A stretch of DNA of 64,000 bases from Laspinema olomoucense D3b. Lineage in GTDB: Bacteria; Cyanobacteriota; Cyanobacteriia; Cyanobacteriales; Laspinemataceae. The stretch spans positions 9,909 to 73,908 of the forward strand of contig NZ_JAMXFA010000023.1 in NCBI RefSeq assembly GCF_025370785.1, written 5' to 3'. This document shows positions 1-64,000 of this stretch, one piece after another; positions within the stretch are counted from its first letter, which is position 1; each line of letters begins with the position of its first letter. Below the pieces are notes generated by a model that saw only the letters and a list, made by a program, of their open reading frames with translations, did no database searches and was not told the DNA's origin. Position numbers and translations under genes: made by a program.

Positions 1-2
1 CC

Positions 3-755
3 TTAATTTCCCGGATAATATTCAATTAATTTTAGGTCGGTTTCTGCGATCGCCCCGTGATGTTGATATTGATATCGCGTAATACCGATGCCGGGAACAA
101 AATAAATACTCATCATATCCGGTCCAGTTCGGAAGGTTAAATGATACTGAATATGACTATCCCGAGATGCAAATCCCTCGGCGTCTAATTCCACTTGCTC
201 CGATGTCTCAACGTTCCATCGATATCCCCCATCCAGGCGCGTGATCTGTTCTGAAGGACCAAACACTTTACCCGGAATTAGGGGCAGATCAAGCAAGAGT
301 TCTATGTCTTCCACTAGGTTCACCAACACATCCCCCTCATCGGTTAACCGTTGCAAGACAAGTCTGGCTCTTTCATTACTGACTAAATAAAACTTTCCCG
401 GTGAGACTTCAATAATTAGATGGTCTCCCCGTTCTTTTCCTTCACTATACCAGGCTACGTCAGCGGGATATCCTTTTAAAATCGCAACTTTCAAAGGTCC
501 GCGTTCAAAGGCATCTACTACTTCCATTTTCCAGGTGATTCGGGTTTGCTTGACTTCACCGGAATTGGTGGGCATCCACTGAGTGATCCCCTCATAAACC
601 CAGTAGCTTCCTGGAACCAGGGGAAAATCGACGCGGGGTATTTCTGTGGTGACGGTGCTAGGGGGGATCTGGTCTTTTTGAAGTGGGATTACCTCGCGAA
701 CTCCCAAGAAAAAGAGGGTTAATATTGCTAAAAAAAACAGCCACTTAGGTTTCAT
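3..755 (-). CDS. Exported or membrane-anchored hypothetical protein
   Basis: I do not recognise the family. The 250-residue product starts with a basic tip and one hydrophobic stretch (about residues 4-18). This looks like a signal anchor or uncleaved signal peptide, since no clear cleavage site or lipobox follows. The rest is a soluble domain rich in beta-type segments, with short aromatic motifs such as PGSYWVYEG near residue 48 and a closing segment around FVPGIGITRY. That pattern recalls periplasmic or outer-surface beta-sandwich proteins. The frame is complete, with a stop at the left edge of the window. About 880 bases without a gene separate it from the next one, so it seems to be transcribed alone. 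Real coding: fairly sure. Function: unknown. Confidence 0.7.
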   Translation of the reverse strand: MKPKWLFFLAILTLFFLGVREVIPLQKDQIPPSTVTTEIPRVDFPLVPGSYWVYEGITQWMPTNSGEVKQTRITWKMEVVDAFERGPLKVAILKGYPADVAWYSEGKERGDHLIIEVSPGKFYLVSNERARLVLQRLTDEGDVLVNLVEDIELLLDLPLIPGKVFGPSEQITRLDGGYRWNVETSEQVELDAEGFASRDSHIQYHLTFRTGPDMMSIYFVPGIGITRYQYQHHGAIAETDLKLIEYYPGN

Positions 756-1634
756 GAAATGCCCGTCTATAATAATGCAGGTAAATAACGAGAACGAGAA
801 AAATTTTTCGCCCCAGGGTTTGTTAAAATAGTACCGATTGAGGCAATCCAGATCGGGATTGTTTGCCTGCTCCCGCTGTCCCGGAATTTAGCCGCGATGG
901 GGATATCCGGGAAGGGAGATGGAGTTAATCTCAATGGGCGATCGCAGGACCTTCTAAGCTTATTTCCCTGATGAGGGACTCTTTCAGAAGTGCTGATGGG
1001 GATCTCCACCGATGCTAAGGGCGGAATGGAGTGGGGATCAATGTCACTTCTGTGCGGGAATCGACGTGATGCGATCGCACCTTAGAAAAGGGGCCAACTG
1101 CTCTCCAGTAACTGCTCCAGCTCTCCTGCCTCAGGGCATTGCCTAAAGCGATGTTAACCCTTGCCTTTTTAAGAGTACCACTGGGGCGCTAAAATTTAGG
1201 TCATGAATTCCCCATGATAATTTGGGGGATATTTTGTTGCAGATCAGGTCAATTTCCCTGCTGTGTATGAGACAGGGGTTGCACTCCCCGTCTTGGGTCT
1301 CTCCTCAAGGCGATCGGCACGACTCGACTCCATCATATATAGTCCCACAGTTATGCCTGTACATTTTTGTCCGTGGGAGTATCTTGCTCGCTAGTAGTAC
1401 ACAATTTAAATGCCGAACACCCTATCTGAATCGGTCTGGTGTTCAGGAGTCATAAATCCAAAAGAAAGAGCCAGCCAACCACCCCCGAGGTCTGGCTTAG
1501 AAAACATTGAATTGAATGCTGATCCGTGGAATAAAAAATTAGAAATATAGCCCAGCAGAAAGCAACGGTCAAGGGCTAATTGGGAGTGAGACTGGAAGAA
1601 GTTCTGAAAAAAGGACTAGGGTAATTGCTTTAAT
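756..1634. other. Long intergenic region with a cluster of hairpins
   Basis: About 880 bases without a convincing gene. The short open frames here have no recognisable composition or ribosome site. Three successive inverted repeats lie between 1344 and 1497: CCCAC/GTGGG (1344-1377), GAACACC/GGTGTTC (1415-1444) and AGCCAG/CTGGCT (1469-1497). They could belong to an untranslated leader or a small RNA. I cannot match them to a known RNA family. Confidence 0.35.
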
Positions 1635-1895
1635 TCAGTCCCCTTCTTTCTCGGACTCAAGACACTTTTCTAATACAAAATTCATTTGTTCAACTGCCTC
1701 TTGAATGCGATGCAAATGTTGAATGCAGGTAGTGATTTCCCAGGTATTGCCAAAACAGGCTAACAAAAAGGTAGACTGGTGAATGATTTCTAAGGGGGCC
1801 AGAAATTCATCACCAACGGTCTGGAGCAGACGTGCTTTCAAATCGCACGGGGGCTTGGGTTCTGGGGATGGGCCCGAGTAAAGGGATGTTGACAT
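1635..1895 (-). CDS. Stand-alone degenerate HisKA-like dimerisation domain
   Basis: An 86-residue protein whose residues 20-80 line up by eye with the dimerisation/phosphoacceptor helices of cyanobacterial histidine kinases. EFLAPLEII sits where kinases have HEFRTPLTTI, and HLHRIQEAVEQMNFVLEKCL matches the usual second helix. The phosphoacceptor histidine is replaced by Asp in VGDEFLAPL, and no ATP-binding domain follows before the stop. It therefore cannot be a working kinase. It may be a helix-bundle partner that dimerises with a real kinase, or a remnant of one. The frame is intact from an ATG with GGGA eight bases upstream. The resemblance is visual and needs a profile search. Coding status is likely; function is unproven. 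Confidence 0.6.
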   Translation of the reverse strand: MSTSLYSGPSPEPKPPCDLKARLLQTVGDEFLAPLEIIHQSTFLLACFGNTWEITTCIQHLHRIQEAVEQMNFVLEKCLESEKEGD

Positions 1896-2194
1896 AGCGA
1901 TTTCCCAATCATTAATATAATTAATATCCCTGAAAAGTTTTTCTGATGCAGCGATCGCAGGCGAGGGGTCCAGTGAGTCCGCCTGGGTTGAAAGTGTGAC
2001 TGAACTCTACAGAAGTCGGTGAGGGCGATCGCATCGCTACCCCGGCGATCCCCGGGATTGACCCGTTGGCAACTCCCCAAACCCTTTAAAATAATCAAGT
2101 GACCTCTGGGGTCAACGTGTTGATTCCAGCATTGATTCCACGGGTTTTTCCCAGGGCGAGATTCCTGTGTTTCTGTAGCCATTAAGGATCGACT

Positions 2195-2965
2195 ATGAAC
2201 CGAAAATTTCTCCTTCCGGCAGTCTTGTTCAGTACCCTATGCTTTACGAGTGTTGCCACTGCCGAAAATATTCAACATACTCAACAACTGCTTTCCACCA
2301 AGCAATGTCCCCAGTGTGACCTCAGTGGTGCCGGTTTGGTGATGGCAAATCTGGCGAATGCTCAACTCAATGGAGCAAATTTGGTCCGGGCGAATCTGAG
2401 TCGTGCTCAACTGACAGGGGCGGACCTCAGTGGTGCGGACCTCAAAGGTGCTTCTTTGTTTGGCGCCAACCTGATGGGGGTGAATCTCCAGGGTGCGGAT
2501 CTGCGGGGTGCAGATTTGCGAGAGGCGTATCTTGTGGATGTGAATTTAACCGGCGCACAGTTGGAGGGGGCAAATCTCCAAGGAGCGATCGGGACTCCGC
2601 AGACTGTGTTAGCGGTAGAGGATGTTTATAACTGGGGCGTAGCAGAAGCGCAGCGCAACAATCATAAGAAGGCGATCGCCTATTTTGATCAAGCATTAGT
2701 CATGGATCCGGAATTTGCCCCTGCCTATCTCGCACGGAGTATCGTTCGTGCAGATAGCGGAGATTTCGCCGGTGCTCAAGGCGATGCGGAATATGCGAAA
2801 CAATTGTTTGCGATTCAAAACAATACTCAGGCTTTTGAAGCCACACAGGTCCTGATTGCTCAAATTGAAGCGGCCCAAAATCCAGAAGCAGCGGAGTCAG
2901 GGGGGGGCGGTTTTATGCGTTTTGTCGGTTCGATGGGGGTACTGTTGCTGCGATTAATGTTGTAA
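2195..2965 (+). CDS. Exported pentapeptide-repeat protein with TPR
   Basis: A 256-residue protein with a classic signal peptide (about residues 1-23, cleavage after VATA). A pentapeptide-repeat block follows at about residues 42-132, in the A(D/N)Lxx pattern, for example GADLSGADLKGASL. A TPR-like helical pair follows at about 143-215, with AIAYFDQALVMDPEFAPAYLAR as its core. The C-terminus has a glycine run and a short hydrophobic segment (about 238-256) that could anchor or pack against a membrane. Pentapeptide repeats form a square beta-helix used for protein contacts, so a periplasmic or thylakoid-lumen scaffold role is plausible. The substrate or partner is unknown. A strong palindromic hairpin lies about 120 bases downstream. 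Confidence 0.85.
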   Translation: MNRKFLLPAVLFSTLCFTSVATAENIQHTQQLLSTKQCPQCDLSGAGLVMANLANAQLNGANLVRANLSRAQLTGADLSGADLKGASLFGANLMGVNLQGADLRGADLREAYLVDVNLTGAQLEGANLQGAIGTPQTVLAVEDVYNWGVAEAQRNNHKKAIAYFDQALVMDPEFAPAYLARSIVRADSGDFAGAQGDAEYAKQLFAIQNNTQAFEATQVLIAQIEAAQNPEAAESGGGGFMRFVGSMGVLLLRLML

Positions 2966-3081
2966 ATATTTTGTACGATGGTGAGATTTTGGATTTAACC
3001 GGCGTAGGGGTTAATGAATTGGATCTCCCGCTGAATGGGCGATCCCGGGCTGGGGAGTACCAATTCTGGGTGAATTTACGC

Positions 3082-3109
3082 AGGGAGTGCGATCGCGATC
3101 GCACTCCCT
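3082..3109 (+). terminator. Perfect palindrome with two HIP1 cores, probable terminator
   Basis: A 28-base perfect inverted repeat, AGGGAGTGCGATCG plus its complement, followed by TTTT. It lies downstream of the pentapeptide-repeat gene. The centre contains two overlapping HIP1 octamers, so it is both a terminator-like stem and a HIP1 site. Confidence 0.6.
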
Positions 3110-3224
3110 TTTGCTAGAATCTCACTCATCCTGTGCGATCTGAATCACTCACTGGCACGGGTTAATCAGGGATTCTACTAATAGAGGATTTGAATCGGCC
3201 ATTGACAAGGAAGGTGCGCCAATC

Positions 3225-3368
3225 ATGTGGGAAAAATTATTTTTATCGGCGATAATTACATTAATACTCAGTGTTTTCGCCAGTGGTTATGACCAAGTTG
3301 CCCCGCAACGACACTCTCATCAATCGGAGCAGGGATCCCTATCCCCGGTGGTGATGCTCATTAAATAA
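3225..3368 (+). CDS. Small putative membrane or exported protein
   Basis: A 47-codon frame, from MWEKLFLSAII to SPVVMLIK, with a hydrophobic segment at about residues 5-20 and a polar, His/Gln-rich tail. A good ribosome site (AAGGAAGG) lies about nine bases before the ATG. It could be a short secreted or single-pass membrane peptide. I do not recognise it. It is supported only by the ribosome site, the hydrophobic pattern and its position in otherwise empty DNA. Confidence 0.45.
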   Translation: MWEKLFLSAIITLILSVFASGYDQVAPQRHSHQSEQGSLSPVVMLIK

Positions 3369-3688
3369 CTTCGCCATTGACTCGTTTGCGTCTACTCTCG
3401 TGCATCTACTTTGATATTTTTTTATTCTATAAACCTCATAGACCCAGCTAATAAATCATCCCGCCTCTCCCACCCCGATTCCCGCTACATCATCGGCGGT
3501 TAGGTAGACTTGGCGGTGCAATAAAACCAGACCGGCGAGGGTTAAAACCCTCGCCGGTTGTCGATTTCCCTGGATATCATGTTTGCTCGATCGCCCACAG
3601 TGAGCTAACCCCCTTTCCCCCCTTCCTTGCAAAGGATGGGGGAGAAGAGGAAGAGATGGTTTTTTAGGTTAATGCACCGGACTGGATA
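3369..3688. other. Intergenic region between small ORF and nadE
   Basis: About 320 bases without a gene. It holds one strong hairpin at 3531-3559, listed separately. I see nothing else. Confidence 0.5.
3531..3559. terminator. GC-rich hairpin between convergent genes
   Basis: ACCGGCGAGGGTT pairs with AACCCTCGCCGGT around a short A loop. No good T run follows on either side. It lies between the small plus-strand ORF and the end of nadE, so it may end transcripts from both sides. Confidence 0.45.
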
Positions 3689-5455
3689 TTATTCCACACA
3701 GAGGGGGAGTTGCGGCACCTTGGCGGCGATCGGCATTCGCCAACCTGTTCCAAAGGCGCGATCGGTGACTTTCAATCCAGGGGGGGCTTGTCGGCGCTTA
3801 AATTCAGCCCCATTTAACAACTTCACCACCCGTTGCACTAAGGCGGTTTCATGTCCTGCCGCGACAATTTCGGGAATCGATTCATGGTTGTGAATCAGGC
3901 GATCGAGAATATCATCCAGAATGTCATAAGGGGGAAGGGAATCTTGGTCAATTTGTCCGGGTTTGAGCTCGGCACTGGGGGGTTTACTCAAAACACTTTC
4001 GGGAATAATAATTTTACCCGGTTCGCGGGAATTGAGCCATTGACAAATGGCATATACTTGAGTTTTTAGAACATCAGAAATGGCGGCTAATCCTCCATTC
4101 ATATCTCCATAGAGGGTACAATATCCGACGGCCATTTCTGATTTATTGCCGGTGGAAATCAGCAGATATCCAAATTTATTGGAGATTGCCATTAATAAAT
4201 TGCCCCGAATCCGCGCTTGGAGGTTTTCTTCGGTGACATCTCGGGGTGAGTCGGCAAACAAATCCCCTAGGGTCTTGTCATAACAATCCATTAAATCGGC
4301 AATGGGAAGGGAGTAGGTTTTCAAGCCGAGGTTTTGGGCGAGTTCCACAGCATCAATCACCGATTGTTGGGAGGTATGGGGGGAAGACATGAGGATGCCA
4401 ATAACATTGGAGGGTCCGATCGCCTCGCTGGCGATCGCCGCCACTAGAGACGAATCAATCCCCCCACTTAACCCAATCACGACTTTAGAAAATCCGCACT
4501 TGCGGGTATAGTCTCGCACTCCTAACACCAAGGCGGACCAAATTTCTTCCGCTGGACTCAGGGGTGTTCCCTGGGTTTGAGTAAGGGGTTGGGAGGCGAT
4601 CGCCTCCTTGTTGAGCGAAAGCGGACGTAAATCTCGGCTTTTTTCGTCTAACTCCACCGCCACTAAATCCGGTTGAAATCCCGCAGCTAGGGCCACCCGT
4701 TCTCCCAGTTTGTTGAAGGCAATGCTATATCCATCAAAAATCAAGTCATCATTGCCCCCGACTTGGTTAGCATAGATAATGGGTTTGTGATAACGCACTG
4801 CCACATGATTGAGCATTGCTTCTCGGAGTTTTTGTTTCCCCACAGTGTAAGGAGAGGCGGATAAATTAATAATGACATCGGCTCCTTCTTCGACTAAATT
4901 GGCAATGGGATTACTGGGGTATTGCCGTTTTCCCCAAAATTCTTCATCATTCCATAAGTCTTCACAAATCGTCACGCCGATGCGGATTGGGGGAGAACCC
5001 TGGGGGTGGGAGGGAAAGCCAAACTCACCTAAATTAAAATAATTACTCACATAAGAGGGTTCAAAATAGCGATTTTCATCAAACACATCGTAAGTCGGCA
5101 ACAGGCGTTTGTGGAAGTATTGCTGAATTTTGCCATTGAAGAGTAAGGCGATACTATTATATAAGGATTTGCCTCCGGTGGTATGGGCGAGGGTATGGGT
5201 TTCCACGGTTCCCACTAAGACGGCGATCGCTGGAGGTAATTCTTGAGCCAGTTGTTGTAATTGCCAGGACATCGCCTCAATAAAACTCGGACGCAAGAGC
5301 AAATCCCGAGGCGGATAACCGCACAAAGAGAGTTCTGGAGTTAGCATCAGGTCAATTCCCTGGGCGGCAGCTTGGGTGGCAGCTTGCAGAATCTGTTGGG
5401 AATTGCCTCGGAGATCTCCAATGGTGGGATTAAGTTGGGCGATCGCAATTTTCAT
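3689..5455 (-). CDS. nadE: Glutamine-dependent NAD+ synthetase
   Basis: A 588-residue, two-domain NAD+ synthetase that makes NAD from nicotinate adenine dinucleotide using glutamine as ammonia donor. The N-terminal nitrilase-type glutaminase has the Glu-Lys-Cys triad at E41 (TPELSLCGYPP), K116 (YFHKRLLP) and C164 (VTICEDLW). The C-terminal synthetase carries the ATP-pyrophosphatase loop SGGIDSS at about 330-336, and later STGNKSEMAVGY. The length is normal for the fused bacterial form. It is the last gene of a minus-strand run nadD-nrtR-nadE, with 56 bases after nrtR, so it is probably cotranscribed and controlled by NrtR. Confidence 0.97.
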   Translation of the reverse strand: MKIAIAQLNPTIGDLRGNSQQILQAATQAAAQGIDLMLTPELSLCGYPPRDLLLRPSFIEAMSWQLQQLAQELPPAIAVLVGTVETHTLAHTTGGKSLYNSIALLFNGKIQQYFHKRLLPTYDVFDENRYFEPSYVSNYFNLGEFGFPSHPQGSPPIRIGVTICEDLWNDEEFWGKRQYPSNPIANLVEEGADVIINLSASPYTVGKQKLREAMLNHVAVRYHKPIIYANQVGGNDDLIFDGYSIAFNKLGERVALAAGFQPDLVAVELDEKSRDLRPLSLNKEAIASQPLTQTQGTPLSPAEEIWSALVLGVRDYTRKCGFSKVVIGLSGGIDSSLVAAIASEAIGPSNVIGILMSSPHTSQQSVIDAVELAQNLGLKTYSLPIADLMDCYDKTLGDLFADSPRDVTEENLQARIRGNLLMAISNKFGYLLISTGNKSEMAVGYCTLYGDMNGGLAAISDVLKTQVYAICQWLNSREPGKIIIPESVLSKPPSAELKPGQIDQDSLPPYDILDDILDRLIHNHESIPEIVAAGHETALVQRVVKLLNGAEFKRRQAPPGLKVTDRAFGTGWRMPIAAKVPQLPLCVE

Positions 5456-5511
5456 GATATTGAGTGACCAATTGGGGGATAAACGGGTAAACTTTGGGGT
5501 TAAAACTATCC

Positions 5512-6228
5512 CTAAATAAACACTAAGGGTTTATTTTTCAACGGAGCAAATGCTTCGGCATCAAAGCGGTAAAGGGCGGCGGGCCGACCTGCACCGCGAG
5601 ACACTTTCATTTTTGTATCGGATAAAAAGCCCAGTTTGAGAATTTTGGCCCGAAAATTAGAATAATCGGCGAAATTTTCCCCTAAAACTGTGGCATAAAG
5701 TTGATACAGTTCACTTAAGGTAAATAATTCCGGCAGCACATCAAAGGCGATCGGGCTGTACTCCAGTTTGTTCCGTAGGCGGCGATGACCATATTCCACC
5801 ATGCGATTGTGATCAAAGGCCAGATGGGGCACTTCATCCAGGGGATACCAGGCAATCCCCCGGACTCCAGTTCCCATCAGTTGTGCTTCTTCAAACCGGA
5901 CTAAGGCAAAATAGCTCACAGAAAGATAGCGCAAAGGTTGAGAGTCTGAAAGTTCGCGGGGGTCGCGTCCCGGTCCGGCAAAGGTGTACAGTTGTTCGAG
6001 GTAGAGATTCTGGACTTGGATTTTTTCCGATAAAATGCGATAGGCCGCATCTTCCAGGGATTCACCGTGACGAACTAAAGTACCGGGTAAACTCCATTGT
6101 CCGAGAAAGGGCTCACTTTCGCGCATGACGAGGAGAATCAGCAAGCGATTTTGTGCGGGATCGACGGAGAAGATCGCATTATCGACTCCCACTTTAAAGT
6201 TGAGTGGAAGACCCAAAGACGCTGCCAT
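5512..6228 (-). CDS. nrtR: NrtR-type Nudix-like regulator of NAD synthesis
   Basis: A 238-residue protein with an N-terminal Nudix fold (about 1-150) and a C-terminal winged-helix part (about 155-238, ending ...GRPAALYRFDAEAFAPL). This is the NrtR architecture. The Nudix box is degenerate: in the segment TLVRHGESLEDAAYRILSEK the catalytic RE has become RI and the EE pair has become SE, so hydrolase activity is probably lost. That fits a sensor rather than an enzyme. NrtR repressors respond to ADP-ribose and control NAD genes. Here the gene lies between nadD (4-base gap) and nadE, and pncB is nearby, which supports the call strongly. I cannot point to its operator. Confidence 0.9.
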   Translation of the reverse strand: MAASLGLPLNFKVGVDNAIFSVDPAQNRLLILLVMRESEPFLGQWSLPGTLVRHGESLEDAAYRILSEKIQVQNLYLEQLYTFAGPGRDPRELSDSQPLRYLSVSYFALVRFEEAQLMGTGVRGIAWYPLDEVPHLAFDHNRMVEYGHRRLRNKLEYSPIAFDVLPELFTLSELYQLYATVLGENFADYSNFRAKILKLGFLSDTKMKVSRGAGRPAALYRFDAEAFAPLKNKPLVFI

Positions 6229-6232
6229 TGGT

Positions 6233-6811
6233 TTAGCTCACATCCTGATAGGCGTATAAGTTTTCCCGTTGGATATAACGGGCAACGGGGGGCGTGAGAA
6301 CTTGTGAGGTTTGGGTTTGACGATAGGCGGTGGAGGAAACATCGGGAAGATGCAAGTCGGCGATCGCCACGGATGCTCCCATTTGCCGGAGTCGGTCGAG
6401 TTCCGGTTCGCGAATGGGTGCTCCCGGTCGCGGGACAACCAGCAGATTGACTTGAGAGAGCAAGTCCTCCACGTGATACCACCGAGGCAACTGGGGGATT
6501 AAGTCTGACCCGATTACGAGATACAGTTCAGCCTCGGGCCATTTTTGGCGGGCAATTCGCACTGTTTCTAAGGTCCGGGGTTGACTGAGTTCGGCATCAA
6601 AGTAGAGATTGTTCCGAGGATTGTCCGGGTCTTCCATCAGCAACTGCAACATCTGCGATCGATGGCGCAGGGGAGTTTGATGAGATTTAAAGGGATTGTC
6701 TGACGCCCAAATCGCCACGGCATCAAACTTTTGAGACAGCCAGCTCACTATTTTTTGATGGGCTTTGGTCGGGGGGTCGGCACTGGTACCAAAGAGTGCA
6801 AGGGTGATCAT
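6233..6811 (-). CDS. nadD: Nicotinate-nucleotide adenylyltransferase
   Basis: NadD transfers AMP to nicotinate mononucleotide in NAD synthesis. The nucleotidyltransferase signature is plain: ALFGTSADPPTKAHQ near the start, with the T/HxGH-like motif given as TKAH, and the ISSTxxR-equivalent DVSSTAYR near residue 168. I chose the ATG at 6811 (MITLALFG) because the fold begins directly there. A GTG at 6838 would add nine residues with no family support. It is about 192 residues long, the usual size. It is the first gene of the nadD-nrtR-nadE run. Confidence 0.93.
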   Translation of the reverse strand: MITLALFGTSADPPTKAHQKIVSWLSQKFDAVAIWASDNPFKSHQTPLRHRSQMLQLLMEDPDNPRNNLYFDAELSQPRTLETVRIARQKWPEAELYLVIGSDLIPQLPRWYHVEDLLSQVNLLVVPRPGAPIREPELDRLRQMGASVAIADLHLPDVSSTAYRQTQTSQVLTPPVARYIQRENLYAYQDVS

Positions 6812-6994
6812 TTTTAGATGAGGGGGTGAGAACGACACAATCTATCCAGGCTAGAGTTCTGAGTTTGAAAGTCATCCAGGTGGATGAATAAATTCCTCAA
6901 CACTCCCGGAGGAAAACAGAAATCGAGGGTCAAGGCAAAACTCGCCGATAGTGCACCCGGACTGTTTAAAATAGCCAGAGGTCGAAAGACTGAC

Positions 6995-8407
6995 TCACAT
7001 TTTATAATTTTGTAAGGTTTCTGCGGTCAGGGTTTGTAAGGGAGTCGAAATCTCGACCGATGCGCCCGTGGGTCGATGGATCCGGCGAAGTTCGGGGGGA
7101 AGAGATTCTACAGAATGCCTGGTTCTTTCGGCGATCGCCTCCAACATTTCCGGAGGATGAACCCGCTGGCCCTCTTTGAACAAAAGCTGCATCATCGGGA
7201 CTTCACCGGGTTCAACGGCCTCACTGACCAAGCCTAGGCGATCGCCCACAATCTGTCCCTCCTGATAGCGTCGGAAAATCTGCTTCCGTCCGGGATAGCT
7301 AACTTTTCCACTAGAATTTTTCATCACCGGCACGCCATCAATATCTACAATTTTATAAACCCCATTTACGGGCGTACCTGTGACTAACTTAGTCCCGATG
7401 CCAAAGCCATCAATCGGACAACCGGCGGCTTTCAATTCCGCAATTTTCCACTCATCCAAATCCCCACTCACAAAAATGGGGACATCGGGAAGCAGTTCTT
7501 GGACCTGTTTGGACAATTGGACTAAATCCCCGGAATCCAGGCGCACTCCTCCCACTTCCATTTCTCCCGCTTGGAGGCGATCGGCGATTTTCCGGGCTGC
7601 TTCAAGGGGATCATAAGTATCAATCAGTAAGGGAGAACCGGGAAAATAATGCTGAAACGCTCGAAACGCCTGCATCTCACTCCCTTCCGTTGCCGATAGG
7701 GCCATTACCAGGGCGTGAGCCATCGTTCCTGAAGGTTTCCGACCTAATTTGAGTGCTGCTAACACATTGGAGGTGGCATCCATTCCTGCCGCCAAAGCCG
7801 CTCGGGCGGCCCAAACCGAGGCTTGAGGACTAAAGGCCCGTCGCGTGCCAAACTCTAAAATCGAGGCTTCGGGACCGGCGACATCGCGAATGCGAGCCGA
7901 TCGCGTGGCGACCAGGGTCTGATAATTAATCGTGTTCAGTAAATAGGTTTCGACGATTTGAGCTTGCCACAGGGGAGCCTCCACCCGCAGTAAAGGTTCA
8001 TTGGCAAAGACTGCCGTTCCCTCGGGAACCGCCCAAATATTACCCTCAAACCGGGCATCGGCCAGGAGTGACCAAAATTTATCAGAGGCCCTGGAAAAAA
8101 TCCCAGTGGCTTGCAAACTGGCAATCTGGGCCTCGGTGAACCGGAATTGCTCTAGGTACTCAAAAACTTGAGCTAACCCCATTGCAATTAAATAACCAAA
8201 GCCTTCAGGAAGTTTGCGAACAAACAGCTCAAAGCTGGCGGTTCTGCCGTCAAGACCTTCCCCGGTGTAACAGGCGGCCATTGTCAATTGATAGAGGTCG
8301 GTCAACAGACTATAGTCCTCCGGGACCACAGTCAGTTCTAATCCGTCTTTACCCGCTGGGGAAAGGGGTTGCGGATTGAGATCATTGGGTTCAGTGGCAG
8401 TTGCCAT
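6995..8407 (-). CDS. pncB: Nicotinate phosphoribosyltransferase
   Basis: A 470-residue NAPRTase, which salvages nicotinate into the NAD pathway using PRPP. Family motifs are present: the opening LLTDLYQLTMAACY, the phosphohistidine-region segment EFGTRRAFSPQA near 187, and later GVRLDSGDL and GFGIGTKLVTG. The start at 8407 (MATATEPND) has AGGAA about nine bases upstream. It is on the same strand as nadD-nrtR-nadE, separated by roughly 180 bases, so it probably belongs to the same NrtR regulon even if transcribed separately. Confidence 0.95.
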   Translation of the reverse strand: MATATEPNDLNPQPLSPAGKDGLELTVVPEDYSLLTDLYQLTMAACYTGEGLDGRTASFELFVRKLPEGFGYLIAMGLAQVFEYLEQFRFTEAQIASLQATGIFSRASDKFWSLLADARFEGNIWAVPEGTAVFANEPLLRVEAPLWQAQIVETYLLNTINYQTLVATRSARIRDVAGPEASILEFGTRRAFSPQASVWAARAALAAGMDATSNVLAALKLGRKPSGTMAHALVMALSATEGSEMQAFRAFQHYFPGSPLLIDTYDPLEAARKIADRLQAGEMEVGGVRLDSGDLVQLSKQVQELLPDVPIFVSGDLDEWKIAELKAAGCPIDGFGIGTKLVTGTPVNGVYKIVDIDGVPVMKNSSGKVSYPGRKQIFRRYQEGQIVGDRLGLVSEAVEPGEVPMMQLLFKEGQRVHPPEMLEAIAERTRHSVESLPPELRRIHRPTGASVEISTPLQTLTAETLQNYKM

Positions 8408-8888
8408 GTGCCAGCTTCCTTGCTGAAAGGGGTTTGTTTAATTATAGTAGCATTTACCAAAATTTGTCACCGGGTCCGGATAAAAATCTCGGGGTTGAGG
8501 TGGGCGATCGCCCACCGTTCCTGGGAATTTCCGCAAATTTTTCGACCTGGGTTATGGTGGAATTCATTAAAAATCTCAGACCTAATCTTTTTTCCGAGGG
8601 CGTTTCTCTGAGCGGGGTGGAGAGAAAAGGGTCCGGATTCACAACAAATATGGTATAATTTAATGCGGATTCCAAGCAAGTTTAAATCGTAACAAATTGT
8701 AAACCCATCCCAGCGGCCTATTCCGGTTAAGTCCAGGATTCAACTATTGCGAACTAATAAGTTATCCTAAAAAATATTGCAAAAGTAACCGCTCCGGGGG
8801 GAACTCAGGTAAAGTAAAAAGTAACGAGGTCTAGGGATTGCGATCGCTGACTCGGATAACCTAAATGAACCTGATGAGGAGTTTTGTT
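8408..8888. other. Intergenic region upstream of pncB with an 18-base HIP1 palindrome
   Basis: About 480 bases between divergent genes. Open frames exist on both strands but have no recognisable protein composition. GGTGGGCGATCGCCCACC at 8499-8516 is a perfect 18-base palindrome around a HIP1 octamer. It is in the right place to be an operator for pncB, but HIP1 sites are so common here that this is weak evidence. Confidence 0.35.
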
Positions 8889-9035
8889 ATGAATCTTTCA
8901 AAAACCATTGGTGACTTTTTACAACACGTCTCAGAAGCAGCCGCTCGCATCTTTGGACCCAATGATGACAAATATCCAGAAACCGGGGTTCAACCCTTTG
9001 ACGGTGAACCGAATAGAGGAGAAGAATGGTCCTAG
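8889..9035 (+). CDS. Small conserved-type cyanobacterial protein
   Basis: A 48-codon frame starting MNLSKTIGDFLQ, with a helical first half and a polar second half containing YPETGVQPFDGEP. From memory, similar short proteins with a YPxTGVQPFxG motif occur in many cyanobacteria, often under misleading names; that is recollection, not a search. The evidence here is a strong ribosome site (GAGGAG, about seven bases upstream) and a textbook rho-independent terminator about 55 bases after the stop, which together define a compact single-gene transcript. Function unknown. Confidence 0.7.
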   Translation: MNLSKTIGDFLQHVSEAAARIFGPNDDKYPETGVQPFDGEPNRGEEWS

Positions 9036-9090
9036 GTCTCAGGACAGGAGTGTAAAGAAAACTGAGTGTTGAAATTAGTTGAAATCCCTA

Positions 9091-9136
9091 AAAAGAACCC
9101 CCTCCCTACCTGCTCCCTGCCGAGGGGGTTCTTTTT
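9091..9136 (+). terminator. Rho-independent terminator
   Basis: AAAAGAACCCCCTC pairs with GAGGGGGTTCTTTT around a 17-base loop and ends in a T run. It ends the transcript of the small gene at 8889. Its A-rich left side could also serve minus-strand transcription. Confidence 0.85.
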
Positions 9137-9191
9137 ATGAAAAATTGGACCAAAACCCTCTCCAGTTTAGGGAATTTCCCCCAAAACCCCT

Positions 9192-9890
9192 TTACAAAAT
9201 TTGATGCAAGAAAAAGCAGAACGCCGCACTTCCAATCGGAACTGTAAGATTATCAATCCCCAGTTTAGAAAACGCTTCTAAACCTGTCGCTAACCCAGCC
9301 ACCCCAAGGGCAATTATCCCAATATTCCAGAGATTTCCCTCTACCAGGGCTAAAATAGAAGCGGTGATCATAAAACTAACCATACCCATCGTGGCGGAAC
9401 CTTCCCAGCTCTTCTTTTCTCCCCAAAATTGATAGGGATGCTGACCGAAACGCTGACCGATTAAAGCGGCTAAACCATCTCCATAAGTCATGATTAAAAT
9501 CCCGATGACGGCATATTGAGGAAGTTCTAAGGGCCAAAACCAGGCCACCAAGATGCCGATACTAATGGCATAGAAAAATGTTCCTAAACTTTGGCGTCCG
9601 ACACTATTAATTCCCGGGAGAATGGGAAATTTGTAAGAAATTAGGGCAGTTGCTGCGGCAATAATAGAAGCAGCGATCGCCACCCAACCGGGAATCTGTA
9701 GCCACCATGCCAGCAAAATCACATTGCCAGTACCAATATGAACGACCTTGCGAACGACTTCCGAACCCGTTTGGGTAAAACGATGTAACCCCTCCGCCAC
9801 AATCAGTAGCAACCCCAACCATAAGCCAACGGCTGCCACTTGCCACCCCAGGGGTAAAATGGATTCTAATGGGAATAAAAAAGTCAACAC
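9192..9890 (-). CDS. Phytol-kinase-like integral membrane kinase
   Basis: A 232-residue protein made mostly of membrane segments (about seven). It carries the signature of the dolichol/phytol kinase and CTP-phosphatidate family: RKVVHIGTGN (about 47-56), the loop YGDGLAALIGQRFG followed by KKSWEGSATM (about 136-166), and near the end DNLTVPIGSA. In cyanobacteria and plastids, this family (VTE5-like) phosphorylates phytol released from chlorophyll for tocopherol or lipid synthesis. The exact substrate cannot be read from the sequence. It appears to be transcribed alone and ends near a terminator shared with the converging small gene. Confidence 0.85.
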   Translation of the reverse strand: MLTFLFPLESILPLGWQVAAVGLWLGLLLIVAEGLHRFTQTGSEVVRKVVHIGTGNVILLAWWLQIPGWVAIAASIIAAATALISYKFPILPGINSVGRQSLGTFFYAISIGILVAWFWPLELPQYAVIGILIMTYGDGLAALIGQRFGQHPYQFWGEKKSWEGSATMGMVSFMITASILALVEGNLWNIGIIALGVAGLATGLEAFSKLGIDNLTVPIGSAAFCFFLHQIL

Positions 9891-9998
9891 AGAATTAAAT
9901 CACTAAAACATCTTAAAGCTTTCTCTGAGTGTAGGGGATGGAGGCCATCGGGCGATCGTCAACCTCTAAAAAATTTAGGACTCCCGGCGATGAAGACA

Positions 9999-10065
9999 AG
10001 AAACCGGGTTTCTAGCCCAGATTTGATGCCTGTGACTACACAGTGGAGGAAGAAACCCGGTTTCT
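9999..10065. repeat. Paired copies of a GAAACCGGGTTTC-type palindrome
   Basis: AGAAACCGGGTTTCT at 9999-10013 and AGAAACCCGGTTTCT at 10051-10065. Similar palindromes lie at 15026-15040 and 37240-37300. They form a small dispersed palindrome family in intergenic DNA. Confidence 0.6.
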
Positions 10066-10151
10066 ATCCGGGAAGGAGTCAAAAAATCGCCACCGAGTCC
10101 CAGAAGGAGTCAAAATAAATAAACCCTGGCAATTCTCTATTCGGTTAAATT

Positions 10152-10385
10152 ATGAAATGGCTGATGATTCGGTTAATTCGAGGATATCGACTGTTAATTT
10201 CTCCCTTATTTCCGCCTACTTGTCGATTTCAGCCGACTTGTTCTCAATATGCAATAGAGGCGATCGAGCGTTTTGGACCGAGGCGGGGGGGATGGATGGC
10301 ATTCCGTCGTCTGTTGCGCTGTCATCCTTTACATCCGGGAGGATATGACCCTGTACCCCAGATGCCGGAAAAAACCACGGACTAA
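10152..10385 (+). CDS. yidD: Membrane protein insertion efficiency factor YidD
   Basis: A 77-residue YidD/UPF0161 protein. The diagnostic segment is [25 protein letters not shown]-like here, with conserved TCRFxPTCSxYA near residues 23-36 and the closing [12 protein letters not shown]. It helps YidC insert proteins into the inner membrane from the cytoplasmic side, anchored by an amphipathic N-terminal helix. The start at 10152 (MKWLMIRLI) matches the family's usual beginning. In many bacteria yidD sits near rpmH/rnpA/yidC; here it stands alone. Confidence 0.95.
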
Positions 10386-10489
10386 GTGCGATCGCAAAAA
10401 TAAATCGAAAGCGGAAAGGTGCGTCAGACAGATAACTCACTTATCCCTTTAATCCACTGATTCTCTGATGCACCGGAGTTCCGCCGGAT

Positions 10490-10590
10490 AACGACAGCAA
10501 GTCTGTAGTACCAAAAAACTTAGAAACTGAAGTGTTGAATATTGAAAACGACAGCAAGTCGGTAGTACCAAAAAACTTAGAAACTGAAGT
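10490..10590. repeat. Two 44-base direct repeats
   Basis: The unit beginning AACGACAGCAAGTC and ending AACTGAAGT occurs at 10490-10533 and again at 10547-10590. I see one mismatch and a 13-base spacer. It lies between yidD and the next minus-strand gene and has no coding content. Confidence 0.8.
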
Positions 10591-10616
10591 TGGGTTGTTG
10601 TTCTGTGAGAAGGGGA

Positions 10617-10817
10617 TTAATCCATCATGCGGAGTCTGCCGCGTTTAGTGCTGTAGATTAGGCGATTGATAATATCTTGATGTTCCTCACTCAAGGAGGT
10701 GCGTAAGATGGCCATTCGCAGACGATAGCGATCGCTCTTGGTCATTTGGCCGCAGAACAAGATATCACCAAATAATTCTTCCAGGGTCTTGGGGTGCTTG
10801 CTATCGAAAATTTTCAT
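10617..10817 (-). CDS. Small conserved-type cyanobacterial protein
   Basis: About 66 residues starting MKIFDSKHPKTLEELF, with a helical core MTKSDRYRLRMAILRTSLSE and a basic end INRLIYSTKRGRLRMMD. This pattern of acidic N-terminus, two helices and a RLxYxxxRGxL ending recurs, as I remember it, in small cyanobacterial proteins, some tied to cell differentiation control. I would not assign a role. A longer start at 10889 exists, but it would add residues encoded across HIP1-rich leader DNA, so I prefer the ATG at 10817, although neither has a clear ribosome site. Confidence 0.6.
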   Translation of the reverse strand: MKIFDSKHPKTLEELFGDILFCGQMTKSDRYRLRMAILRTSLSEEHQDIINRLIYSTKRGRLRMMD

Positions 10818-11045
10818 AAGGGTTAAAGAGGGTTCGTAAATAATTCTTTCAATTCTGAGGGCAAGGGTGGCATTTGGGTGCGATCGCATTCCGGGTTACC
10901 CTGCGATCGATATCATACTTTACTCTGATGGCGATCGCTGACAACAGAATTTCTGGGAGTGACGCCGAACAGCATAGAGTCCTATACCTCATTTTTGACT
11001 ATATTCTTAAAATTGTAATAATTTTTAATGTAAAAAATCACCAGA

Positions 11046-11076
11046 AAAAAGCCCAATCTGGAGAGCAAGATTGGGC
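11046..11076 (-). terminator. Terminator of the CP12-like gene
   Basis: GCCCAATCT pairs with AGATTGGGC, and the minus strand continues into TTTTTT. It lies about 30 bases beyond the stop of the CP12-like gene. Confidence 0.8.
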
Positions 11077-11103
11077 AAGCAAATCAACTATTTTACTGGA
11101 ACA

Positions 11104-11406
11104 TTAAAGATCGTAAATCCGAGCTTCTGAAGCACCGGGATGCTCTAAACAGTAGCGTTCAAAAGCCGATTTCGGTTCCTGGGTTCTTCTGTGGGCTGCT
11201 ACACTGAGGAGTTCCTCCACAATATCCCAAGCCACCGCGCTTTCGGGAGATTCAATGCCTTTTGCTGCTGCGATCGCCCTGGCTTCATCCCGTGCCATGT
11301 CAATGCGTAGGCTCAGGGGAATGAAATTGCCTTGATTCCCCTCAGAATTTGCCCCCTCATTCCCGGCATTTACGAGCCTTTCAGTTCTAGCTAAAACTTG
11401 AGCCAT
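11104..11406 (-). CDS. CP12-like protein lacking three of four cysteines
   Basis: A 100-residue protein with a clear CP12 domain at about 35-100. The core AWDIVEEL matches the invariant CP12 AWDxVEEL, and the end ERYCLEHPGASEARIYDL aligns with the usual EKYCxENPxxxECxxYD. Standard CP12 links phosphoribulokinase and GAPDH in the dark through two disulfides. Here the N-terminal pair is replaced (Ala and Ser) and the second C-terminal cysteine is Ala, leaving only one Cys. Redox switching of the usual kind is therefore impossible. An extra, low-complexity N-terminus (about 33 residues) precedes the domain. The ribosome site GGAGG supports the start. It is probably one of the variant CP12 types of cyanobacteria; its partner is unknown. 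Confidence 0.88.
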   Translation of the reverse strand: MAQVLARTERLVNAGNEGANSEGNQGNFIPLSLRIDMARDEARAIAAAKGIESPESAVAWDIVEELLSVAAHRRTQEPKSAFERYCLEHPGASEARIYDL

Positions 11407-11669
11407 GACGGATTACCTCCTCCAAAAATTAATAGGTTTCTCAAGCACTCGACTCTAGTCGATTCCTTCGAGCAAACCTCATACTTGTATTGTAGCTTGA
11501 TCACCCCACCTTGGGGGTGTAAATAACCGTAACACTTTATTGCAAAAAGTTTCCAAACCCCCAAAACCCCGCCCTAAAAGCTTTTCCCTAGCACTGCACC
11601 TGATTTATCATTCCAAAACATTAAAATAGATTAAAATAGAATAAGATAATGTAAAGAACCGTTGCTTTT

Positions 11670-13148
11670 ATGACTGTTGCCGACACCACTCCAACTCCAA
11701 AACGCGCCAATCCATTTCTGTCCCTTAACCTGGAAACCGCCCTAGAATCCTTGGGGGAAGACTACTACGATATCGTTCCGGCTGCTGAATTTCCCCAGCA
11801 TCTTCTGCGCTTTCGCAATGACGAATTATTACAAAAACTAGGATTAGAACCCACAACCGTAAGGGATGAAGATTTTATCGAAGCATTTGGTTATTTTCAG
11901 GGCGTGCGACCCTTTTTAGCCCTGCGCTATCATGGCTATCAATTTGGAGAATATAACCCAAATTTAGGCGATGGACGGGGCTTTGTCTACGCCCAAGTCC
12001 GGGGTACTGATGGCAAACTCTACGATTTCGGCACGAAAGGCAGTGGCAGAACCCCTTATTCCCGTCATGCCGATGGACGGTTAACCCTAAAAGGAGGGGT
12101 CAGAGAAGTCTTAGCAGCGGAAATGTTGCATCGAATGGGAGTCAGAACCTCTCGCTGTTTAAGCTTAGTTGAAACGGGCGAACAATTGTGGCGAGGAGAC
12201 GAACCTTCCCCGACGCGATCGTCCGTGATGATCCGCTTTAGTGAATCTCATATCCGATTTGGCACGTTTGAAAGATTGCACTATTTAGGACGAAAAGACT
12301 TAATTGAAAAACTCTTAGATTGGGTCATCGCCCATTATTATCCCCACCTCAATGATACCATGCCTCCCTTGACTTCCCCGGGTACGGGAAACCCGAAAGA
12401 GAAATACGCCCGATTTTATCAAGAACTGGTGCAACGGGTGGCTACCTTAACGGCACAATGGATGGCAGCGGGCTTTTGTCATGCGGTATTAAATACTGAC
12501 AATATGTCCATCACTGGGGAAAGTTTCGATTATGGACCTTTTGCCTTTATTCCCACCTATAACTTAAAGTTTACAGCCGCCTACTTTGACTATTATGGAC
12601 GCTACAGTTACGGCAATCAACCGGCAATCTGTCGCTGGAACTTGCAAATGTTGCAAGTTCCGTTAAGGGCGGTAATTGATGAGGCTGATATGGAAGCCGC
12701 ATTAGAGGAATATTACATTCATTATAATCGAGAATATCGCCAACTGATGCTGAGTAAGTTGGGATTTGGGGAAGAAATGCCAGAAGAAGCAGCAACCGAT
12801 TTGGTGCAATTAACTCTACAATTGTTGGCAGAGTCTCAGGTGGAGTATCCGGAGTTCTTTTGGCAACTCAGGCAGCAGTTTTCTCCGGAGTGGCGGGAAA
12901 ACAGTGACTCTATTTTTGGTCCGATGGAAACCGATTCCGAATTGTTCGCCTCTTGGCAACGAGCCTACTTCCATTTATTACAGTTTGTGGGAACAGGGAA
13001 TTTAGAGGAAATGCGAGAACGGATGGCAAAATACAATCCAAAAACGGTGATACTTCGGCCCAAAATTGAAGCAATTTGGGAACCGATCGCGCAAGAGGAT
13101 AATTGGCAGCCGTTTTATGATTTGTTGGACCAAATTAAAAGGGATTAG
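11670..13148 (+). CDS. selO: SelO-family protein adenylyltransferase (YdiU)
   Basis: A 492-residue pseudokinase of the SelO/UPF0061 family, which transfers AMP to protein hydroxyl groups, often in redox stress. Family marks are FGxYNPxLGDGRG-like text near 92-104, [12 protein letters not shown] near 124-135, [15 protein letters not shown] and the metal/catalytic segment [18 protein letters not shown] near 275-292. The C-terminus ends without the Cys-Ser-Sec tail of mitochondrial SelO, as is common in bacteria. A direct repeat of ATTAAAATAG lies just upstream in the promoter region, and a strong terminator follows. Confidence 0.95.
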
Positions 13149-13173
13149 ACCTCTATAATTTGATAAATACTGC

Positions 13174-13207
13174 AAAAAAGGACAGGGCTATACCCTGTCC
13201 TTTTTTT
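13174..13207 (+). terminator. Rho-independent terminator of selO
   Basis: GGACAGGG pairs with CCCTGTCC around a five-base loop, preceded by A's and followed by seven T's. Confidence 0.92.
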
Positions 13208-13268
13208 AGAAACCCGTCTTTGCAATCAGGCGATCGCATCCGTAATTGAAACTATCCCAATTCCGAGT

Positions 13269-13514
13269 TTAGGCTCCGGGCATATTCCCCGTGGGGCTGC
13301 GATGAGCACCAACTTGGGGACGCGGATGCCATTTGCCATCACTTCCTTCCTCATAGCTACTCCGTAGAGAATTCCACGCCACATCCAGAGCGCCACTCTC
13401 GCTCATTCCATTGGAGGAAGCACTATTATAAGCGGTGAAGAAAATATTTTGCGCACCTTCGGGCAGTTTTTCTTTTACATCATTGGGTAAATCTTCTTTT
13501 GTTTGGTAAGCCAT
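13269..13514 (-). CDS. chaB: ChaB-family protein
   Basis: An 81-residue ChaB-like protein. The beginning MAYQTKEDLPNDVKEKLPEGAQNIFFTAYNSA matches the ChaB opening pattern (YxTxEDLPxxVxxxLPxxAQxIFxxAFNSA), and the second half, with ALDVAWNSL, follows the family's helical fold. ChaB was named as a regulator of the ChaA cation antiporter; its real role is uncertain. I choose the second ATG (13514) because it has the better spacing from GGAG. The C-terminal tail from HPRPQVGAH onward looks disordered. It stands alone. Confidence 0.9.
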   Translation of the reverse strand: MAYQTKEDLPNDVKEKLPEGAQNIFFTAYNSASSNGMSESGALDVAWNSLRSSYEEGSDGKWHPRPQVGAHRSPTGNMPGA

Positions 13515-13808
13515 CATTATTCTCCTAATTTACGGTGTTTTTACAATAGATTCAATTAAATCAAAATTTGAAACAAAAGCCCTCTACCGGCAGGCTGAAT
13601 CACAAAATACATTTTACTTAATTTCTACCCGAACTCAAAGGAAATATCAGTCTGGGGGTAGGTGTAAAAAATAGTCCAATTTTACAGAAATTGAATCAGT
13701 GGGAATTCAGGCGATCGCTCTCTCACTCTGCCCTAACCCCGGGCAGGCTTTCCCATCCGGTGAAAATGGCTTATAATACAACCCAAACAGCAGCAAGAAT
13801 GAACCCTT

Positions 13809-13970
13809 ATGGGACGAGTCCGAGCCAAAGCTGACTTTCCAGAAAAAATCTGCCCCGTCTGTCAACGCCCCTTTACCTGGCGGAAAAAATGGGCAGATTG
13901 TTGGGATGAGGTAAAATACTGCTCAGAACGCTGTCGCCGTCGTCGTTCCCAAGGTGAATCCATCAAATAA
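13809..13970 (+). CDS. DUF2256-type small zinc-binding protein
   Basis: A 53-residue protein, MGRVRAKADFPEKICPVCQR and on, with paired cysteines CPVC and CSERC around WRKKWADCWDEVKYC. This is the DUF2256 pattern, a short treble-clef-like zinc domain. The tail is Arg-rich (RCRRRRS), which could contact nucleic acid. No function is established that I know of. It lies about 100 bases before the isoaspartyl peptidase gene on the same strand, but the gap argues against tight coupling. Confidence 0.85.
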   Translation: MGRVRAKADFPEKICPVCQRPFTWRKKWADCWDEVKYCSERCRRRRSQGESIK

Positions 13971-14072
13971 CCCGGGCGGTTGCCCAAAAATGCCCCAATT
14001 GTTAGCAGGCAAAGAGTACCCTTTCGGTTACTATGAAAGATTGGATATTAACCCAAGGCAGAGGCTGAATTC

Positions 14073-15008
14073 ATGACAACGGGTGCGGTACAACCTAAGC
14101 TGATCATTCACGGTGGCGCAGGTAGCTCTCTTAAAGACAAAGGTGGACTTGAAGCGGTGCGCGGCTCCCTCCATACCATTATAGAGGACCTGTATGGGAT
14201 GTTAATGCAAGGGGCCTCTGCCACTGAAGCGGTGGTGCGCGGATGCAAACTCCTGGAAGACGAACCCCGTTTTAATGCCGGGACAGGTTCGGTGTTGCAA
14301 TCTGACGGACAAATTCGGATGAGTGCCGCGTTAATGGATGGCAGGTTACAACGCTTTAGCGGCACGATTAATGTATCTCGGGTTAAAAATCCCATTGATT
14401 TAGCCCTATTTTTACAGAATTCCCCCGATCGCGTGTTGTCCGATGTGGGTTCAGCGGAATTGTTGCGAGAATTGCAATTGCCGATTCATAATCCACTCAC
14501 GGATAAGCGCTTGCAGGAGTGGATGGAGGAACGCAAAGATAATTTTTCCCGCAGTATGGCGAATGTGGTGGCAGAATCCTCGGGACGGGGAACGATTGGA
14601 GTTGTGGTACTCGATCACCAGGGCAAAATTGCCGCCGGAACCTCCACGGGAGGGAAAGGATTTGAGCGGATCGGGCGCGTCAGCGATTCGGCAATGCCTG
14701 CGGGAAATTACGCCAATCCCAAGGCGGGAGTTAGTTGTACGGGGATTGGGGAAGATATTATTGATGAATGTCTCGCGGCGCGAATTGTGGTGCGGGTGAC
14801 GGATGGATTATCGTTAATGAATGCTTTTGAGCGCTCGTTTGCCGAAGGGGAACGGAATAAACGGGATTTTGGGGCGATCGGGATTGATGCCACAGGTGCG
14901 ATCGCCTGGGGTAAAACTTGTGAGGTGATTCTCGCTGCCTATCACACCGGCGATCGCATCGGTGATGCCTTGGAAATGAGTCCGCAAATGGGTGTCGGCA
15001 TCGCCTAG
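14073..15008 (+). CDS. Isoaspartyl peptidase / L-asparaginase (Ntn hydrolase)
   Basis: A 311-residue plant-type asparaginase that cleaves itself to expose a catalytic threonine, then hydrolyses isoaspartyl dipeptides and asparagine. The fold begins at LIIHGGAG, has FNAGTGSVLQSDG near 70-82, and the autocleavage site is G-Thr in SGRGTIGVVVLD near residue 172. Further on, STGGK and the SDSAMPAGNYA loop complete the active site. The length is normal. It may salvage damaged protein peptides and mobilise asparagine, for instance from cyanophycin breakdown; the latter is inference. Confidence 0.93.
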   Translation: MTTGAVQPKLIIHGGAGSSLKDKGGLEAVRGSLHTIIEDLYGMLMQGASATEAVVRGCKLLEDEPRFNAGTGSVLQSDGQIRMSAALMDGRLQRFSGTINVSRVKNPIDLALFLQNSPDRVLSDVGSAELLRELQLPIHNPLTDKRLQEWMEERKDNFSRSMANVVAESSGRGTIGVVVLDHQGKIAAGTSTGGKGFERIGRVSDSAMPAGNYANPKAGVSCTGIGEDIIDECLAARIVVRVTDGLSLMNAFERSFAEGERNKRDFGAIGIDATGAIAWGKTCEVILAAYHTGDRIGDALEMSPQMGVGIA

Positions 15009-15096
15009 GTGAGTTCCACGGGACCAGAAACCCCGTTTCTAACTCGCGGTGAGGGGGCCCGAAACTTTGATTCCCAAAAAATCTCGGTTCAAGGTG

Positions 15097-15125
15097 TTGA
15101 CAATTGTAGCATCTTGACATACCCT
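15097..15125 (+). promoter_or_regulatory. Sigma-70-type promoter for the structured RNA
   Basis: TTGACA at 15097-15102, a 17-base spacer, and TACCCT at 15120-15125 (three of six matches to TATAAT). Transcription would start near 15132, right where the folded RNA candidate begins. Confidence 0.5.
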
Positions 15126-15132
15126 ATAAGAA

Positions 15133-15325
15133 TGGGAGTGTCTGCGCCCATATATATCGAAATCTGGGAGCGGAAAATTTCCCCTAGGAATCTCTCTCTA
15201 CCGATGAGTAGAGCAGTCTACTCCGCTAGTTCTCACAGAAGGCAGAGAGATAGTTCACTCCTCAGACAGACCACTGAAGCGGGTAAGTTCGCTACAGTAG
15301 ATATATAGGGTCAAACGCATCAAAA
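15133..15325 (+). ncRNA. Rod-shaped structured RNA, 6S-RNA-like candidate
   Basis: About 190 bases with no coding sense that fold into a rod. CTGCG plus CCCATATATATC (to 15158) pairs with GATATATAGGG (15300-15310) and CGCA just beyond. Inside, AATCTCTCT pairs with AGAGAGATAGTT, enclosing a hairpin GAGTAGA/TCTACTC. On the 3' side a small hairpin AGCG/CGCT sits inside an open central bubble. A promoter lies just upstream. The size, closing stem, central bubble and terminal stem all match 6S RNA, which binds RNA polymerase. I cannot check it against the family model, so the identity is a proposal. Confidence 0.5.
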
Positions 15326-15415
15326 CTAAAGTTGGATGCTGAACATCAGACCAACAAGGTAGGCTGTCATCCTAAATTGACAGAAGGTCTGGATAATATA
15401 GAGAACCAATTATAC

Positions 15416-15455
15416 GAATCAGTCCCGTCAGAGTTTCTCTGGCGGGATTATGATT
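15416..15455. terminator. Long imperfect hairpin between RNA and small gene
   Basis: AATCAGTCCCGTCAGA pairs with TCTGGCGGGATTATGATT through G-T wobbles around a short loop. It lies between the structured RNA and the converging small membrane protein gene. There is no strong T run on either side. Confidence 0.5.
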
Positions 15456-15464
15456 AAAAGAGGG

Positions 15465-15632
15465 TTACTGAAACAACAGGGAATACCCCAAAAACAGCGC
15501 CCAACCTGCCACGGCAAAAAAGGCGAACAACCCTACCATAATTTCAAAGGACCACTTAACCTTCAAGGTTCCGAGTAATGGCGTAGCAGAAATTAACAGT
15601 AAAACAAAGAATAGCGAGAATAACCAAACCAT
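15465..15632 (-). CDS. Small two-helix membrane protein
   Basis: A 55-residue protein beginning MVWLFSLFFVLLLIS. Two hydrophobic helices (about 2-20 and 30-52) are joined by a short polar loop GTLKVKWSF. A good ribosome site (GGAG, nine bases upstream) and clean composition support it, although it is very short. Small photosynthetic or respiratory subunits look like this, but I cannot match it to any named one. Function unknown. Confidence 0.65.
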   Translation of the reverse strand: MVWLFSLFFVLLLISATPLLGTLKVKWSFEIMVGLFAFFAVAGWALFLGYSLLFQ

Positions 15633-15867
15633 GATGTGACTCCAGAATAAAAAAAGATCCCCTTTTCTAGTTTATCGAGTTTCTGGGGATGTTGGGGGTT
15701 TTGAGGTTTCCGCAGGGAGGATTAAGTCTAAAGCGTGACGGAGAATTTGCGATCGCCTCACCCGCTATTCTAACCCCTCTGAGGATCCCGAAGTTTATCC
15801 GGTTGGCAGAACTCTAATTGCCGTGTTAGCTTACTAGAAAAAGATAACCATTCAGGTTCAGATTCAG

Positions 15868-16755
15868 ATGATAAAAGTTAAACGGCGTAAGTTTTTCTCG
15901 GGGTTATTGGGTTTAATGGGGGTGACTGGGGCAATGGTACAAGGGCACCAGACAACCGCCCAAGTCCGGCGTGAAATCGAAGTGAGTAACCCCGAAGCAT
16001 TTTTTAGAAACATCGGATCTAACCGAACATTGAAATTTATCTCACCTCACTACAATTTATCAGAACTTAGCCCGGAATTAAATTGGGCTAATGCTTTTAT
16101 GGAAGAAGATTTTGATGGATATGGATTGGTAATTTCTGGCGTAGAAAACCTGAGTTTAGTGGGAGTCAATCCCACCGCTTCTTTGATTAGTCTTGAAGCA
16201 GCTTATCCCAACGTAATCACGTTTAGAAACTGCCGAAATATTACGATCGCCAATATAGAAGCTGGACATTGGCCTAAAAAATCTTTTTGTAGTGGCAGTG
16301 TTTTTAGCTTTGTGGATTGTGACAATATCATCCTAGACCAATGCATTCTCTTTGGATGCGGAATCTATGGGATTTTGGCACAAAACAGCAGCAATTTTCA
16401 GGTAAAAGGTTCTACAATTAAAGAATGCACCTATGGGATTATGGCTCTACAATCCCTCACGAATCTTTTAGTAGAAGACTGCCAATTTTATCATAATGAG
16501 TCCTATGATACGATGCTGAGGGCAACGAATATCAGGGGGGATGTACGTTTTAAAACCTGTCAATTTTTTGAAAACAGCATTACCGATTACAATCCTAATA
16601 ATAATTATTTCTTTTGGTTTGGGGACGAAGGTAGTTCAATCGTTGTGGAAAATAGCACGATCGTCAACAACGAGTTTATCAACTTATCCAATGATAGCAA
16701 TCGCGTAAAACTGGTCGAATCGACGGTGGAAAACAATACTGGGGGGGGTCCCTAA
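15868..16755 (+). CDS. Exported right-handed beta-helix protein
   Basis: A 295-residue protein with a twin-arginine-like signal (KRRKFFSGLLGLMG, about residues 5-18), followed by repeated short strands with NITIAN, NIILDQC, NFQVKGSTIKEC-like turns at about 125-290. This is the right-handed parallel beta-helix (pectate-lyase-like) pattern. Such proteins bind or cut polysaccharides, but no catalytic residues can be assigned. Several cysteines sit at regular rungs. It is expected in the periplasm or outside the cell. It is flanked by a bidirectional terminator shared with glmU. Confidence 0.8.
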   Translation: MIKVKRRKFFSGLLGLMGVTGAMVQGHQTTAQVRREIEVSNPEAFFRNIGSNRTLKFISPHYNLSELSPELNWANAFMEEDFDGYGLVISGVENLSLVGVNPTASLISLEAAYPNVITFRNCRNITIANIEAGHWPKKSFCSGSVFSFVDCDNIILDQCILFGCGIYGILAQNSSNFQVKGSTIKECTYGIMALQSLTNLLVEDCQFYHNESYDTMLRATNIRGDVRFKTCQFFENSITDYNPNNNYFFWFGDEGSSIVVENSTIVNNEFINLSNDSNRVKLVESTVENNTGGGP

Positions 16756-16783
16756 TTCCTGCTCGGGGTGAGCAACCCCAGGG

Positions 16784-16820
16784 AGTAGAGACGCAAAAAT
16801 TCACGTCTCTACTTTGTTTT
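16784..16820. terminator. Bidirectional terminator between beta-helix gene and glmU
   Basis: AGTAGAGACG pairs with CGTCTCTACT; TTTGTTTT follows on the plus side. It sits between two converging genes. Confidence 0.8.
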
Positions 16821-16842
16821 CTCTAGTTTAGTGTCGGGTTGC

Positions 16843-18201
16843 CTACTCTTTCGCCTTTAGTTTCCAGCCTTTTTTGGCAACTTGTCGGGCGCGGGCGATC
16901 GCCAACGTGTTATCTTCCACATCTTCGGTAATCGTCGAACCGGCGGCAATAGTGACGTTTTCGCCGATTTTGACCGGCGCAACTAAGACGCTATTAGAAC
17001 CCGTTTTACTCCCACTGCCGATTTGGGTGGGATGTTTGTTCACGCCGTCGTAATTGGCAGTAATCGTTCCGGCACCGATATTGACGCGATCGCCAGTGGT
17101 GGTATCGCCTAAATAAGATAAGTGAGATACATTGCTGCGGTTTCCTAGCTTTGTATTCTTTAATTCTACAAAGTTACCAATCCGGCAGCCTTCTCCCACC
17201 TGGGCGTGACCGCGTAAGTGAGCGTAGGGTCCGACTCGGGTTCCGGCAGCTACCGTACTGTCGGTTATCACCGAGTATAACACCGTGGCCTGGTCACCAA
17301 TTTGGCTATTTTCAATCAGCGTCCCGGGACCGATGCGAGTACCAGAACCGATGGTGGTTTGGCCGCGTAGGTGGGTTTGAGGTTCGATGATAGCATCCGG
17401 GGCGAGGGTGACGGTATCATCAATGGTAATGCTATCCGGGTCGATGAGAGTGACCCCTGCTGCCATCCACTCATCTTTGACCCGAGTCTGCAAAATTTTA
17501 TAGGCCGTTGACAATTGCTTGCGATCGTTGATGCCGAGAATTTCCTGGTAATCCTCCACATCTAAAATCCGCACAGGATTTAAGTAATTAACCGCATCAG
17601 TCAGATAATATTCTGCCTGATCGTTTTCTGATTTTAATTGGGGTAAAACCTTCGCTAAATCCGGCCAATGGAAGCAATAAACCCCGGCATTAATGCGCCG
17701 ATTCTGCTTTTGAGCGGCGGTGCAGTCCCGGTCTTCAACTATTTCCTTAAGCAGATTTTCACTGTCACAAAAGACCCGACCATACCCTTTGGGATCGGGC
17801 AGTTGCGCGGTGAGAATAGTGGCGGCATTCCCTTGTTCTTTGTGGGTATTCAGAAGCCGCTCAATCGTTCCTGGTCGTAAGAGGGGTACATCGCCATTCA
17901 AGACCAACAAATCCCCAGTAAATTCTTTTAAATAGGGGAGCACCTGTTGGACGGCGTGACCCGTTCCTAATTGCTCGGTTTGTTCGACAAATTCTAAATT
18001 AGAGAATCGTTGGATCAGTTCGTTTTGGACGAGTTCCCCTCGATAGCCGACGATAATTAAACGTCGGGAAGGTTGAATTGCCGAGAGACTATCCAGTACC
18101 CGTTCAACCAGCGATCGCCCCCCCAAAGGATGTAAGACCTTGGGTAGGTCTGATTTCATGCGTGTCCCGCGTCCAGCGGCTAAAATCGCTACTGCTACCA
18201 T
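16843..18201 (-). CDS. glmU: Bifunctional GlmU (GlcN-1-P acetyltransferase / UDP-GlcNAc pyrophosphorylase)
   Basis: A 452-residue enzyme making UDP-GlcNAc for peptidoglycan and outer-layer sugars. The N-terminal uridyltransferase has [20 protein letters not shown] (about 7-26) and LNGDVPLL near 99. The C-terminal part is a left-handed beta-helix with hexapeptide repeats (about 250-450), including the acetyl-CoA-side residues of [14 protein letters not shown] near 380. The length fits the family. It stands alone between converging neighbours; about 120 empty bases separate it from the response regulator upstream. Confidence 0.97.
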
Positions 18202-18325
18202 TTTCTTTCAGCCCGTTAATCTCAACGGAGTATAGCGCGCTTTCCGCTCTATTGAAGCAAACTCATCCACAATGACCTCCAGATCGCCAAAATTGGCAGG
18301 CGATCGCCCCAGGAAAATCCGGGGC

Positions 18326-19387
18326 CTAGCCATTGGCAATGCGCCAACTTCCGGCGATCGCCGTAGGTTCCTCGGATTCAATGAGGTGGATGCGATTGAC
18401 GGCCCTTGGCGCTGTTCCCATCTCCATCGTCCGAATAAAAGTCGTAAATTGTTCCACCAGTTGCGGGTTACGCCATCCCTTTGCAGTTTCTTCGGCCATA
18501 ATTTCCAGGGCTTTTTCTGAGGTAAATGCCTGTTTATAGGGCCGTTCGCTGGTGAGGGCGTCATAAATATCCACCACTTGAAACACTTGGGCAATGTAGG
18601 GAATTTCATCCCCCACCAACCCATCGGGATATCCCGTCCCGTCCCATCGTTCATGATGATGGCGAATTAGAGGGCGGACGCCACGCATGGTCCGCAGGGG
18701 TAGACAAATTTTCTCCCCGATCACAACGTGCTGTTTCATGATTTCCCACTCTTGGGCCGTGAGTTTCCCGGTTTTGAGTAACACCGCATCGGGAATCCCC
18801 ACTTTGCCGATGTCATGGAGGTATCCCCCCCACATTAAATCGCGAATTTCATTGCGGGAGAGATGGAGAAACTCGCCAAAGGCTTGACCCCGAGAGACTA
18901 AGCGTTCGCAATGGTCCCCGGTATTGGGGTCTCGGCTTTCCACAGTCCGGGCAATGGAAAAGAGCACTTGTTCCGCATGGTCGAGGTCCTCATTGAGCCG
19001 TTTTTGACGGACCAGGGATTTAACTCGGGCGGCTAATTCGAGGTGATCGAAGGGTTTAGTCAGGAAGTCATCACCTCCAGCTTCAATCCCCCGGATCCGC
19101 GATCGGCGATCATTGAGAGCGGTTACGAAAATGATGGGAATCAGGCGGGTTTGCTCATCTTGTTTCAGATGGCGGCACACCTCAAATCCATCCATTCCAG
19201 GCATCATCACGTCCAGTAGAATTAAATCGGGCTGGGTTTCCTTCACACAAGCCAGGGCACTAGGGCCACTGTCAGCTTCCAGAATTTCATACCCTTCTAC
19301 GGACAAAAGAGCCACTGCCGTCATCCGGCTGGCTGGATGATCGTCTACGACGAGAATTTTGGACTGTTCTGCATCAAGGAAGTTCAC
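18326..19387 (-). CDS. Response regulator with HD-GYP domain
   Basis: About 353 residues. A receiver domain (about 9-125) has the acidic pair in ILVVDDHP, the phosphoacceptor Asp in LILLDVMMPGMDGF and the conserved KPF. An HD-GYP domain (about 140-320) has HDIGKVGIP, HHHERWDGTGYPDGL and VVDIYDALTSERPYK. HD-GYP enzymes break down cyclic di-GMP, so phosphorylation would alter the level of that messenger. No ATG precedes the receiver. The GTG at 19387 has AGGTG about seven bases upstream; TTG at 19393 is the alternative. No cognate kinase is adjacent. Confidence 0.93.
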   Translation of the reverse strand: MNFLDAEQSKILVVDDHPASRMTAVALLSVEGYEILEADSGPSALACVKETQPDLILLDVMMPGMDGFEVCRHLKQDEQTRLIPIIFVTALNDRRSRIRGIEAGGDDFLTKPFDHLELAARVKSLVRQKRLNEDLDHAEQVLFSIARTVESRDPNTGDHCERLVSRGQAFGEFLHLSRNEIRDLMWGGYLHDIGKVGIPDAVLLKTGKLTAQEWEIMKQHVVIGEKICLPLRTMRGVRPLIRHHHERWDGTGYPDGLVGDEIPYIAQVFQVVDIYDALTSERPYKQAFTSEKALEIMAEETAKGWRNPQLVEQFTTFIRTMEMGTAPRAVNRIHLIESEEPTAIAGSWRIANG

Positions 19388-19734
19388 AGACAAACACCTT
19401 GCTCTGAGTATTTCTATTAGCTAGTTCTGCCTCAAGCGACTGAGTAAATTAATCGCTTTTTGTACTATCTCTTACTATCTTTACATGATCTGGACCACGT
19501 TCGTTTAAAAAATCCGTGGTTTTACACAGACTTTATAAAGGATGCCGGAGTTTTTCCGGTCTGGCCCATTTTTTTCAAAAAATGTAAAGGTTCTCTAACT
19601 GCCTTCGATGAAATTTTACTTTCATCGCCCTTTCGATTATAGCGGGCCGATGGAGTTGAGTTAGGTCTGGGTTACCTAACAGGCTAAGTGTCTGTCCTTT
19701 TAAAGCGATCGCCTCCCCAATCGCTGATACCTGG
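19388..19734. other. Intergenic region with nothing recognised
   Basis: About 350 bases between the HD-GYP gene's start and the end of mnmD. It must hold the promoter of the HD-GYP gene. I see no clear repeat or RNA. Confidence 0.4.
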
Positions 19735-20688
19735 CTATTTTTGTGCAATATTGGCCCATCTTTTTTTCCAACTAGAGGTCGGTTCTAATGGGGATAAGTC
19801 TTGCTCCTGCTGACGCCTTTGGCGAATTTCTTCGGCGGAATCAGACAGGTTGGGGTCCCGATAGGGAGTCGCCGCCCGAGTTTGTAGATGTTCCTGTTCT
19901 TGAGCGGAAAGTAAGGGTAAATCGCCCTCCCCAAAACTCGCCACCGTTCCTGGCGATCGCCGCCCCACCGGCGCTGTGGCCCCAATTTTTAAGCCCGCCG
20001 CCATTAATGCTGTTCTCACCGAGGCCGAACAAGAATAAGTCGCCAATTTTCCCGTCGGACTCAAACAGTGCGCCACCCACCCTAAAAATTCAACCGTCCA
20101 CAGTTGCGGACAATTCGGAGGGGAAAAGGGGTCTAAAAATATGGCATCGGCTTGAAACCCTTGATTTACCACCTTTTGAATGGTTTTCCGGGCATCTCCT
20201 AACCATAACGTCCCTTGGAACTGGGGGCTACGGACAGTCCTCGAAGCCCCAGATTCACCCTGTAACTCTAGGACCGAGCAATGGACTCCCGGCATAGTCG
20301 ATTCACCCTTTGCCTCTAGGCTAACCAGTGCGCCTAGAAGTTCAGGAATGGGCGAGGGCCAAGCTTTAAGCAACCCTTGGGCGATCGCGGCCTGGGGAAT
20401 CGCGGCATCCAATTCCAACCCCACCCACTCCACAAAACAAGCTGGATTAATTGACCAAATCGTCTCTAATGCTGATGCGGTATTGTATCCCAATCCATAG
20501 CATAAGTCAAGCACTCGCACCGAGCAGTTTTGGGCTTTTTCGGCTAACTCCGTGGGTTCTACAAATTTACACCGCGCCTCTTGGCGCGCCCCGTGGTACG
20601 AATGAAACAGTTCACCAAATTCTGGTGAATAAAACGTAAAAGACCCATCAGAGGTCTTTTGAGGCGTCAAGGGCATCATTTCTGCCAT
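19735..20688 (-). CDS. mnmD: MnmD-like tRNA U34 methyltransferase
   Basis: A 317-residue protein with the MnmC methyltransferase-domain pattern but no fused oxidase, i.e. the MnmD form. The start region includes TSDGSFTFYSPEFGELFHS; the SAM site is RVLDLCYGLGYNTASAL near 58-74; and a later loop is ADAIFLDPFSPPNCPQLW near 186-203. It would complete the modified wobble uridine of some tRNAs. The start overlaps the end of the upstream methylase gene by 13 bases, so translation is probably coupled. That pairing is unusual for mnmD. Confidence 0.88.
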   Translation of the reverse strand: MAEMMPLTPQKTSDGSFTFYSPEFGELFHSYHGARQEARCKFVEPTELAEKAQNCSVRVLDLCYGLGYNTASALETIWSINPACFVEWVGLELDAAIPQAAIAQGLLKAWPSPIPELLGALVSLEAKGESTMPGVHCSVLELQGESGASRTVRSPQFQGTLWLGDARKTIQKVVNQGFQADAIFLDPFSPPNCPQLWTVEFLGWVAHCLSPTGKLATYSCSASVRTALMAAGLKIGATAPVGRRSPGTVASFGEGDLPLLSAQEQEHLQTRAATPYRDPNLSDSAEEIRQRRQQEQDLSPLEPTSSWKKRWANIAQK

Positions 20689-22697
20689 AAATCCAGGTCA
20701 CATCCTGTAACTAATTCTAAACAAGCTTGGCGGGCCAGCTTTCGAGCTTCTATTCGGTGTTGAATCGTCCGCTTGACCATCTGTGCAATGTTCTCGCAAC
20801 GCGCTTTATCCTTGGGAATCGGTAAAATTAACTCCTCAATTCGATTACCCAGCGAATCAATAATATCCTGGGTTAAACGCTTTGCCAAGATTTGTTTCTG
20901 CACCGGAACCGAACTCAGGGCTGCCAACAACAAGTAAGAACAAAAAGGACAGGTTTCGCGAACTCGCAATTTATAGAAATGACTTTGATAAAGGATGTGC
21001 GTATCGTCCGCAGTAATCAACGCACAAGTTCCGATTAAATAAGTGCCATCCCGCACCATCAAAATATCCCCTTCCTGCAAGTCCTGTTTTTGGGCCAAAG
21101 ATTGATAAATTTCTTCACTCACTGAATGTTTGGGGTCCGCCTTTATTTCCCAATTTGAAATATCCGAAGTCCGGATAAAGGGGATATTGCCTGTTCCATA
21201 AGCTACTTTTCCCACTTCATCGCCACTGCTGACCTCTATCATCCCTGTGGATATCAATTCTCCCATAGAAATAAACTCGTGACTCTCTTGGAGGTAAAAT
21301 AAGTCAGAAATTGCAGCAGGGTTGTAATAATGCGGGGCTAAAATGCCATTTTGAATGCGATCGCCGGTTATCCAATACCCTAACTGACTCGGTTTCGTTA
21401 AACCTCCTCGTTCATAGTCTCGGTAGCGGGCGGCAATTTCCGGTAAATCATCTCGATCAATGGGTTGCCCCCGGCTATCCCGTCCGCACCATTGAGCCTC
21501 CGCCATAAAAATAGATGGATTGCTGTCATCCTCTGCGGGGTTTCCCGATTTTTTTTGTAATAAAAGTAAGCAAGTTTTAGTATGAGTCCCCCCTTTTCCA
21601 GAGATTTTAAATAACACATCGGGCATACCAATCACGGCTTTAATGATAGAATTTGCTTGGATATAATCCACCACATACCGATAGGTTTTGCTAGAAATTA
21701 AACTTTCCGGAACGACCATGCCAATCCGACCCCCGGGCCGAACCAGGGATAAACATCGTTCCATAAATAAGACCTGGGGCGGTACGGAAGGTTGCAATTT
21801 AGCGAGCTTTTTAAAAGATTGGCTGTTTTTTTCTAACCGCCATCGATATCCCAGCTCAAAGGTAGACTGGACCTGGGGAGAGGCGGCAACAATCCGACTT
21901 CCAAAGGGAGGATTTGTCAGGACAATATCAAATTCACCAACCTGATTTGGGAAGGGAAAAGACTGGGAATTGGATGAACTTTTCTCAGGAGGGTTTGAAA
22001 AATTGGGGGCGAGAAATTCCAGTTCCCAGGCGAGGGAATCCGCACAAAAGACCTGAGCCGATTTGAGGGTCAACAGGGATAAACGGGTCGCCGCTAATCC
22101 GGCGAGATAGTGGTCTTTATCCAGGCCAAAAACTGTAGAAAGGATTTGGTTAACAGAGGCTCCCGCTGCTTTTAAATGGTGAGCAGCCCCGCTTAAAAAT
22201 CCACCCGCCCCACAAGCTGGATCAATGAGCGTTTCTCCGGGAATGGGATTGACTAAGGCCACCAATAAGGCGATCGCATTCCCCGGGGTAAAAAACTGTC
22301 CCTCCTGTCCCCGAATTTGGGACCCCATAAACACTTCATAGATGTCTCCAAAGGGGTCCTGAACGGGGGTATCCAAATCAGCTTTATTCAGCAAGATATC
22401 AATTTGAGCTAGACTGTGAGGGTCGAGGAGCAAGGGTTGCTCCGGGGGAAAAAGCCTCGGCAAAAGCAGCCGCAGTTGGCCAAAAGCTTTATGATATCGA
22501 CGGGCGATCGCATCCACATGGGTTAGATCATGAATCGGCTCAAATAAAGAGGGATTTTGCTGAAAATAGAGCTTGCAAAATAAGCATTTTATTGTTTCTT
22601 GCAGCAAGGTTTCATCGCGAGTTGCACCTAGGAAGCGACCCACCAGATAATTCCGAATTTGTCGATACACCGCTTTAGAATCTCGTTCGAGGTTCAT
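20676..22697 (-). CDS. Orphan N-6 adenine DNA methylase fused to an S-like specificity domain
   Basis: About 673 residues from the ATG at 22697. The HsdM-type part has GDIYEVFMGSQIRGQEGQFF and TPGNA near 117-140, SAM motif I DPACGAGGF at 159-167 and the catalytic NPPF at 262-265. The C-terminal third (about 470-673) looks like a type I specificity (S) half, with PFIRTSDISNWEI and VQKQILAKRLTQ. A methylase with its own target recognition domain but no restriction subunit in view suggests a solitary modifier, or one half of a split system. A longer reading from 22856 would add 53 residues without family support. It overlaps mnmD by 13 bases. Confidence 0.88.
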   Translation of the reverse strand: MNLERDSKAVYRQIRNYLVGRFLGATRDETLLQETIKCLFCKLYFQQNPSLFEPIHDLTHVDAIARRYHKAFGQLRLLLPRLFPPEQPLLLDPHSLAQIDILLNKADLDTPVQDPFGDIYEVFMGSQIRGQEGQFFTPGNAIALLVALVNPIPGETLIDPACGAGGFLSGAAHHLKAAGASVNQILSTVFGLDKDHYLAGLAATRLSLLTLKSAQVFCADSLAWELEFLAPNFSNPPEKSSSNSQSFPFPNQVGEFDIVLTNPPFGSRIVAASPQVQSTFELGYRWRLEKNSQSFKKLAKLQPSVPPQVLFMERCLSLVRPGGRIGMVVPESLISSKTYRYVVDYIQANSIIKAVIGMPDVLFKISGKGGTHTKTCLLLLQKKSGNPAEDDSNPSIFMAEAQWCGRDSRGQPIDRDDLPEIAARYRDYERGGLTKPSQLGYWITGDRIQNGILAPHYYNPAAISDLFYLQESHEFISMGELISTGMIEVSSGDEVGKVAYGTGNIPFIRTSDISNWEIKADPKHSVSEEIYQSLAQKQDLQEGDILMVRDGTYLIGTCALITADDTHILYQSHFYKLRVRETCPFCSYLLLAALSSVPVQKQILAKRLTQDIIDSLGNRIEELILPIPKDKARCENIAQMVKRTIQHRIEARKLARQACLELVTGCDLDLWQK

Positions 22698-22881
22698 GTT
22701 CAACCCAATCTTGAGTGGGAAACGTAGTTTAAGTGTTATTTTAAACCCCACTCCCGGGGGCCGGGTTTGGAAAGGTCTATAAAAACCAGATTCCGTATCA
22801 GCTATGCCGTAAGCTTTGCATCTTGCTCGCTTTTTTTTATCACAAGCGGCCCGCAAGACGCCCTATAAAAACTTGCCCGGG

Positions 22882-23892
22882 TCACCGGGACAAGACTCCT
22901 TTGCCGAGTCGTTCCAGGGCCAATAAACCGGCACCATAGGCGGGTTCATGGCGGGGGGAGATGACTTGAACCGCCGGAAATTGGGCGCGAAGGGACTCAC
23001 CCAACCGATCGCCCAGATGGCAGACACTGCGCCAGACTCCGCCAATGGTGACCACCTCAAATGCCTGATCAGGGGTAAAGAGGGCCGAGGCAACGGTTTC
23101 AGTCATCAGGGCCAACTCAGCAGCAGCATCGTCCAGAATCTGGATGGCGATCGCATCTCCGGCAGCAGCAGCGCGATCAACTAAGGGAGACAATGCCGCA
23201 ATTTCAGTTACTCCCCATCCCCGGCGATAGATGACTTCGATTAGGTCCTCTAACTGGTTCAGATTGAGATAGTTTAGGAAAAAATCTGGGAGTAAAGTTT
23301 TGGGTCCTCGCCCATCATGCGATCGCGCTGCCGCCTTTAACCCGGCGATCGCAATCTGATACCCGCTGCCTTCATCTCCAAATCGATATCCCCACCCCCC
23401 GGCACGTTTGCTTTCTCCCTGGGGGTTGCAACCATAAGCGATCGAACCTGTACCGGCAACGATCGCCACCCCAGAGGCGGATCGGGTTCCTCCCACCAAG
23501 GCGATCGCACAGTCATGAGTTACCACCACCCCCTCAGAATGCAATTTCCAGCAAATCGGCAGGGGACTCTCCTGGTACAACCCCGTCACCAATCCTTGCA
23601 CCACCTGGACATCTGCCGGACGTCCCACCCCGGCCAAACCCACGCCAATTCCGGCGATCGCCACCCCAGGGAGATTCTTCACCGCCGAGGCGATCGCCTG
23701 TGAGATTGACTCCCCTGCTGCCGGTAACCCAATGGTTTGATAATTCGACGGCCCTGCCTCACCCCGTCCGGCGATCGTCCCGGTTTCATCCATCACCAAG
23801 CAAACCGTCTTAGTCCCTCCCCCATCAATGCCCAACACCCAGTCTGTGCTATCGTTAAACTCTGAATCCCTTACCCAATCGCTCATTCCCAC
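22882..23892 (-). CDS. BadF/NAGK-family sugar kinase
   Basis: A 336-residue ASKHA-fold kinase of the BadF/BadG/BcrA and N-acetylglucosamine kinase group. It shows the phosphate-1 motif GIDGGGTKTVCLV (about 22-34), AGTGSIAYG near 144 and GDEGSGYQIA near 173. The likely reaction is phosphorylation of GlcNAc from wall recycling, but the family also includes other ATPases, so the substrate is not certain. It ends about 185 bases before the methylase start on the same strand. It could share a transcript with methylase and mnmD, though their functions do not obviously join. Confidence 0.88.
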   Translation of the reverse strand: MGMSDWVRDSEFNDSTDWVLGIDGGGTKTVCLVMDETGTIAGRGEAGPSNYQTIGLPAAGESISQAIASAVKNLPGVAIAGIGVGLAGVGRPADVQVVQGLVTGLYQESPLPICWKLHSEGVVVTHDCAIALVGGTRSASGVAIVAGTGSIAYGCNPQGESKRAGGWGYRFGDEGSGYQIAIAGLKAAARSHDGRGPKTLLPDFFLNYLNLNQLEDLIEVIYRRGWGVTEIAALSPLVDRAAAAGDAIAIQILDDAAAELALMTETVASALFTPDQAFEVVTIGGVWRSVCHLGDRLGESLRAQFPAVQVISPRHEPAYGAGLLALERLGKGVLSR

Positions 23893-24093
23893 GCCTTAAC
23901 CCCCTGACCTGAATCTACAACCGACCGCCACCCGCCCAAACAACCGTCCTCCCCCTAGTGGCGACAATACCCAGCTTACCCCTACTGCCATCTATCCAGG
24001 GTGGTGATTATCACCGCAAAACGTTACCCTGTATAAGATAGCGTTCATTAGCTCAATTGCAGCAAATTCAGTCTTAAAGATAGATTCATCACC

Positions 24094-26688
24094 ATGTCAA
24101 ACCAATACTCTTATTTTGATACAGAAAACAACGCTCCTAAAACCTTTGAACTACCGGGGGCCAAACCTCATTACAACCCCGATCGCCCCGGACAAGTCGA
24201 ACATATCTGCTTAGATTTGGCCCTTGACTTGGCGAATCAAAGCTATCAAGGGACTTGCAGCATTCGACTCATGCCCGTGAGAACCGGCATCGATCGCCTA
24301 ACCTTAGATGCCGTCAACCTGAATATTCAGCAAGTCACCGTCAGCGATACTCCCCAACCCTTCGATTATGATGGGGAACGGTTAGAAATTCACCTCACCC
24401 AACCCACTCAAGCAGAACATCCCCTCACCCTCGTGGTTACCTACGGGGTTGAACATCCCCAACGTGGCATCTATTTTATCGCCCCAGATGCCCACTATCC
24501 CCAGAAATCCGTCCAAGTTTGGACCCAAGGGGAAGATGAAGATTCCCGCTTCTGGTTTCCCTGCTTTGACTACCCCGGACAACTCGCCACCTCAGAAATT
24601 CGCGTTCGGGTTCCCAAACCCTACCTCGCCATTTCTAATGGGGAACTGATTTCCACGGAAGAAGAAGGCAACGATAAAATTTATCATTGGTTCCAAAAAC
24701 AAGTTCATCCCACCTATTTAATGACTTTAGCTGTGGGGGATTTTGCCGAAATTTGCGATGAATGGAACGGCAAACCTGTGGTTTACTATGTAGAAAAAGG
24801 TCGTGAAGAAGATGCCCGTCGCAGCATGGGTAAAACCCCGCGCATGATGGAATATTTTAGTCAGGCTTTTGGCTATCCTTATCCTTATCCCAAATACGCC
24901 CAAGTTTGCGTCGAAGATTTTATCTTCGGGGGAATGGAAAATACCTCAACCACCTTGCTGACCGATCGCTGCTTGTTGGATGAACGCGCCCAACTGGATA
25001 ACCAACGCACAGAAAGTTTAGTCGCCCATGAACTCGCCCATCAGTGGTTTGGGGATTTGGTGGTGATTAAACATTGGTCTCATGCTTGGATTAAAGAAGG
25101 GATGGCTTCTTATTCCGAGGTTTTATGGACGGATGCAGAATATGGTGCAGAAGATGCAGCTTATTATTTGCTGAATGAAGCGCGGAGTTATTTGAATGAA
25201 GATAAAACCCGCTATCGGCGACCGATTGTCACTCATGTTTATCGGGAGGCGATCGAGCTTTATGATCGCCACTTGTATGAAAAAGGCGCTTGCGTTTATC
25301 ACATGATTCGCGCCGAGTTAGGGGATGAACTGTTCTTTAAAGCAATTCATACCTTTGTCAACGATAACGCCCATCAAACCGTAGAAACTGTGGACTTGCT
25401 GCGGGCCATTGAAAAGGCCACAGGTCGCAATTTGATGTTCTTGTTTGACCAATATGTGTATCGCGGGGGTCATCCCGATTACAAAGTCTCCTACAACTGG
25501 GATGGAGATAGCCAACTCGCCAAAGTAACCGTTATCCAAAGTCATGTCAAAACCACCGGAGAAAAAGGGAATGAGAAAGAGTTATTTGACCTAAAAATTC
25601 CCATTGGATTTGGGTATCAGAATGGCGAACCCCTGAAAACCTTTACAGTAAGAGTGAATCAGCGGGAACAGAGTTTTTACTTTGCCGTTGGGGAAAAGCC
25701 GAGTTATATTAGCTTTGATGTGGGAAATGCCACCCTCAAAACGGTTCATTTAGAATATCCTGTCGCTGAATTGAAAGCGCAGTTACAGTGTGACCCGGAC
25801 CCGGTGTCGCGGATTTATGCCGCTGTTGCCTTGGCGAAAAAAGGCGGATTAGAAGCCGTTAAAGCCCTGAGTTTAGCCTTGAAACTCGAACAGTTTTGGG
25901 GAGTGCGCTTAGAGGTGGCGAAACAACTTGGAAAGATTAAACTGGACCAAGCATTTGAACAGTTAACCGTTGGGTTGCATGATCAAGATGCGCGGGTGCG
26001 ATATGCGGTGGTTGAGACATTAGCACAGCATAAAACCCCAGAAAGCTATCAGGCGATCGCCCAAGTATTGGAAGAGGGAGATGCTAGTTATAATGTGGAA
26101 GCAGCAGCAGCAAGAGCGATCGCCTCAATCTGTGCCGGGAAACGGAACGAACCGCTGGACGAAGGGGATGCGATCGCCCGGTTGCAACAGGTTTTGAATG
26201 AACGCGCCGGATGGAATGAAGTGGTGCGCAGTGGAGCAATTTCCGGCTTAAGCAAGCTGAAAACCTCAGAAGATGCCCTGAATATCATTCTGGATTATAC
26301 CGCCAATGGTGTCCCCCAACCCCTGCGATTAGCAGCAATTCGCGCCCTCGGTGGCATTTCGACAGGTCAAACCCCAGGCAGCTTAGAGCGAATTTTGGAC
26401 CGTCTTTCGGACTTATCGGCAGAAACCTTTTTCCTGACGCAAGTTGCAGTTGCCTCCGCCTTGGGACAAATGGAGACACCCAAAGCGATCGGGATTCTAC
26501 AAAGTTTAGCCGATTCCACTCCCGATGGCCGCGTTCGTCGCGTTGCCGAAGAAGCGATTTCCAAGGTTGAGAAAAATATCGGGTCCGATAAAGCGGTGAA
26601 GCAATTACGCCAAGAACTCGACCAGATTAAGAAAGAAAACCAGGAACTTCGCAGTCGGTTGGAACATTTGGAAGCGAAAACCAAATAA
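24094..26688 (+). CDS. M1-family aminopeptidase with C-terminal HEAT repeats
   Basis: An 864-residue zinc aminopeptidase. The M1 core has GGMENTS (the substrate-binding GAMEN variant, about 289-295) and the zinc site HELAHQWFG (about 313-321), with the third ligand in WIKEGMASYSE. After about residue 560 the protein becomes a run of HEAT-like helical repeats (AAVALAKKGG, VRYAVVETLAQ, AIRALGGIS and similar) up to about 830. It ends in a short coiled coil (LRQELDQIKKENQELRSRLE). Such C-terminal helical arrays usually dock onto partners. It is likely cytoplasmic, with peptide turnover as the role. Confidence 0.93.
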   Translation: MSNQYSYFDTENNAPKTFELPGAKPHYNPDRPGQVEHICLDLALDLANQSYQGTCSIRLMPVRTGIDRLTLDAVNLNIQQVTVSDTPQPFDYDGERLEIHLTQPTQAEHPLTLVVTYGVEHPQRGIYFIAPDAHYPQKSVQVWTQGEDEDSRFWFPCFDYPGQLATSEIRVRVPKPYLAISNGELISTEEEGNDKIYHWFQKQVHPTYLMTLAVGDFAEICDEWNGKPVVYYVEKGREEDARRSMGKTPRMMEYFSQAFGYPYPYPKYAQVCVEDFIFGGMENTSTTLLTDRCLLDERAQLDNQRTESLVAHELAHQWFGDLVVIKHWSHAWIKEGMASYSEVLWTDAEYGAEDAAYYLLNEARSYLNEDKTRYRRPIVTHVYREAIELYDRHLYEKGACVYHMIRAELGDELFFKAIHTFVNDNAHQTVETVDLLRAIEKATGRNLMFLFDQYVYRGGHPDYKVSYNWDGDSQLAKVTVIQSHVKTTGEKGNEKELFDLKIPIGFGYQNGEPLKTFTVRVNQREQSFYFAVGEKPSYISFDVGNATLKTVHLEYPVAELKAQLQCDPDPVSRIYAAVALAKKGGLEAVKALSLALKLEQFWGVRLEVAKQLGKIKLDQAFEQLTVGLHDQDARVRYAVVETLAQHKTPESYQAIAQVLEEGDASYNVEAAAARAIASICAGKRNEPLDEGDAIARLQQVLNERAGWNEVVRSGAISGLSKLKTSEDALNIILDYTANGVPQPLRLAAIRALGGISTGQTPGSLERILDRLSDLSAETFFLTQVAVASALGQMETPKAIGILQSLADSTPDGRVRRVAEEAISKVEKNIGSDKAVKQLRQELDQIKKENQELRSRLEHLEAKTK

Positions 26689-26740
26689 GGCGGCGAGTTT
26701 CCATCCAGTCGGGTGCATCCGAATTTGACCCATTCTAAAA

Positions 26741-26768
26741 AACAAAGCCCGCTTTAGCGGGCTTTGTT
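26741..26768 (+). terminator. Terminator between M1 peptidase and STAS gene
   Basis: AACAAAGCCCGC pairs with GCGGGCTTTGTT around a four-base TTTA loop, in an A-rich to T-rich context. It lies between converging genes. Confidence 0.9.
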
Positions 26769-26809
26769 CTTTGAACTTTTGGACATCAAGGCTGAGGGTA
26801 TTATAGAGG

Positions 26810-27163
26810 TTATTCTAGGGTTAACTGTAAGTTAGGACACAGCTTCAATAAATTTTGCAGGGACTTTCGTTGCCAAGCAATTTCATCGGAACCGACTACA
26901 GCCAGTTGAACCTGAGTCTTTTTTCGCATAGAAATAGCAAACTTAGAGAGCATACTAATTCCCGAACTATTCAGAAACTCCAGCTTTGTAACGTCTAAGG
27001 TAATAGTGGGGGGATTAAGTTCAGCAATCTCATTCAATAACTGGGCGATCGGAGCATAATCCGCTGAGCCGGTGAGACTGAGTTCCCCTTGAATTTTAAC
27101 CGTAACGGATTCTGGAATGTACTGTACGCTGTAGTCTTCACCTTTGATTTCTTGAGAATTCAT
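26810..27163 (-). CDS. STAS-domain anti-anti-sigma-like protein
   Basis: A 117-residue single STAS domain. The conserved phosphoacceptor region reads VTKLEFLNSSGISMLSKF (about 63-80), with the Ser pair where SpoIIAA-type antagonists are phosphorylated. It should switch between phosphorylated and free forms to release or bind the neighbouring ATP-binding protein. It is the third gene of a minus-strand operon after the sensor phosphatase and the switch kinase, with a gap of about 80 bases from the kinase. The output it controls is unknown. Confidence 0.85.
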   Translation of the reverse strand: MNSQEIKGEDYSVQYIPESVTVKIQGELSLTGSADYAPIAQLLNEIAELNPPTITLDVTKLEFLNSSGISMLSKFAISMRKKTQVQLAVVGSDEIAWQRKSLQNLLKLCPNLQLTLE

Positions 27164-27244
27164 ATTCTATTGCCTCCGGAGCAGGTGCTCTGGTTAAAGT
27201 TTACCTCAACTGGAATAATTACAGTTAAAATCCAAATCATAAAG

Positions 27245-27823
27245 TTATAACACCAATTGAACAAGGGTGGTAGCCAAAAAGAGTTGGGGATGCTCGGGTA
27301 TCGGTTCAAATTTCCAACCTAATTTTGCCGAGTAGTCAATAATCATGGTCAGAAATCCCAGTCCTGAATCCTCATTGTTTTCTTCCATGCGTTTTATATA
27401 TAACTCTTGGGGGTCCGAGGAGAGCAGTTCCTGAATAAAGGCTTGAAAGCGATCGCCTGCTTCGAGGGTAACCGTATTCCTGGACATTAACACAATTGTC
27501 TTTTCTGGCTCTTCAATAAAATGGATTCCAAATCTCACCGGATATTCATCCGAGGGACTATGAAATTTCATGGTATTTTCTAATAGTTCATTGGCCACAT
27601 AGCTAACCGAACCCTTGTAGTCTTGTTGGCGACGCTTAGCCTGTGGGTCATCATCGTCAATGGGTAAAAAGGTAGCCAGATAATCCGCTACAAAATAAGC
27701 CGAAAGTAAATTATTTCGCCAGCGGTTTTTAATGGGGCGAGAGTTAGCGGAAAAGCCAAGATCTAAATAATCATGCCCGGGAGGTAAATCGTGAAGATAG
27801 TCTCCAAATATTATTTCCTTCAT
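27245..27823 (-). CDS. Switch-kinase-like ATP-binding protein
   Basis: A 192-residue GHKL-type ATP-binding domain with the N-box ANELLENTMKFHSP (about 77-90) and a G-box-like DSGLGFLTMIIDY (about 152-164). It is the RsbW/SpoIIAB-like partner of a switch module in the cyanobacterial form, not a membrane kinase. It would phosphorylate the STAS protein encoded next. It begins 24 bases after the phosphatase gene, so cotranscription is clear. The exact family is less certain than the operon logic. Confidence 0.8.
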   Translation of the reverse strand: MKEIIFGDYLHDLPPGHDYLDLGFSANSRPIKNRWRNNLLSAYFVADYLATFLPIDDDDPQAKRRQQDYKGSVSYVANELLENTMKFHSPSDEYPVRFGIHFIEEPEKTIVLMSRNTVTLEAGDRFQAFIQELLSSDPQELYIKRMEENNEDSGLGFLTMIIDYSAKLGWKFEPIPEHPQLFLATTLVQLVL

Positions 27824-27847
27824 GACCGTCTGAACTCCTTGTCTAAC

Positions 27848-30331
27848 CTATTTTTGTTTGATGACGACCAAAGTCATATCATCCAGCATTTTTTGACCAT
27901 CCATGTACTCTCGGACATCCGCGATCGCCGCTTGTTGAATCTCCTCGACGGATTGGTGCCAATGCTGAGTGATGATGTCACACAATTGATTCACTCCATA
28001 TCGTTGCTTTTCCCTATTCTGGGCTTCCGTAATTCCATCGGTATAAAGAACAATGCCATCTCCTGCCTTGAGTTCCACACAAACCTGACCAATAAACTCC
28101 GTAATGTCTTCATCTAACCCGATGGGTAGCCCTAAATCCATTGTATCCACCCGCTCAATGCGACCATCGGCACGGATCACCAGAATATCCTCATGTTGTC
28201 CGCTAATACTCACTTGGCCCTGATTATAGTTTAACACAGCTAAAGTGAGATTTTTATCGGTCTTCATGCGCTGGACGTTGTGATAAATCGTGCGGTTGAG
28301 GGTGTCTAAAAACATCATGGGGTCTGTTTCGCGACTCTCTTTGAGGGTGCGAACTGCGGTTTGAGTCATGACCATGAGGATCCCGCTTTCAAGTCCATGT
28401 CCCGTGACATCACCGATCGCGATCGTCCCCACCCCATCATAATTCAGCACATCATAATAGTCTCCCCCCACTTCCTCCGCGCTTTCCATAAAAGCCGCAA
28501 TTTCTAACCCCTCAAGGGCGGTTAATTCCTCGGGTTGGGGTAACAGCATTTTTTGAAGTTGTTGCGTCACTTCCAGTTCAGCACTCATCCGGATATTTTC
28601 CCCTTTGAGCTTCTCACTCTCTTGTTGAGCATAGCGCCATTCGCTAATATCAATTCCCACAGATACTGTTGCCGTCCCTTGCTGATATTTCTGCACCACC
28701 ATTAAGTAATACCGGGGCTTACCCTGAACTACCAGGCGAATTTCCTGGGATGCACAGAGGGCTGAACTGTTGAGAAACTGCTGCATAAAGTCAGCATACT
28801 CATGACTATTTTGGGCAAACCCAATTTTTCGCCCTACCATGTCTTCCGGCTCTAAATTTAAGCTATCGGCCAAATAACGGTTCACCCCAAGATAAGTTCC
28901 AGTGGAATTAACCCAAGAAATAGAACCGGGAACTGCATTTAAAACCGCCTCAAGCTGTTCTTTAGAGGCGGCTAATTCTTGTTCATGATGGGTCAGGTCC
29001 TGGTTCGCCTGTTCTAAAGCACTAAAGGAGGCTTTAAGCTGAGCGAGCATCTGGTTAAAAGAATCCGCCAGTTTTTCGAGTTCAATAATACCTCGGGCAT
29101 AAACAGGGCGATCGAGTTGGCCGTTGGCAATTTGTTCCGATGAGCGCGTCACCCGCAGAATGGGCTGTAAAATCCATTGAGCGATCGCCACCCCACAGGA
29201 AATCGAGACCGTCAGAGCCAGCAAACAGAGCACCACCGTCTGCTGAATATTTTCATGAATTTCCTCCATGAAATCCGCTTCCGGTATCCCCACTAAAATC
29301 AGCCAATCAATCCCGCGATCGTCCTGAAACGGCATCACTTGCAGAAAGTGCCTTGCGCCTTCGACGAAAAATTCCACCCCCTGGGATTGCTTAATATTCT
29401 CCAAAGACCCAAACTCAGCTATTAAGGCATTGAGGGCTGCATTTAAGCGCGGATTTTGACTTTCGGTGGCAGGCAGACGTTGAGGTTCCTCTCCATTGCG
29501 TCCCGGAATCAAAGTGGCGGTTCGCGTCGAGGTGGCAACCAGTAAACCATTGCGTTCCAGAATAAATGCCTCTCCAGTTTTGCCGATCTTGAGGCTTTCT
29601 AAAAACTGGTTAATTCCTGAGACGGGGATATCCCATAACAGCACTCCCAGGAAACGGCGATCGCGGTCATAAACCGGATACACCGCAGAAATATCCAGCC
29701 GTTGCCCGATCGCACTAGGCTCAATCCCGGTCCAAATCGGCCCGCCCGCCCTCACCGCCTGTTGATACCAAGGGCGAGTTCGGGAATCATAGTTAGGACG
29801 TTCCCGGAGCAATTCCCTCGGTTTCCCGTCATCCCCGGGAGCATAACGCTGCAAACTCCTCCCGGTTTGTTCATTGGATAACACTAGATAATGTTCTAAA
29901 GGGTTGACTCCGACAAACTCCCCCCGTTCATTAGCATAGGCGATCGTCCCCAGGTCCAAAAACTCCCGAGTTTGTTCCCAAAAATACTCCAGCAGCACGT
30001 CGGGGTCCTCTCGGTCAATTCCATTTTGGCGAAACACTTGGGCGTTTAGGTGATGCACCATAAAGGGTCGGTCTAAATAACGCTGCACCTCTTCTTGCAC
30101 ACGCTGAGCAATTTCCCCCCGCAGTTGACTAGCAAGTTCATTCACCGTTCGCTGTCCACTGCGAAATGACAGCCACCCCACCAGTCCGGTTGAGATCAAG
30201 ACGGGAATAATAAACGGAACCACCAGAACCGTGCGAAGGCGAAATTTTCCCAGGGATCCGAACCGAGGGCGAGTCAAGGGAATGGGGTTCATGGGTGGCG
30301 GGATGGGGGCGAAAGACGACTCGGTAAGCAT
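27848..30331 (-). CDS. Membrane sensor phosphatase (Cache-HAMP-PAS-PP2C/SpoIIE)
   Basis: An 827-residue receptor. Two transmembrane helices (about 33-55 and 365-385) flank a periplasmic dCache-type sensor domain containing YDSRTRPWYQQAVRAGGPIW near 180. A HAMP linker (about 385-440), a PAS domain (about 460-570) and a SpoIIE/PP2C phosphatase (about 600-825) follow, with EVGGDYYDVLNYDG, IGDVTGHGLESG and VLYTDGITEAQN. It is the first gene of the operon with the switch kinase and STAS protein. An outside signal would set phosphatase activity and thus dephosphorylate the STAS protein. The ligand cannot be read from the sequence. Confidence 0.93.
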   Translation of the reverse strand: MLTESSFAPIPPPMNPIPLTRPRFGSLGKFRLRTVLVVPFIIPVLISTGLVGWLSFRSGQRTVNELASQLRGEIAQRVQEEVQRYLDRPFMVHHLNAQVFRQNGIDREDPDVLLEYFWEQTREFLDLGTIAYANERGEFVGVNPLEHYLVLSNEQTGRSLQRYAPGDDGKPRELLRERPNYDSRTRPWYQQAVRAGGPIWTGIEPSAIGQRLDISAVYPVYDRDRRFLGVLLWDIPVSGINQFLESLKIGKTGEAFILERNGLLVATSTRTATLIPGRNGEEPQRLPATESQNPRLNAALNALIAEFGSLENIKQSQGVEFFVEGARHFLQVMPFQDDRGIDWLILVGIPEADFMEEIHENIQQTVVLCLLALTVSISCGVAIAQWILQPILRVTRSSEQIANGQLDRPVYARGIIELEKLADSFNQMLAQLKASFSALEQANQDLTHHEQELAASKEQLEAVLNAVPGSISWVNSTGTYLGVNRYLADSLNLEPEDMVGRKIGFAQNSHEYADFMQQFLNSSALCASQEIRLVVQGKPRYYLMVVQKYQQGTATVSVGIDISEWRYAQQESEKLKGENIRMSAELEVTQQLQKMLLPQPEELTALEGLEIAAFMESAEEVGGDYYDVLNYDGVGTIAIGDVTGHGLESGILMVMTQTAVRTLKESRETDPMMFLDTLNRTIYHNVQRMKTDKNLTLAVLNYNQGQVSISGQHEDILVIRADGRIERVDTMDLGLPIGLDEDITEFIGQVCVELKAGDGIVLYTDGITEAQNREKQRYGVNQLCDIITQHWHQSVEEIQQAAIADVREYMDGQKMLDDMTLVVIKQK

Positions 30332-30445
30332 GGGCCGGATTTTAAATGTAAAGGGTTTGACATTTCAAACCGATCAAGCTGTTGTTTTAACTCAGTTGTA
30401 ACGCAAAAGAACTGTAGTCGCTATTTTTTAGGGCAGACGGGGATA

Positions 30446-30527
30446 AAGACTAAAGTCGTTACTACGAACGAAAGAAACGACTTTAGTCGTTATCCGAGGT
30501 TTGTAGTAACGACTTCAGTCGTTTCTT
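30446..30527. repeat. Palindromic dispersed-repeat cluster
   Basis: An imperfect inverted repeat (about 21 bases, core AAAGTCGTTACTAC and its complement) at about 30448-30467 and 30501-30521 flanks the palindrome AACGACTTTAGTCGTT. It resembles small dispersed repeats seen between cyanobacterial genes. Confidence 0.7.
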
Positions 30528-30569
30528 CAAGAGTTAAAGTTAGAGCAACTAACCCGACTTAATCGAGGA

Positions 30570-31319
30570 TTAGGCGTGGATGGTGGAACGGCTAACGGTG
30601 GATAAGGCTTCAACTAGACTCTTCACTGCAGCGATCGCCGCGAGTTCATTATCCAGACGGTTAATCGCTGAACCAACGCCCACCCCAGCGGCCCCAGCGG
30701 CGATCGCCATCGGTGCCGTGATGGTGGAAATCCCCGAGGCGCACAGAACCGGCACAGCAACTGCCCGGGAAATGGCGGAGGCAGCAGCCAAGGTGGGTGC
30801 TGCTTTTTCGATCGCCCCTAAGATGCCAGGGTGCACAGGATTGCTGCTGGTGCCGCCTTCGGTTTGGATAATATCTGCACCGGCTTTCACCAATTCCTCA
30901 GCCAGATCCACTTGCTGATCTAACTCCAAAATATGGGGAACGGTGACAGACAGCACGATATTCGGCAGTAAGGCGCGGGTTTCCCGAGTCAGTTGCAGCA
31001 CTTCAGCAGCTTCAAAGCGCCGACCCATTGCATAGAAGGCATCAAAGTTACCAATTTCGATTAAATCTGCACCAGCTTCTACACAAGGCAGAAATTTTTC
31101 GGGTTCAACCGCAGACACACAAATGGGTAAAGTGGTCAACTGTTTGGCTAATTTGACTAAAGCCGGATCCGCAGCAATATCGAGGAAAGTCGCACCCCCG
31201 CGATCGGCGGCCCGAACCACGGTAGCAACCTTATAGGCGTCAAAGTTGGTCAATCCAGTGATAATTTTTAAGGCGCGTCCTTGTTGAAAAGCACGGTCTA
31301 AAGCAGGAATCATGGTCAT
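30570..31319 (-). CDS. ycf23: Ycf23 / DUF561 TIM-barrel protein
   Basis: A 249-residue protein of the DUF561 family, the cyanobacterial counterpart of plastid-encoded Ycf23. It starts MTMIPALDRAFQQGRALKII and contains GADIIQTEGGTS near 151-162 and the closing GAAGVGVGSAINRL. The alternating strand-helix pattern fits a TIM barrel with a phosphate-binding end (CASGIST near 195 and GVGSA near 220). The function is not established. It stands alone between repeats on both sides. Confidence 0.9.
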   Translation of the reverse strand: MTMIPALDRAFQQGRALKIITGLTNFDAYKVATVVRAADRGGATFLDIAADPALVKLAKQLTTLPICVSAVEPEKFLPCVEAGADLIEIGNFDAFYAMGRRFEAAEVLQLTRETRALLPNIVLSVTVPHILELDQQVDLAEELVKAGADIIQTEGGTSSNPVHPGILGAIEKAAPTLAAASAISRAVAVPVLCASGISTITAPMAIAAGAAGVGVGSAINRLDNELAAIAAVKSLVEALSTVSRSTIHA

Positions 31320-31515
31320 AATTCAGTTCAGTTTTGAGGCTAATTTAGCTTGATTTTGACATGGACTGGTGCAAGAAACCAGAGGGCGGGTGAGTTCACG
31401 CCAAAGCCCGCACCCTGTTCGCGTAGCGTTCCGTAAGGAAAGGGTGGGGCTATACTACCAAAGCCCGCCTGCGCGGGCTGAAGACAATAAAAACCGGCAG
31501 GCTGAAGCCCGGAGG

Positions 31516-31675
31516 CTATACGGACGAAGCCCGCCTGCGCGGGCTCAAGAGGAAAGTAGGTCTTTTAGAACGAGATTTGGTATTAAGGTTTTCCAAAAAA
31601 TAAATCATCCAAATGCAATGGTTAAGCAGCTAACAAGACTCTACTAGCCCGCGCAGGCGGGCTTCGTCCGTATAG
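31516..31675. repeat. MITE-like element with perfect 30-base inverted ends
   Basis: The 30 bases at 31516-31545 (beginning CTATACGGACGAAGCCCGCC) are the exact reverse complement of 31646-31675. The 100-base spacer has no gene. An extra copy of the AGCCCGCCTGCGCGGGCT palindrome lies at 31462-31479, and a GCGTAGCGTTCCGTAAGG-type repeat just before it. I see no target-site duplication by eye. It could be a non-autonomous element or a pair of facing repeats. Confidence 0.75.
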
Positions 31676-31727
31676 CCCCAGGCTGGACGCTGCGGGTTTT
31701 TTGGATATTTTATTTTATGGAGTTCCC

Positions 31728-32558
31728 TTAGTCTTCAACCTGATAGGAACACCAATCACTCCAACTTCCGGCGTAGAGTTTGGCGTTGGGGATGCCTGCC
31801 ATTTCCAGGGAGAGGAGATTCACGCAGGCGGTGACCCCGGACCCGCAATAGACGATAATTTCATCAGAACCGGCAATATCAGCCCAGCGTTGCACTTGGT
31901 CCTGAAGGGGTCTGACTCGGGCATTCTCGTCGGTGACTTCTTGCCAGGGATAGTTAAGTGCACCGGGAATGTGTCCGGCGATCGGGTCGATGGGTTCATG
32001 GTTGCCGAGGTAGCGATCGCGCTCTCGGGAGTCGATGAGGGCGACTTCGGGCAAGGGGGACCGGGTTTTCACCGTTTCGATATCTACCACGCGATCGCGG
32101 CGGATTTGGGGGATAAAGATACCTTCGCTGGGTCTGGGAATGGCATCGGTGAGGGGATATCCTCCAGCTTGCCACCCTTTAAATCCGCCTTCTAATATGG
32201 CAACGCGATCGTGTCCCAGATAGCGCAGTAACCACCAGAGTCTCGCAGCAAAGGCAAATCGGGAATCGTCATAAACCACGAGTAAGACATCTGGAGAGGT
32301 GACCCCGATTGCCCCTAATTTTTGGGCGAATACTTCAGGATCGGGGAGGGGATGTCGTCCCCCATGTCGTTGGACTGGGGAAGATAAATCGCGATTCAGG
32401 TGCAGATAGTGAGCACCGGGAATATGGTTATGGAGGTACTGTTGTTGTCCCAGTTCAGGATCGGCGAGGGAAAAGCGACAATCGGCGATCGCAATTTGCG
32501 GATCGTCTAGGTGTTGGAATAGCCATTCGGCAGAAACAATCGGATTCGTCTGAGTCAT
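31728..32558 (-). CDS. sseA: Two-domain rhodanese (3-mercaptopyruvate/thiosulfate sulfurtransferase)
   Basis: About 276 residues with two rhodanese repeats. The C-terminal catalytic loop YCGSGVTAC carries the active cysteine; the CGSGVT form fits 3-mercaptopyruvate preference. Other marks are HIPGAHYLHLNRDLSSP near 46-60 and GHIPGALNYPW in the second repeat. I use the inner ATG at 32558 (MTQTNPIVSAEWL), where the family usually begins; an upstream ATG at 32582 would add eight residues. It is cytoplasmic, with a role in sulfur transfer or cyanide handling. Confidence 0.92.
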   Translation of the reverse strand: MTQTNPIVSAEWLFQHLDDPQIAIADCRFSLADPELGQQQYLHNHIPGAHYLHLNRDLSSPVQRHGGRHPLPDPEVFAQKLGAIGVTSPDVLLVVYDDSRFAFAARLWWLLRYLGHDRVAILEGGFKGWQAGGYPLTDAIPRPSEGIFIPQIRRDRVVDIETVKTRSPLPEVALIDSRERDRYLGNHEPIDPIAGHIPGALNYPWQEVTDENARVRPLQDQVQRWADIAGSDEIIVYCGSGVTACVNLLSLEMAGIPNAKLYAGSWSDWCSYQVED

Positions 32559-32657
32559 GATCCGGTTTGAGGGTTGAGTCAAGTATCTAGGGTAAACCCG
32601 ATCGGTTTTGATTGGAGGGGGTGGGGGTTACTTACAAGAGGAGGTTTTTTACTTCCG

Positions 32658-32688
32658 GTCCCCTCCCCTGATTCTTGGGGAGGGGACA
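32658..32688. terminator. GC-rich hairpin in intergenic DNA
   Basis: GTCCCCTCCCC pairs with GGGGAGGGGAC around eight bases. It lies between the start of the rhodanese gene and the start of the next plus-strand gene, so it is more likely a dispersed hairpin than a true terminator. Confidence 0.35.
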
Positions 32689-32818
32689 AGAGGTGCTCTT
32701 AAGGGTAAAAAACTTACCCTGGCAAGGGGTGTTGGTTTATCCGTCCCCGTTTTGGCGGGAATTTGGTTGGGAAGGTTACTATAGCTAAATCAAAATTCAG
32801 TCTAAAGGGTAAGTAGTT

Positions 32819-33427
32819 GTGGAGACTTGGGCGCGCGATCGCACGCAATTTATCGTTGAACCCATTGCCAAGGGGATTGCAAAACTGGGCATTTCTGCCA
32901 ATACGATTACACTATTGAGTTTGTTGTTAAATATTCTGGCGGCAGGGGTAATCGCCAATAATCAACCGTTGTGGGGGGGATTGTTAATGGGATTGATCGC
33001 CATGCCTCTAGATGCGATCGATGGGACTGTCGCCCGATTACTCAATCAACAGAATGCATTTGGGGCATTTTTTGATTCTGTCTTAGACCGATTTTCCGAA
33101 GGGGCGATCTTAATTGGCATCACAATTTTATTGATCCACCGTCAAGAATATCCCTCGATTCCAATTTGTTTGTTGGCCCTGCTGGGTTCCCAGATGGTCA
33201 GTTATACTCGTGCTCGGGCGGAAGGATTGAAAATTGAGTGCAAGGTGGGGTGGTTTCCGCGACTCCCTCGGGTGATTGTGATGGCGGCGGGGTTAATTGT
33301 GGATCAGTTGCCTGTGGCGTTGTCGGTCCTGGCGATCGCCAGTTTATTGACCAGTTTACAACGGATTATCCATGTTTATCGGGTCACCCATCCGGTGGAG
33401 GATTCATCAGGAATGGGGGTTTCATAA
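32819..33427 (+). CDS. CDP-alcohol phosphatidyltransferase
   Basis: A 202-residue membrane enzyme, starting at GTG (32819), with about five or six hydrophobic helices. The family signature DG(x)2AR(x)8G(x)3D(x)3D is complete in DAIDGTVARLLNQQNAFG plus AFFDSVLDR (about 62-88). It moves a phosphatidyl group from CDP-diacylglycerol onto an alcohol phosphate. Phosphatidylglycerophosphate synthase is one option. Because inositol-phosphate synthase and a PfkB kinase lie next to it, a phosphatidylinositol-phosphate synthase role is possible; that is inference from context only. Confidence 0.88.
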   Translation: METWARDRTQFIVEPIAKGIAKLGISANTITLLSLLLNILAAGVIANNQPLWGGLLMGLIAMPLDAIDGTVARLLNQQNAFGAFFDSVLDRFSEGAILIGITILLIHRQEYPSIPICLLALLGSQMVSYTRARAEGLKIECKVGWFPRLPRVIVMAAGLIVDQLPVALSVLAIASLLTSLQRIIHVYRVTHPVEDSSGMGVS

Positions 33428-33441
33428 GATTTCAGGAAACC

Positions 33442-33472
33442 AAAGCGACAGATCAGCTAATCTGTCGCTTTG
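33442..33472. terminator. Bidirectional terminator
   Basis: AAAGCGACAGAT pairs with ATCTGTCGCTTT around six bases, between two converging genes. Confidence 0.85.
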
Positions 33473-33490
33473 TTAGTCTCCCCAATATTT

Positions 33491-34363
33491 TTAACCGGGG
33501 ATTAATTTGGGAGTTTGCCACTCCCGCAGGGGACCGAAATTTTCGAGTTTGCGAGTGGCAACTTGGGCAGCAAAACGGGCAGCAAGAGGACTGGGTTCTC
33601 CGGTTAATCGAGAATATAAATAACCAGCGATGTAGGTATCTCCGCAGCCGGTTGGATCGACGGAGGTAGTGGGTGCAAAGGCCGGAATTTGCTCCAGATT
33701 ACCGGATTGATAAACCCAAGATCCTTGAGAACCTGCGGTGATTAAGACTTCTCGAACTCCCCCTTGATTCAGGGCGATCGCTGCTGGTTCTATGGCTGTT
33801 TTTCCCGATAGCAGTTGTGCCTCTTGGATATCCACTTTCAAAATATCTACTCCAGCCAGTCCGGGTCGTTTTTCGGTCCAGTCGGTTGCCTGGACCGTTT
33901 GATGAATGACTTGCCGTAAAAATCCTTGTCCATCTAAAGAAATTAAAGCTTTGGTGGCGAAGACTGCTTGTAGAAATTCTAGCGGCATCTCCTGATTAGT
34001 GAGTGCACCTAGATGAAAGATGCGGGATTGAATTTGGTCTAAGTCTGAGGGAGTGAAAGGGGAAGCAACAGCCTGGACTTTTTGTAGGCGACTATCCAGG
34101 CGATCGCGTTGATAACTATTCTCAAACTGGGTGGTTTCGGGGCTTTCAATCCAAAAGACCGTAATGCCCCGATTTTTTAATTCTTCTAACAGATGAATCC
34201 GGTCTGGGCGAGAAGTTTTAGTTAATACCGCCACCTTTAACCCCAAGGTTTTTAAGGCAATGGCGGTATAAATTGCCGTTCCTCCGGCCATTTTTTGGAC
34301 AATTTTTCCATCAATTTTAATCCGGTCCTGGGTCACATGACCGATTACACAAACATCAAACAT
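33491..34363 (-). CDS. PfkB-family carbohydrate kinase
   Basis: A 290-residue ribokinase-type enzyme. It has the N-terminal glycine motif AGGTAIYTA (about 26-34) and the anion-hole/catalytic signature DPTGCGDTYIAGY (about 236-248) with the base Asp. The family covers ribose, fructose, adenosine and also inositol kinases. Immediately upstream on the same strand is inositol-phosphate synthase, and the gene beyond the shared terminator is a phosphatidyltransferase, so myo-inositol or another polyol is a reasonable substrate guess. The sequence does not decide it. Confidence 0.88.
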   Translation of the reverse strand: MFDVCVIGHVTQDRIKIDGKIVQKMAGGTAIYTAIALKTLGLKVAVLTKTSRPDRIHLLEELKNRGITVFWIESPETTQFENSYQRDRLDSRLQKVQAVASPFTPSDLDQIQSRIFHLGALTNQEMPLEFLQAVFATKALISLDGQGFLRQVIHQTVQATDWTEKRPGLAGVDILKVDIQEAQLLSGKTAIEPAAIALNQGGVREVLITAGSQGSWVYQSGNLEQIPAFAPTTSVDPTGCGDTYIAGYLYSRLTGEPSPLAARFAAQVATRKLENFGPLREWQTPKLIPG

Positions 34364-34429
34364 TCGACAATTTAGACAAGCTTGGGGGAAGACCGGAAAG
34401 GGAAAGATTGAGGATTAATCTAGCTGATT

Positions 34430-34473
34430 TTTTTCAAAAATTATCGCCTCACTCGTCAAGAATGAGGCGATAA
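34430..34473 (-). terminator. Terminator of the inositol-phosphate synthase gene
   Basis: TATCGCCTCA pairs with TGAGGCGATA, followed on the minus strand by a T-rich run. Confidence 0.85.
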
Positions 34474-34481
34474 AAAGTTGA

Positions 34482-35585
34482 TTAATACTCTCTAAATCCG
34501 TTAATAAACTCTTCCGTCATCCGGTAGGCATCACCATCGGGATATTGCTTGGGAGGATGCTTCATGAAATAGGAAGAGGGGGAAAACAGTACGCCCCCTT
34601 TACCGCGATCGAGAGCCAATTTGCAGCAACGAATCGCGTCGATCGCCACCCCAGCGGAGTTCGGCGAATCCTCCACAGACAGGCGCATTTCAATGTTCAT
34701 GGGCACATCTCCGAAGAGTTTACCCTCGACGCGAATAAAACAGACTTTATTATCTTTCTGCCAGGGGACGTAATCACTCGGTCCCACATGAATATCCTCA
34801 TCCTCCAGTCTAGTTTCACAAACTGACTGAACCGCTTCTGTCTTCGATTCTTTTTTAGACTTTAAGCGGGTGCGATTTAACATATTCAAGAAATCCGTAT
34901 TTCCTGCGGTATTGAGCTGATAAGTCCGTTCGATTTTGACCCCTCTTTTTTTGGCCAGGTCAGTAATCATCCGGTGAACAATCGTCGCCCCAAGCTGGGA
35001 TTTAATATCATCGCCGACGATGGGAATATTGCGAGATTCAAATTTATCCGCCCACAACTGATTGCTGGCAATAAAGACCGGAATACAATTGACAAAAGCT
35101 ACTCCCGCTTCTAGGCAGCATTCTGCATAAAAACTGGTCGCTTCTTCCGACCCCACCGGGAGATAATTTACGAGGACCTGAGCACCGGATTCTTTTAAAA
35201 TAGCAATGACATCATCTCGGGTTGGTTCGGGGGCATCGCTGGGGATGAAGGTATATTTGTCTTCATAATTGACTAAATGTTCAGAGACCCCATCTAAGAT
35301 TCTTCCCATGCTGACTTTTGTGCCAATTTCGGGAATATCTTCGCAAAAAACCGTTGTACAATTGGGTTCAGCAAAGATAGCTTGAGAGACATCTTGCCCG
35401 ACTTTTCGACGGTCGATATCGAAAGCCGCGACTACATCGATATCGTTCGGTTTATAACCGCCAATATCCCAATGCATTAACCCGATCGCTTCTTCAGAAG
35501 TCTTATCTTTATAAAAGTAAATTCCCTGTACCAAGGAGCTAGCACAGTTACCAACGCCTACGATCGCTAGTTTAATTTTTTCCAC
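34482..35585 (-). CDS. ino1: Inositol-3-phosphate synthase (MIPS, prokaryotic type)
   Basis: About 367 residues. It makes inositol phosphate from glucose-6-phosphate using NAD. The NAD site is IKLAIVGVGNCASSLVQG at the start. Conserved family segments are GDDIKSQLGATIVHR (about 194-208), LNTAGNTDFLNM and SVEDSPNSAGVAIDAIR near 308-324. The short form without eukaryotic extensions matches actinobacterial and cyanobacterial enzymes. I choose GTG at 35585, preceded by GGGGAC, because the fold starts there; ATG at 35636 would add 17 unsupported residues. The product could feed inositol lipids or solutes. Confidence 0.93.
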   Translation of the reverse strand: MEKIKLAIVGVGNCASSLVQGIYFYKDKTSEEAIGLMHWDIGGYKPNDIDVVAAFDIDRRKVGQDVSQAIFAEPNCTTVFCEDIPEIGTKVSMGRILDGVSEHLVNYEDKYTFIPSDAPEPTRDDVIAILKESGAQVLVNYLPVGSEEATSFYAECCLEAGVAFVNCIPVFIASNQLWADKFESRNIPIVGDDIKSQLGATIVHRMITDLAKKRGVKIERTYQLNTAGNTDFLNMLNRTRLKSKKESKTEAVQSVCETRLEDEDIHVGPSDYVPWQKDNKVCFIRVEGKLFGDVPMNIEMRLSVEDSPNSAGVAIDAIRCCKLALDRGKGGVLFSPSSYFMKHPPKQYPDGDAYRMTEEFINGFREY

Positions 35586-36059
35586 AATCAGTCCCCGTCT
35601 CGCGTACTTGCATTTGTCGAAATTGTCAACGTTCACAATAACATAACTAACGGAGGGAAAATCAGGGGGTTAACCGGGCTGCCTCCGAAGTAGTCCACTC
35701 CAACCTGTTTTGTCTTGATCAGGGTCAGCCAAGTCCCGGTTGAGTAGACCGGATCCACAACCCTAGATACTCACAGAATAGCCTTTTGCTATTTCCTGAA
35801 TATTTTAGAGTATTTATGCAAGGATTGTGACCGACAAAATGATTCCATACCCTTTGCCCTAACCGATTGATGCCCTGAAATTTTACAACAACCCCGATGG
35901 GAGCCCCCCAGGGCGGGCGATCGCCTCAACTGCCCCCTTCTCACCCCCAAAACACCCGGGCTGCAAAAAAGCCTATTGCCCGAAGTTTACCCAAACACCC
36001 ATACTAAAGACAGCGGTGCTTGTCACCCAATTGCGGCTTTGTAATGGTTCTACAATTCT
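35586..36059. other. Divergent promoter region between ino1 and hisC
   Basis: About 470 bases between divergent genes, holding promoters for both. HIP1 and HIP1-like sites occur. I see no gene, clear repeat or riboswitch. Confidence 0.45.
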
Positions 36060-37208
36060 ATGCTGAGTTTTATTCGCTCAGATCTGGCTCAACTGATTGC
36101 TTATACTCCCCACCCGGGGGGCGCTATCGATTCCCCTGGGGGGAAACCTGCCCAAATTGATCGGGTAGATACCAATGAAAGTCCATACGACTTGCCTGCG
36201 GCCCTCAAAGAAAAGTTGGCCTGGACCTATCAACAGGAGATTGAAACGAATCGCTATCCTGACGGGAGTCATGCCCCCTTAAAGCAAGCGATCGCCGAAT
36301 ATGTCAACGAATCAGCCGAACTCCCTGATTCCCCCATCGCCGCCACCCATATTTCCCTCGGCAATGGTTCTGACGAACTGATTCGCTCTTTACTCATTGC
36401 CACCTGTCTGGGGGGTGAAGGGTCTGTTTTGGTCGCCCATCCCACCTTCTCCATGTATGGGATTTTAGCCCAAACCCTGGGCATTCCGGTGGTGGAAGTC
36501 GGGCGCAACGAAACGAACTTTGAAATCGACATCCCAGCGGCACAGGCGGCAGTCGCTAATACCCAAAATCCCCCGATTCGGGTGGTCTTTGTGGTCCATC
36601 CTAACTCCCCCACGGCCAATGCTTTAACCCCTGCTGAACTGGATTGGATCCGCAGTTTGCCGCCGAATATTTTGGTGGCGATCGATGAGGCGTATTTTGA
36701 ATTTAGTCAGACCAGTGTGGTGAGTGAGTTACTCCAGCATCCAAATTGGGTGGTGATGCGGACCTTTTCCAAAGCCTTTCGCTTGGCGGCCCTGCGGGTG
36801 GGATATGCGATCGCCCATCCGGAACTCACGGCGACCCTGGAAAAAGTCCGTCTGCCGTACAATCTTCCGGCATTCTCCCAGATTGCCGCATCAATGGCGA
36901 TCGCCCATCGTCAGGAACTCCTGAGTACCATTCCTGAAATTTTAACTGAGCGCGATCGCTTCTGGGAACAATTGCAACCCTTGCAAAAATTTCTGCTGTG
37001 GCCGAGTGCAGCTAACTTTATTTACCTGCGCCCGAATCTCCAGGACTTAGAGGCGATCGGTCCAACCCTGACTCGCATCACCGAGGAACTCAAGGCTCAA
37101 GGGACCCTGATTCGTCACACTGGGGGCGGTTTAAGAATTACCCTGGGCACACCGGAGGAAAATCAACGCACTTTGTCCCGCTTGCAGGAATTCAACTTCG
37201 GGGATTAG
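36060..37208 (+). CDS. hisC: Histidinol-phosphate aminotransferase
   Basis: A 382-residue fold-type I aminotransferase. It has the substrate-side segment [13 protein letters not shown] near 37-49, VHPNSPTAN near 180-188, IDEAYFEF near 208-215 and the PLP lysine in [17 protein letters not shown] near 237-253. It catalyses a late step in histidine synthesis. The length is normal. No other his gene lies nearby. A hairpin made from the AACCGGGTTTTT repeat follows. Confidence 0.93.
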
Positions 37209-37235
37209 ACTGCCCAAAATGCAGAGCCTAGGGAC

Positions 37236-37300
37236 AAGAAACCGGGTTTTTAGCCTAAATTTGCTGTGGATTGGCAGAAAATTGGTCAAAAAACCCGGTT
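37236..37300. repeat. Inverted repeat between hisC and the converging gene
   Basis: AACCGGGTTTTT at 37240-37251 pairs with AAAAACCCGGTT at 37289-37300. It belongs to the same palindrome family as 9999-10065 and may act as a bidirectional terminator. Confidence 0.65.
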
Positions 37301-37324
37301 GCTCACCCCTACTGTAACGATGCC

Positions 37325-37921
37325 TTAGAGTGCAGCGACCTTAACCGGGGACTTTTGTTCTAAGCGGCGGATGGTCCCCACGGTTTGAGGGAGGACCCCA
37401 ACTAATCGGGCGATCGCCTCATCCGGGAGTCGGATCACGGTTTCGCGATCAAAATAATGCTGAAACTGAGTCAGCAGCATTTGGGTCCGGTGCAATGGCA
37501 TCGGCTGGATCGTAAGCTGTTCCATTACTCTAATCCAATGGCGGCGAATGGCAAATGCCTTTTGCCGTTCTTCGTAGCTTTCCGGATAGAGCAACACCAG
37601 ATCCCCCACGGGAATAGTCTGCTGACACTCAATATCAAAAATGCCCCCGACTGCGGCCCCCGGACCCACGAACTCCGCATGAAAGCGCTTGTAAACAATC
37701 AATCCACAGCGCCGACGACTGTCTACGACAAACAGTTGGCCGCTATTGAGTTGAGTCAAGATTTGAGCACTATGAGCGTATTTAATCAAGGCACGAGAAG
37801 GATTGCCCGTCTCGCCTTTGAATGGAGGGCGATCGGGACAGTCCGAGGGAATGGGACCCGAGGAGTGAGTTCCTGGGGCCTCTGTATTTTGGTTCCGGTC
37901 CTCATGTTGGTGTTGAGTCAT
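37325..37921 (-). CDS. Putative DNA-binding protein with C-terminal HTH
   Basis: A 198-residue protein I cannot place in a named family. The first 40 residues are polar and Pro/Gly-rich and likely disordered. A middle domain (about 45-125) alternates strands and reads VGDLVLLYPESYEERQ. A helix-turn-helix pattern lies near the end: LPDEAIARLVGVLPQTVGTIRR (about 165-186), close to the Crp-type winged helix. It may be a CRP-like regulator with a reduced sensor part. It stands alone. The binding ligand and targets are unknown. Confidence 0.7.
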   Translation of the reverse strand: MTQHQHEDRNQNTEAPGTHSSGPIPSDCPDRPPFKGETGNPSRALIKYAHSAQILTQLNSGQLFVVDSRRRCGLIVYKRFHAEFVGPGAAVGGIFDIECQQTIPVGDLVLLYPESYEERQKAFAIRRHWIRVMEQLTIQPMPLHRTQMLLTQFQHYFDRETVIRLPDEAIARLVGVLPQTVGTIRRLEQKSPVKVAAL

Positions 37922-38405
37922 TTGAGGGTTCCCTTCTCATGCCGAAAATCACTACATCTAAACCGGGCAACTCATGACTACAAGATGGGGTTAGAAAAGT
38001 CCCCAAATTTAAGGAATAAATTTTTGCTCTTGTTTATCATTCCCTGATTAGACAGGTAAACGCGCTTTTTAATAAAAAAACCGGCCTCAAGTCTTTCAAA
38101 AATCTCCAGGGGTTTAAAAGCAGCGGTTTCCTTCTTCCAAACAGGCCGGGGAGCGCCGTTTAAGGGAGATAAACCCGGTCAGTTTGGATGGCCAGGTCAA
38201 TTGAAAATTAGGAAATTAAAGACCGATCGCTCCTTGGCAAAAAGAAGGAGTTCAGTTGCTAGGACTTTGGTACAGGATTCAATCTGTAGGAGATTAAACC
38301 CGGTTTTCTGCCCCGATTTGTTGGTAATCGGGATAGATTTGGGGAAAAACCCGCTGTGTCTTCCCTCCCCTGAACGGGCATATTAGAGGAGGCGATCGCC
38401 CGGAC
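37922..38405. other. Intergenic region, no gene recognised
   Basis: About 480 bases. It contains a wide inverted repeat ACCGGCCT...AGGCCGG (about 38080-38151), possibly part of an untranslated leader. The open frame at 38201-38386 has no supporting signal. Confidence 0.4.
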
Positions 38406-39056
38406 TTACCGGCGAGTCAGTGCCTTGTGTAAGAGGATGCGTTTGGGTTGCCCGAAACACCACGGACTCCACCCCGACTCAATGGAGTGAATTCGATAGC
38501 CTTCTTTGTAATAAAGTCGTCTTGCCGGTCGGTTATTTTCGAGAACGTGCAGGTAAAGGTCCTGGAATCCCCAATCCAGGGCGATCCCTTCGCAAGCTTG
38601 CAGCAATTGACTAGCTCCCCCCTGGCGGCGATAAGGGGCACCAATGGCTAAATTGGACAAGTAAGGAAACTGGGTCATTCCCAAGGTCCAAGGGTTGATA
38701 CAGCGCAAGGCCATTTCGACGGTCCCAACAATCTCGCAATTGCCGGATGGGGAGTCGAGGGCGGATTCATAACCACAGGGCGGTTCCCCTTGGGGAGCGA
38801 CAGCTACTAAGCAGATACAATGGCACGAGTTTGAGCGCAGTCGCGCTCGCAAATCTTCATGAATGCCAAGGCGCAAGATCGGGTACAGCCAACCGCCTAG
38901 TCCTTCGCGAGAATGAAAGCTATCGACCAAAATTTCCGCGAGGCTGCTGAGATCTTTGGCTTGGGCGGCCCGGATGAAAAAGCGAGATGCACCTCCCGAG
39001 GATGGCTCAGAGGCAGGGGGATGGGGGTGGGTTGGGGACGTGAAAGAGGAGTTCAC
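38406..39056 (-). CDS. GNAT-family N-acetyltransferase
   Basis: A 216-residue acetyltransferase starting at GTG. The acetyl-CoA loop is GAPYRRQGGASQLL (about 138-151), a Q/RxxGxG/A variant, followed by the helix ACEGIALDWGF and the closing ENNRPARRLYYKEGYR strand-helix. Residues 1-25 are Pro/Ser-rich and likely a flexible lead. The fold is certain, the substrate is not; protein N-termini and small amines are both possible. It looks monocistronic. Confidence 0.88.
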   Translation of the reverse strand: MNSSFTSPTHPHPPASEPSSGGASRFFIRAAQAKDLSSLAEILVDSFHSREGLGGWLYPILRLGIHEDLRARLRSNSCHCICLVAVAPQGEPPCGYESALDSPSGNCEIVGTVEMALRCINPWTLGMTQFPYLSNLAIGAPYRRQGGASQLLQACEGIALDWGFQDLYLHVLENNRPARRLYYKEGYRIHSIESGWSPWCFGQPKRILLHKALTRR

Positions 39057-39104
39057 GAGGAGTTCACATTAAAGGGGTTTGAAACGGATTGGTTTTGACC
39101 GGAA

Positions 39105-39148
39105 GGGAACCCTCTCCTCTTATAACATAACGTGATGAGGGGGTTCCC
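39105..39148. terminator. Hairpin between divergent genes
   Basis: GGGAACCC pairs with GGGTTCCC with further matches inside (CTC/GAG). It is in a divergent promoter region, so a role in control rather than termination is possible. Confidence 0.4.
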
Positions 39149-39228
39149 AGCTAACATTAGTATGAAGTGGACAAAAAGCATAAGAACATAAATAATCATT
39201 ATGAATGATAACATGAGGTAAAATTCTG

Positions 39229-41724
39229 ATGAATGCAGATATTTTTCCGGTTGACCCCCATGAAGTCGCTTCTACGAACCGAACATCGCCACAAGTGGCG
39301 ATCGCCGAACTCCTGGGGCGACAAACCCACTTACATTTAGGGAGTAACGAGGCTGAAAATGCCGCCTGGACTGCCGGTTGGCTGGATTGTTTAGAGTTTT
39401 TGGGCCAAATAGACCGAGGGACAGTTGCTAAAGTTAAGCAACTTTGTTTTGAACAAAGACCATCCTCCCCAGAGGAGCTTTCTACTTTGCTCTGTGGGAA
39501 TAAAAATACAGCGGATGAGGGGAACCATGAAGCCGAAAATTTTCCATTTTTTAAGGCAACTCCTGGAACACTGAAATCCCGACAAGCACCCCGGAATCTC
39601 TCGGAAAAAAATCCCGATCGCGCTGAACAACTGCCCGGGGAGGGAGAACAAGTTCTATCCACACAGCGTTTAAATGCGATCGCTAAGGCAATTCACGGGT
39701 CCCTGAATGAAACTGAGGTTTATCGGGCGATCGTCCAGCAAATGTGTGATGTCTTTGAGGCAGACTCGGCGGGGTTAATCTTGCATGATTTCCAGGGACA
39801 AACCTTGATGGAGATTGCAGTTTATCATCGCCAGGGGGAACCCCTAGAGTTATCCTTTCGCCCTCAAGAGATCGCACTCCCCTTGTCCGTAGAAGCATTA
39901 AAAGCTTGGAATACCTTCCGATCGCAGCAAAGTCCGTGGTTGGTTAGGGATATAGAAACGGCGGTGAGGCCCGAGGTAGAGCGCTTGCTACTGCTTTGTG
40001 CCGGGTTACAGTCTACATTGATGGTGCCCATCCTCTACCAAAATGAAGCGATCGCCACGGTTTATTTGAGTTATGCCGGGGTTTCTCATGTGTGGCAACC
40101 ATCAGAAATAAAATTTGCTGAAATGGTGGCACAACAGGGAGCAGTCGCCCTAGGGAATACAAGGCATTATATCCAAGCCAAAAAACACGCCCAACGGGAA
40201 CAAGTTCTTAACCGAATTGCCGGACGAATTCGTACCTCTTTAAATCTCGATCGCACGATTGAGACGGCCTTATCTGAGTTATTAACCCTCACCCAAGCCG
40301 ATTTGATATTATTTTCGATACCGACTTCTTTAATAGAAAGCATCCATCACCTGTGCCGATCGCTGCGAGTTACTCATCGAGTCTGTCGCCCCAGTCAAGC
40401 TCTCTTTCTCAGTGAACATCCCCTGCGTGTAGGGATGGAAATCAAGCTATTTCAGTTTGAGTCAGGGTTGACTCAGAGTTTGCTGGGACAAGAGGTTACT
40501 GCCATCGCCAATACGCAAGATTCGGAGTTTGGGGAACGCGATCGCGCCTTGTTTCAACAACTCCAAATCGGCAGTTTATTAAGCGTTCCAATTTGGCATC
40601 GAGAAAGTTTGTTAGGTCATATTTCGGCTATCAAACCCCAGTCTTACGATTGGCATGAAGATGAAATTTCCGTGATGGAATCGGTTTCCTTGCACCTGGG
40701 AATCGCGATTACTCAGGCGCAGTTATATCAACGCACCCAGGAGCAAGCTCGCCAAGCGCGATCGCAAGCTAAACAACTGGAGAAAGCACTGGATGAAAAA
40801 ACTGAGTTAATTGCTTCCCTTCATGACACTCAGTTCCAACTGGTTCAAAGCGAAAAAATGTCAAGCTTAGGTCAATTGGTGGCCGGGGTTGCCCATGAAA
40901 TTAATAATCCGATTAATTTCATTTATGGCAATCTTCCTCACATTGCCAATTACACAGACGAAATTGTACAACTCCTAGGCCGGTATCGTGAACACTTTCA
41001 CCCCGTTCCCCAATCTATTGCTGAATTTGAAGCCCAAATTGATATAGATTTTATTCAGACGGATTTACCAAAAATCCTCCACTCCATGAGGGAAGGCTCT
41101 GAACGGGTGCGTCAAATTGTTCTGACTTTACGCAATTTTTCTCGCTTAGATGAAGCCGAATTAAAATGGGTTAATCTTCATGAAGGGATTGATAGTAGCC
41201 TGATTTTATTAGCCCATCGTCTCCATGATATTGAGGTGATTAAATGCTATGGTTCTATTCCCCGATTATGTTGCTATCCGGGACAACTCAATCAGGTGTT
41301 TATGAATTTGTTTTCAAATGCGATCGATGCCATTGACGGGTTTGATGGGGGTGGCAATGCAGTTAGTTTCCCGGGGAATCCTTTAGGCGATCGCCAAATT
41401 ACTATCACCACGGCAGTGATTACTCAAGCTCATCTCTCCTCGGATACCCTCCTTCCCTCTCAAACCCCTAATCTCCCTCCGGGAGAGTGGGTGCAAATTC
41501 GGATTGGGGATACAGGTTGCGGCATTCTCCCCCAATATCAAACCAAAATTTTCGACCCGTTTTTTACCACAAAACCTGTGGGGAGTGGCAAAGGATTAGG
41601 CTTATCGATCGCCTATAAAATTATCGTAGACCGACATCATGGCCGCTTGACTTTTCAAAATCTACCCGGGGGGGGATGTGAATTCATCATTGAATTACCT
41701 GTTATTTCTAAAGACCCAATCTAG
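39229..41724 (+). CDS. GAF-domain sensor histidine kinase
   Basis: An 831-residue soluble kinase with no membrane segment. After a variable N-terminus (1-140) come two GAF-like domains (about 150-310 and 325-500), a coiled coil (about 505-545), a dimerisation domain with phosphoacceptor His in GQLVAGVAHEINNPINF, and an ATPase domain with IGDTGCGILPQ, FFTTKPVGSGKGLGLSIAY. The ribosome site GAGGT supports the start. No Cys-based bilin site is evident. It precedes the CyaC-type gene on the same strand by about 600 bases, so functional linkage is plausible but unproven. Confidence 0.92.
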   Translation: MNADIFPVDPHEVASTNRTSPQVAIAELLGRQTHLHLGSNEAENAAWTAGWLDCLEFLGQIDRGTVAKVKQLCFEQRPSSPEELSTLLCGNKNTADEGNHEAENFPFFKATPGTLKSRQAPRNLSEKNPDRAEQLPGEGEQVLSTQRLNAIAKAIHGSLNETEVYRAIVQQMCDVFEADSAGLILHDFQGQTLMEIAVYHRQGEPLELSFRPQEIALPLSVEALKAWNTFRSQQSPWLVRDIETAVRPEVERLLLLCAGLQSTLMVPILYQNEAIATVYLSYAGVSHVWQPSEIKFAEMVAQQGAVALGNTRHYIQAKKHAQREQVLNRIAGRIRTSLNLDRTIETALSELLTLTQADLILFSIPTSLIESIHHLCRSLRVTHRVCRPSQALFLSEHPLRVGMEIKLFQFESGLTQSLLGQEVTAIANTQDSEFGERDRALFQQLQIGSLLSVPIWHRESLLGHISAIKPQSYDWHEDEISVMESVSLHLGIAITQAQLYQRTQEQARQARSQAKQLEKALDEKTELIASLHDTQFQLVQSEKMSSLGQLVAGVAHEINNPINFIYGNLPHIANYTDEIVQLLGRYREHFHPVPQSIAEFEAQIDIDFIQTDLPKILHSMREGSERVRQIVLTLRNFSRLDEAELKWVNLHEGIDSSLILLAHRLHDIEVIKCYGSIPRLCCYPGQLNQVFMNLFSNAIDAIDGFDGGGNAVSFPGNPLGDRQITITTAVITQAHLSSDTLLPSQTPNLPPGEWVQIRIGDTGCGILPQYQTKIFDPFFTTKPVGSGKGLGLSIAYKIIVDRHHGRLTFQNLPGGGCEFIIELPVISKDPI

Positions 41725-41845
41725 CCTAGATCCGCTCAACCTTCCGTTACCCTTTAACAGCATTCCTCGAATTACCTGTTATTTCTAAAGACCCAATCTA
41801 GCCTAGATCCGCTCAATCTTCCCTTACCGTTGAACAGGATGCCTC
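41692..41845. repeat. 77-base tandem duplication over the end of the kinase gene
   Basis: The 77 bases at 41692-41768, covering the last ten codons, the stop and the following spacer, are repeated at 41769-41845. The first 48 bases are identical; differences gather in the last third. The second copy carries an unused stop and codons. Confidence 0.85.
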
Positions 41846-42321
41846 AGCCAATTGTGGAGGGGAGAACCTGAACTGGGGTCTTTTCGGCCCACCAATATCC
41901 GTCCAAGGGGGACCGCTTAAGACGGGAAATTTCCGTCCCAGGAAACGCTCAGTGAAACCGGAACGAAGGACCGCGATTCAGAATCGGTGAAATTTCTCAT
42001 GCAGGATCCGACGGTTGCCATTAGAATATCGTCATTATTCCCAATAATTTCGACCCCTGCGTGGGGCGATCGCCCTCATCAATTTTTCCATCAGGATGCA
42101 ACTCAAGGGGCAAATCTACCAGGGTGCATGAGGCGAGTGATGTATTCCCCCTAACCCCTAACCCATCGGGATCATGTGGAGTAGTGTACATTCAGAATGA
42201 CCCCTACTCACGAACCTCCAGACGGGTTGCGTCAGCCTCTCCGGTTCAGTGACCCTAAAAACCAGTCAAGAGAAAAATAAGAAATTGGATATAACTCCCC
42301 CTGATTGTAGGAGAGCGGTGC
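41846..42321. other. Intergenic region upstream of the CyaC-type gene
   Basis: About 475 bases. It holds HIP1 sites and presumably the cyaC promoter. I see no gene or clear RNA. Confidence 0.4.
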
Positions 42322-45300
42322 ATGAGTATCGAAACATATAGTAAGCCGAAACTTCTGGTAGTTGATGACGAACCAGATAACCTCGACTTGCTTTATCGCA
42401 CCTTTTATCGGGACTATGAAGTGCTGACGGCAGAAAATGCCCCACAAGCGTTAGAGCTTCTGGCAAAGGAGGGGGATGTAGCGGTGATTATCTCGGATCA
42501 GCGGATGCCGCAAATGAGTGGGACTGAGTTACTCAGTCTGACGGCAACTCAGTATCCCGATGCGATCCGGATTATCTTGACCGCTTACACCGATGTAGAG
42601 GACCTGGTGGATGCGATCAATGAAGGAAAGGTTTTTAAATACGTCACCAAACCCTGGGATGCTGATGAACTCAAGGCATTAGTTGCACAAGCCTTAGATA
42701 CCCACAATGTCCTGAAAGCCCGGACAAGGGAACTCTGCCGCACTCTGCGCCAGGAATCGTTGCTCAATGCCATTACCAACACCATTCGCTCTCGGACCAC
42801 TGAGGCGCAGATTTTGCAGACGATTGTCGATACCCTCGGCCAAATGTTTGAGGTCAGCTACTGCATTCTACGTCCCTATCAGGATGGCCGCTTTATTGAT
42901 GAATGGTTTATGTATCAAAAGCGGGAACTGGGCACGATGAAGTCCAATGGTCAAGGGCCAAAACTGCCACTTGCCCCCTCGGGACCCATTTCAGAACCCC
43001 AGGGGTTAGCACAGACGGTTTGGGAAACATCAGATATTGAGGTGATCAATGATGTGGAAACCGATGAACGGTTACAGGGAAAGACGCCTCAACTCCAGCA
43101 ACGGCGACAGATGTTAAAAGCGGCAGATATTCGCTCCTGCTTGGTGGTCCCCCTGATGTTTCGGATGGAACTGATGGCTGTCTTGGCATTGCACCAAGCT
43201 GGATCCGGGCGGGAGTGGCAGGATGATGAGGTGCAACTGGTGTTTATGGTGGCGGATCAGGCGGTGTTGTCGCTATCCCAAGCCCGCGCTTATGAACAGG
43301 TCCAGGCCCTAGCCAAGCGCGAGGCCCTGGTGAATACGATTACTACGGCGATTCGGTCGAGTCTGAATCCGAAAGATATTTTTGCGGCGATCGCCCAACA
43401 ATTAGGCCAAGCTTTACAGGCTGATGGTTGTGCGCTGTCGTTATGGACGGTCGAAGATGAGTATGTGCAGTGCGTGGGATTATACGATGCGGCCCTCCAG
43501 GCGGTGGAGGCTTCCGAAGGAGAACAACTGGAGGATGAAGGGAGGGAACGGGTGGGGACATCCTCTGTTTGTGCCGATCCTGCCTTGGAAGTTAAAGGAG
43601 AACCTCCCCAAAATTCTGGGGAATTGCCGCGATCGGTGGTTCCGATCGCCGGGAATCCGGTGTTACAAGAACTGCTGACCACTCGTGCTCCGGTGGTGGT
43701 GGATGACTTGGAAAAGCAGCCAGAATGGAATGTCATGGATTTACCCCTGCGATCGCCTGCCAGGGCTTTATTACTCGTTCCTTTAATCTCTGATGGCGAA
43801 ATTATCGGCAGCATTACCCTGCGCCAAATCCGCTCACCCCGCCGCTGGCACCCCTCGGAAATCGATCTCGCTCAAGCGGTGGCCGCACAAGGGGCGATCG
43901 CTGTCCATCAGTCTCGGCTTTACCAAAAAACTCGTCAGCAAGCGGAACGCCTCCTAGAACTCAACCGCCTGAAAACGGAATTTTTCCAAAATATTTCCCA
44001 CGAGTTCCGTACCCCCTTAACCTTAATGATGGGTCCGCTAGAATCTGCCGTGGAGCATCACCACGATTTACCCTTGGAACAAGCGGCGATCGCCCTGCGA
44101 AATACCCGCCGCCTCCTGCGATTGGTCAATCAACTCCTGGACTTGCAACGCCTCGATGCCGGTCGGATGCAGCCTACGTTTCGTCCCTGCGATTTACTCG
44201 CCTTTGTCTCCCAAACCGTGGAAATTTTTCGTCCCTATTGCGAGAAAAAAGGCATAGAAATTGCTACCGATTTACAGGCTTGTCCTTCCCTCTATTTGGA
44301 TTTGGAAAAGTTTGATAAAGTCCTCTACAATCTCCTTTCCAATGCCATGAAATTTACCGCCTCTGGAGGTAAAATTATGGTCTCCTTGGAACAGGCAGGC
44401 GATTATTCTTTACTCCAAGTTAAGGATACAGGAATTGGCATTCGCACGGATCAAATTCCTCACTTATTCGAGCGCTTTCGTCAAGCCGAAGGGTCGGCGA
44501 ATCGCTCTTATGAAGGTAGTGGATTAGGGTTAGCCTTAGCGAAAGAATTGGTCGAACTTCATGGGGGAACCATTGCCGTTGAATCAAACTATGGGGAAGG
44601 TTCCGCCTTTATGGTGTGGTTACCCCTGGGCAATTCTCACTTACCCCCAGAGCAAATTATTGAAGTGCCCACCGGGGTAGAACCGGCGCGGGCCTCCGTA
44701 GAGTTGGCCGATGTGCAGATGGAAGATGATGGGGTCGGGTTTATCGGTCCCGGAGGTTTGGTGCAACCGGCACAACCCTCAACGATTCACACCCTCCACC
44801 CGACGATTGTTGTGGTGGATGACAATCCGGACTTGCGAAATTATGTCTCGGGGATTCTCACAAAGGAAGGATATCGCGTCATTTTGGCCCGCAATGGGGC
44901 GGAAGGATTTGATGTGGTGCTCAACCATCGTCCCCAGTTAATTGTTACGGATTTGATGATGCCGTTAGTCTCGGGTTTGGATATGATCCAGATGATTCGA
45001 GAGCATGAGTCGTTACGGGGAACGCCGATTATTTTGCTCACGGCGAAGGTGAATGAGGATACGCGCATTGAAGGGGCGGAAAAGGGGGCTGATGCTTATC
45101 TGGCGAAACCGTTTAACGATCGCGAGTTGTTAGCAGAAGTGAGAAATTTACTCGCCCTCAAGGAAAATGAGCGCCGGGTGGCCCAGTTGAATACTTATTT
45201 AACTGAGTCAGTCCTGCGGCGGTTTTTACCCCCTTCTATGGTCCAAAAAGCGGCCTCTGGGGAGTTGTCTTTGGATTTACGTCCGGAACCCCGGTTGATT

Positions 45301-45894
45301 ACGATTTTGTTTAGCGATATCGTCGGGTTTACTCAGTTGGCGAATACGTTGCGATCGCGCCGGGTGGCGGAGGTGCTGAATCAATATTTAACGGAAATGA
45401 CTCAGGCGGTGTTTGATAATGGCGGGACGGTGGATAAGTTTGTGGGGGATGCGATCGTGGCGATGTTTGGTGCACCGGAGGATTTGACACCGAATGAGCA
45501 AGTGAGACGGGCGATCGCCACGGCTAGACAAATGTTACAAGCGCTTGATCGCTTAAATGAGAACTGGGAACAGCAAGGTTTACCTCGGGTTCAGTTCCGC
45601 TGTGGGATTCATCAAGGGACTGCTGTGGTGGGGATGTTTGGCGGTAATTTGCGATCGGATTATACAGCGATCGGTCCTAGTGTGAATATTGCCTCCCGCT
45701 TACAGGAAGCGGCTGACCCGGGTACAATCCTAGTGTCGGCAGCGGTGGCGGATTATCTCCATGATGATGAAATTGTCAAGTTCGGTTCCCTGCAATTAAA
45801 GGGCATTGATGAAACAGTTCTCACCTTTATGGTTCATCGCCATTCTCGGGGGACCAATGGGGAAGTCTCTCAGGCAGAAGGGTCAAATTTATGA
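42322..45894 (+). CDS. cyaC: CyaC-type hybrid histidine kinase / adenylate cyclase
   Basis: A 1190-residue multi-domain signalling protein: receiver (about 10-125, LLVVDDEPDN and IISDQRMPQMSG), two GAF domains (about 150-330 and 340-540), HisKA with NISHEFRTPLTL, an ATPase domain (NLLSNAMKF, DTGIGI, GSGLGLALAKE), a second receiver (IVVVDDNPDL, TDLMMPLVSG) and a class III cyclase at the end. The cyclase has metal residues in FSDIVGFT and VGDAIVAMFG, the adenine-selecting Lys in DKFVGD and Thr in DYTAIGPSVN. Lys/Thr is the class IIIb form known for bicarbonate response. This matches CyaC of Spirulina and Anabaena. It makes cAMP under phosphorelay control. Confidence 0.95.
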   Translation: MSIETYSKPKLLVVDDEPDNLDLLYRTFYRDYEVLTAENAPQALELLAKEGDVAVIISDQRMPQMSGTELLSLTATQYPDAIRIILTAYTDVEDLVDAINEGKVFKYVTKPWDADELKALVAQALDTHNVLKARTRELCRTLRQESLLNAITNTIRSRTTEAQILQTIVDTLGQMFEVSYCILRPYQDGRFIDEWFMYQKRELGTMKSNGQGPKLPLAPSGPISEPQGLAQTVWETSDIEVINDVETDERLQGKTPQLQQRRQMLKAADIRSCLVVPLMFRMELMAVLALHQAGSGREWQDDEVQLVFMVADQAVLSLSQARAYEQVQALAKREALVNTITTAIRSSLNPKDIFAAIAQQLGQALQADGCALSLWTVEDEYVQCVGLYDAALQAVEASEGEQLEDEGRERVGTSSVCADPALEVKGEPPQNSGELPRSVVPIAGNPVLQELLTTRAPVVVDDLEKQPEWNVMDLPLRSPARALLLVPLISDGEIIGSITLRQIRSPRRWHPSEIDLAQAVAAQGAIAVHQSRLYQKTRQQAERLLELNRLKTEFFQNISHEFRTPLTLMMGPLESAVEHHHDLPLEQAAIALRNTRRLLRLVNQLLDLQRLDAGRMQPTFRPCDLLAFVSQTVEIFRPYCEKKGIEIATDLQACPSLYLDLEKFDKVLYNLLSNAMKFTASGGKIMVSLEQAGDYSLLQVKDTGIGIRTDQIPHLFERFRQAEGSANRSYEGSGLGLALAKELVELHGGTIAVESNYGEGSAFMVWLPLGNSHLPPEQIIEVPTGVEPARASVELADVQMEDDGVGFIGPGGLVQPAQPSTIHTLHPTIVVVDDNPDLRNYVSGILTKEGYRVILARNGAEGFDVVLNHRPQLIVTDLMMPLVSGLDMIQMIREHESLRGTPIILLTAKVNEDTRIEGAEKGADAYLAKPFNDRELLAEVRNLLALKENERRVAQLNTYLTESVLRRFLPPSMVQKAASGELSLDLRPEPRLITILFSDIVGFTQLANTLRSRRVAEVLNQYLTEMTQAVFDNGGTVDKFVGDAIVAMFGAPEDLTPNEQVRRAIATARQMLQALDRLNENWEQQGLPRVQFRCGIHQGTAVVGMFGGNLRSDYTAIGPSVNIASRLQEAADPGTILVSAAVADYLHDDEIVKFGSLQLKGIDETVLTFMVHRHSRGTNGEVSQAEGSNL

Positions 45895-46112
45895 CGAATT
45901 ACTGATTAACAAGAGGTGATTTAATTATTAGTCATTGGGAATCTTTCGTTCTCATCTTGGACTGTGTTTGAAATCACGGAAACCGATGAGGGCGATCGCC
46001 TCCCGGTCAGCGCACTATCACCATTTTTTTAGCTTAAAATCACCCCAATTTATCCGGAACCGAGGGATAGTGAGAGTATAAGAGAAGAAGAAGCAAATCG
46101 GAGGACAAAATC

Positions 46113-46244
46113 ATGTTACCTCGCTATCGCACCCACACCGCCCAATTCGTCAAAATGGTTTACTCGAAAGTCCAAGTCAACGGAAAATTAGAGTTAGTAC
46201 CAATGGAATTATATTCCGATGGTTCCGTCAAACGTAGCGCTTAA
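46113..46244 (+). CDS. Small hypothetical protein
   Basis: A 43-codon frame, MLPRYRTHTAQFVKMVYSKV and on, basic and with alternating strand-like segments, ending DGSVKRSA. A very strong ribosome site (GGAGG, about eight bases upstream) supports translation, and a terminator follows about 100 bases later. I do not recognise it. Confidence 0.6.
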   Translation: MLPRYRTHTAQFVKMVYSKVQVNGKLELVPMELYSDGSVKRSA

Positions 46245-46344
46245 GGGTTTCATTTCGCCTCATCAAAAAGTTAAAGCCAGCCAATTAGGGAAAGGCTTAA
46301 ATGCAGCAAAAATTAATCCATCTGACAACCGAATATTACCGAGT

Positions 46345-46378
46345 AAAAAAGGGGGTGTCTATCCAGACACCCCCTTTT
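46345..46378. terminator. Bidirectional terminator
   Basis: AAAAGGGGGTGTC pairs with GACACCCCCTTTT around six bases. It lies between the small gene and the converging SDR gene. Confidence 0.9.
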
Positions 46379-46452
46379 GATTTATAGCGCTTCCTGCACT
46401 TATCAGTACCTCGTAACAGGGGTAACCGCTATAATTTGGAAAAACCCCTCAA

Positions 46453-47334
46453 TCACCCACTGACATACCGGCGAATAAAACTGTCTAAAGACTCCATTTT
46501 TATCCCAAAAACTGACTCTAAAGTTGCGATTTCTTCCGCCGTGCAGAAAAACTCATTAGAAACCAACACTCGCAAAGTTCCCAGAGATTTCTGTAAACAG
46601 GGATTCACCAATCCCAAAGCATTGCGGACCCCATCCAAAACCATTATCGGTGGATTGATAATCATCGGGTCCCGGTTAAAAATGCGGCCAAAAATCTGGG
46701 GAATTTCTTCGCGGGATAGAATTTCGGGACCTCCAACCGGGAAAATTTTATTTGCTGCTTCAGGGACTAATACGGAATCTGCTGCTATTTGTGCTAAGTC
46801 ATCGGTACTCACCGGGGAGGTGCGATTTCTCAAGTCTCCCAGACTTAAATAAACCCCCGTTTCTTTGAATCGTTGTGCAAAGGGAATTAAAGCCGAGTCA
46901 AAGGCAGAAGGACGTAAAATCGTGTAAGTCAAGCCACTTTTTTCTAAATATTTTTCGACTTCGCGCTTGGCTTTAAAAACCGGGGAATCCATATAACCGC
47001 GATCGCAACCCAGGACAGAAATCAAGACAAAATGCTCGACTCCCGCTGCTTTGCCATAATCAATCAGGTCAATATTCGCCCGATAGTCGATCGCCTGTGC
47101 ACCTCCGCTTTCCTTCCCTCCATGAGTGCTAATGATATACTTCACCCCATCACAGGCTTTTTGTATATCTCGCTCCCGTTTCAAATCGCCAATAAATATA
47201 TCAGCGCCTCGATTTTCTAACTCGCTGTAGTCCGAACTCAATCGCACAAAAGCCCGTACAGGGGCTTGCCTAGCAGTCAAAACCCGCACCACGCGCCGTC
47301 CTAAACTTCCCGTTGCTCCAGTTACTAAGAACAT
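46453..47334 (-). CDS. NAD(P)-binding SDR / NmrA-like protein
   Basis: About 293 residues from the ATG at 47334, where the fold starts directly as MFLVTGATGSLGRRVV with the GxxGxxG dinucleotide site. Residues such as YTILRPSAF (about 153-161) fit the atypical SDR (NmrA/YbjT-like) group, where the Tyr-Lys pair is often changed. The related cyanobacterial and plastid proteins act in chlorophyll biosynthesis, photosystem assembly or quinone handling; I cannot choose. An extended start at 47424 would add 30 residues from promoter-like DNA. It stands alone. Confidence 0.85.
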   Translation of the reverse strand: MFLVTGATGSLGRRVVRVLTARQAPVRAFVRLSSDYSELENRGADIFIGDLKRERDIQKACDGVKYIISTHGGKESGGAQAIDYRANIDLIDYGKAAGVEHFVLISVLGCDRGYMDSPVFKAKREVEKYLEKSGLTYTILRPSAFDSALIPFAQRFKETGVYLSLGDLRNRTSPVSTDDLAQIAADSVLVPEAANKIFPVGGPEILSREEIPQIFGRIFNRDPMIINPPIMVLDGVRNALGLVNPCLQKSLGTLRVLVSNEFFCTAEEIATLESVFGIKMESLDSFIRRYVSG

Positions 47335-47749
47335 TTGTTTTATGGGTAAATGAATCAGTCTCCCTGCAATTTTAGCTCGTTCTCCAGAAAAGGGAGGGGA
47401 AGTGGATCCCGGTAGTCCCCACATTGGTGGATGGAAAATTTTTTGCGGCTGTCCTTTCCTCTGCCAGAGAAGAGGTAAAGATAGCTATTCTTGACACAAT
47501 CCGCTACTGCAATCAAACTGGGTTTTTACAGGTTTATCTCGAAGTTAAAGGAATGCAACGGCATCAGCGCGCCTAAATCAGTTTGGGATAAAAAAAACGA
47601 GCAAGATGTGATGGATCCAGCACCCTACGCGAACGCACTAAAAGACTCTCACGGGATCCCTTGTCAGAATGATTTAGGTTTCCTATACAGAGGTTGACAA
47701 TAAAGTTCCATGTTAAAAAATGTGATAGAGTAAATGAGTCCACTTTTGA
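47335..47749. other. AT-rich intergenic region bordering a HIP1-free island
   Basis: About 415 bases without a convincing gene. One short open frame lacks support. From here to 49829 there is no HIP1 octamer. Confidence 0.4.
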
Positions 47750-49330
47750 TTATTTATATTTCTTCGGTTTTAAGCAAAAATTGCAAGGACCGAGGTTGTA
47801 TTTATTAAATTCAGTTTTATCATCAGTATTAAGTATAGTTCGTTTTTTGTCCTCTCTCATTACTAAATATTCAAAAGCCAAACTTTTATAATATCCACAA
47901 GTGGGACTCCAATGGTATCTATTTGTAGTTTTACTTATATTACCTAAGTAACGTCCTGTTAATTCTCGTTGCACAGTAGGAAGAATTGAATCGTCATCAT
48001 TTAGAGGATCAAATTCGTATAACTGCTCATTTTCTTCTCCTTGTGGTTCCAAAAGATTGTTTAATTCTTTTTGAAAGAGTTCAACTTCATTTTGTAATAT
48101 TTTGTTTTCCTTTTCAAATCGGTTTAGTTCTTGCAATAGCTGAGAGCGTTCCTTCCTCAAAGTTTCAACGTCTCCGCTTATTTTATCTATTTCCTGTCCT
48201 TTATACTGAGATTGAGCAAGTAATATCTCTACTTGTTTTCTTAGAGTAGAGATTTGTCCATCTTGGTCGTACCGCTCCCTATTCGCTATTGCCAAATTTT
48301 GATTAATTTGATTTAAAATATTTTGTTTAGTAGAATTATCTTGGGTTAATTTCCTTATTTTGTTCTTTAGATCCTCATTCTTAGACTGTAAGTTAGAAGC
48401 CTTATTGTAAGAGTGAGATATTTCCTGAGATCTAACTTTTAACTCTTGTTTTTGTCGATTATTTTCTTCAAGCAATATATTGTATTTCTGGAATACACTA
48501 TCGAGCTGAGAACGTAATTCATTAACAAGAGAGATTGTACGTTCAGGATTAGCCTCTAATTCTTCAAGAGCATCAGTATATTTTGAGGATACAGTTTTTA
48601 ATAATTTTTTTATTTTGTAAATAATCGTGAGTCTTGAAGGACTTATGCTACTTGCTCTTTCTGCGATTTCCGTATCTATTCGGCTGAATAATTCGGCAAA
48701 AGCTCTTTCAGAAGGACTCTGATTGTTAACAAATTTTACTAGATGATTGATAATAATTTCGATTTCTCTCTCATCTTTTTGTAGCTGACTAGGAACTAAA
48801 GAGCGGTAAGCACTTTGAATTCGGGACAGTATTTTATATTTCTTTTGTATTCGAGGTTCTAATTGTTCTACAACTTGCTCTCTTTGAGAATTTAAGGCTT
48901 CTAGGGTCTGAGCAAGTCTTTGGTGACTCTCAGAGCTACCTTGACCTAATAATTCTATAATTTGGATATAAAGCCAATATTCTGATTCTTGCTGAGTTAA
49001 ATAGTGAAGAGATTCTTTATCAACAGATTCAACCGGAGCTTCCTGATGCTGGAGTTCTTTTTGTAGACTATTAACTTTTGCTCCTAAATTTCCGATAAAA
49101 CAAGATGATAGAAGGGTTTTAGCGGATTTAAAAGGAAAAGAGTAACTAGCGAAACAGCCAAAAAGTAGCCAAAAAATAAATACTGCAATTAGAAATACTA
49201 AGACCTTTAAGTAACTTAGAATTTTACTAAAAGAGTTGATTGGCTCTAAATCTTCGTCTAAAAGAGAAGTATAAAAGTTGTTGGTATAATTGTTAGAATT
49301 TTGAACGAAAGTGAAAGTTTTGGCTTTGAT
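47750..49330 (-). CDS. Membrane-anchored coiled-coil protein with C-terminal zinc-finger-like domain
   Basis: An open frame of 527 codons from 49330 to 47750 without one ATG, GTG or TTG before 48475. The translation is plainly real protein: an Asn-rich lead (QNSNNYTNNFY), one membrane helix (VLVFLIAVFIFWLLFGCF), then a long coiled coil (about 120-430, for example RKQVEILLAQSQ), and a C-terminal zinc-like site YHWSPTCGYY...GPCNFC (H-x4-C and C-x2-C) resembling the Ada-type metal domain. The absence of a start and the overlap with the upstream gene (49293-49330) suggest that a +1 shift joins the two, or that a single-base change broke one gene. See the findings. Function unknown. Confidence 0.75.
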   Translation of the reverse strand: MKAKTFTFVQNSNNYTNNFYTSLLDEDLEPINSFSKILSYLKVLVFLIAVFIFWLLFGCFASYSFPFKSAKTLLSSCFIGNLGAKVNSLQKELQHQEAPVESVDKESLHYLTQQESEYWLYIQIIELLGQGSSESHQRLAQTLEALNSQREQVVEQLEPRIQKKYKILSRIQSAYRSLVPSQLQKDEREIEIIINHLVKFVNNQSPSERAFAELFSRIDTEIAERASSISPSRLTIIYKIKKLLKTVSSKYTDALEELEANPERTISLVNELRSQLDSVFQKYNILLEENNRQKQELKVRSQEISHSYNKASNLQSKNEDLKNKIRKLTQDNSTKQNILNQINQNLAIANRERYDQDGQISTLRKQVEILLAQSQYKGQEIDKISGDVETLRKERSQLLQELNRFEKENKILQNEVELFQKELNNLLEPQGEENEQLYEFDPLNDDDSILPTVQRELTGRYLGNISKTTNRYHWSPTCGYYKSLAFEYLVMREDKKRTILNTDDKTEFNKYNLGPCNFCLKPKKYK

Positions 49331-49673
49331 CTATCCCTGTCACCTGACCTTGATTACCGGCTGCATTAATATTCAAGTTACCGAAATTGTTTTGAGTATA
49401 TCCAGGTTGTTGATTTTTTATTGAATTAAATTTAGTAATCAGGTCTTCGAGAGCTGTTCTGAATTGCGCGTCTGCAAGAGATTCACTTATAATAGCTTGT
49501 TGTATAATTTTTGGTTGCTCTTGGACTTCCTGAATGTTCATGCGATCCTTAAATCGGGACTGTAAAAACTGAACAATCTGGGAACCCACCTCTTGTAAAG
49601 CTCCGCCAGTAGTTTGATTTAGCACTGAAATTACAGCACTAACCGTTAGGGTCGCTAGTTGAGATAATTCCAT
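49293..49673 (-). CDS. Small helical protein, likely N-terminal part of the next frame
   Basis: About 126 residues from the ATG at 49673 (MELSQLATLTVSAVISVLNQ). Helical part (about 1-85), then an Asn/Gly-rich stretch NNFGNLNINAAGNQG and VTGIDQSQNFHF, a linker pattern I associate with cyanobacterial multi-domain proteins carrying a short helical adaptor at the front. It stops 38 bases inside the following frame, whose own first residues continue the Asn-rich character. The two may therefore encode one protein. The extended start at 49736 looks unlikely. Confidence 0.65.
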   Translation of the reverse strand: MELSQLATLTVSAVISVLNQTTGGALQEVGSQIVQFLQSRFKDRMNIQEVQEQPKIIQQAIISESLADAQFRTALEDLITKFNSIKNQQPGYTQNNFGNLNINAAGNQGQVTGIDQSQNFHFRSKF

Positions 49674-49752
49674 TTTATAGATCAGCCTCAGTAGAACTAC
49701 TCTTGTAATGTAGCCGAGTAAGGTTGTCATTGTCAACCCTACTCGCCTGAAA

Positions 49753-50535
49753 TCACTCTAATTCTAAAATAACTGGGGTGTGGTCACTGGGTTTGGGTAA
49801 CTTCCTCGGTTCGGCGTCAATGGTACAGGCGATCGCCCGTTCTGTGAGCTTCGGTGTGACATAATGATGGTCGATGCGCCAGCCGCGATTTCGGGCGAAT
49901 GCACCGGCGCGATAATCCCACCAGCTAAACTGTCCCGGTTCTTGATTAAATAGGCGGAAAGCATCGGTTAATCCGACTTCTAAAATGTTGGTTAAAGCAG
50001 CCCGTTCTGCGGGGGAGGCCATGATATCATTGGGGGTGGTTTTTCGATGAATATCTATGGCTTCTAAGGCAATATTAAAATCACCACAAATACATAATTT
50101 ATCGGTTTTGTCAAGGATGATTTTTAGATAGTCTTGCAGAGTTTTTAGCCAGGTTAGTTTATAGCTATATTTATCACTGCCGACGGCTGAACCGTTAGGC
50201 ACATAGAGATTGAGGATGCGAATATCTTCAAAGGTTCCAGTAATGACGCGCTTTTGTTCGTCTAATTCGGCGACTTCGGGACCTAGGATGGGGGTGAAGC
50301 CGATGCTGACGTCGGTGAGGGGAATTTTACTTAATAAAGCAACCCCGTTGTAGGATTTTTGGCCGGAGATATAAAGGTGATAGCCTAATGCTTCTAAAGC
50401 CGATCGCGGAAAATCCGCATCCACTACCTTTGTTTCCTGCAAGCACAATACCTCAACGGGGTTGGTTTGTAACCAGTCAGTTACTTGTTCTAATCGAGTT
50501 CTAATTGAGTTAACGTTCCAAGTGGCAATCTTCAT
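49753..50535 (-). CDS. xth: Exodeoxyribonuclease III family DNA repair enzyme
   Basis: A 260-residue metal-dependent AP endonuclease/exonuclease. Motifs are in order: MKIATWNVNSIRTR at the start, LCLQETKVVD near 30-39 with the metal Glu, NLYVPNGSAVGSDKYSYK near 109, CGDFNIALEAIDIH near 149-162, and the catalytic end WRIDHHYVT and PSDHTPVILEL. It repairs abasic sites in DNA. The length is normal. It ends just before the AT-rich island, with HIP1 sites of its own. Confidence 0.96.
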   Translation of the reverse strand: MKIATWNVNSIRTRLEQVTDWLQTNPVEVLCLQETKVVDADFPRSALEALGYHLYISGQKSYNGVALLSKIPLTDVSIGFTPILGPEVAELDEQKRVITGTFEDIRILNLYVPNGSAVGSDKYSYKLTWLKTLQDYLKIILDKTDKLCICGDFNIALEAIDIHRKTTPNDIMASPAERAALTNILEVGLTDAFRLFNQEPGQFSWWDYRAGAFARNRGWRIDHHYVTPKLTERAIACTIDAEPRKLPKPSDHTPVILELE

Positions 50536-50609
50536 GGGTTAGGACTTAAGGATGAGGGGTTGATTATACCGCGTTTTGTCTCATTCTTTAACCCCTAACT
50601 CATGGTGAT

Positions 50610-52256
50610 TTAGATGGTGCAGTTCAATCCGCCTGATTTTTGACTAAAGCGGATATTTTCGCTGTAGTCAATGGGACAGTCAATCACTGCTGGAACATCC
50701 TGGGCTAGGGCTTCTTTCAGGGTGGGAATTAAATCCGCTGCGGATTCGATCCGATAGCCTTTTAATCCCATACTTTCGGCAAATTTCACAAAGTCAGGAT
50801 TGGTGAATTTGATGAAGGCGGATTCACCATAGTGGTTCTGTTGTTTCCACTCGATGAGTCCATATCCGCCATCGTTAAAGATGATAGTTACGAAGGCGGT
50901 TCCGACGCGCAGGGCGGTTTCTAATTCTTGGCAGTTCATCATGAATCCGCCATCGCCAGTTACTGCCACAATTTTGCGATCGGGATAGACTAATTTAGCG
51001 GCTAATGCGCCGGGAATGGCAATTCCCATTGCGGCAAATCCATTAGAAATTAAACAAGTATTGGGCCGATCGCAATGGTAATGACGAGCAATCCACATCT
51101 TATGCGCGCCCACATCGGAGATGACAATATCATCCGGTCCCATCACCTGCCGCAAATCATAAATCAGTTTTTGGGGTTTGATGGGAAATCCATCATCATG
51201 GGCATACTGTTCATAATCGGCCCGAATATCGGCGCGAAGTTCGCAAGCGTGAGGGGCGGGTTTACTCTGGCGATCGGCGCGATGTAAAATTTCCATCAAG
51301 GAGTCAGAAATATCCCCCACTACTTCCACAATCGGGATATAACTACTATCAATTTCCGCCGGAGTTGCATTAATATGAATGATGGGAATTTTCCCCTCGG
51401 GATTCCATTTTTTCGGGGAATATTCAATCAAATCATAGCCCACGGCAATGACCAGATCGGTTTGCTCAAACGCACAGGTAATATAATCACGCTGTTGCAA
51501 TCCTGTTGTCCACAAGGCAAGGGGATGAGTATAGGGAATGACGCCTTTCCCCATAAAGGTATTCGTAACAGGAATATGCAGGCGAGTGGCAAATTCTGTT
51601 AAGACTGACCCGGCATGAGCGCGAATTGCGCCATTTCCGACTAAAATGAGAGGATTATTTGCCCGAGAAATGGCCGCTGCTGCTTCATTTAACCCTTGAT
51701 AAGAGGCATAGCTTTTTTCTTGCTTATCTTTTCTCAAGGGTTCACCGACAACCGGCATGGCGGCAATATTTTCCGGTAAATCGATATGAACCGCCCCGGG
51801 TTTTTCGGTTTGTGCGCGTTTAAAAGCTTTGCGAACAATTTCCGGGGTGATGCTGGGACGGACAATTTGCGCGTTCCATTTGGTGACGGGTTCAAACATC
51901 GCCACTAGGTCTAAATATTGATGGGATTCTATATGCATCCGATCGGTCCCCACTTGTCCGGTAATGGCGACGAGGGGAGCACCATCTAAGTTAGCATCGG
52001 CGACCCCTGTAATTAGGTTGGTGGCACCGGGACCCAAGGTGGAGAGGCAGACTCCGGCTTTTCCGGTGAGACGTCCGTAGACATCTGCCATGAATGCCGC
52101 ACCTTGTTCGTGACGGGTGGTAATAAATTGAATAGAAGAGTTACTCATCGCTTTTAAAACGGCGAGATTTTCTTCTCCAGGGAGTCCGAAAACGTATTGT
52201 ACGCCTTCATTTTCCAGACACTGAACTAATAGTTCGGCGGTGTTAAGTTCGCCCAT
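50610..52256 (-). CDS. Thiamine-diphosphate enzyme, probable 2-oxoglutarate decarboxylase
   Basis: A 548-residue ThDP enzyme with the acetolactate-synthase fold. Its catalytic Glu lies in VFGLPGEENLAV near 19-30, and the cofactor site is VTGDGGFMMNCQELETALR near 433-451. It would be called acetolactate synthase large subunit by similarity. But no small subunit is nearby and the next upstream gene is succinate-semialdehyde dehydrogenase. In Synechococcus 7002 exactly this pair closes the TCA cycle: the first enzyme turns 2-oxoglutarate into succinic semialdehyde. I favour that role; acetolactate synthesis stays possible. Confidence 0.88.
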   Translation of the reverse strand: MGELNTAELLVQCLENEGVQYVFGLPGEENLAVLKAMSNSSIQFITTRHEQGAAFMADVYGRLTGKAGVCLSTLGPGATNLITGVADANLDGAPLVAITGQVGTDRMHIESHQYLDLVAMFEPVTKWNAQIVRPSITPEIVRKAFKRAQTEKPGAVHIDLPENIAAMPVVGEPLRKDKQEKSYASYQGLNEAAAAISRANNPLILVGNGAIRAHAGSVLTEFATRLHIPVTNTFMGKGVIPYTHPLALWTTGLQQRDYITCAFEQTDLVIAVGYDLIEYSPKKWNPEGKIPIIHINATPAEIDSSYIPIVEVVGDISDSLMEILHRADRQSKPAPHACELRADIRADYEQYAHDDGFPIKPQKLIYDLRQVMGPDDIVISDVGAHKMWIARHYHCDRPNTCLISNGFAAMGIAIPGALAAKLVYPDRKIVAVTGDGGFMMNCQELETALRVGTAFVTIIFNDGGYGLIEWKQQNHYGESAFIKFTNPDFVKFAESMGLKGYRIESAADLIPTLKEALAQDVPAVIDCPIDYSENIRFSQKSGGLNCTI

Positions 52257-52380
52257 AATCTTGTGTTACCTCAGAGAAATGCGTGGTTGATGACGGTGGC
52301 AAATGTGAGAACCTTTGGGGATTGCTGATGGGTTCGGTGAGTTAGGAACCTGTGACAATCCGTTAGGGTACGGTTTGGGT

Positions 52381-53763
52381 TTATTTGACCCAAACGGTTT
52401 TGATGTTGACGAATTCGTGAATGCCTTGAATGCTTAATTCGCGTCCATATCCGGACCGTTTGATGCCACCAAAGGGCAGGCGCGGGTCGGATTTGACTAA
52501 GCCATTAATAAAGACGGCACCGGCTTCGAGTTCTTCGATAAAGCGATCGCGCTCTTGGGGTTCGTTCGTCCAAGCAGAAGCACCCAAACCAAAGGGAATA
52601 TCGTTCGCCCGGGCGATCGCTTCGTCGATATTAGCTACCCGAAATAACAGGGCCACGGGTCCAAAAAATTCTTCCCGTTCTGCCGGTATTCCGAGGGGAA
52701 TATCGGTGATTAGCGTTGGAGGATAGAAGTTTCCCGGACGATCAATTAAAGGAATGCCCCCAGTCGCCGCTTTTGCTCCATTTTCAACGCAAGCTAAAAC
52801 TTGTTGGTGTAATTCCTCTAGGATTGATCGAGTTGCCAGCGGTCCGATATCCGTTGCCGGATCCATTGGATCTCCCACCCGTAATGCTTTGAAATGCTCA
52901 ATCAAGCGTTGCTCAAACTCCTCGGCGATCGCTTCTTCGACAATGAAGCGTTTTGCAGCAATACAAGACTGTCCATTATTAATCATCCGCGCTGTGGTTG
53001 CCGTTGCTGCGGCAACTTCCAGATCCGCGCTTTTCATGACAATAAAAGGATCACTCCCTCCTAACTCTAGGACTGTTTTCTTGATATATTTCCCCGCTTT
53101 TTCCGCTAAACTGGAACCGGCGAACTCGGATCCGGTCAAGGCCGCAGCTTGAACCCGATCATCGGCGATCACGTCCCCTACTTTGTCAGCACCTATTAAC
53201 AAAGTTTGGAATACACCCTCGGGAAATCCAGCTTCGCTAAAAATCTCTTCAATGGCAAGGGCGCATTGCGGCACGTTGGAGGCGTGTTTGAGTAGACCCA
53301 CATTCCCCGCCATGAGTGCCGGGGCCGCAAAGCGAAATACTTGCCAAAATGGAAAATTCCAGGGCATCACGGCCAAAATGGGGCCGAGGGGTTGGTAGCG
53401 CACAAAGCTGGTACTGGCGTCGGTTTTTCCGGGAACATCTGCAAGGAATTGGGCGGCATTCTCTGCATAATACCGACAACCCACCGCACTTTTTTCCGCT
53501 TCTGCGATCGCCGAAGCGAGGGTTTTGCCCATTTCCAGGGTCATGATTTTCCCGTAGTGGGCTTTATTTTTTTCCAAAATATCCGCTGCGGCATTCATCC
53601 ATACCGCCCGTTGCTTCAGGGGAATCCGCCGATATTTTTCAAAAGCCTGTTGCGCTTTTTCCAGTTTAGCCTGGACTTCGGCATCGGTTAAAGCGCTAAA
53701 GGTTTGTATCGTTTCTCCCGTGACCGGGTTGATACTGGCAATAGCCACGATCTCATCTCCCAT
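52381..53763 (-). CDS. gabD: Succinate-semialdehyde dehydrogenase
   Basis: A 460-residue aldehyde dehydrogenase with the oxyanion-hole Asn in MPWNFPFWQ, the catalytic Glu in VLELGGSDPFIV and the catalytic Cys in NNGQSCIAAKRFIV. The closing EFFGPVALLFRV and LPFGGIKRSGYGREL are typical of the SSADH group. It oxidises succinic semialdehyde to succinate, passing electrons to NAD(P). It directly precedes the ThDP decarboxylase gene on the same strand (about 125 bases apart), so the two probably work as the cyanobacterial 2-oxoglutarate bypass. Confidence 0.93.
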   Translation of the reverse strand: MGDEIVAIASINPVTGETIQTFSALTDAEVQAKLEKAQQAFEKYRRIPLKQRAVWMNAAADILEKNKAHYGKIMTLEMGKTLASAIAEAEKSAVGCRYYAENAAQFLADVPGKTDASTSFVRYQPLGPILAVMPWNFPFWQVFRFAAPALMAGNVGLLKHASNVPQCALAIEEIFSEAGFPEGVFQTLLIGADKVGDVIADDRVQAAALTGSEFAGSSLAEKAGKYIKKTVLELGGSDPFIVMKSADLEVAAATATTARMINNGQSCIAAKRFIVEEAIAEEFEQRLIEHFKALRVGDPMDPATDIGPLATRSILEELHQQVLACVENGAKAATGGIPLIDRPGNFYPPTLITDIPLGIPAEREEFFGPVALLFRVANIDEAIARANDIPFGLGASAWTNEPQERDRFIEELEAGAVFINGLVKSDPRLPFGGIKRSGYGRELSIQGIHEFVNIKTVWVK

Positions 53764-53942
53764 TTACATAATGATTCTTGCCTAGACAACAAGGTGTTGA
53801 GGCTCGATTGGTGGCATTGTTATTTTGTCAAACTTTGTGGGGTTCAAATGTTAAATTTCACGTCGATTTTTGTCTTCCATCTCAGAGGGAGCAAAAGTCG
53901 CAAATTTAGGATCTATCTGTTACAAAACCCTGACATTTGAAC

Positions 53943-53991
53943 GCAACAACCGGCGCAACCGGCGGGGGATAAATCCCCCAGCGGTTGTTGC
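53943..53991. repeat. Nested hairpin repeat
   Basis: GCAACAACCG pairs with CGGTTGTTGC around an inner stem GGGGGAT/ATCCCCC. It lies just beyond gmd's stop and may end that transcript. Confidence 0.6.
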
Positions 53992-54005
53992 CCGCCCGGT
54001 GTTGC

Positions 54006-54965
54006 TTAAATCCCTTGCCTTTTGGCCTCTACCATCTGTCTAACCACCTCGGGCATTTTCGACCTTGCCTCCCATCCCAGCTTGGCTTTTGCCTTGCCTG
54101 GATTGCCTCGACCGATGGCAATATCTGTAGGTCGATATAAACTGGCGTCAATATTCACCCACTCCTGCCAATCCAGTCCCACACTATTAAAGGCGATCGC
54201 CACAAAATCCTCTAAACGATGGGTTTCCCCGGTGGCAATCACATAATCATCTGGGTCCGGGTGCTGTAACATCAAATACATCGCCTCTACATATTCCTGC
54301 GCGTAACCCCAGTCCCGCTGTACGGAAATATTCCCTAGATTCACTTTTTCGCGACTCCCTCCGGCAATGCGGCAGGCAGCAGCAATAATTTTTTGGGTGA
54401 CAAACCGTTCGGGTCTCAGGGGAGACTCATGGTTATACAAAATTCCCGAACAGGCAAATAATCCGTAAGCTTCCCGGTAGTTGGCGACTTCCCAAAAGGC
54501 GGTAGCTTTGGCGACGGCGTAGGGACTCCGGGGCCGAAAGGGGGTGGTTTCATCCGCCGCGCGATCGCCCGTATCTCCAAAACATTCGCTGGACCCCGCA
54601 TTATAAAATTTAATCGCTTTTCCCGTAAACCGAATCGCTTCCAACAAATTCAGCGTCCCGGTGGCAATACTTTCTAAGGTTTCCACAGGTTGATCGAAGG
54701 ATAACCCCACGGAACTTTGTCCCGCTAGATTGTACACCTCATCGGGTTCAATTTTTGTCAAAATTTGTAACACACTGCGAAAGTCATTTAAAGACATGGA
54801 TTCTAACTTGACTTGTTCGCGAATGCCTAAGCGGGTCAGATTGCGAAAAGATGACATTTGCGCGTCTCGGGAGGTGCCACAAACTGTATAGCCCTTGGAG
54901 AGGAGTAATTGAGCTAGATAGGCTCCATCTTGACCGGAAATTCCACAAATGAGCGCTTTTTTCAT
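54006..54965 (-). CDS. gmd: GDP-mannose 4,6-dehydratase-like enzyme
   Basis: A 319-residue extended SDR enzyme. It has the NAD motif CGISGQDGAYLAQLL (about 7-21), the catalytic YxxxK in SPYAVAKATAFW, and segments diagnostic of GDP-mannose dehydratase: NAGSSECFGD near 122-131, NHESPLRPERFVTQKI near 178-193 and VQRDWGYAQEYVEAM. The product, GDP-4-keto-6-deoxymannose, leads to fucose or rhamnose for surface sugars. It is slightly shorter than usual. No partner (such as fcl) lies beside it. Confidence 0.9.
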   Translation of the reverse strand: MKKALICGISGQDGAYLAQLLLSKGYTVCGTSRDAQMSSFRNLTRLGIREQVKLESMSLNDFRSVLQILTKIEPDEVYNLAGQSSVGLSFDQPVETLESIATGTLNLLEAIRFTGKAIKFYNAGSSECFGDTGDRAADETTPFRPRSPYAVAKATAFWEVANYREAYGLFACSGILYNHESPLRPERFVTQKIIAAACRIAGGSREKVNLGNISVQRDWGYAQEYVEAMYLMLQHPDPDDYVIATGETHRLEDFVAIAFNSVGLDWQEWVNIDASLYRPTDIAIGRGNPGKAKAKLGWEARSKMPEVVRQMVEAKRQGI

Positions 54966-55136
54966 AAAGGAGTTCGCCTTCTATTGTTTAGCATTTTAAG
55001 ATATTTGACTCTTTCCAAGATAGCTTAGATCCGTTGTAGCACTCTTTCTGGGAAGGGTTACCCTTCACTTGGGGTTAAATTGCCGGTACTCTGGAGATTT
55101 AACCGCGATAAAGAATAATCAGGGAGAGTAAGGACG

Positions 55137-56066
55137 ATGCCTTATTTAAAGGATCCAGCAGATATTAAAGATGCGATCGCCACCTGTACCCAAGTTGAAC
55201 GCCTTTGGGTGGATACAGAAGTGGCAGATTATCGAACCAAAAAACCCCGACTTTCTTTGATACAGATTTTGCCAGACTTCCCCGGGGATTTCCCCAACTC
55301 CCTAGAATTGTTAATGAACCGGGTTTATCTTTTAGATGTTCTCGATCGCCCCGCATTAACAGCCGAGTTTATCAACACCATCATGGCTGACTCGACCATT
55401 GAAAAAGTATTTCACAATGCTAGTTATGATTTGAGGTTTTTAGGAAAAAGCCAAGCTGAAAATGTAACTTGTACGTTACTTTTGGCGAAAAGCTTGCCGT
55501 TATTTATGTTAGAAACCTCCAATTTTCAACTCAAAACTTTAGCTTGTGAATTGTGCGGTTTACCCCATCCGGATAGTTCCGAGCAACAAAGTGACTGGGG
55601 GAAACGAGCGCTAAGTGAGGCGCAGGTGAGATACGCAACCCTCGACCCGATTTATTTAGCTTATGTGCATCGGCGTCTGGTGGAGATGGAACGTATGACT
55701 CAGCGCGATCCGGCAACGGATAACGTGCAGGTTTTGGCGGCAGAATATACGCGATTAAAGCAGGAAGCGGCATTACTGGAGTCGGAATTGAGTTATGTGG
55801 AAAAGCGCCTCAAATCGGCGATGCAAGCTCAACGGATTCCCCAAATAGAGCGGGTTAAATTCTCCAGTTATGAGCGATCGACGTATAAAACACCGTTTTC
55901 GGAATTAGCAAAACTGGTACAGGAGGAACAGCTAGATTTTGATTGTGTCCTGACCCTGACCAAGGAAATGCGGGCTCAGCTAGATGCCGTCCGCGATCGC
56001 CTTCCCATGTCCGTGGAAACCTCAGAAACCTTGCAGTTAAGGGTCATTTCCTCGGAGGATGAGTAA
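55137..56066 (+). CDS. rnd: Ribonuclease D-like 3'-5' exonuclease
   Basis: A 309-residue DEDDy exonuclease. The metal residues are in LWVDTEVAD (Asp, Glu), HNASYDLRFLG (Asp) and RYATLDPIYLA (Tyr, Asp). After about 200 residues a coiled-coil and helical tail replaces a clear HRDC domain. It trims RNA 3' ends or, less likely, DNA. Its exonuclease part is strikingly close to the N-terminal domain of the converging 862-residue protein at 56792, so the two are recent paralogues. Confidence 0.93.
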   Translation: MPYLKDPADIKDAIATCTQVERLWVDTEVADYRTKKPRLSLIQILPDFPGDFPNSLELLMNRVYLLDVLDRPALTAEFINTIMADSTIEKVFHNASYDLRFLGKSQAENVTCTLLLAKSLPLFMLETSNFQLKTLACELCGLPHPDSSEQQSDWGKRALSEAQVRYATLDPIYLAYVHRRLVEMERMTQRDPATDNVQVLAAEYTRLKQEAALLESELSYVEKRLKSAMQAQRIPQIERVKFSSYERSTYKTPFSELAKLVQEEQLDFDCVLTLTKEMRAQLDAVRDRLPMSVETSETLQLRVISSEDE

Positions 56067-56138
56067 TTGTAGCTTACTTGGCTCCTCCAAACTGTTAGCT
56101 TGATTCTCGAATCAACCCTAACATTTAGCAATTATAAT

Positions 56139-56160
56139 AGGGTGGGCCTTTTCCCACCCT
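56139..56160. terminator. Hairpin after rnd
   Basis: AGGGTGGG pairs with CCCACCCT around a six-base loop, just beyond rnd. There is no T run. Confidence 0.5.
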
Positions 56161-56184
56161 ACGCCCCTGTGATCCACCCCGAGG

Positions 56185-56222
56185 GACCAATGACCAAGGA
56201 CCAATGACCAAGGACCAATGAC
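56185..56222. repeat. Short tandem repeat
   Basis: The 14-base unit GACCAATGACCAAG occurs two and a half times in a row. Confidence 0.85.
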
Positions 56223-56288
56223 AAAAAGTATTGCAGAATTCTGAGAAATACTGTAACCTTTTGTAATACCACCCAGGAGGAAGCCAAA

Positions 56289-56729
56289 GTGACGACACAA
56301 AAGGGATTTGGGAAAGTCGAACCGCCCAAGAAAACCGGCAAAGCCACCGCAAAACGGGAGGCGGCAGCACAGAAGTATGAGAAAATGAAAGAAGGGGATA
56401 TGCCCGAATTTCATATTTTTATGCGGATAGAAGGCAAAAATAACTGGTTTCCCGTGGGGTCGTTGATGGTGAATCGGACCAGTAAGATTAATCAAGCGAT
56501 TTTTGACACGGAGGAAGAGTTGCGAGAAGGCGGATTTCGCTTGTTTCCCATTCTGCGAAAAAATCAACAGAATTTGGAGTATGGGTATCGCTTAAAAGGG
56601 AAGGAATACGCAGAAGACCCTATCGAGTTGGCAGTCCGTCCTCCATCCAAGCAGCCGAATTTCATCCAAAATGCGATCGCCAAGTTTAAAGAGAGTTTTG
56701 CCGGGAACCGCAACTCAGAGGTTAGTTGA
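56289..56729 (+). CDS. Conserved hypothetical protein (possibly HHL1-like)
   Basis: A 146-residue protein from a GTG with AGGAGG about eight bases upstream. A Lys-rich start KGFGKVEPPKKTGKATAKR leads into a compact domain with WFPVGSLMVNRTSKINQAIF and GFRLFPILRKNQQNLEYGYRLK (about 57-120). From memory this pattern is shared by cyanobacteria and plastids and may be the HHL1-like (DUF6523) group tied to photosystem II repair under strong light; I am not sure of that. No membrane segment is evident. Confidence 0.75.
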   Translation: MTTQKGFGKVEPPKKTGKATAKREAAAQKYEKMKEGDMPEFHIFMRIEGKNNWFPVGSLMVNRTSKINQAIFDTEEELREGGFRLFPILRKNQQNLEYGYRLKGKEYAEDPIELAVRPPSKQPNFIQNAIAKFKESFAGNRNSEVS

Positions 56730-56791
56730 AAGGCGTTCAGGGAATTGAGGTCAGATGGGGTCTTCCCGGGGAATATCCCCATCAATACCAA

Positions 56792-59380
56792 TTAAGATAA
56801 GTCAATTTTTGAAGCAAATAAGCTTTGCAATCGGTGTAATTGAGAGCCGATTTGGTAGAGTAAATCTCCTTTGCCCAGGAGGTAAGCAGCGGATGTTTCT
56901 TGCCCGCCTAAAATAATGCTAGAGTCGGCTTCGCTGGCAGTTCGGAGGGCAACTCTTCCGGGCAAATTTGAGCGAATAATCGGTGTAACTACTTTTGCTT
57001 CTGGGCGTTGGGTGGCAATAATCAGATGAATTCCCGCCGCTCTTGCCATTGCACCCAGTCGTTTAATACTGAGTTCGAGGTCGGCGCGAATTTGTTTTTC
57101 TGCCATGAAATCGGCATATTCATCAAAAATGCAGACAATCCGGGGTAAGGGATTTTGTGCTTTCCGGTTATAGGAGGTAATATCATTACAGCCTGCGGAT
57201 TCAAATTGGCGATAGCGAGTTTCCATGTCTGAGACGAGTTCTGCCATCAGTGCGATCGCCTGCTCGCTTTCTTTAACAATCGGGGAGAGCAACCAGCGCA
57301 TCCCTTCAAATTCAGGAAAGGTAACACGCTTGGGGTCTACTAAGGCAATTTTGAGGTGACTAGGTTGATTGCGGTGGAGAAGACTCAACAGCAGCGATCG
57401 CAAAAACTCACTTTTTCCGCTTCCGGTTGTACCGCCTACCAAAAAGTGGCAGGTATTGGGGTCAGATAAATCCGCCTCAATTAAATTGCCATCTAAATCA
57501 ATGCCAATGGCAATTTTGACAGGAGCATCCGCTGGATTTTGTTGCCGATGAATGTAATGGGAAAATTCCGCAGTTTCGCGATCGCCCCGGGGTAAATCCA
57601 CGCTCACATATCCCGCTTGGGGGGCAATTAACGGGGGAACGGGAATCCCTAATTGCACCTGCAAATCCGCTGATAATTTTAAAATCGACGCCACTTTTAT
57701 CCCGGGAGCGGGTTTGAGTTTGACTCGGATAAAAGCCGGACCAATCGCTGCTCCTAAGTAATCAACATTAATTTTAAAAGATTTGAGCGTCACCGTCAAT
57801 TGTTGCCCCATCGCATCTGCATTCAGGGGGAGTTTGGGAACGGAATTTTGCGGCAGATTCAGCAGTGGTTTCAGCGCGGGGGGAGGAGTGTTCCCCGGAG
57901 AATCCACGGCAACCGGACTAGATTGAAAAAACGTTTGACACTTCTGGTGTTGCGGACAAATATCGCACAAGTGAGCTTGGGGAGTGGGCGGGGGTGGATT
58001 GGGATGCGGAGGTTGCCAGCGCAACCAGTCCTGCATTTGTTGGAGTTTATAGGGTATCAGTTGATGTACCGTTTGTTCTAATTCTTCCCAAGAATAGTGA
58101 TACTCTTTAAACTCCGGTAATACACAGTAAACCGCAGAATCTACAGGGCAGTTTCTCTGTTGCTTGAGCATATAGCTATACAAAGCTACCTGGGCAAGTT
58201 GGCCGCTGATATCTGCCGGTTGATAGGTTTTATACTCCACCGCACAGAGGCGATCGCCTTGTCCATGCACAATCAAATTATCCACCTGTCCTTTAACCAA
58301 TTGCCGACTGCCATCGGGTAAATCGAATTGATAATTGAGGCTAAATTCCCGGGCAATAAAGGTTTTAGCGAGGACAGAATCCGCCGAATAAAATTGGCGA
58401 TTCGTCACTAATAATTCGGCATATCGTTGGATTAGTCCTTTTAATCCCTGCCAAATTTGGTTGAGGGCCGGTAGTTTATTGGGGTCCGCTTGAATCGTCG
58501 ATTGGAGATAGCAACGAAACCGCAAATCATAGAAGCGGGTTTGCATCTGTTGGGCGAGAGTGTTGGCATTCAGTTTGGGCGGGGCATCTGCGAGAAACGC
58601 TGTAAATTCCGGCCCATCTAAGATTAAGGAAACAAATTGCTTGGCGAGTTCGTGAAATGGGTTACCAATGCCGAAAGCATTGGGGGTGGGAATAAACATC
58701 GTCATCTTCCCAAAATGCTGGCCCAGATAAAATAACCGGGGACATTCAAAGGCCACACGAACATTAGTCGCTGTCAAAGATTTGGGGTCAGAGGATTCGG
58801 ATTTGGGCATAGGGACAAGCTTGGGGATGGGGAAGGGCTGGGGTTTAGTAAATTGTTTTAATTTCAGATAAACTTGGGCTAAATAAACCGGATCCATCTT
58901 GGCATATCTTAATTGCCCTTGACTGAGGGGGCGCTGTCCCCAGTCGCTGGATTGTTCTTCCGGATGGATATCAGAAAATTGGCAGAGTTCGGCGGCGAGG
59001 GTTTTGAGTTTGAAGTTGGAAACCCCGAGGCGATCGCGTTTCAATGTTCTGGCCCATTTTAAGGTACAGGTGACATTCTGGGATTGAGATTTTCCCAAAA
59101 ATCTTAAATCATAACTGGCATTATGAAAAACTTTTTCGATGTCAGGATTGGCCATAATTTTGCCAATAAACTCCTGGACTAATTCCCGTTTCTCCAACAC
59201 ATCCAGGATATAGGCAAACTCTCCAGTGCAGTCCGTTTCCTGGGCCAGAACTTGAATCAGAGAAAGTCGGGGAACAGGACTGTACCAATCCGCTACTTCG
59301 GTATCAATCCACAGAATCGGATGAGCCGCGAATTGGGCAATGGCAGCTTGGATCTCAGCGGGTCGAGTCAAATAAAACAT
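56792..59380 (-). CDS. DEDDy exonuclease - Cas4/RecB-like nuclease - FtsK motor fusion protein
   Basis: An 862-residue three-part protein. Part one (1-175) is an RNase-D-type exonuclease with D26, E28, D91, Y159 and D163. Part two (about 205-485) is a PD-(D/E)XK nuclease of RecB/Cas4 type: GQVDNL (D367), VEYKTY (E382, K384), then QxxxY in QVALY (Q397-Y401), with Cys213, Cys472, Cys475 and Cys481 placed as for a 4Fe-4S cluster. Part three (about 525-862) is FtsK-like, with the alpha-type lead, Walker A GGTTGSGKS (649-657), Walker B IVCIFDEYAD (748-757) and IATQRPE. No DNA-reading gamma domain follows. It is the last gene of a three-gene operon. It probably moves along and degrades DNA. Confidence 0.9.
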   Translation of the reverse strand: MFYLTRPAEIQAAIAQFAAHPILWIDTEVADWYSPVPRLSLIQVLAQETDCTGEFAYILDVLEKRELVQEFIGKIMANPDIEKVFHNASYDLRFLGKSQSQNVTCTLKWARTLKRDRLGVSNFKLKTLAAELCQFSDIHPEEQSSDWGQRPLSQGQLRYAKMDPVYLAQVYLKLKQFTKPQPFPIPKLVPMPKSESSDPKSLTATNVRVAFECPRLFYLGQHFGKMTMFIPTPNAFGIGNPFHELAKQFVSLILDGPEFTAFLADAPPKLNANTLAQQMQTRFYDLRFRCYLQSTIQADPNKLPALNQIWQGLKGLIQRYAELLVTNRQFYSADSVLAKTFIAREFSLNYQFDLPDGSRQLVKGQVDNLIVHGQGDRLCAVEYKTYQPADISGQLAQVALYSYMLKQQRNCPVDSAVYCVLPEFKEYHYSWEELEQTVHQLIPYKLQQMQDWLRWQPPHPNPPPPTPQAHLCDICPQHQKCQTFFQSSPVAVDSPGNTPPPALKPLLNLPQNSVPKLPLNADAMGQQLTVTLKSFKINVDYLGAAIGPAFIRVKLKPAPGIKVASILKLSADLQVQLGIPVPPLIAPQAGYVSVDLPRGDRETAEFSHYIHRQQNPADAPVKIAIGIDLDGNLIEADLSDPNTCHFLVGGTTGSGKSEFLRSLLLSLLHRNQPSHLKIALVDPKRVTFPEFEGMRWLLSPIVKESEQAIALMAELVSDMETRYRQFESAGCNDITSYNRKAQNPLPRIVCIFDEYADFMAEKQIRADLELSIKRLGAMARAAGIHLIIATQRPEAKVVTPIIRSNLPGRVALRTASEADSSIILGGQETSAAYLLGKGDLLYQIGSQLHRLQSLFASKIDLS

Positions 59381-59481
59381 TAATCAATAGGGTGAAAGTG
59401 GGGTGCTGGTTTCCCTAAAAGGGTGGTGAAAGCCACTAGAAAGAGCAATTCTAGGCCGTTTAATCGGTCATCCATTTGGGC

Positions 59482-61494
59482 CTAGACTTGCGGAACCCGA
59501 GAGATCACTTGAGTCTTGGGATCGCTTTCAGAACCGATCAAATCAATTTTTCCTTCTTGAATCAGTTCATCAATCAATTGATTGAGTCCTTCTGGAGAAA
59601 CCGTATCAAAGTTAGCATGAGCATTGTCAATCGCCATCTCTCGTCCTAAGAACTGTTGGGTAATGACCATATCTAAAATAAAGTCTTTAGCGGCTAAAAT
59701 TTGGGGGTCAACCTCCGGTTGACTCGGGTCAGAATCGGTTTTGGGCGGAGCAGGAACCATACCTAAATCTTGCAATAAGATACAGCCCTGCAAAATCTCC
59801 GTTTCTCGGATCAGTTTCTGCAACCGCTCCAGGGTTATCACTTGATCCACAATCACCAACTCTCCCGCCAGGGCTTCTTTAACTAGGGTATAATAAGTTC
59901 CCAGATAGTGCAGGGAGTTGAGACGGGGGGTGATATGACGATGGGGAGAACCCGTAAACAGTTCTTTATACAGTTTATATCCCTTGAGTTTAGATTCTTC
60001 CACTTTTTCAGCGCGGATTAAATAAACTGGAGTTTTAGGATGCTGTGCCATTGAGCGGCGGCAGGCATCCATCACAAAGAAAAAGGTTTTCATGTTCGGA
60101 TCTTCACTCCAAACCACCCCAATCGATTCCGGTCCACCACTGGGTTGATAGGAGAGAGAATAACTCGCTAATTTGTCGCTCAGTAAAAATTTCGGGGCAA
60201 CGGGTAAGCGCAATGCCTCCATCGCCGCCTGTAACATTTGAATCCGCTCCGGTGCTGAAAAATAACTAATTTTAGCAACTTTTTTCTGAGTCTTTTTAAA
60301 CTCTTCCACCCAGAGTAATTTCAAGCCAGAACCATAATCTGCTGGGGGTGGCGGTTGTCCAATTTTATACTCTTCAATCAGTTGCCGCCCCAGTTGTAAT
60401 ACTAAGCGAGGAGCAGTCTTGCCACTGGGAAATTTTTCTTCTAAGTCTTTGCGAGTTAAGGGATAAATTGGCGAAAGGGGTTGAATGCTAACTTTTTGAT
60501 GCAGTGAATAAAGACGATTTGCCCAGATGGCTTCGGCTTCATCCAAGCCAATTCGTTTGAGGAGAATCAGTTTATGAATTCCCGCTTTATCCGAATTTTG
60601 AATTCCCTGTCTTACAATTTTCCAACTATTTTGCACCATGTTAATAATAATTAAGAAATTCGTGATTCCCTCCAGATGCAGGCGAGTATTCAAACTCAAC
60701 AAGGGTTGCAAATTTAAAGAGCCCCCGGACCCCATACCTACCAGCTCAACGTTATCTAAACATAAAACAATCGGTTGGGTTTCCGTTGAAATTTTTCCCA
60801 AATTCGCTAAAATTTCCCAAGCTGCTTCTTCACTTTCGATGGAATGTTTTAATTTCAGGTCTTGGAGAGAATCTTCACTTAAATCATCCCCGCGCAACCA
60901 CTCGCAGGCGATGGGATAGAGTTCCGGGTTGGTGAGGTCATACAAAATCCCAAAAAAACTATCGGCTTGGGCAATCCCGAGGGATTGATAGGTTTTTTTG
61001 AGGTGGGTGATAAATTTTTTACGATTACTTTGGAGTAAGGTCCAGACTTGATCATCAAAAATTCGCTGTTTTAGGGAACGATTGGTGAAGGCAGACAGAC
61101 TTTTGAGCCAAAGCATGAGTTGGGAATCGGTTTCCCCTTCTGGAACTTGCATGAGACTATCAACAGTGTGGCGCAGGAGATGGCGTCTCATCCATTCATG
61201 GTCAGACCAAGGGGGAATGTAGGCAAAAAAGGCTTTAGGTTTCAAAGTCTTTTTGAGACGACCTAATAGATAACTTTTGCCCGAACCCGGATCCCCCAGC
61301 AGCATAATTGTGCGGCTGTGATGGTCCTGGGCCATTTGGTCCACCCAGGTTTCAATCTCAACCATTGCCTCTTTGTGAATCGAATCAACGGTGAGTGAGG
61401 CTTCTTGGCTTTCTCTCCAAAAGTTTCCCGTTTTAAATGAAATGGGGTCGAAAGGGTTAACCGATCTTTGAATAATTGTGTCTATAGATACCAT
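59482..61494 (-). CDS. Large P-loop ATPase, operon partner of the nuclease-motor fusion
   Basis: A 670-residue ATPase with Walker A GDPGSGKS (67-74) and Walker B PIVLCLDNVEL (about 241-251), so an AAA/STAND-like NTPase. An N-terminal cap (1-60) starts VNPFDPISFKTGNFWRE. The C-terminal 300 residues, from about 410, hold an alpha/beta region (GVVWSEDP, FFFVMDACRR) and a final helical, winged-helix-like part. I do not recognise a named family. It sits about 100 bases before the fusion gene and 60 bases after the upstream gene, all on the same strand. It may load or regulate the motor. Confidence 0.85.
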   Translation of the reverse strand: MVSIDTIIQRSVNPFDPISFKTGNFWRESQEASLTVDSIHKEAMVEIETWVDQMAQDHHSRTIMLLGDPGSGKSYLLGRLKKTLKPKAFFAYIPPWSDHEWMRRHLLRHTVDSLMQVPEGETDSQLMLWLKSLSAFTNRSLKQRIFDDQVWTLLQSNRKKFITHLKKTYQSLGIAQADSFFGILYDLTNPELYPIACEWLRGDDLSEDSLQDLKLKHSIESEEAAWEILANLGKISTETQPIVLCLDNVELVGMGSGGSLNLQPLLSLNTRLHLEGITNFLIIINMVQNSWKIVRQGIQNSDKAGIHKLILLKRIGLDEAEAIWANRLYSLHQKVSIQPLSPIYPLTRKDLEEKFPSGKTAPRLVLQLGRQLIEEYKIGQPPPPADYGSGLKLLWVEEFKKTQKKVAKISYFSAPERIQMLQAAMEALRLPVAPKFLLSDKLASYSLSYQPSGGPESIGVVWSEDPNMKTFFFVMDACRRSMAQHPKTPVYLIRAEKVEESKLKGYKLYKELFTGSPHRHITPRLNSLHYLGTYYTLVKEALAGELVIVDQVITLERLQKLIRETEILQGCILLQDLGMVPAPPKTDSDPSQPEVDPQILAAKDFILDMVITQQFLGREMAIDNAHANFDTVSPEGLNQLIDELIQEGKIDLIGSESDPKTQVISRVPQV

Positions 61495-61551
61495 GCCTGA
61501 AATTACCTAATGCGAAGGGGTAAAAATGCCAACAATCAAGGCAGTCAGAGA

Positions 61552-62391
61552 CTAGAAATAGGTGATAAAAAATAGCGGACATCCGAGATCTTGGGGAATT
61601 CCTGCGTTGATTTGGTCGGGACTGTAGGGGTTTGTATCCACTAAAGAACTCAACTCAATTTTATCGTCGCCTTCCAATCGATAGAGGGCTTGATCCAATT
61701 CCCTGCGGGATAGAGGAGGTTGAAGTTTCTGGCGCAGATGAAAAATTGGTAAATAATTGTCCGTTACTAATTCTTGGTCTAAAGCCCGAATTAGTTGCCA
61801 AATTTCCTCATCACTGGGCTTTTTCATGGGGACTGGGGCGGCAGTTTCGGGCGCAGGAGAGGTCGGCGGTAAAGCGGCTTTTTCCGGGAGGTGAACTTTA
61901 CGGAGAAACCGAAGATATTCCGTCAACATTTTCAGGTGAATCGTACCCTTGGTACTGTTAGACTCAAACTCATCTCGTAAAAATTCTTTTCCCCGTTCCG
62001 TCAGCCAAACTTCTTTAAATTTTTTATCAATAACTTTAATAAATCCCCGGGCGGCTAAACTGTGAATGACAGCTTGTCGCTGCTCCGCAGCAACCCCAGT
62101 TTGCGCAGGGGAAATGCTACCTTTAGCTGTAGCTTTTAGGACTTTTAATTCTTGTTCAGAGATCGGCAATGTGGTCGGATCTGCTTGGAGTAGGGATTTT
62201 CCCGGAGGGGCGATCGCCAATTTTTTGATTTCTTCCGTACAATCAACTAGCCCGCGTTCAATCAGTTGGCGACCGATGCGATCGCGTTCTGAAGCTTTCG
62301 TTTTCGGGTTAGGCTCAACTTTGGTGATCAATGCCCGATAATCCGTAAACCCCAATAACTTCAACAGAAATTTTAGCTCCGTTACATCCAT
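61552..62391 (-). CDS. Winged-helix-like protein, first gene of the nuclease-motor operon
   Basis: About 279 residues from the ATG at 62391 (MDVTELKFLLKLLGF), with GAAGG just upstream. Two or three winged-helix-like segments are visible: LIERGLVDCTEEIKKLAI, VIHSLAARGFIKVIDKKF with WLTERGKEFL (about 115-145), and REXDQALYRLEGDDKIEL-like text near 245. A Pro-rich linker lies at about 180-200. I do not recognise the family. It could bind DNA or join its operon partners. HIP1 sites inside it suggest long residence. Confidence 0.8.
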   Translation of the reverse strand: MDVTELKFLLKLLGFTDYRALITKVEPNPKTKASERDRIGRQLIERGLVDCTEEIKKLAIAPPGKSLLQADPTTLPISEQELKVLKATAKGSISPAQTGVAAEQRQAVIHSLAARGFIKVIDKKFKEVWLTERGKEFLRDEFESNSTKGTIHLKMLTEYLRFLRKVHLPEKAALPPTSPAPETAAPVPMKKPSDEEIWQLIRALDQELVTDNYLPIFHLRQKLQPPLSRRELDQALYRLEGDDKIELSSLVDTNPYSPDQINAGIPQDLGCPLFFITYF

Positions 62392-62671
62392 ACCTTCACC
62401 CGTCGCTTGCGCGCCATAACAACTGCCCAACTTTATAATGACCCGATTTGGAACCCGACGATCGCTTTTTTACAAAACTTTAGAAATCTTCCCGGGTCCG
62501 GTTCCGAGTCCCTCTTTAAAAACCCTCCACCTTATAAGGGGAAGTCTTCAACAGAACAAAGTCTACCGCTTGTGTTTATTAATAAATGTTAAGATATTGT
62601 TCAAATTTAACCTCAGATCCGCTAATATGTAAAACGATTCTGTAAGGCTCCGGATTATCCGGCTAAAAACC
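62392..62671. promoter_or_regulatory. Divergent promoter region of the two candidate-system transcripts
   Basis: About 280 bases between the operon's first gene and the divergent ParA-fusion gene, so both promoters must be here. An AT-rich part (about 62575-62640) contains TTGTTC and TAATAT spaced 20 bases apart, a weak promoter match. Confidence 0.35.
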
Positions 62672-64000
62672 TTGAGTTTCCATCCAGACCTTTGCCGAAA
62701 CGAGAGCGAAGTCGAGAGTAAACTAATCGTGAGTTACTTGTTGCCAGCCTTAGGCTACACCCCGGACAGTTGGCATCAAGAAGTTGCCTTTATTTCACTT
62801 CGGTTAGGTTTCTTAGCCTTCAATACCCCAGCAATTCCCTTCGTCCTCGATGCGAATTCGCCCATGAGGGTCGTCATTGAGGCCAAAAGTCCCAAACAAA
62901 ACCTAGATCGAAACCGAAGAAAGTTGAAGCGATATTTAACGAAACTACAAGTTAAATATGGTGTTCTCACGAATGGCAAGGAAATGCGGATTTATGAACG
63001 ATTGGGGGATGAGATTGAGCTAGTTTTTCAGTGTAGGGGAGGAGAAATTGAGGCAAGAATTGAAGAAATAAATGCCTTGATTGGGAAAGATAGCAGGAAC
63101 CCTAAGCAAACCCTAGATTCCCGGTCTACAGACTCTAATTTCCCTCACCTGGGAGCCGAGTCAATTCCTGAAGGAGTATCTAAAGACATTCCTTTTTCCA
63201 TCCCATTTCCCGAGGAATTATTTCCCGAAACTCCCATTCAGCCCAAACCCGTTGTTGAGCAAAATTTTAATAACCAGAGGAAAGCTACGTTGAAAGTAAT
63301 TGCTGTTTATCATAATAAAGGCGGCGTTGGAAAAACCACAGTTGCAGTCAACTTAGCTGCCGCTCTGAGAAAAAGGGGTAAAAAGGTTCTGTTGATTGAT
63401 ATAGATGCTCAATCTAATTCAACTTTTGCAACCGGATTACTTAAATTCATTTTTGAAGAAGATGACAATTTAAGAGATAATAATGTTTATCATCTTCTGG
63501 AATCGGGCGAATTTTGTTTTATTTCCGATGTGGCGCGAAAATCGGAGGGTTTTAATAATCCAGAAATTGAGGTAATTCCTTCTCATATTACCCTGATTGA
63601 AGGGCAGTATAAATTGAATCAAATCGGTGCCAGTAAAACTCGGTTAGTGACTAAGTTAAGCCGAGTAGAAAAAGAATATGATTTCGTAATTATAGATACC
63701 CCTCCCTCTCGGGATTTATATGCAGAAGTAGCCTTGATTGCTGCGGATCATTTAATTATTCCGTCGGATTTGAAACCTTTTGCTAACCAAGGGTTACCCA
63801 GTGTTACCCAGTTTATCAGCCAAGTTGATGAATTTCGGGAGATGATTGGAAAAAAACCCCTTAATATTTTAGGAGTTTTACCTTCTAAAATTTCCCCTAA
63901 CCCCAAATTTTTGCAATATAGTTTTCCCAAACAAAAGAGGGTGATTCCGGGCCGATATGGCATTCCCTTAATGGATTCAATTATTTATGAAAGAGTCCTT
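62672..64000 (+). CDS. HsdR-like nuclease domain fused to ParA ATPase (partial)
   Basis: 443 codons in the window, running off the right end. I start at TTG 62672, because the type I restriction N-terminal pattern NESEVESKLIVSYLLPALGY (about 10-29) lies just after it; the first GTG (62729) would cut that pattern. A PD-(D/E)XK-like core follows, with VLDANSP (D60) and VVIEAKSP (E70, K72). After a polar linker (about 135-205) comes a ParA/MinD domain with YHNKGGVGKTTVAVNLAAAL and IDIDAQSNST, later IIDTPPSRD. This fusion is unusual. The DNA is AT-rich and lacks HIP1. It is divergent from the nuclease-motor operon. Confidence 0.88.
   Translation, partial: MSFHPDLCRNESEVESKLIVSYLLPALGYTPDSWHQEVAFISLRLGFLAFNTPAIPFVLDANSPMRVVIEAKSPKQNLDRNRRKLKRYLTKLQVKYGVLTNGKEMRIYERLGDEIELVFQCRGGEIEARIEEINALIGKDSRNPKQTLDSRSTDSNFPHLGAESIPEGVSKDIPFSIPFPEELFPETPIQPKPVVEQNFNNQRKATLKVIAVYHNKGGVGKTTVAVNLAAALRKRGKKVLLIDIDAQSNSTFATGLLKFIFEEDDNLRDNNVYHLLESGEFCFISDVARKSEGFNNPEIEVIPSHITLIEGQYKLNQIGASKTRLVTKLSRVEKEYDFVIIDTPPSRDLYAEVALIAADHLIIPSDLKPFANQGLPSVTQFISQVDEFREMIGKKPLNILGVLPSKISPNPKFLQYSFPKQKRVIPGRYGIPLMDSIIYERVL

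Follow-up and report, generated by a model that had tools for sequence, protein, structure and literature searches.

What do three closely spaced genes on the minus strand of the genome of the filamentous cyanobacterium Laspinema olomoucense D3b do together? An earlier note on the window (the whole 64,000-nucleotide stretch of DNA that was analyzed) had read them as one operon encoding a winged-helix protein, a large ATPase, and an exonuclease/Cas4-like/FtsK fusion, and had proposed them as an undescribed system that recognizes and degrades DNA.

Three minus-strand genes encode a DNA-binding protein, an ATPase, and a nuclease-bearing motor

ORF calling fills positions 56792 to 62391 of the window with this trio, all on the minus strand and placed as the earlier note had them: gene 1 (61552..62391), gene 2 (59482..61494), and gene 3 (56792..59380). 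The intergenic gaps are 57 and 101 bases. The earlier note was right about a single operon, about the domain reading of all three genes, and about the conservation of the trio described below. The dN/dS of the trio genes, computed for L. olomoucense D3b against three close relatives, is 0.12–0.19, and the genes are under purifying selection. ATPases that are 91–92% identical to gene 2 occur on contigs that bear the names of Laspinema palackyanum and Oscillatoria sp.

Gene 3, defined by its ORF and by Pfam, encodes an 862-aa fusion of four domains: a DEDD 3′-5′ exonuclease (residues 5–176, 58853..59368; DNA_pol_A_exo1, PF01612, E = 4e-24), a Cas4/RecB-like PD-(D/E)XK nuclease with four cysteines (residues 202–482, 57935..58777; PDDEXK_1, PF12705, E = 6e-13; PADLOC Cas4, E = 3e-7), an FtsK-alpha domain (residues 508–597, 57590..57859; PF17854, E = 3e-10), and an FtsK/SpoIIIE motor (residues 617–793, 57002..57532; PF01580, E = 2e-37), all on the minus strand. 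In the family alignment, D26, E28, D91, Y159, and D163 of the exonuclease are present in all 31 rows that bear the domain (N87 in 30 of the 31), and the Cas4-like domain keeps H243, D367, E382, K384, Q397, and Y401 as well as cysteines 213, 472, 475, and 481 in 35/35 rows, which we take to be its catalytic or iron-sulfur residues. In the motor, K656/S657 of Walker A and D753/E754 of Walker B are likewise kept in 35/35 rows. Gene 3 is the sole FtsK/SpoIIIE match in the genome among the 40 scored of 75 first-look candidates; that it is a housekeeping FtsK is unlikely.

Gene 2 (670 aa; ORF, AlphaFold model, and Foldseek) comprises an AAA+ core (approximately residues 1–380, 60355..61494; Pfam, model, and Foldseek), an alpha/beta domain (approximately residues 414–545, 59860..60255; model secondary structure), and a C-terminal winged helix (approximately residues 597–666, 59497..59706; H-E-H-H-E-E in the model), all on the minus strand. 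With this model (pLDDT 87.8, pTM 0.86), Foldseek returned 23 chains at E ≤ 0.001; Cdc6/ORC subunits or their complexes account for 20 of them, the remaining three being TnsC, NSF, and an NLR. The best E-value was 4.5e-5, at low query TM-scores of 0.19–0.27. By these matches, gene 2 is an AAA+ ATPase of the Orc/CDC6 family. By sequence, Pfam gave weak AAA matches under its cut-off (AAA_16, E = 1e-5), a comparison with solved structures gave P-loop matches only (best E = 0.12), and the best match in PADLOC-DB 2.0.0 had E = 0.018; a BrxC_BrxD match appears in 31/61 members of the ATPase family (E up to 0.5). The Walker A residues G67, G70, G72, and K73 are found in 65/65 rows and the Walker B Asp247 in 63/65. 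The middle domain, a helix followed by three strands, a helix, and a strand in the model, appears to fit a candidate inactive restriction-enzyme fold, as expected when read after PMC10853773, and nuclease families are absent from the 25 Pfam families shown for the 61 family members.

Gene 1 (ORF and AlphaFold model) encodes a tandem winged-helix (wHTH) protein, 279 aa long if translated from its ATG and 13 aa longer if started at the in-frame TTG at 62430. Its model (pLDDT 84.6, pTM 0.51) contains winged-helix-like units at approximately residues 79–130 and 194–249, with a possible third at the N terminus. Pfam gave nothing above cut-off, PADLOC-DB 2.0.0 no match, and the fold search no structural match at E ≤ 0.001. 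The family profile matches a Z-alpha winged helix over residues 191–247 (E = 7e-4), and HTH_45 matches 30/53 family members (E up to 0.5). We propose gene 1 as a sensor of a target or of a state.

The trio is classed as a new member of the HerA/FtsK capture systems

This set of parts has a published counterpart. Rakesh, Aravind, and Krishnan (NAR 2024, PMC10853773) predicted in silico a class of “HerA/FtsK capture” systems in which an Orc/CDC6 ATPase and a multi-wHTH protein occur together with an active restriction endonuclease (REase) from one of two families and with FtsK-alpha/FtsK, at times with a fused 3′-5′ exonuclease; an inactive REase lies between the AAA+ core and the C-terminal wHTH of the ATPase. 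They describe the neighborhoods as mobile and propose an anti-invader role. The trio shares with this class an Orc/CDC6 ATPase in which a further domain separates the AAA+ core from the C-terminal wHTH, the separate multi-wHTH protein (at least two winged-helix-like units in the gene 1 model), a nuclease (here the PD-(D/E)XK domain, its residues invariant in 35/35 rows), the FtsK with FtsK-alpha (PF01580, PF17854), and the exonuclease fused to FtsK (PF01612), which is optional in the class. It differs in its Cas4/RecB-like nuclease with four conserved cysteines (a search of the main text of PMC10853773 gave no instance of Cas4, RecB, or PDDEXK) and in its many chromosomal copies with common flanks. 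We class the trio as a new member of the Orc/CDC6-type capture systems, and “undescribed” was too strong a word, since the gene and domain set, including the exonuclease fused to HerA/FtsK, is in PMC10853773. PADLOC models neither gene 1 nor gene 2 and has no named system that covers all three. The capture kind appears to be known only from sequence so far, PMC10853773 being the sole “FtsK capture” paper found in a search of openly accessible journal articles; a 2026 BREX paper cites the capture idea.

As the earlier note had it, the trio resembles DptFGH and HerA-nuclease systems in its plan, and its likeness to SspFGH is likewise one of plan. SspFGH (PMC8092258) also comprises a Walker-A protein, a second protein, and a long chain ending in FtsK, and the FtsK part can be aligned (PADLOC SspH, E = 9e-67, columns 1408–1741 of 1766); the match is confined to that part, and the trio operon contains no modification genes. 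Gene 3 scores 224 bits on the SspH model, compared with 2041 for a true SspH, and L145, an FtsK protein without a Cas4 match but itself related at the 54% level over the FtsK domain, scores 198, so that SspH is doubtful as a close relative of gene 3. Another SspH model, PDLC02805, matched nowhere, controls included. No homology was detectable between one SspF and the ATPase family (hhalign probability 1.8%) or between one SspG and the wHTH family (0.2%). DndFGH/DptFGH, as described in the literature, similarly joins an ATPase, a DNA-binding protein, and a HerA/FtsK chain with an REase. Compared with HerA-nuclease pairs, the trio has an FtsK rather than a HerA-branch motor (PADLOC HerA models, E = 1e-7 to 0.05), carries its nucleases on the motor chain, and has two partner genes. 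HerA-NurA and other HerA-nuclease defense pairs join a ring-shaped pump to a nuclease.

The three genes stay together over much of Cyanobacteriales but decay repeatedly

An ATPase-family search gave 146 relatives, of which the best 80 represent 77 distinct loci, a sample that leans to this type because only the best 80 were taken. A wHTH gene lies at most 400 bases upstream of the ATPase gene in 74 of the 77 loci, and wHTH, ATPase, and Cas4-FtsK genes follow in order in 50, so that the arrangement is no accident. Co-occurrence was scored in 83 genomes of the same order, part of a draw of 291 genomes from the phylum (thresholds of E = 1e-40, 1e-80 for dndC, 1e-30, and 1e-15; first 4 to 8 candidates scored per genome). 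All 27 Cas4-FtsK genomes carry the ATPase (Fisher p = 2e-16) and all 27 the wHTH gene (p = 4e-17), in tests that ignore relatedness; in two of them (G024 and G051) an in-frame stop interrupts the FtsK gene, and in one (G188) the wHTH gene is represented by its end alone, at the edge of a contig. Both partners are likewise present in 26/26 of the Cas4-FtsK genomes among 59 relatives. In three genomes, the Cas4-FtsK gene lies far from the wHTH-ATPase pair, approximately 0.9 and 2.1 Mb by coordinates in G098 and G262 and approximately 150 kb in G139, and all parts are nevertheless kept, which strongly indicates joint work of the three proteins. The trio is conserved, with both partner genes accompanying Cas4-FtsK even when unlinked, and is a real module.

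The module is also dispensable, given that 29 of the 83 same-order genomes have a Cas4-FtsK gene or fragment and that, with up to 40 candidates scored in each genome, 28 of the 59 relatives gave no match to the FtsK family at E ≤ 1e-8. Within the genus, the system was not found in four of eight genomes (G001, G005, G007, and, save for a fragment, G006). Altogether, the synteny of the trio spans much of Cyanobacteriales, and its decay is repeated.

In an exonuclease tree from which matches shorter than 150 residues were dropped, the exonucleases fused to FtsK group together. In a tree of the Cas4-FtsK proteins, built without locus L122 and without matches whose FtsK part is under 300 residues, the exonuclease is missing in 9/63 rows, among which L054 and L120 are near-identical, L117 begins near a contig end, and L083 is an interrupted gene; in this quick tree, presence and absence require six changes, at least five by starred branches. 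A stand-alone RNase D-like exonuclease on the plus strand (55137..56066; Pfam and tree), a neighbor outside the system, shares 54% identity with the gene 3 exonuclease domain.

The trio is probably a restriction complex against invading DNA

We consider it probable that the three proteins form a complex that restricts invading DNA, and that this complex belongs to the capture kind with an Orc/CDC6 ATPase. In its favor stand the domains with their conserved residues, the Orc/Cdc6-like model, the co-occurrence of the genes, their purifying selection, the dispensability of the module, a copy on a conjugative plasmid, and the published class with equal parts and a proposed anti-invader role. In such a complex, the tandem winged-helix protein and the ATPase, with its own C-terminal winged helix, would bind target DNA and load onto it; the FtsK ring would be recruited and pump duplex DNA; the Cas4-like domain on the FtsK chain would cut the pumped DNA; and the DEDD domain would trim 3′ ends. 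Gene content, domain assignment, conserved active sites, selection, co-occurrence, and the exonuclease grouping are what the analysis shows, whereas defense as the purpose, the target, the discrimination of self from non-self, complex formation, pumping, and cutting are what we infer. The clear conserved trio, culturable cyanobacteria, conserved active sites, and natural losses make this mechanism directly testable.

Several observations count against defense. Self-protection is left unexplained, because no modification gene is attached to the trio, and the surroundings are no defense island: a PADLOC scan of 10 nearby proteins at 1e-10 gave nothing for nine, the tenth being a histidine kinase with a cyclase domain (42322-45894) that matches a Pycsar cyclase and two candidate models. 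In addition, chromosomal flanks are common to many copies, in contrast to the usual mobile defense genes; among the 77 loci, the flank genes include a GT4 glycosyltransferase (34), ParA (30), and IleRS (17). For the mobile neighborhood described in PMC10853773, these flanks lean against, while one plasmid copy and the unlinked parts in three genomes speak for it. The ATPase matched five plasmid records, one of them along the full length, in Pseudanabaena PCC 7367, where it adjoins a wHTH gene and a Cas4-FtsK gene that lacks the exonuclease; the plasmid that carries one copy of the system was typed as conjugative. Viral contigs, searched also with the family alignment, gave no ATPase relative, and a phage search with the FtsK part alone matched 195 records, all below 60% identity.

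The same conserved place, together with purifying selection, could indicate a machine for chromosome handling or repair in filamentous polyploid cyanobacteria, serving segregation, restart, or the degradation of broken copies. FtsK-alpha plus FtsK occurs as in cellular FtsK, and a RecB/Cas4-type nuclease with an exonuclease would also suit repair. We regard this as unlikely: the trio was not found in most sampled same-order genomes or in four of the eight genomes of the genus, some relatives lack any FtsK match, and the published relatives are conflict systems (PMC10853773).

Somewhat less likely still is a plasmid-exclusion or partition-related system, which the recurring ParA, HSDR_N-ParA, and ParB-like neighbors would suggest. 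An HSDR_N nuclease-like domain fused to ParA is encoded beside the trio on the plus strand (62672..64000, continuing past the window; 492 aa in full; Pfam), with a PADLOC match to PDC-M28B on its ParA part (E = 1e-8). Such a gene occurs in 16/77 loci, its pair with a ParB-like gene converges on an ATPase gene in 12 loci, and it occupies the sites of broken FtsK genes in L080, L085, and decayed loci. However, 39 of the 45 contiguous trios with unbroken FtsK in the 77-locus set have no HSDR_N-ParA. The 294–310 aa ParA is an unlikely fourth subunit, and its 294-aa form looks like a neighbor rather than a part, because it is retained where the FtsK gene is gone or fragmentary (G077, G092, G112, and G260).

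Least likely of all, the trio would be the missing DptFGH/SspFGH-equivalent restriction partner of the solitary dnd phosphorothioation genes of most Cyanobacteriales, cutting DNA without phosphorothioate, which agrees with the equal plan (ATPase, DNA-binding protein, and FtsK chain with nuclease), with dndC above the family cut-off in 50/59 relatives and 72/83 same-order genomes (11 listed without), with no match of the DptH model TIGR03237, run without a positive control, in the 59 genomes including L. olomoucense D3b, and with the enrichment of dnd in Nostocales and absence of dndFGH reported in PMC8569181, but not with the lack of association between dndC and Cas4-FtsK (25/27 genomes versus 47/56 others, p = 0.49), the complete trios of G098 and G192 (no dndC at E ≤ 1e-80) and of G010 among the 59 relatives (no dndC at E ≤ 1e-3), the separate contigs of dndC (C47) and the trio (C26) in L. 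olomoucense D3b, or the SspF and SspG comparisons above. Dependence of the trio on phosphorothioate is not supported, given this lack of association and the trios without dndC; phosphorothioate modification genes are likewise absent from the trio operon.

The wHTH-ATPase pair also accompanies other nuclease genes

What is new here is the synteny over much of Cyanobacteriales with repeated decay, the grouping of the fused exonucleases in their tree, and the occurrence of the wHTH-ATPase pair beside other nuclease-bearing genes, namely HSDR_N-ParA and DUF1802-Mrr. HSDR_N-ParA is present in 8/9 loci with broken FtsK and in 6/45 with unbroken FtsK, a contrast whose p of 2e-5 is inflated because six of the nine (G026, G077, G092, G112, G230, and G260) were chosen for a missing or broken gene 3; within the 77-locus set alone, the figures are 2/3 and 6/45 (p = 0.07). 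The FtsK-less loci G153 (two), G052, G154, and G009 have no HSDR_N-ParA and, having no FtsK remnant, were left out of the broken-FtsK count. Among the 77 loci, the gene occurs in 8/27 without a contiguous trio and 8/50 with one. In L026, a full HSDR_N-ParA gene is followed by a ParB-like gene (weak ParB_N match, below cut-off). HSDR_N-ParA is a possible alternative partner of the wHTH-ATPase pair.

Tentatively, the wHTH protein and Orc/Cdc6 ATPase may form a stable DNA-recognition platform with exchangeable nucleases, (Exo-)Cas4-FtsK, HSDR_N-ParA with ParB-like, or DUF1802-Mrr, HSDR_N-ParA having repeatedly displaced FtsK at one chromosomal site; the locus would then be an ancient immune site, passed on vertically, at which one effector takes the place of another. 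The third arrangement is a wHTH-ATPase-DUF1802/Mrr cassette in the same cyanobacteria, with equal gene order and with a wHTH protein (hhalign, 1.5e-12) and an ATPase (2e-29) homologous to those of the trio. It differs in its third gene, DUF1802-Mrr_cat (weak Mrr_cat match, E = 0.008), which carries no motor, and it recalls the operons of PMC10853773 in which Orc/Cdc6 occurs with REase-ASCH and triple-wHTH.

Three minus-strand genes encode a conserved nuclease-motor protein and its putative partners

The three minus-strand genes reported in the earlier note at window 56792-62391 were confirmed by their ORFs and domain order. The ORFs encode a wHTH protein (gene 1, 279 aa), an Orc/Cdc6-type ATPase (gene 2, 670 aa), and a fusion protein (gene 3, 862 aa); neighboring genes are separated by 57 and 101 bases. 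The 862-aa protein carries, in order, a DEDD 3'-5' exonuclease, a Cas4/RecB-like PD-(D/E)XK nuclease, FtsK-alpha, and an FtsK motor. The family alignment of gene 3 has 35 rows, all of which share the PD-(D/E)XK residues, the four Cys, and the two FtsK Walker motifs; the exonuclease residues are kept in all 31 rows having that domain, save one N-to-S change. Comparison of the source genome with three close relatives gives dN/dS values of 0.12-0.19 for the three genes.

The structure model of the gene 2 family, built from 61 sequences (pLDDT 87.8, pTM 0.86), places an alpha/beta domain and then a C-terminal winged helix after the AAA+ core. Cdc6/ORC subunits account for 20 of its 23 structural matches at E<=0.001 (the others being TnsC, NSF, and an NLR), with low TM-scores because the alignment is limited to the AAA+ part. 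The gene 1 family model (53 sequences; pLDDT 84.6, pTM 0.51) predicts at least two winged-helix-like units, and none of the solved structures compared matched it strongly. A plasmid locus of Tolypothrix sp. PCC 7910 (L114, 1480-7869) has genes with the annotations DUF87, NurA, and "exonuclease domain-containing," and a segment of the third shows ~24% identity to the gene 2 ATPase.

The trio recurs among cyanobacteria, and gene 3 is missing or broken in some genomes

Using the ATPase family as query, we searched one genome per species and kept 77 distinct loci from the best 80 of 146 relatives, 76 labelled cyanobacteria and one a Tatlockia MAG. In 74 of these 77 loci, an ATPase gene is preceded by a wHTH gene at a distance of no more than 400 bases, and wHTH, ATPase, and a third gene follow in order in 50 of the 77. 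That third gene is Exo-Cas4-FtsK in 43, Cas4-FtsK in two, and Exo-Cas4 only in five, of which two reach a contig end (L041, L090) and three look broken (L064, L080, L085). Flanking genes widely shared among the 77 are a GT4 glycosyltransferase (34 loci), a 294-310 aa ParA (30), and IleRS (17).

The three genes also occur together in a 291-genome draw from the phylum. Cas4 and FtsK parts lie in one gene in 27 genomes (two with an in-frame stop), and all 27 have both the ATPase and the wHTH gene, although in G188 the wHTH gene meets a contig end and just its last part is present. In three genomes (G098, G262, G139), the Cas4-FtsK gene is far from the wHTH-ATPase pair, yet both are retained. The draw further holds FtsK fragments in two genomes, distant FtsK matches alone in three, and six genomes with the ATPase but no Cas4-FtsK gene, four of them with wHTH.

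In the exonuclease tree, a branch with support 97/89 separates the fused proteins' domains, which cluster together, from 23 stand-alone RNase D-like proteins, including the neighbor at window 55137-56066; three further "stand-alone" rows inside the fused group are cut or broken fused genes. The tree, rooted at midpoint only, fits a single fusion event. An HHL1-like gene (PF20133, window 56289-56729) between this neighbor and the trio shows no sign of system membership.

Searches of the eight genus genomes did not find gene 3 in four (G001, G005, G006, and G007), of which G006 has a fragment; fragments also remain in G077, G092, and G230. The trio is dispensable within the order: with up to 40 candidates scored per genome, 28/59 relatives gave no FtsK-family match at E<=1e-8.

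The trio resembles predicted capture systems and may act in restriction

The earlier note had called the trio a candidate undescribed system, a reading that is supported in part. PADLOC indeed has no model for gene 1 or gene 2, but the kind of system was predicted in 2024 (Rakesh et al. 2024, PMC10853773). As that text describes them, "HerA/FtsK capture" systems combine an active REase and FtsK (with or without FtsK-alpha) with an Orc/CDC6 ATPase in which an inactive REase precedes the C-terminal wHTH; some have a separate protein of 2-4 wHTH, and others a 3'-5' exonuclease fused to FtsK. Judged by sequence, the trio is a new, well-conserved example of this predicted kind. Some of its features appear to go beyond the published description, as far as the text of that paper shows; its main text contains neither "cyanobacteria" nor "Cas4," and this very locus may still appear in a figure or the supplement.

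A single SspF was compared with the ATPase family and a single SspG with the wHTH family, both taken from a PADLOC-identified SspFGH locus; neither comparison detected a relationship. At L144 1-16862, in the same-phylum genome G061, PADLOC identifies SspF, SspG, and SspH, followed by four more genes, which might, at a guess, be a modification part; three of the four were scanned, with no PADLOC match.

We infer that the parts of the trio fit a restriction machine, in which the products of genes 1 and 2 would recognize DNA and load, the FtsK motor would pump DNA, the Cas4-like domain would cut it, and the exonuclease would trim. A link to phosphorothioation is not supported: dndC occurs in 25/27 Cas4-FtsK genomes versus 47/56 others, being common in the order with or without the trio (72/83 same-order genomes). 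Moreover, three genomes have all three trio genes yet no dndC, at E<=1e-80 in G098 and G192 and at E<=1e-3 in G010. The trio thus seems not to be tied to phosphorothioation. The source genome has dndC on another contig (C47; L116, 12710-18205), with neighbors that, by their size and order, suggest dndB, dndD, and dndE. An N-6 DNA methylase gene (PF02384) lies at window 20676-22856, 34 kb from the trio.

The wHTH-ATPase pair occurs with other nuclease genes

Just beyond the window end lies another wHTH-ATPase-ATPase cluster, made up of paralogs of genes 1 and 2 (source contig C26, 74964-80153; L026, 14902-19989). It persists in genomes of the genus in which the searches did not find gene 3. In this genus it converges on a ParB-like gene (262 aa) and a fusion of an HSDR_N nuclease-like domain with ParA (492 aa); window 62672-64000 and L026 12581-14844 together cover the two genes. 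This convergent pair follows an ATPase gene in 12 loci, five from this genus. It accompanies broken or shortened FtsK genes (L080, L085, G077, G092, G230) or occupies the place of FtsK (G112, G260, G026), and is missing from the other FtsK-less loci opened.

A more distant cassette, found in many filamentous cyanobacteria (L029, 10192-14203; loci L164-L181), pairs wHTH and an Orc/Cdc6-like ATPase with a DUF1802-Mrr protein. The DUF1802-Mrr gene is present in 34/59 relatives; loci from 21 of these 34 genomes were opened, and 17 of the 21 keep the order wHTH-ATPase-(DUF1802-Mrr), although in L168 two ORFs make up the ATPase. By hhalign, the wHTH of this cassette is homologous to gene 1 (1.5e-12) and its ATPase to gene 2 (2e-29). 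That such paralogous or homologous pairs stand beside both HSDR_N-ParA and DUF1802-Mrr suggests that one DNA-recognition pair serves several nuclease partners. For the DUF1802-Mrr cassette, PADLOC returned a weak Avs2 match for the ATPase and nothing else. The text of PMC10853773 also describes Orc/Cdc6 genes accompanied by a triple-wHTH protein and a REase-ASCH fusion, an arrangement of which this cassette is reminiscent.
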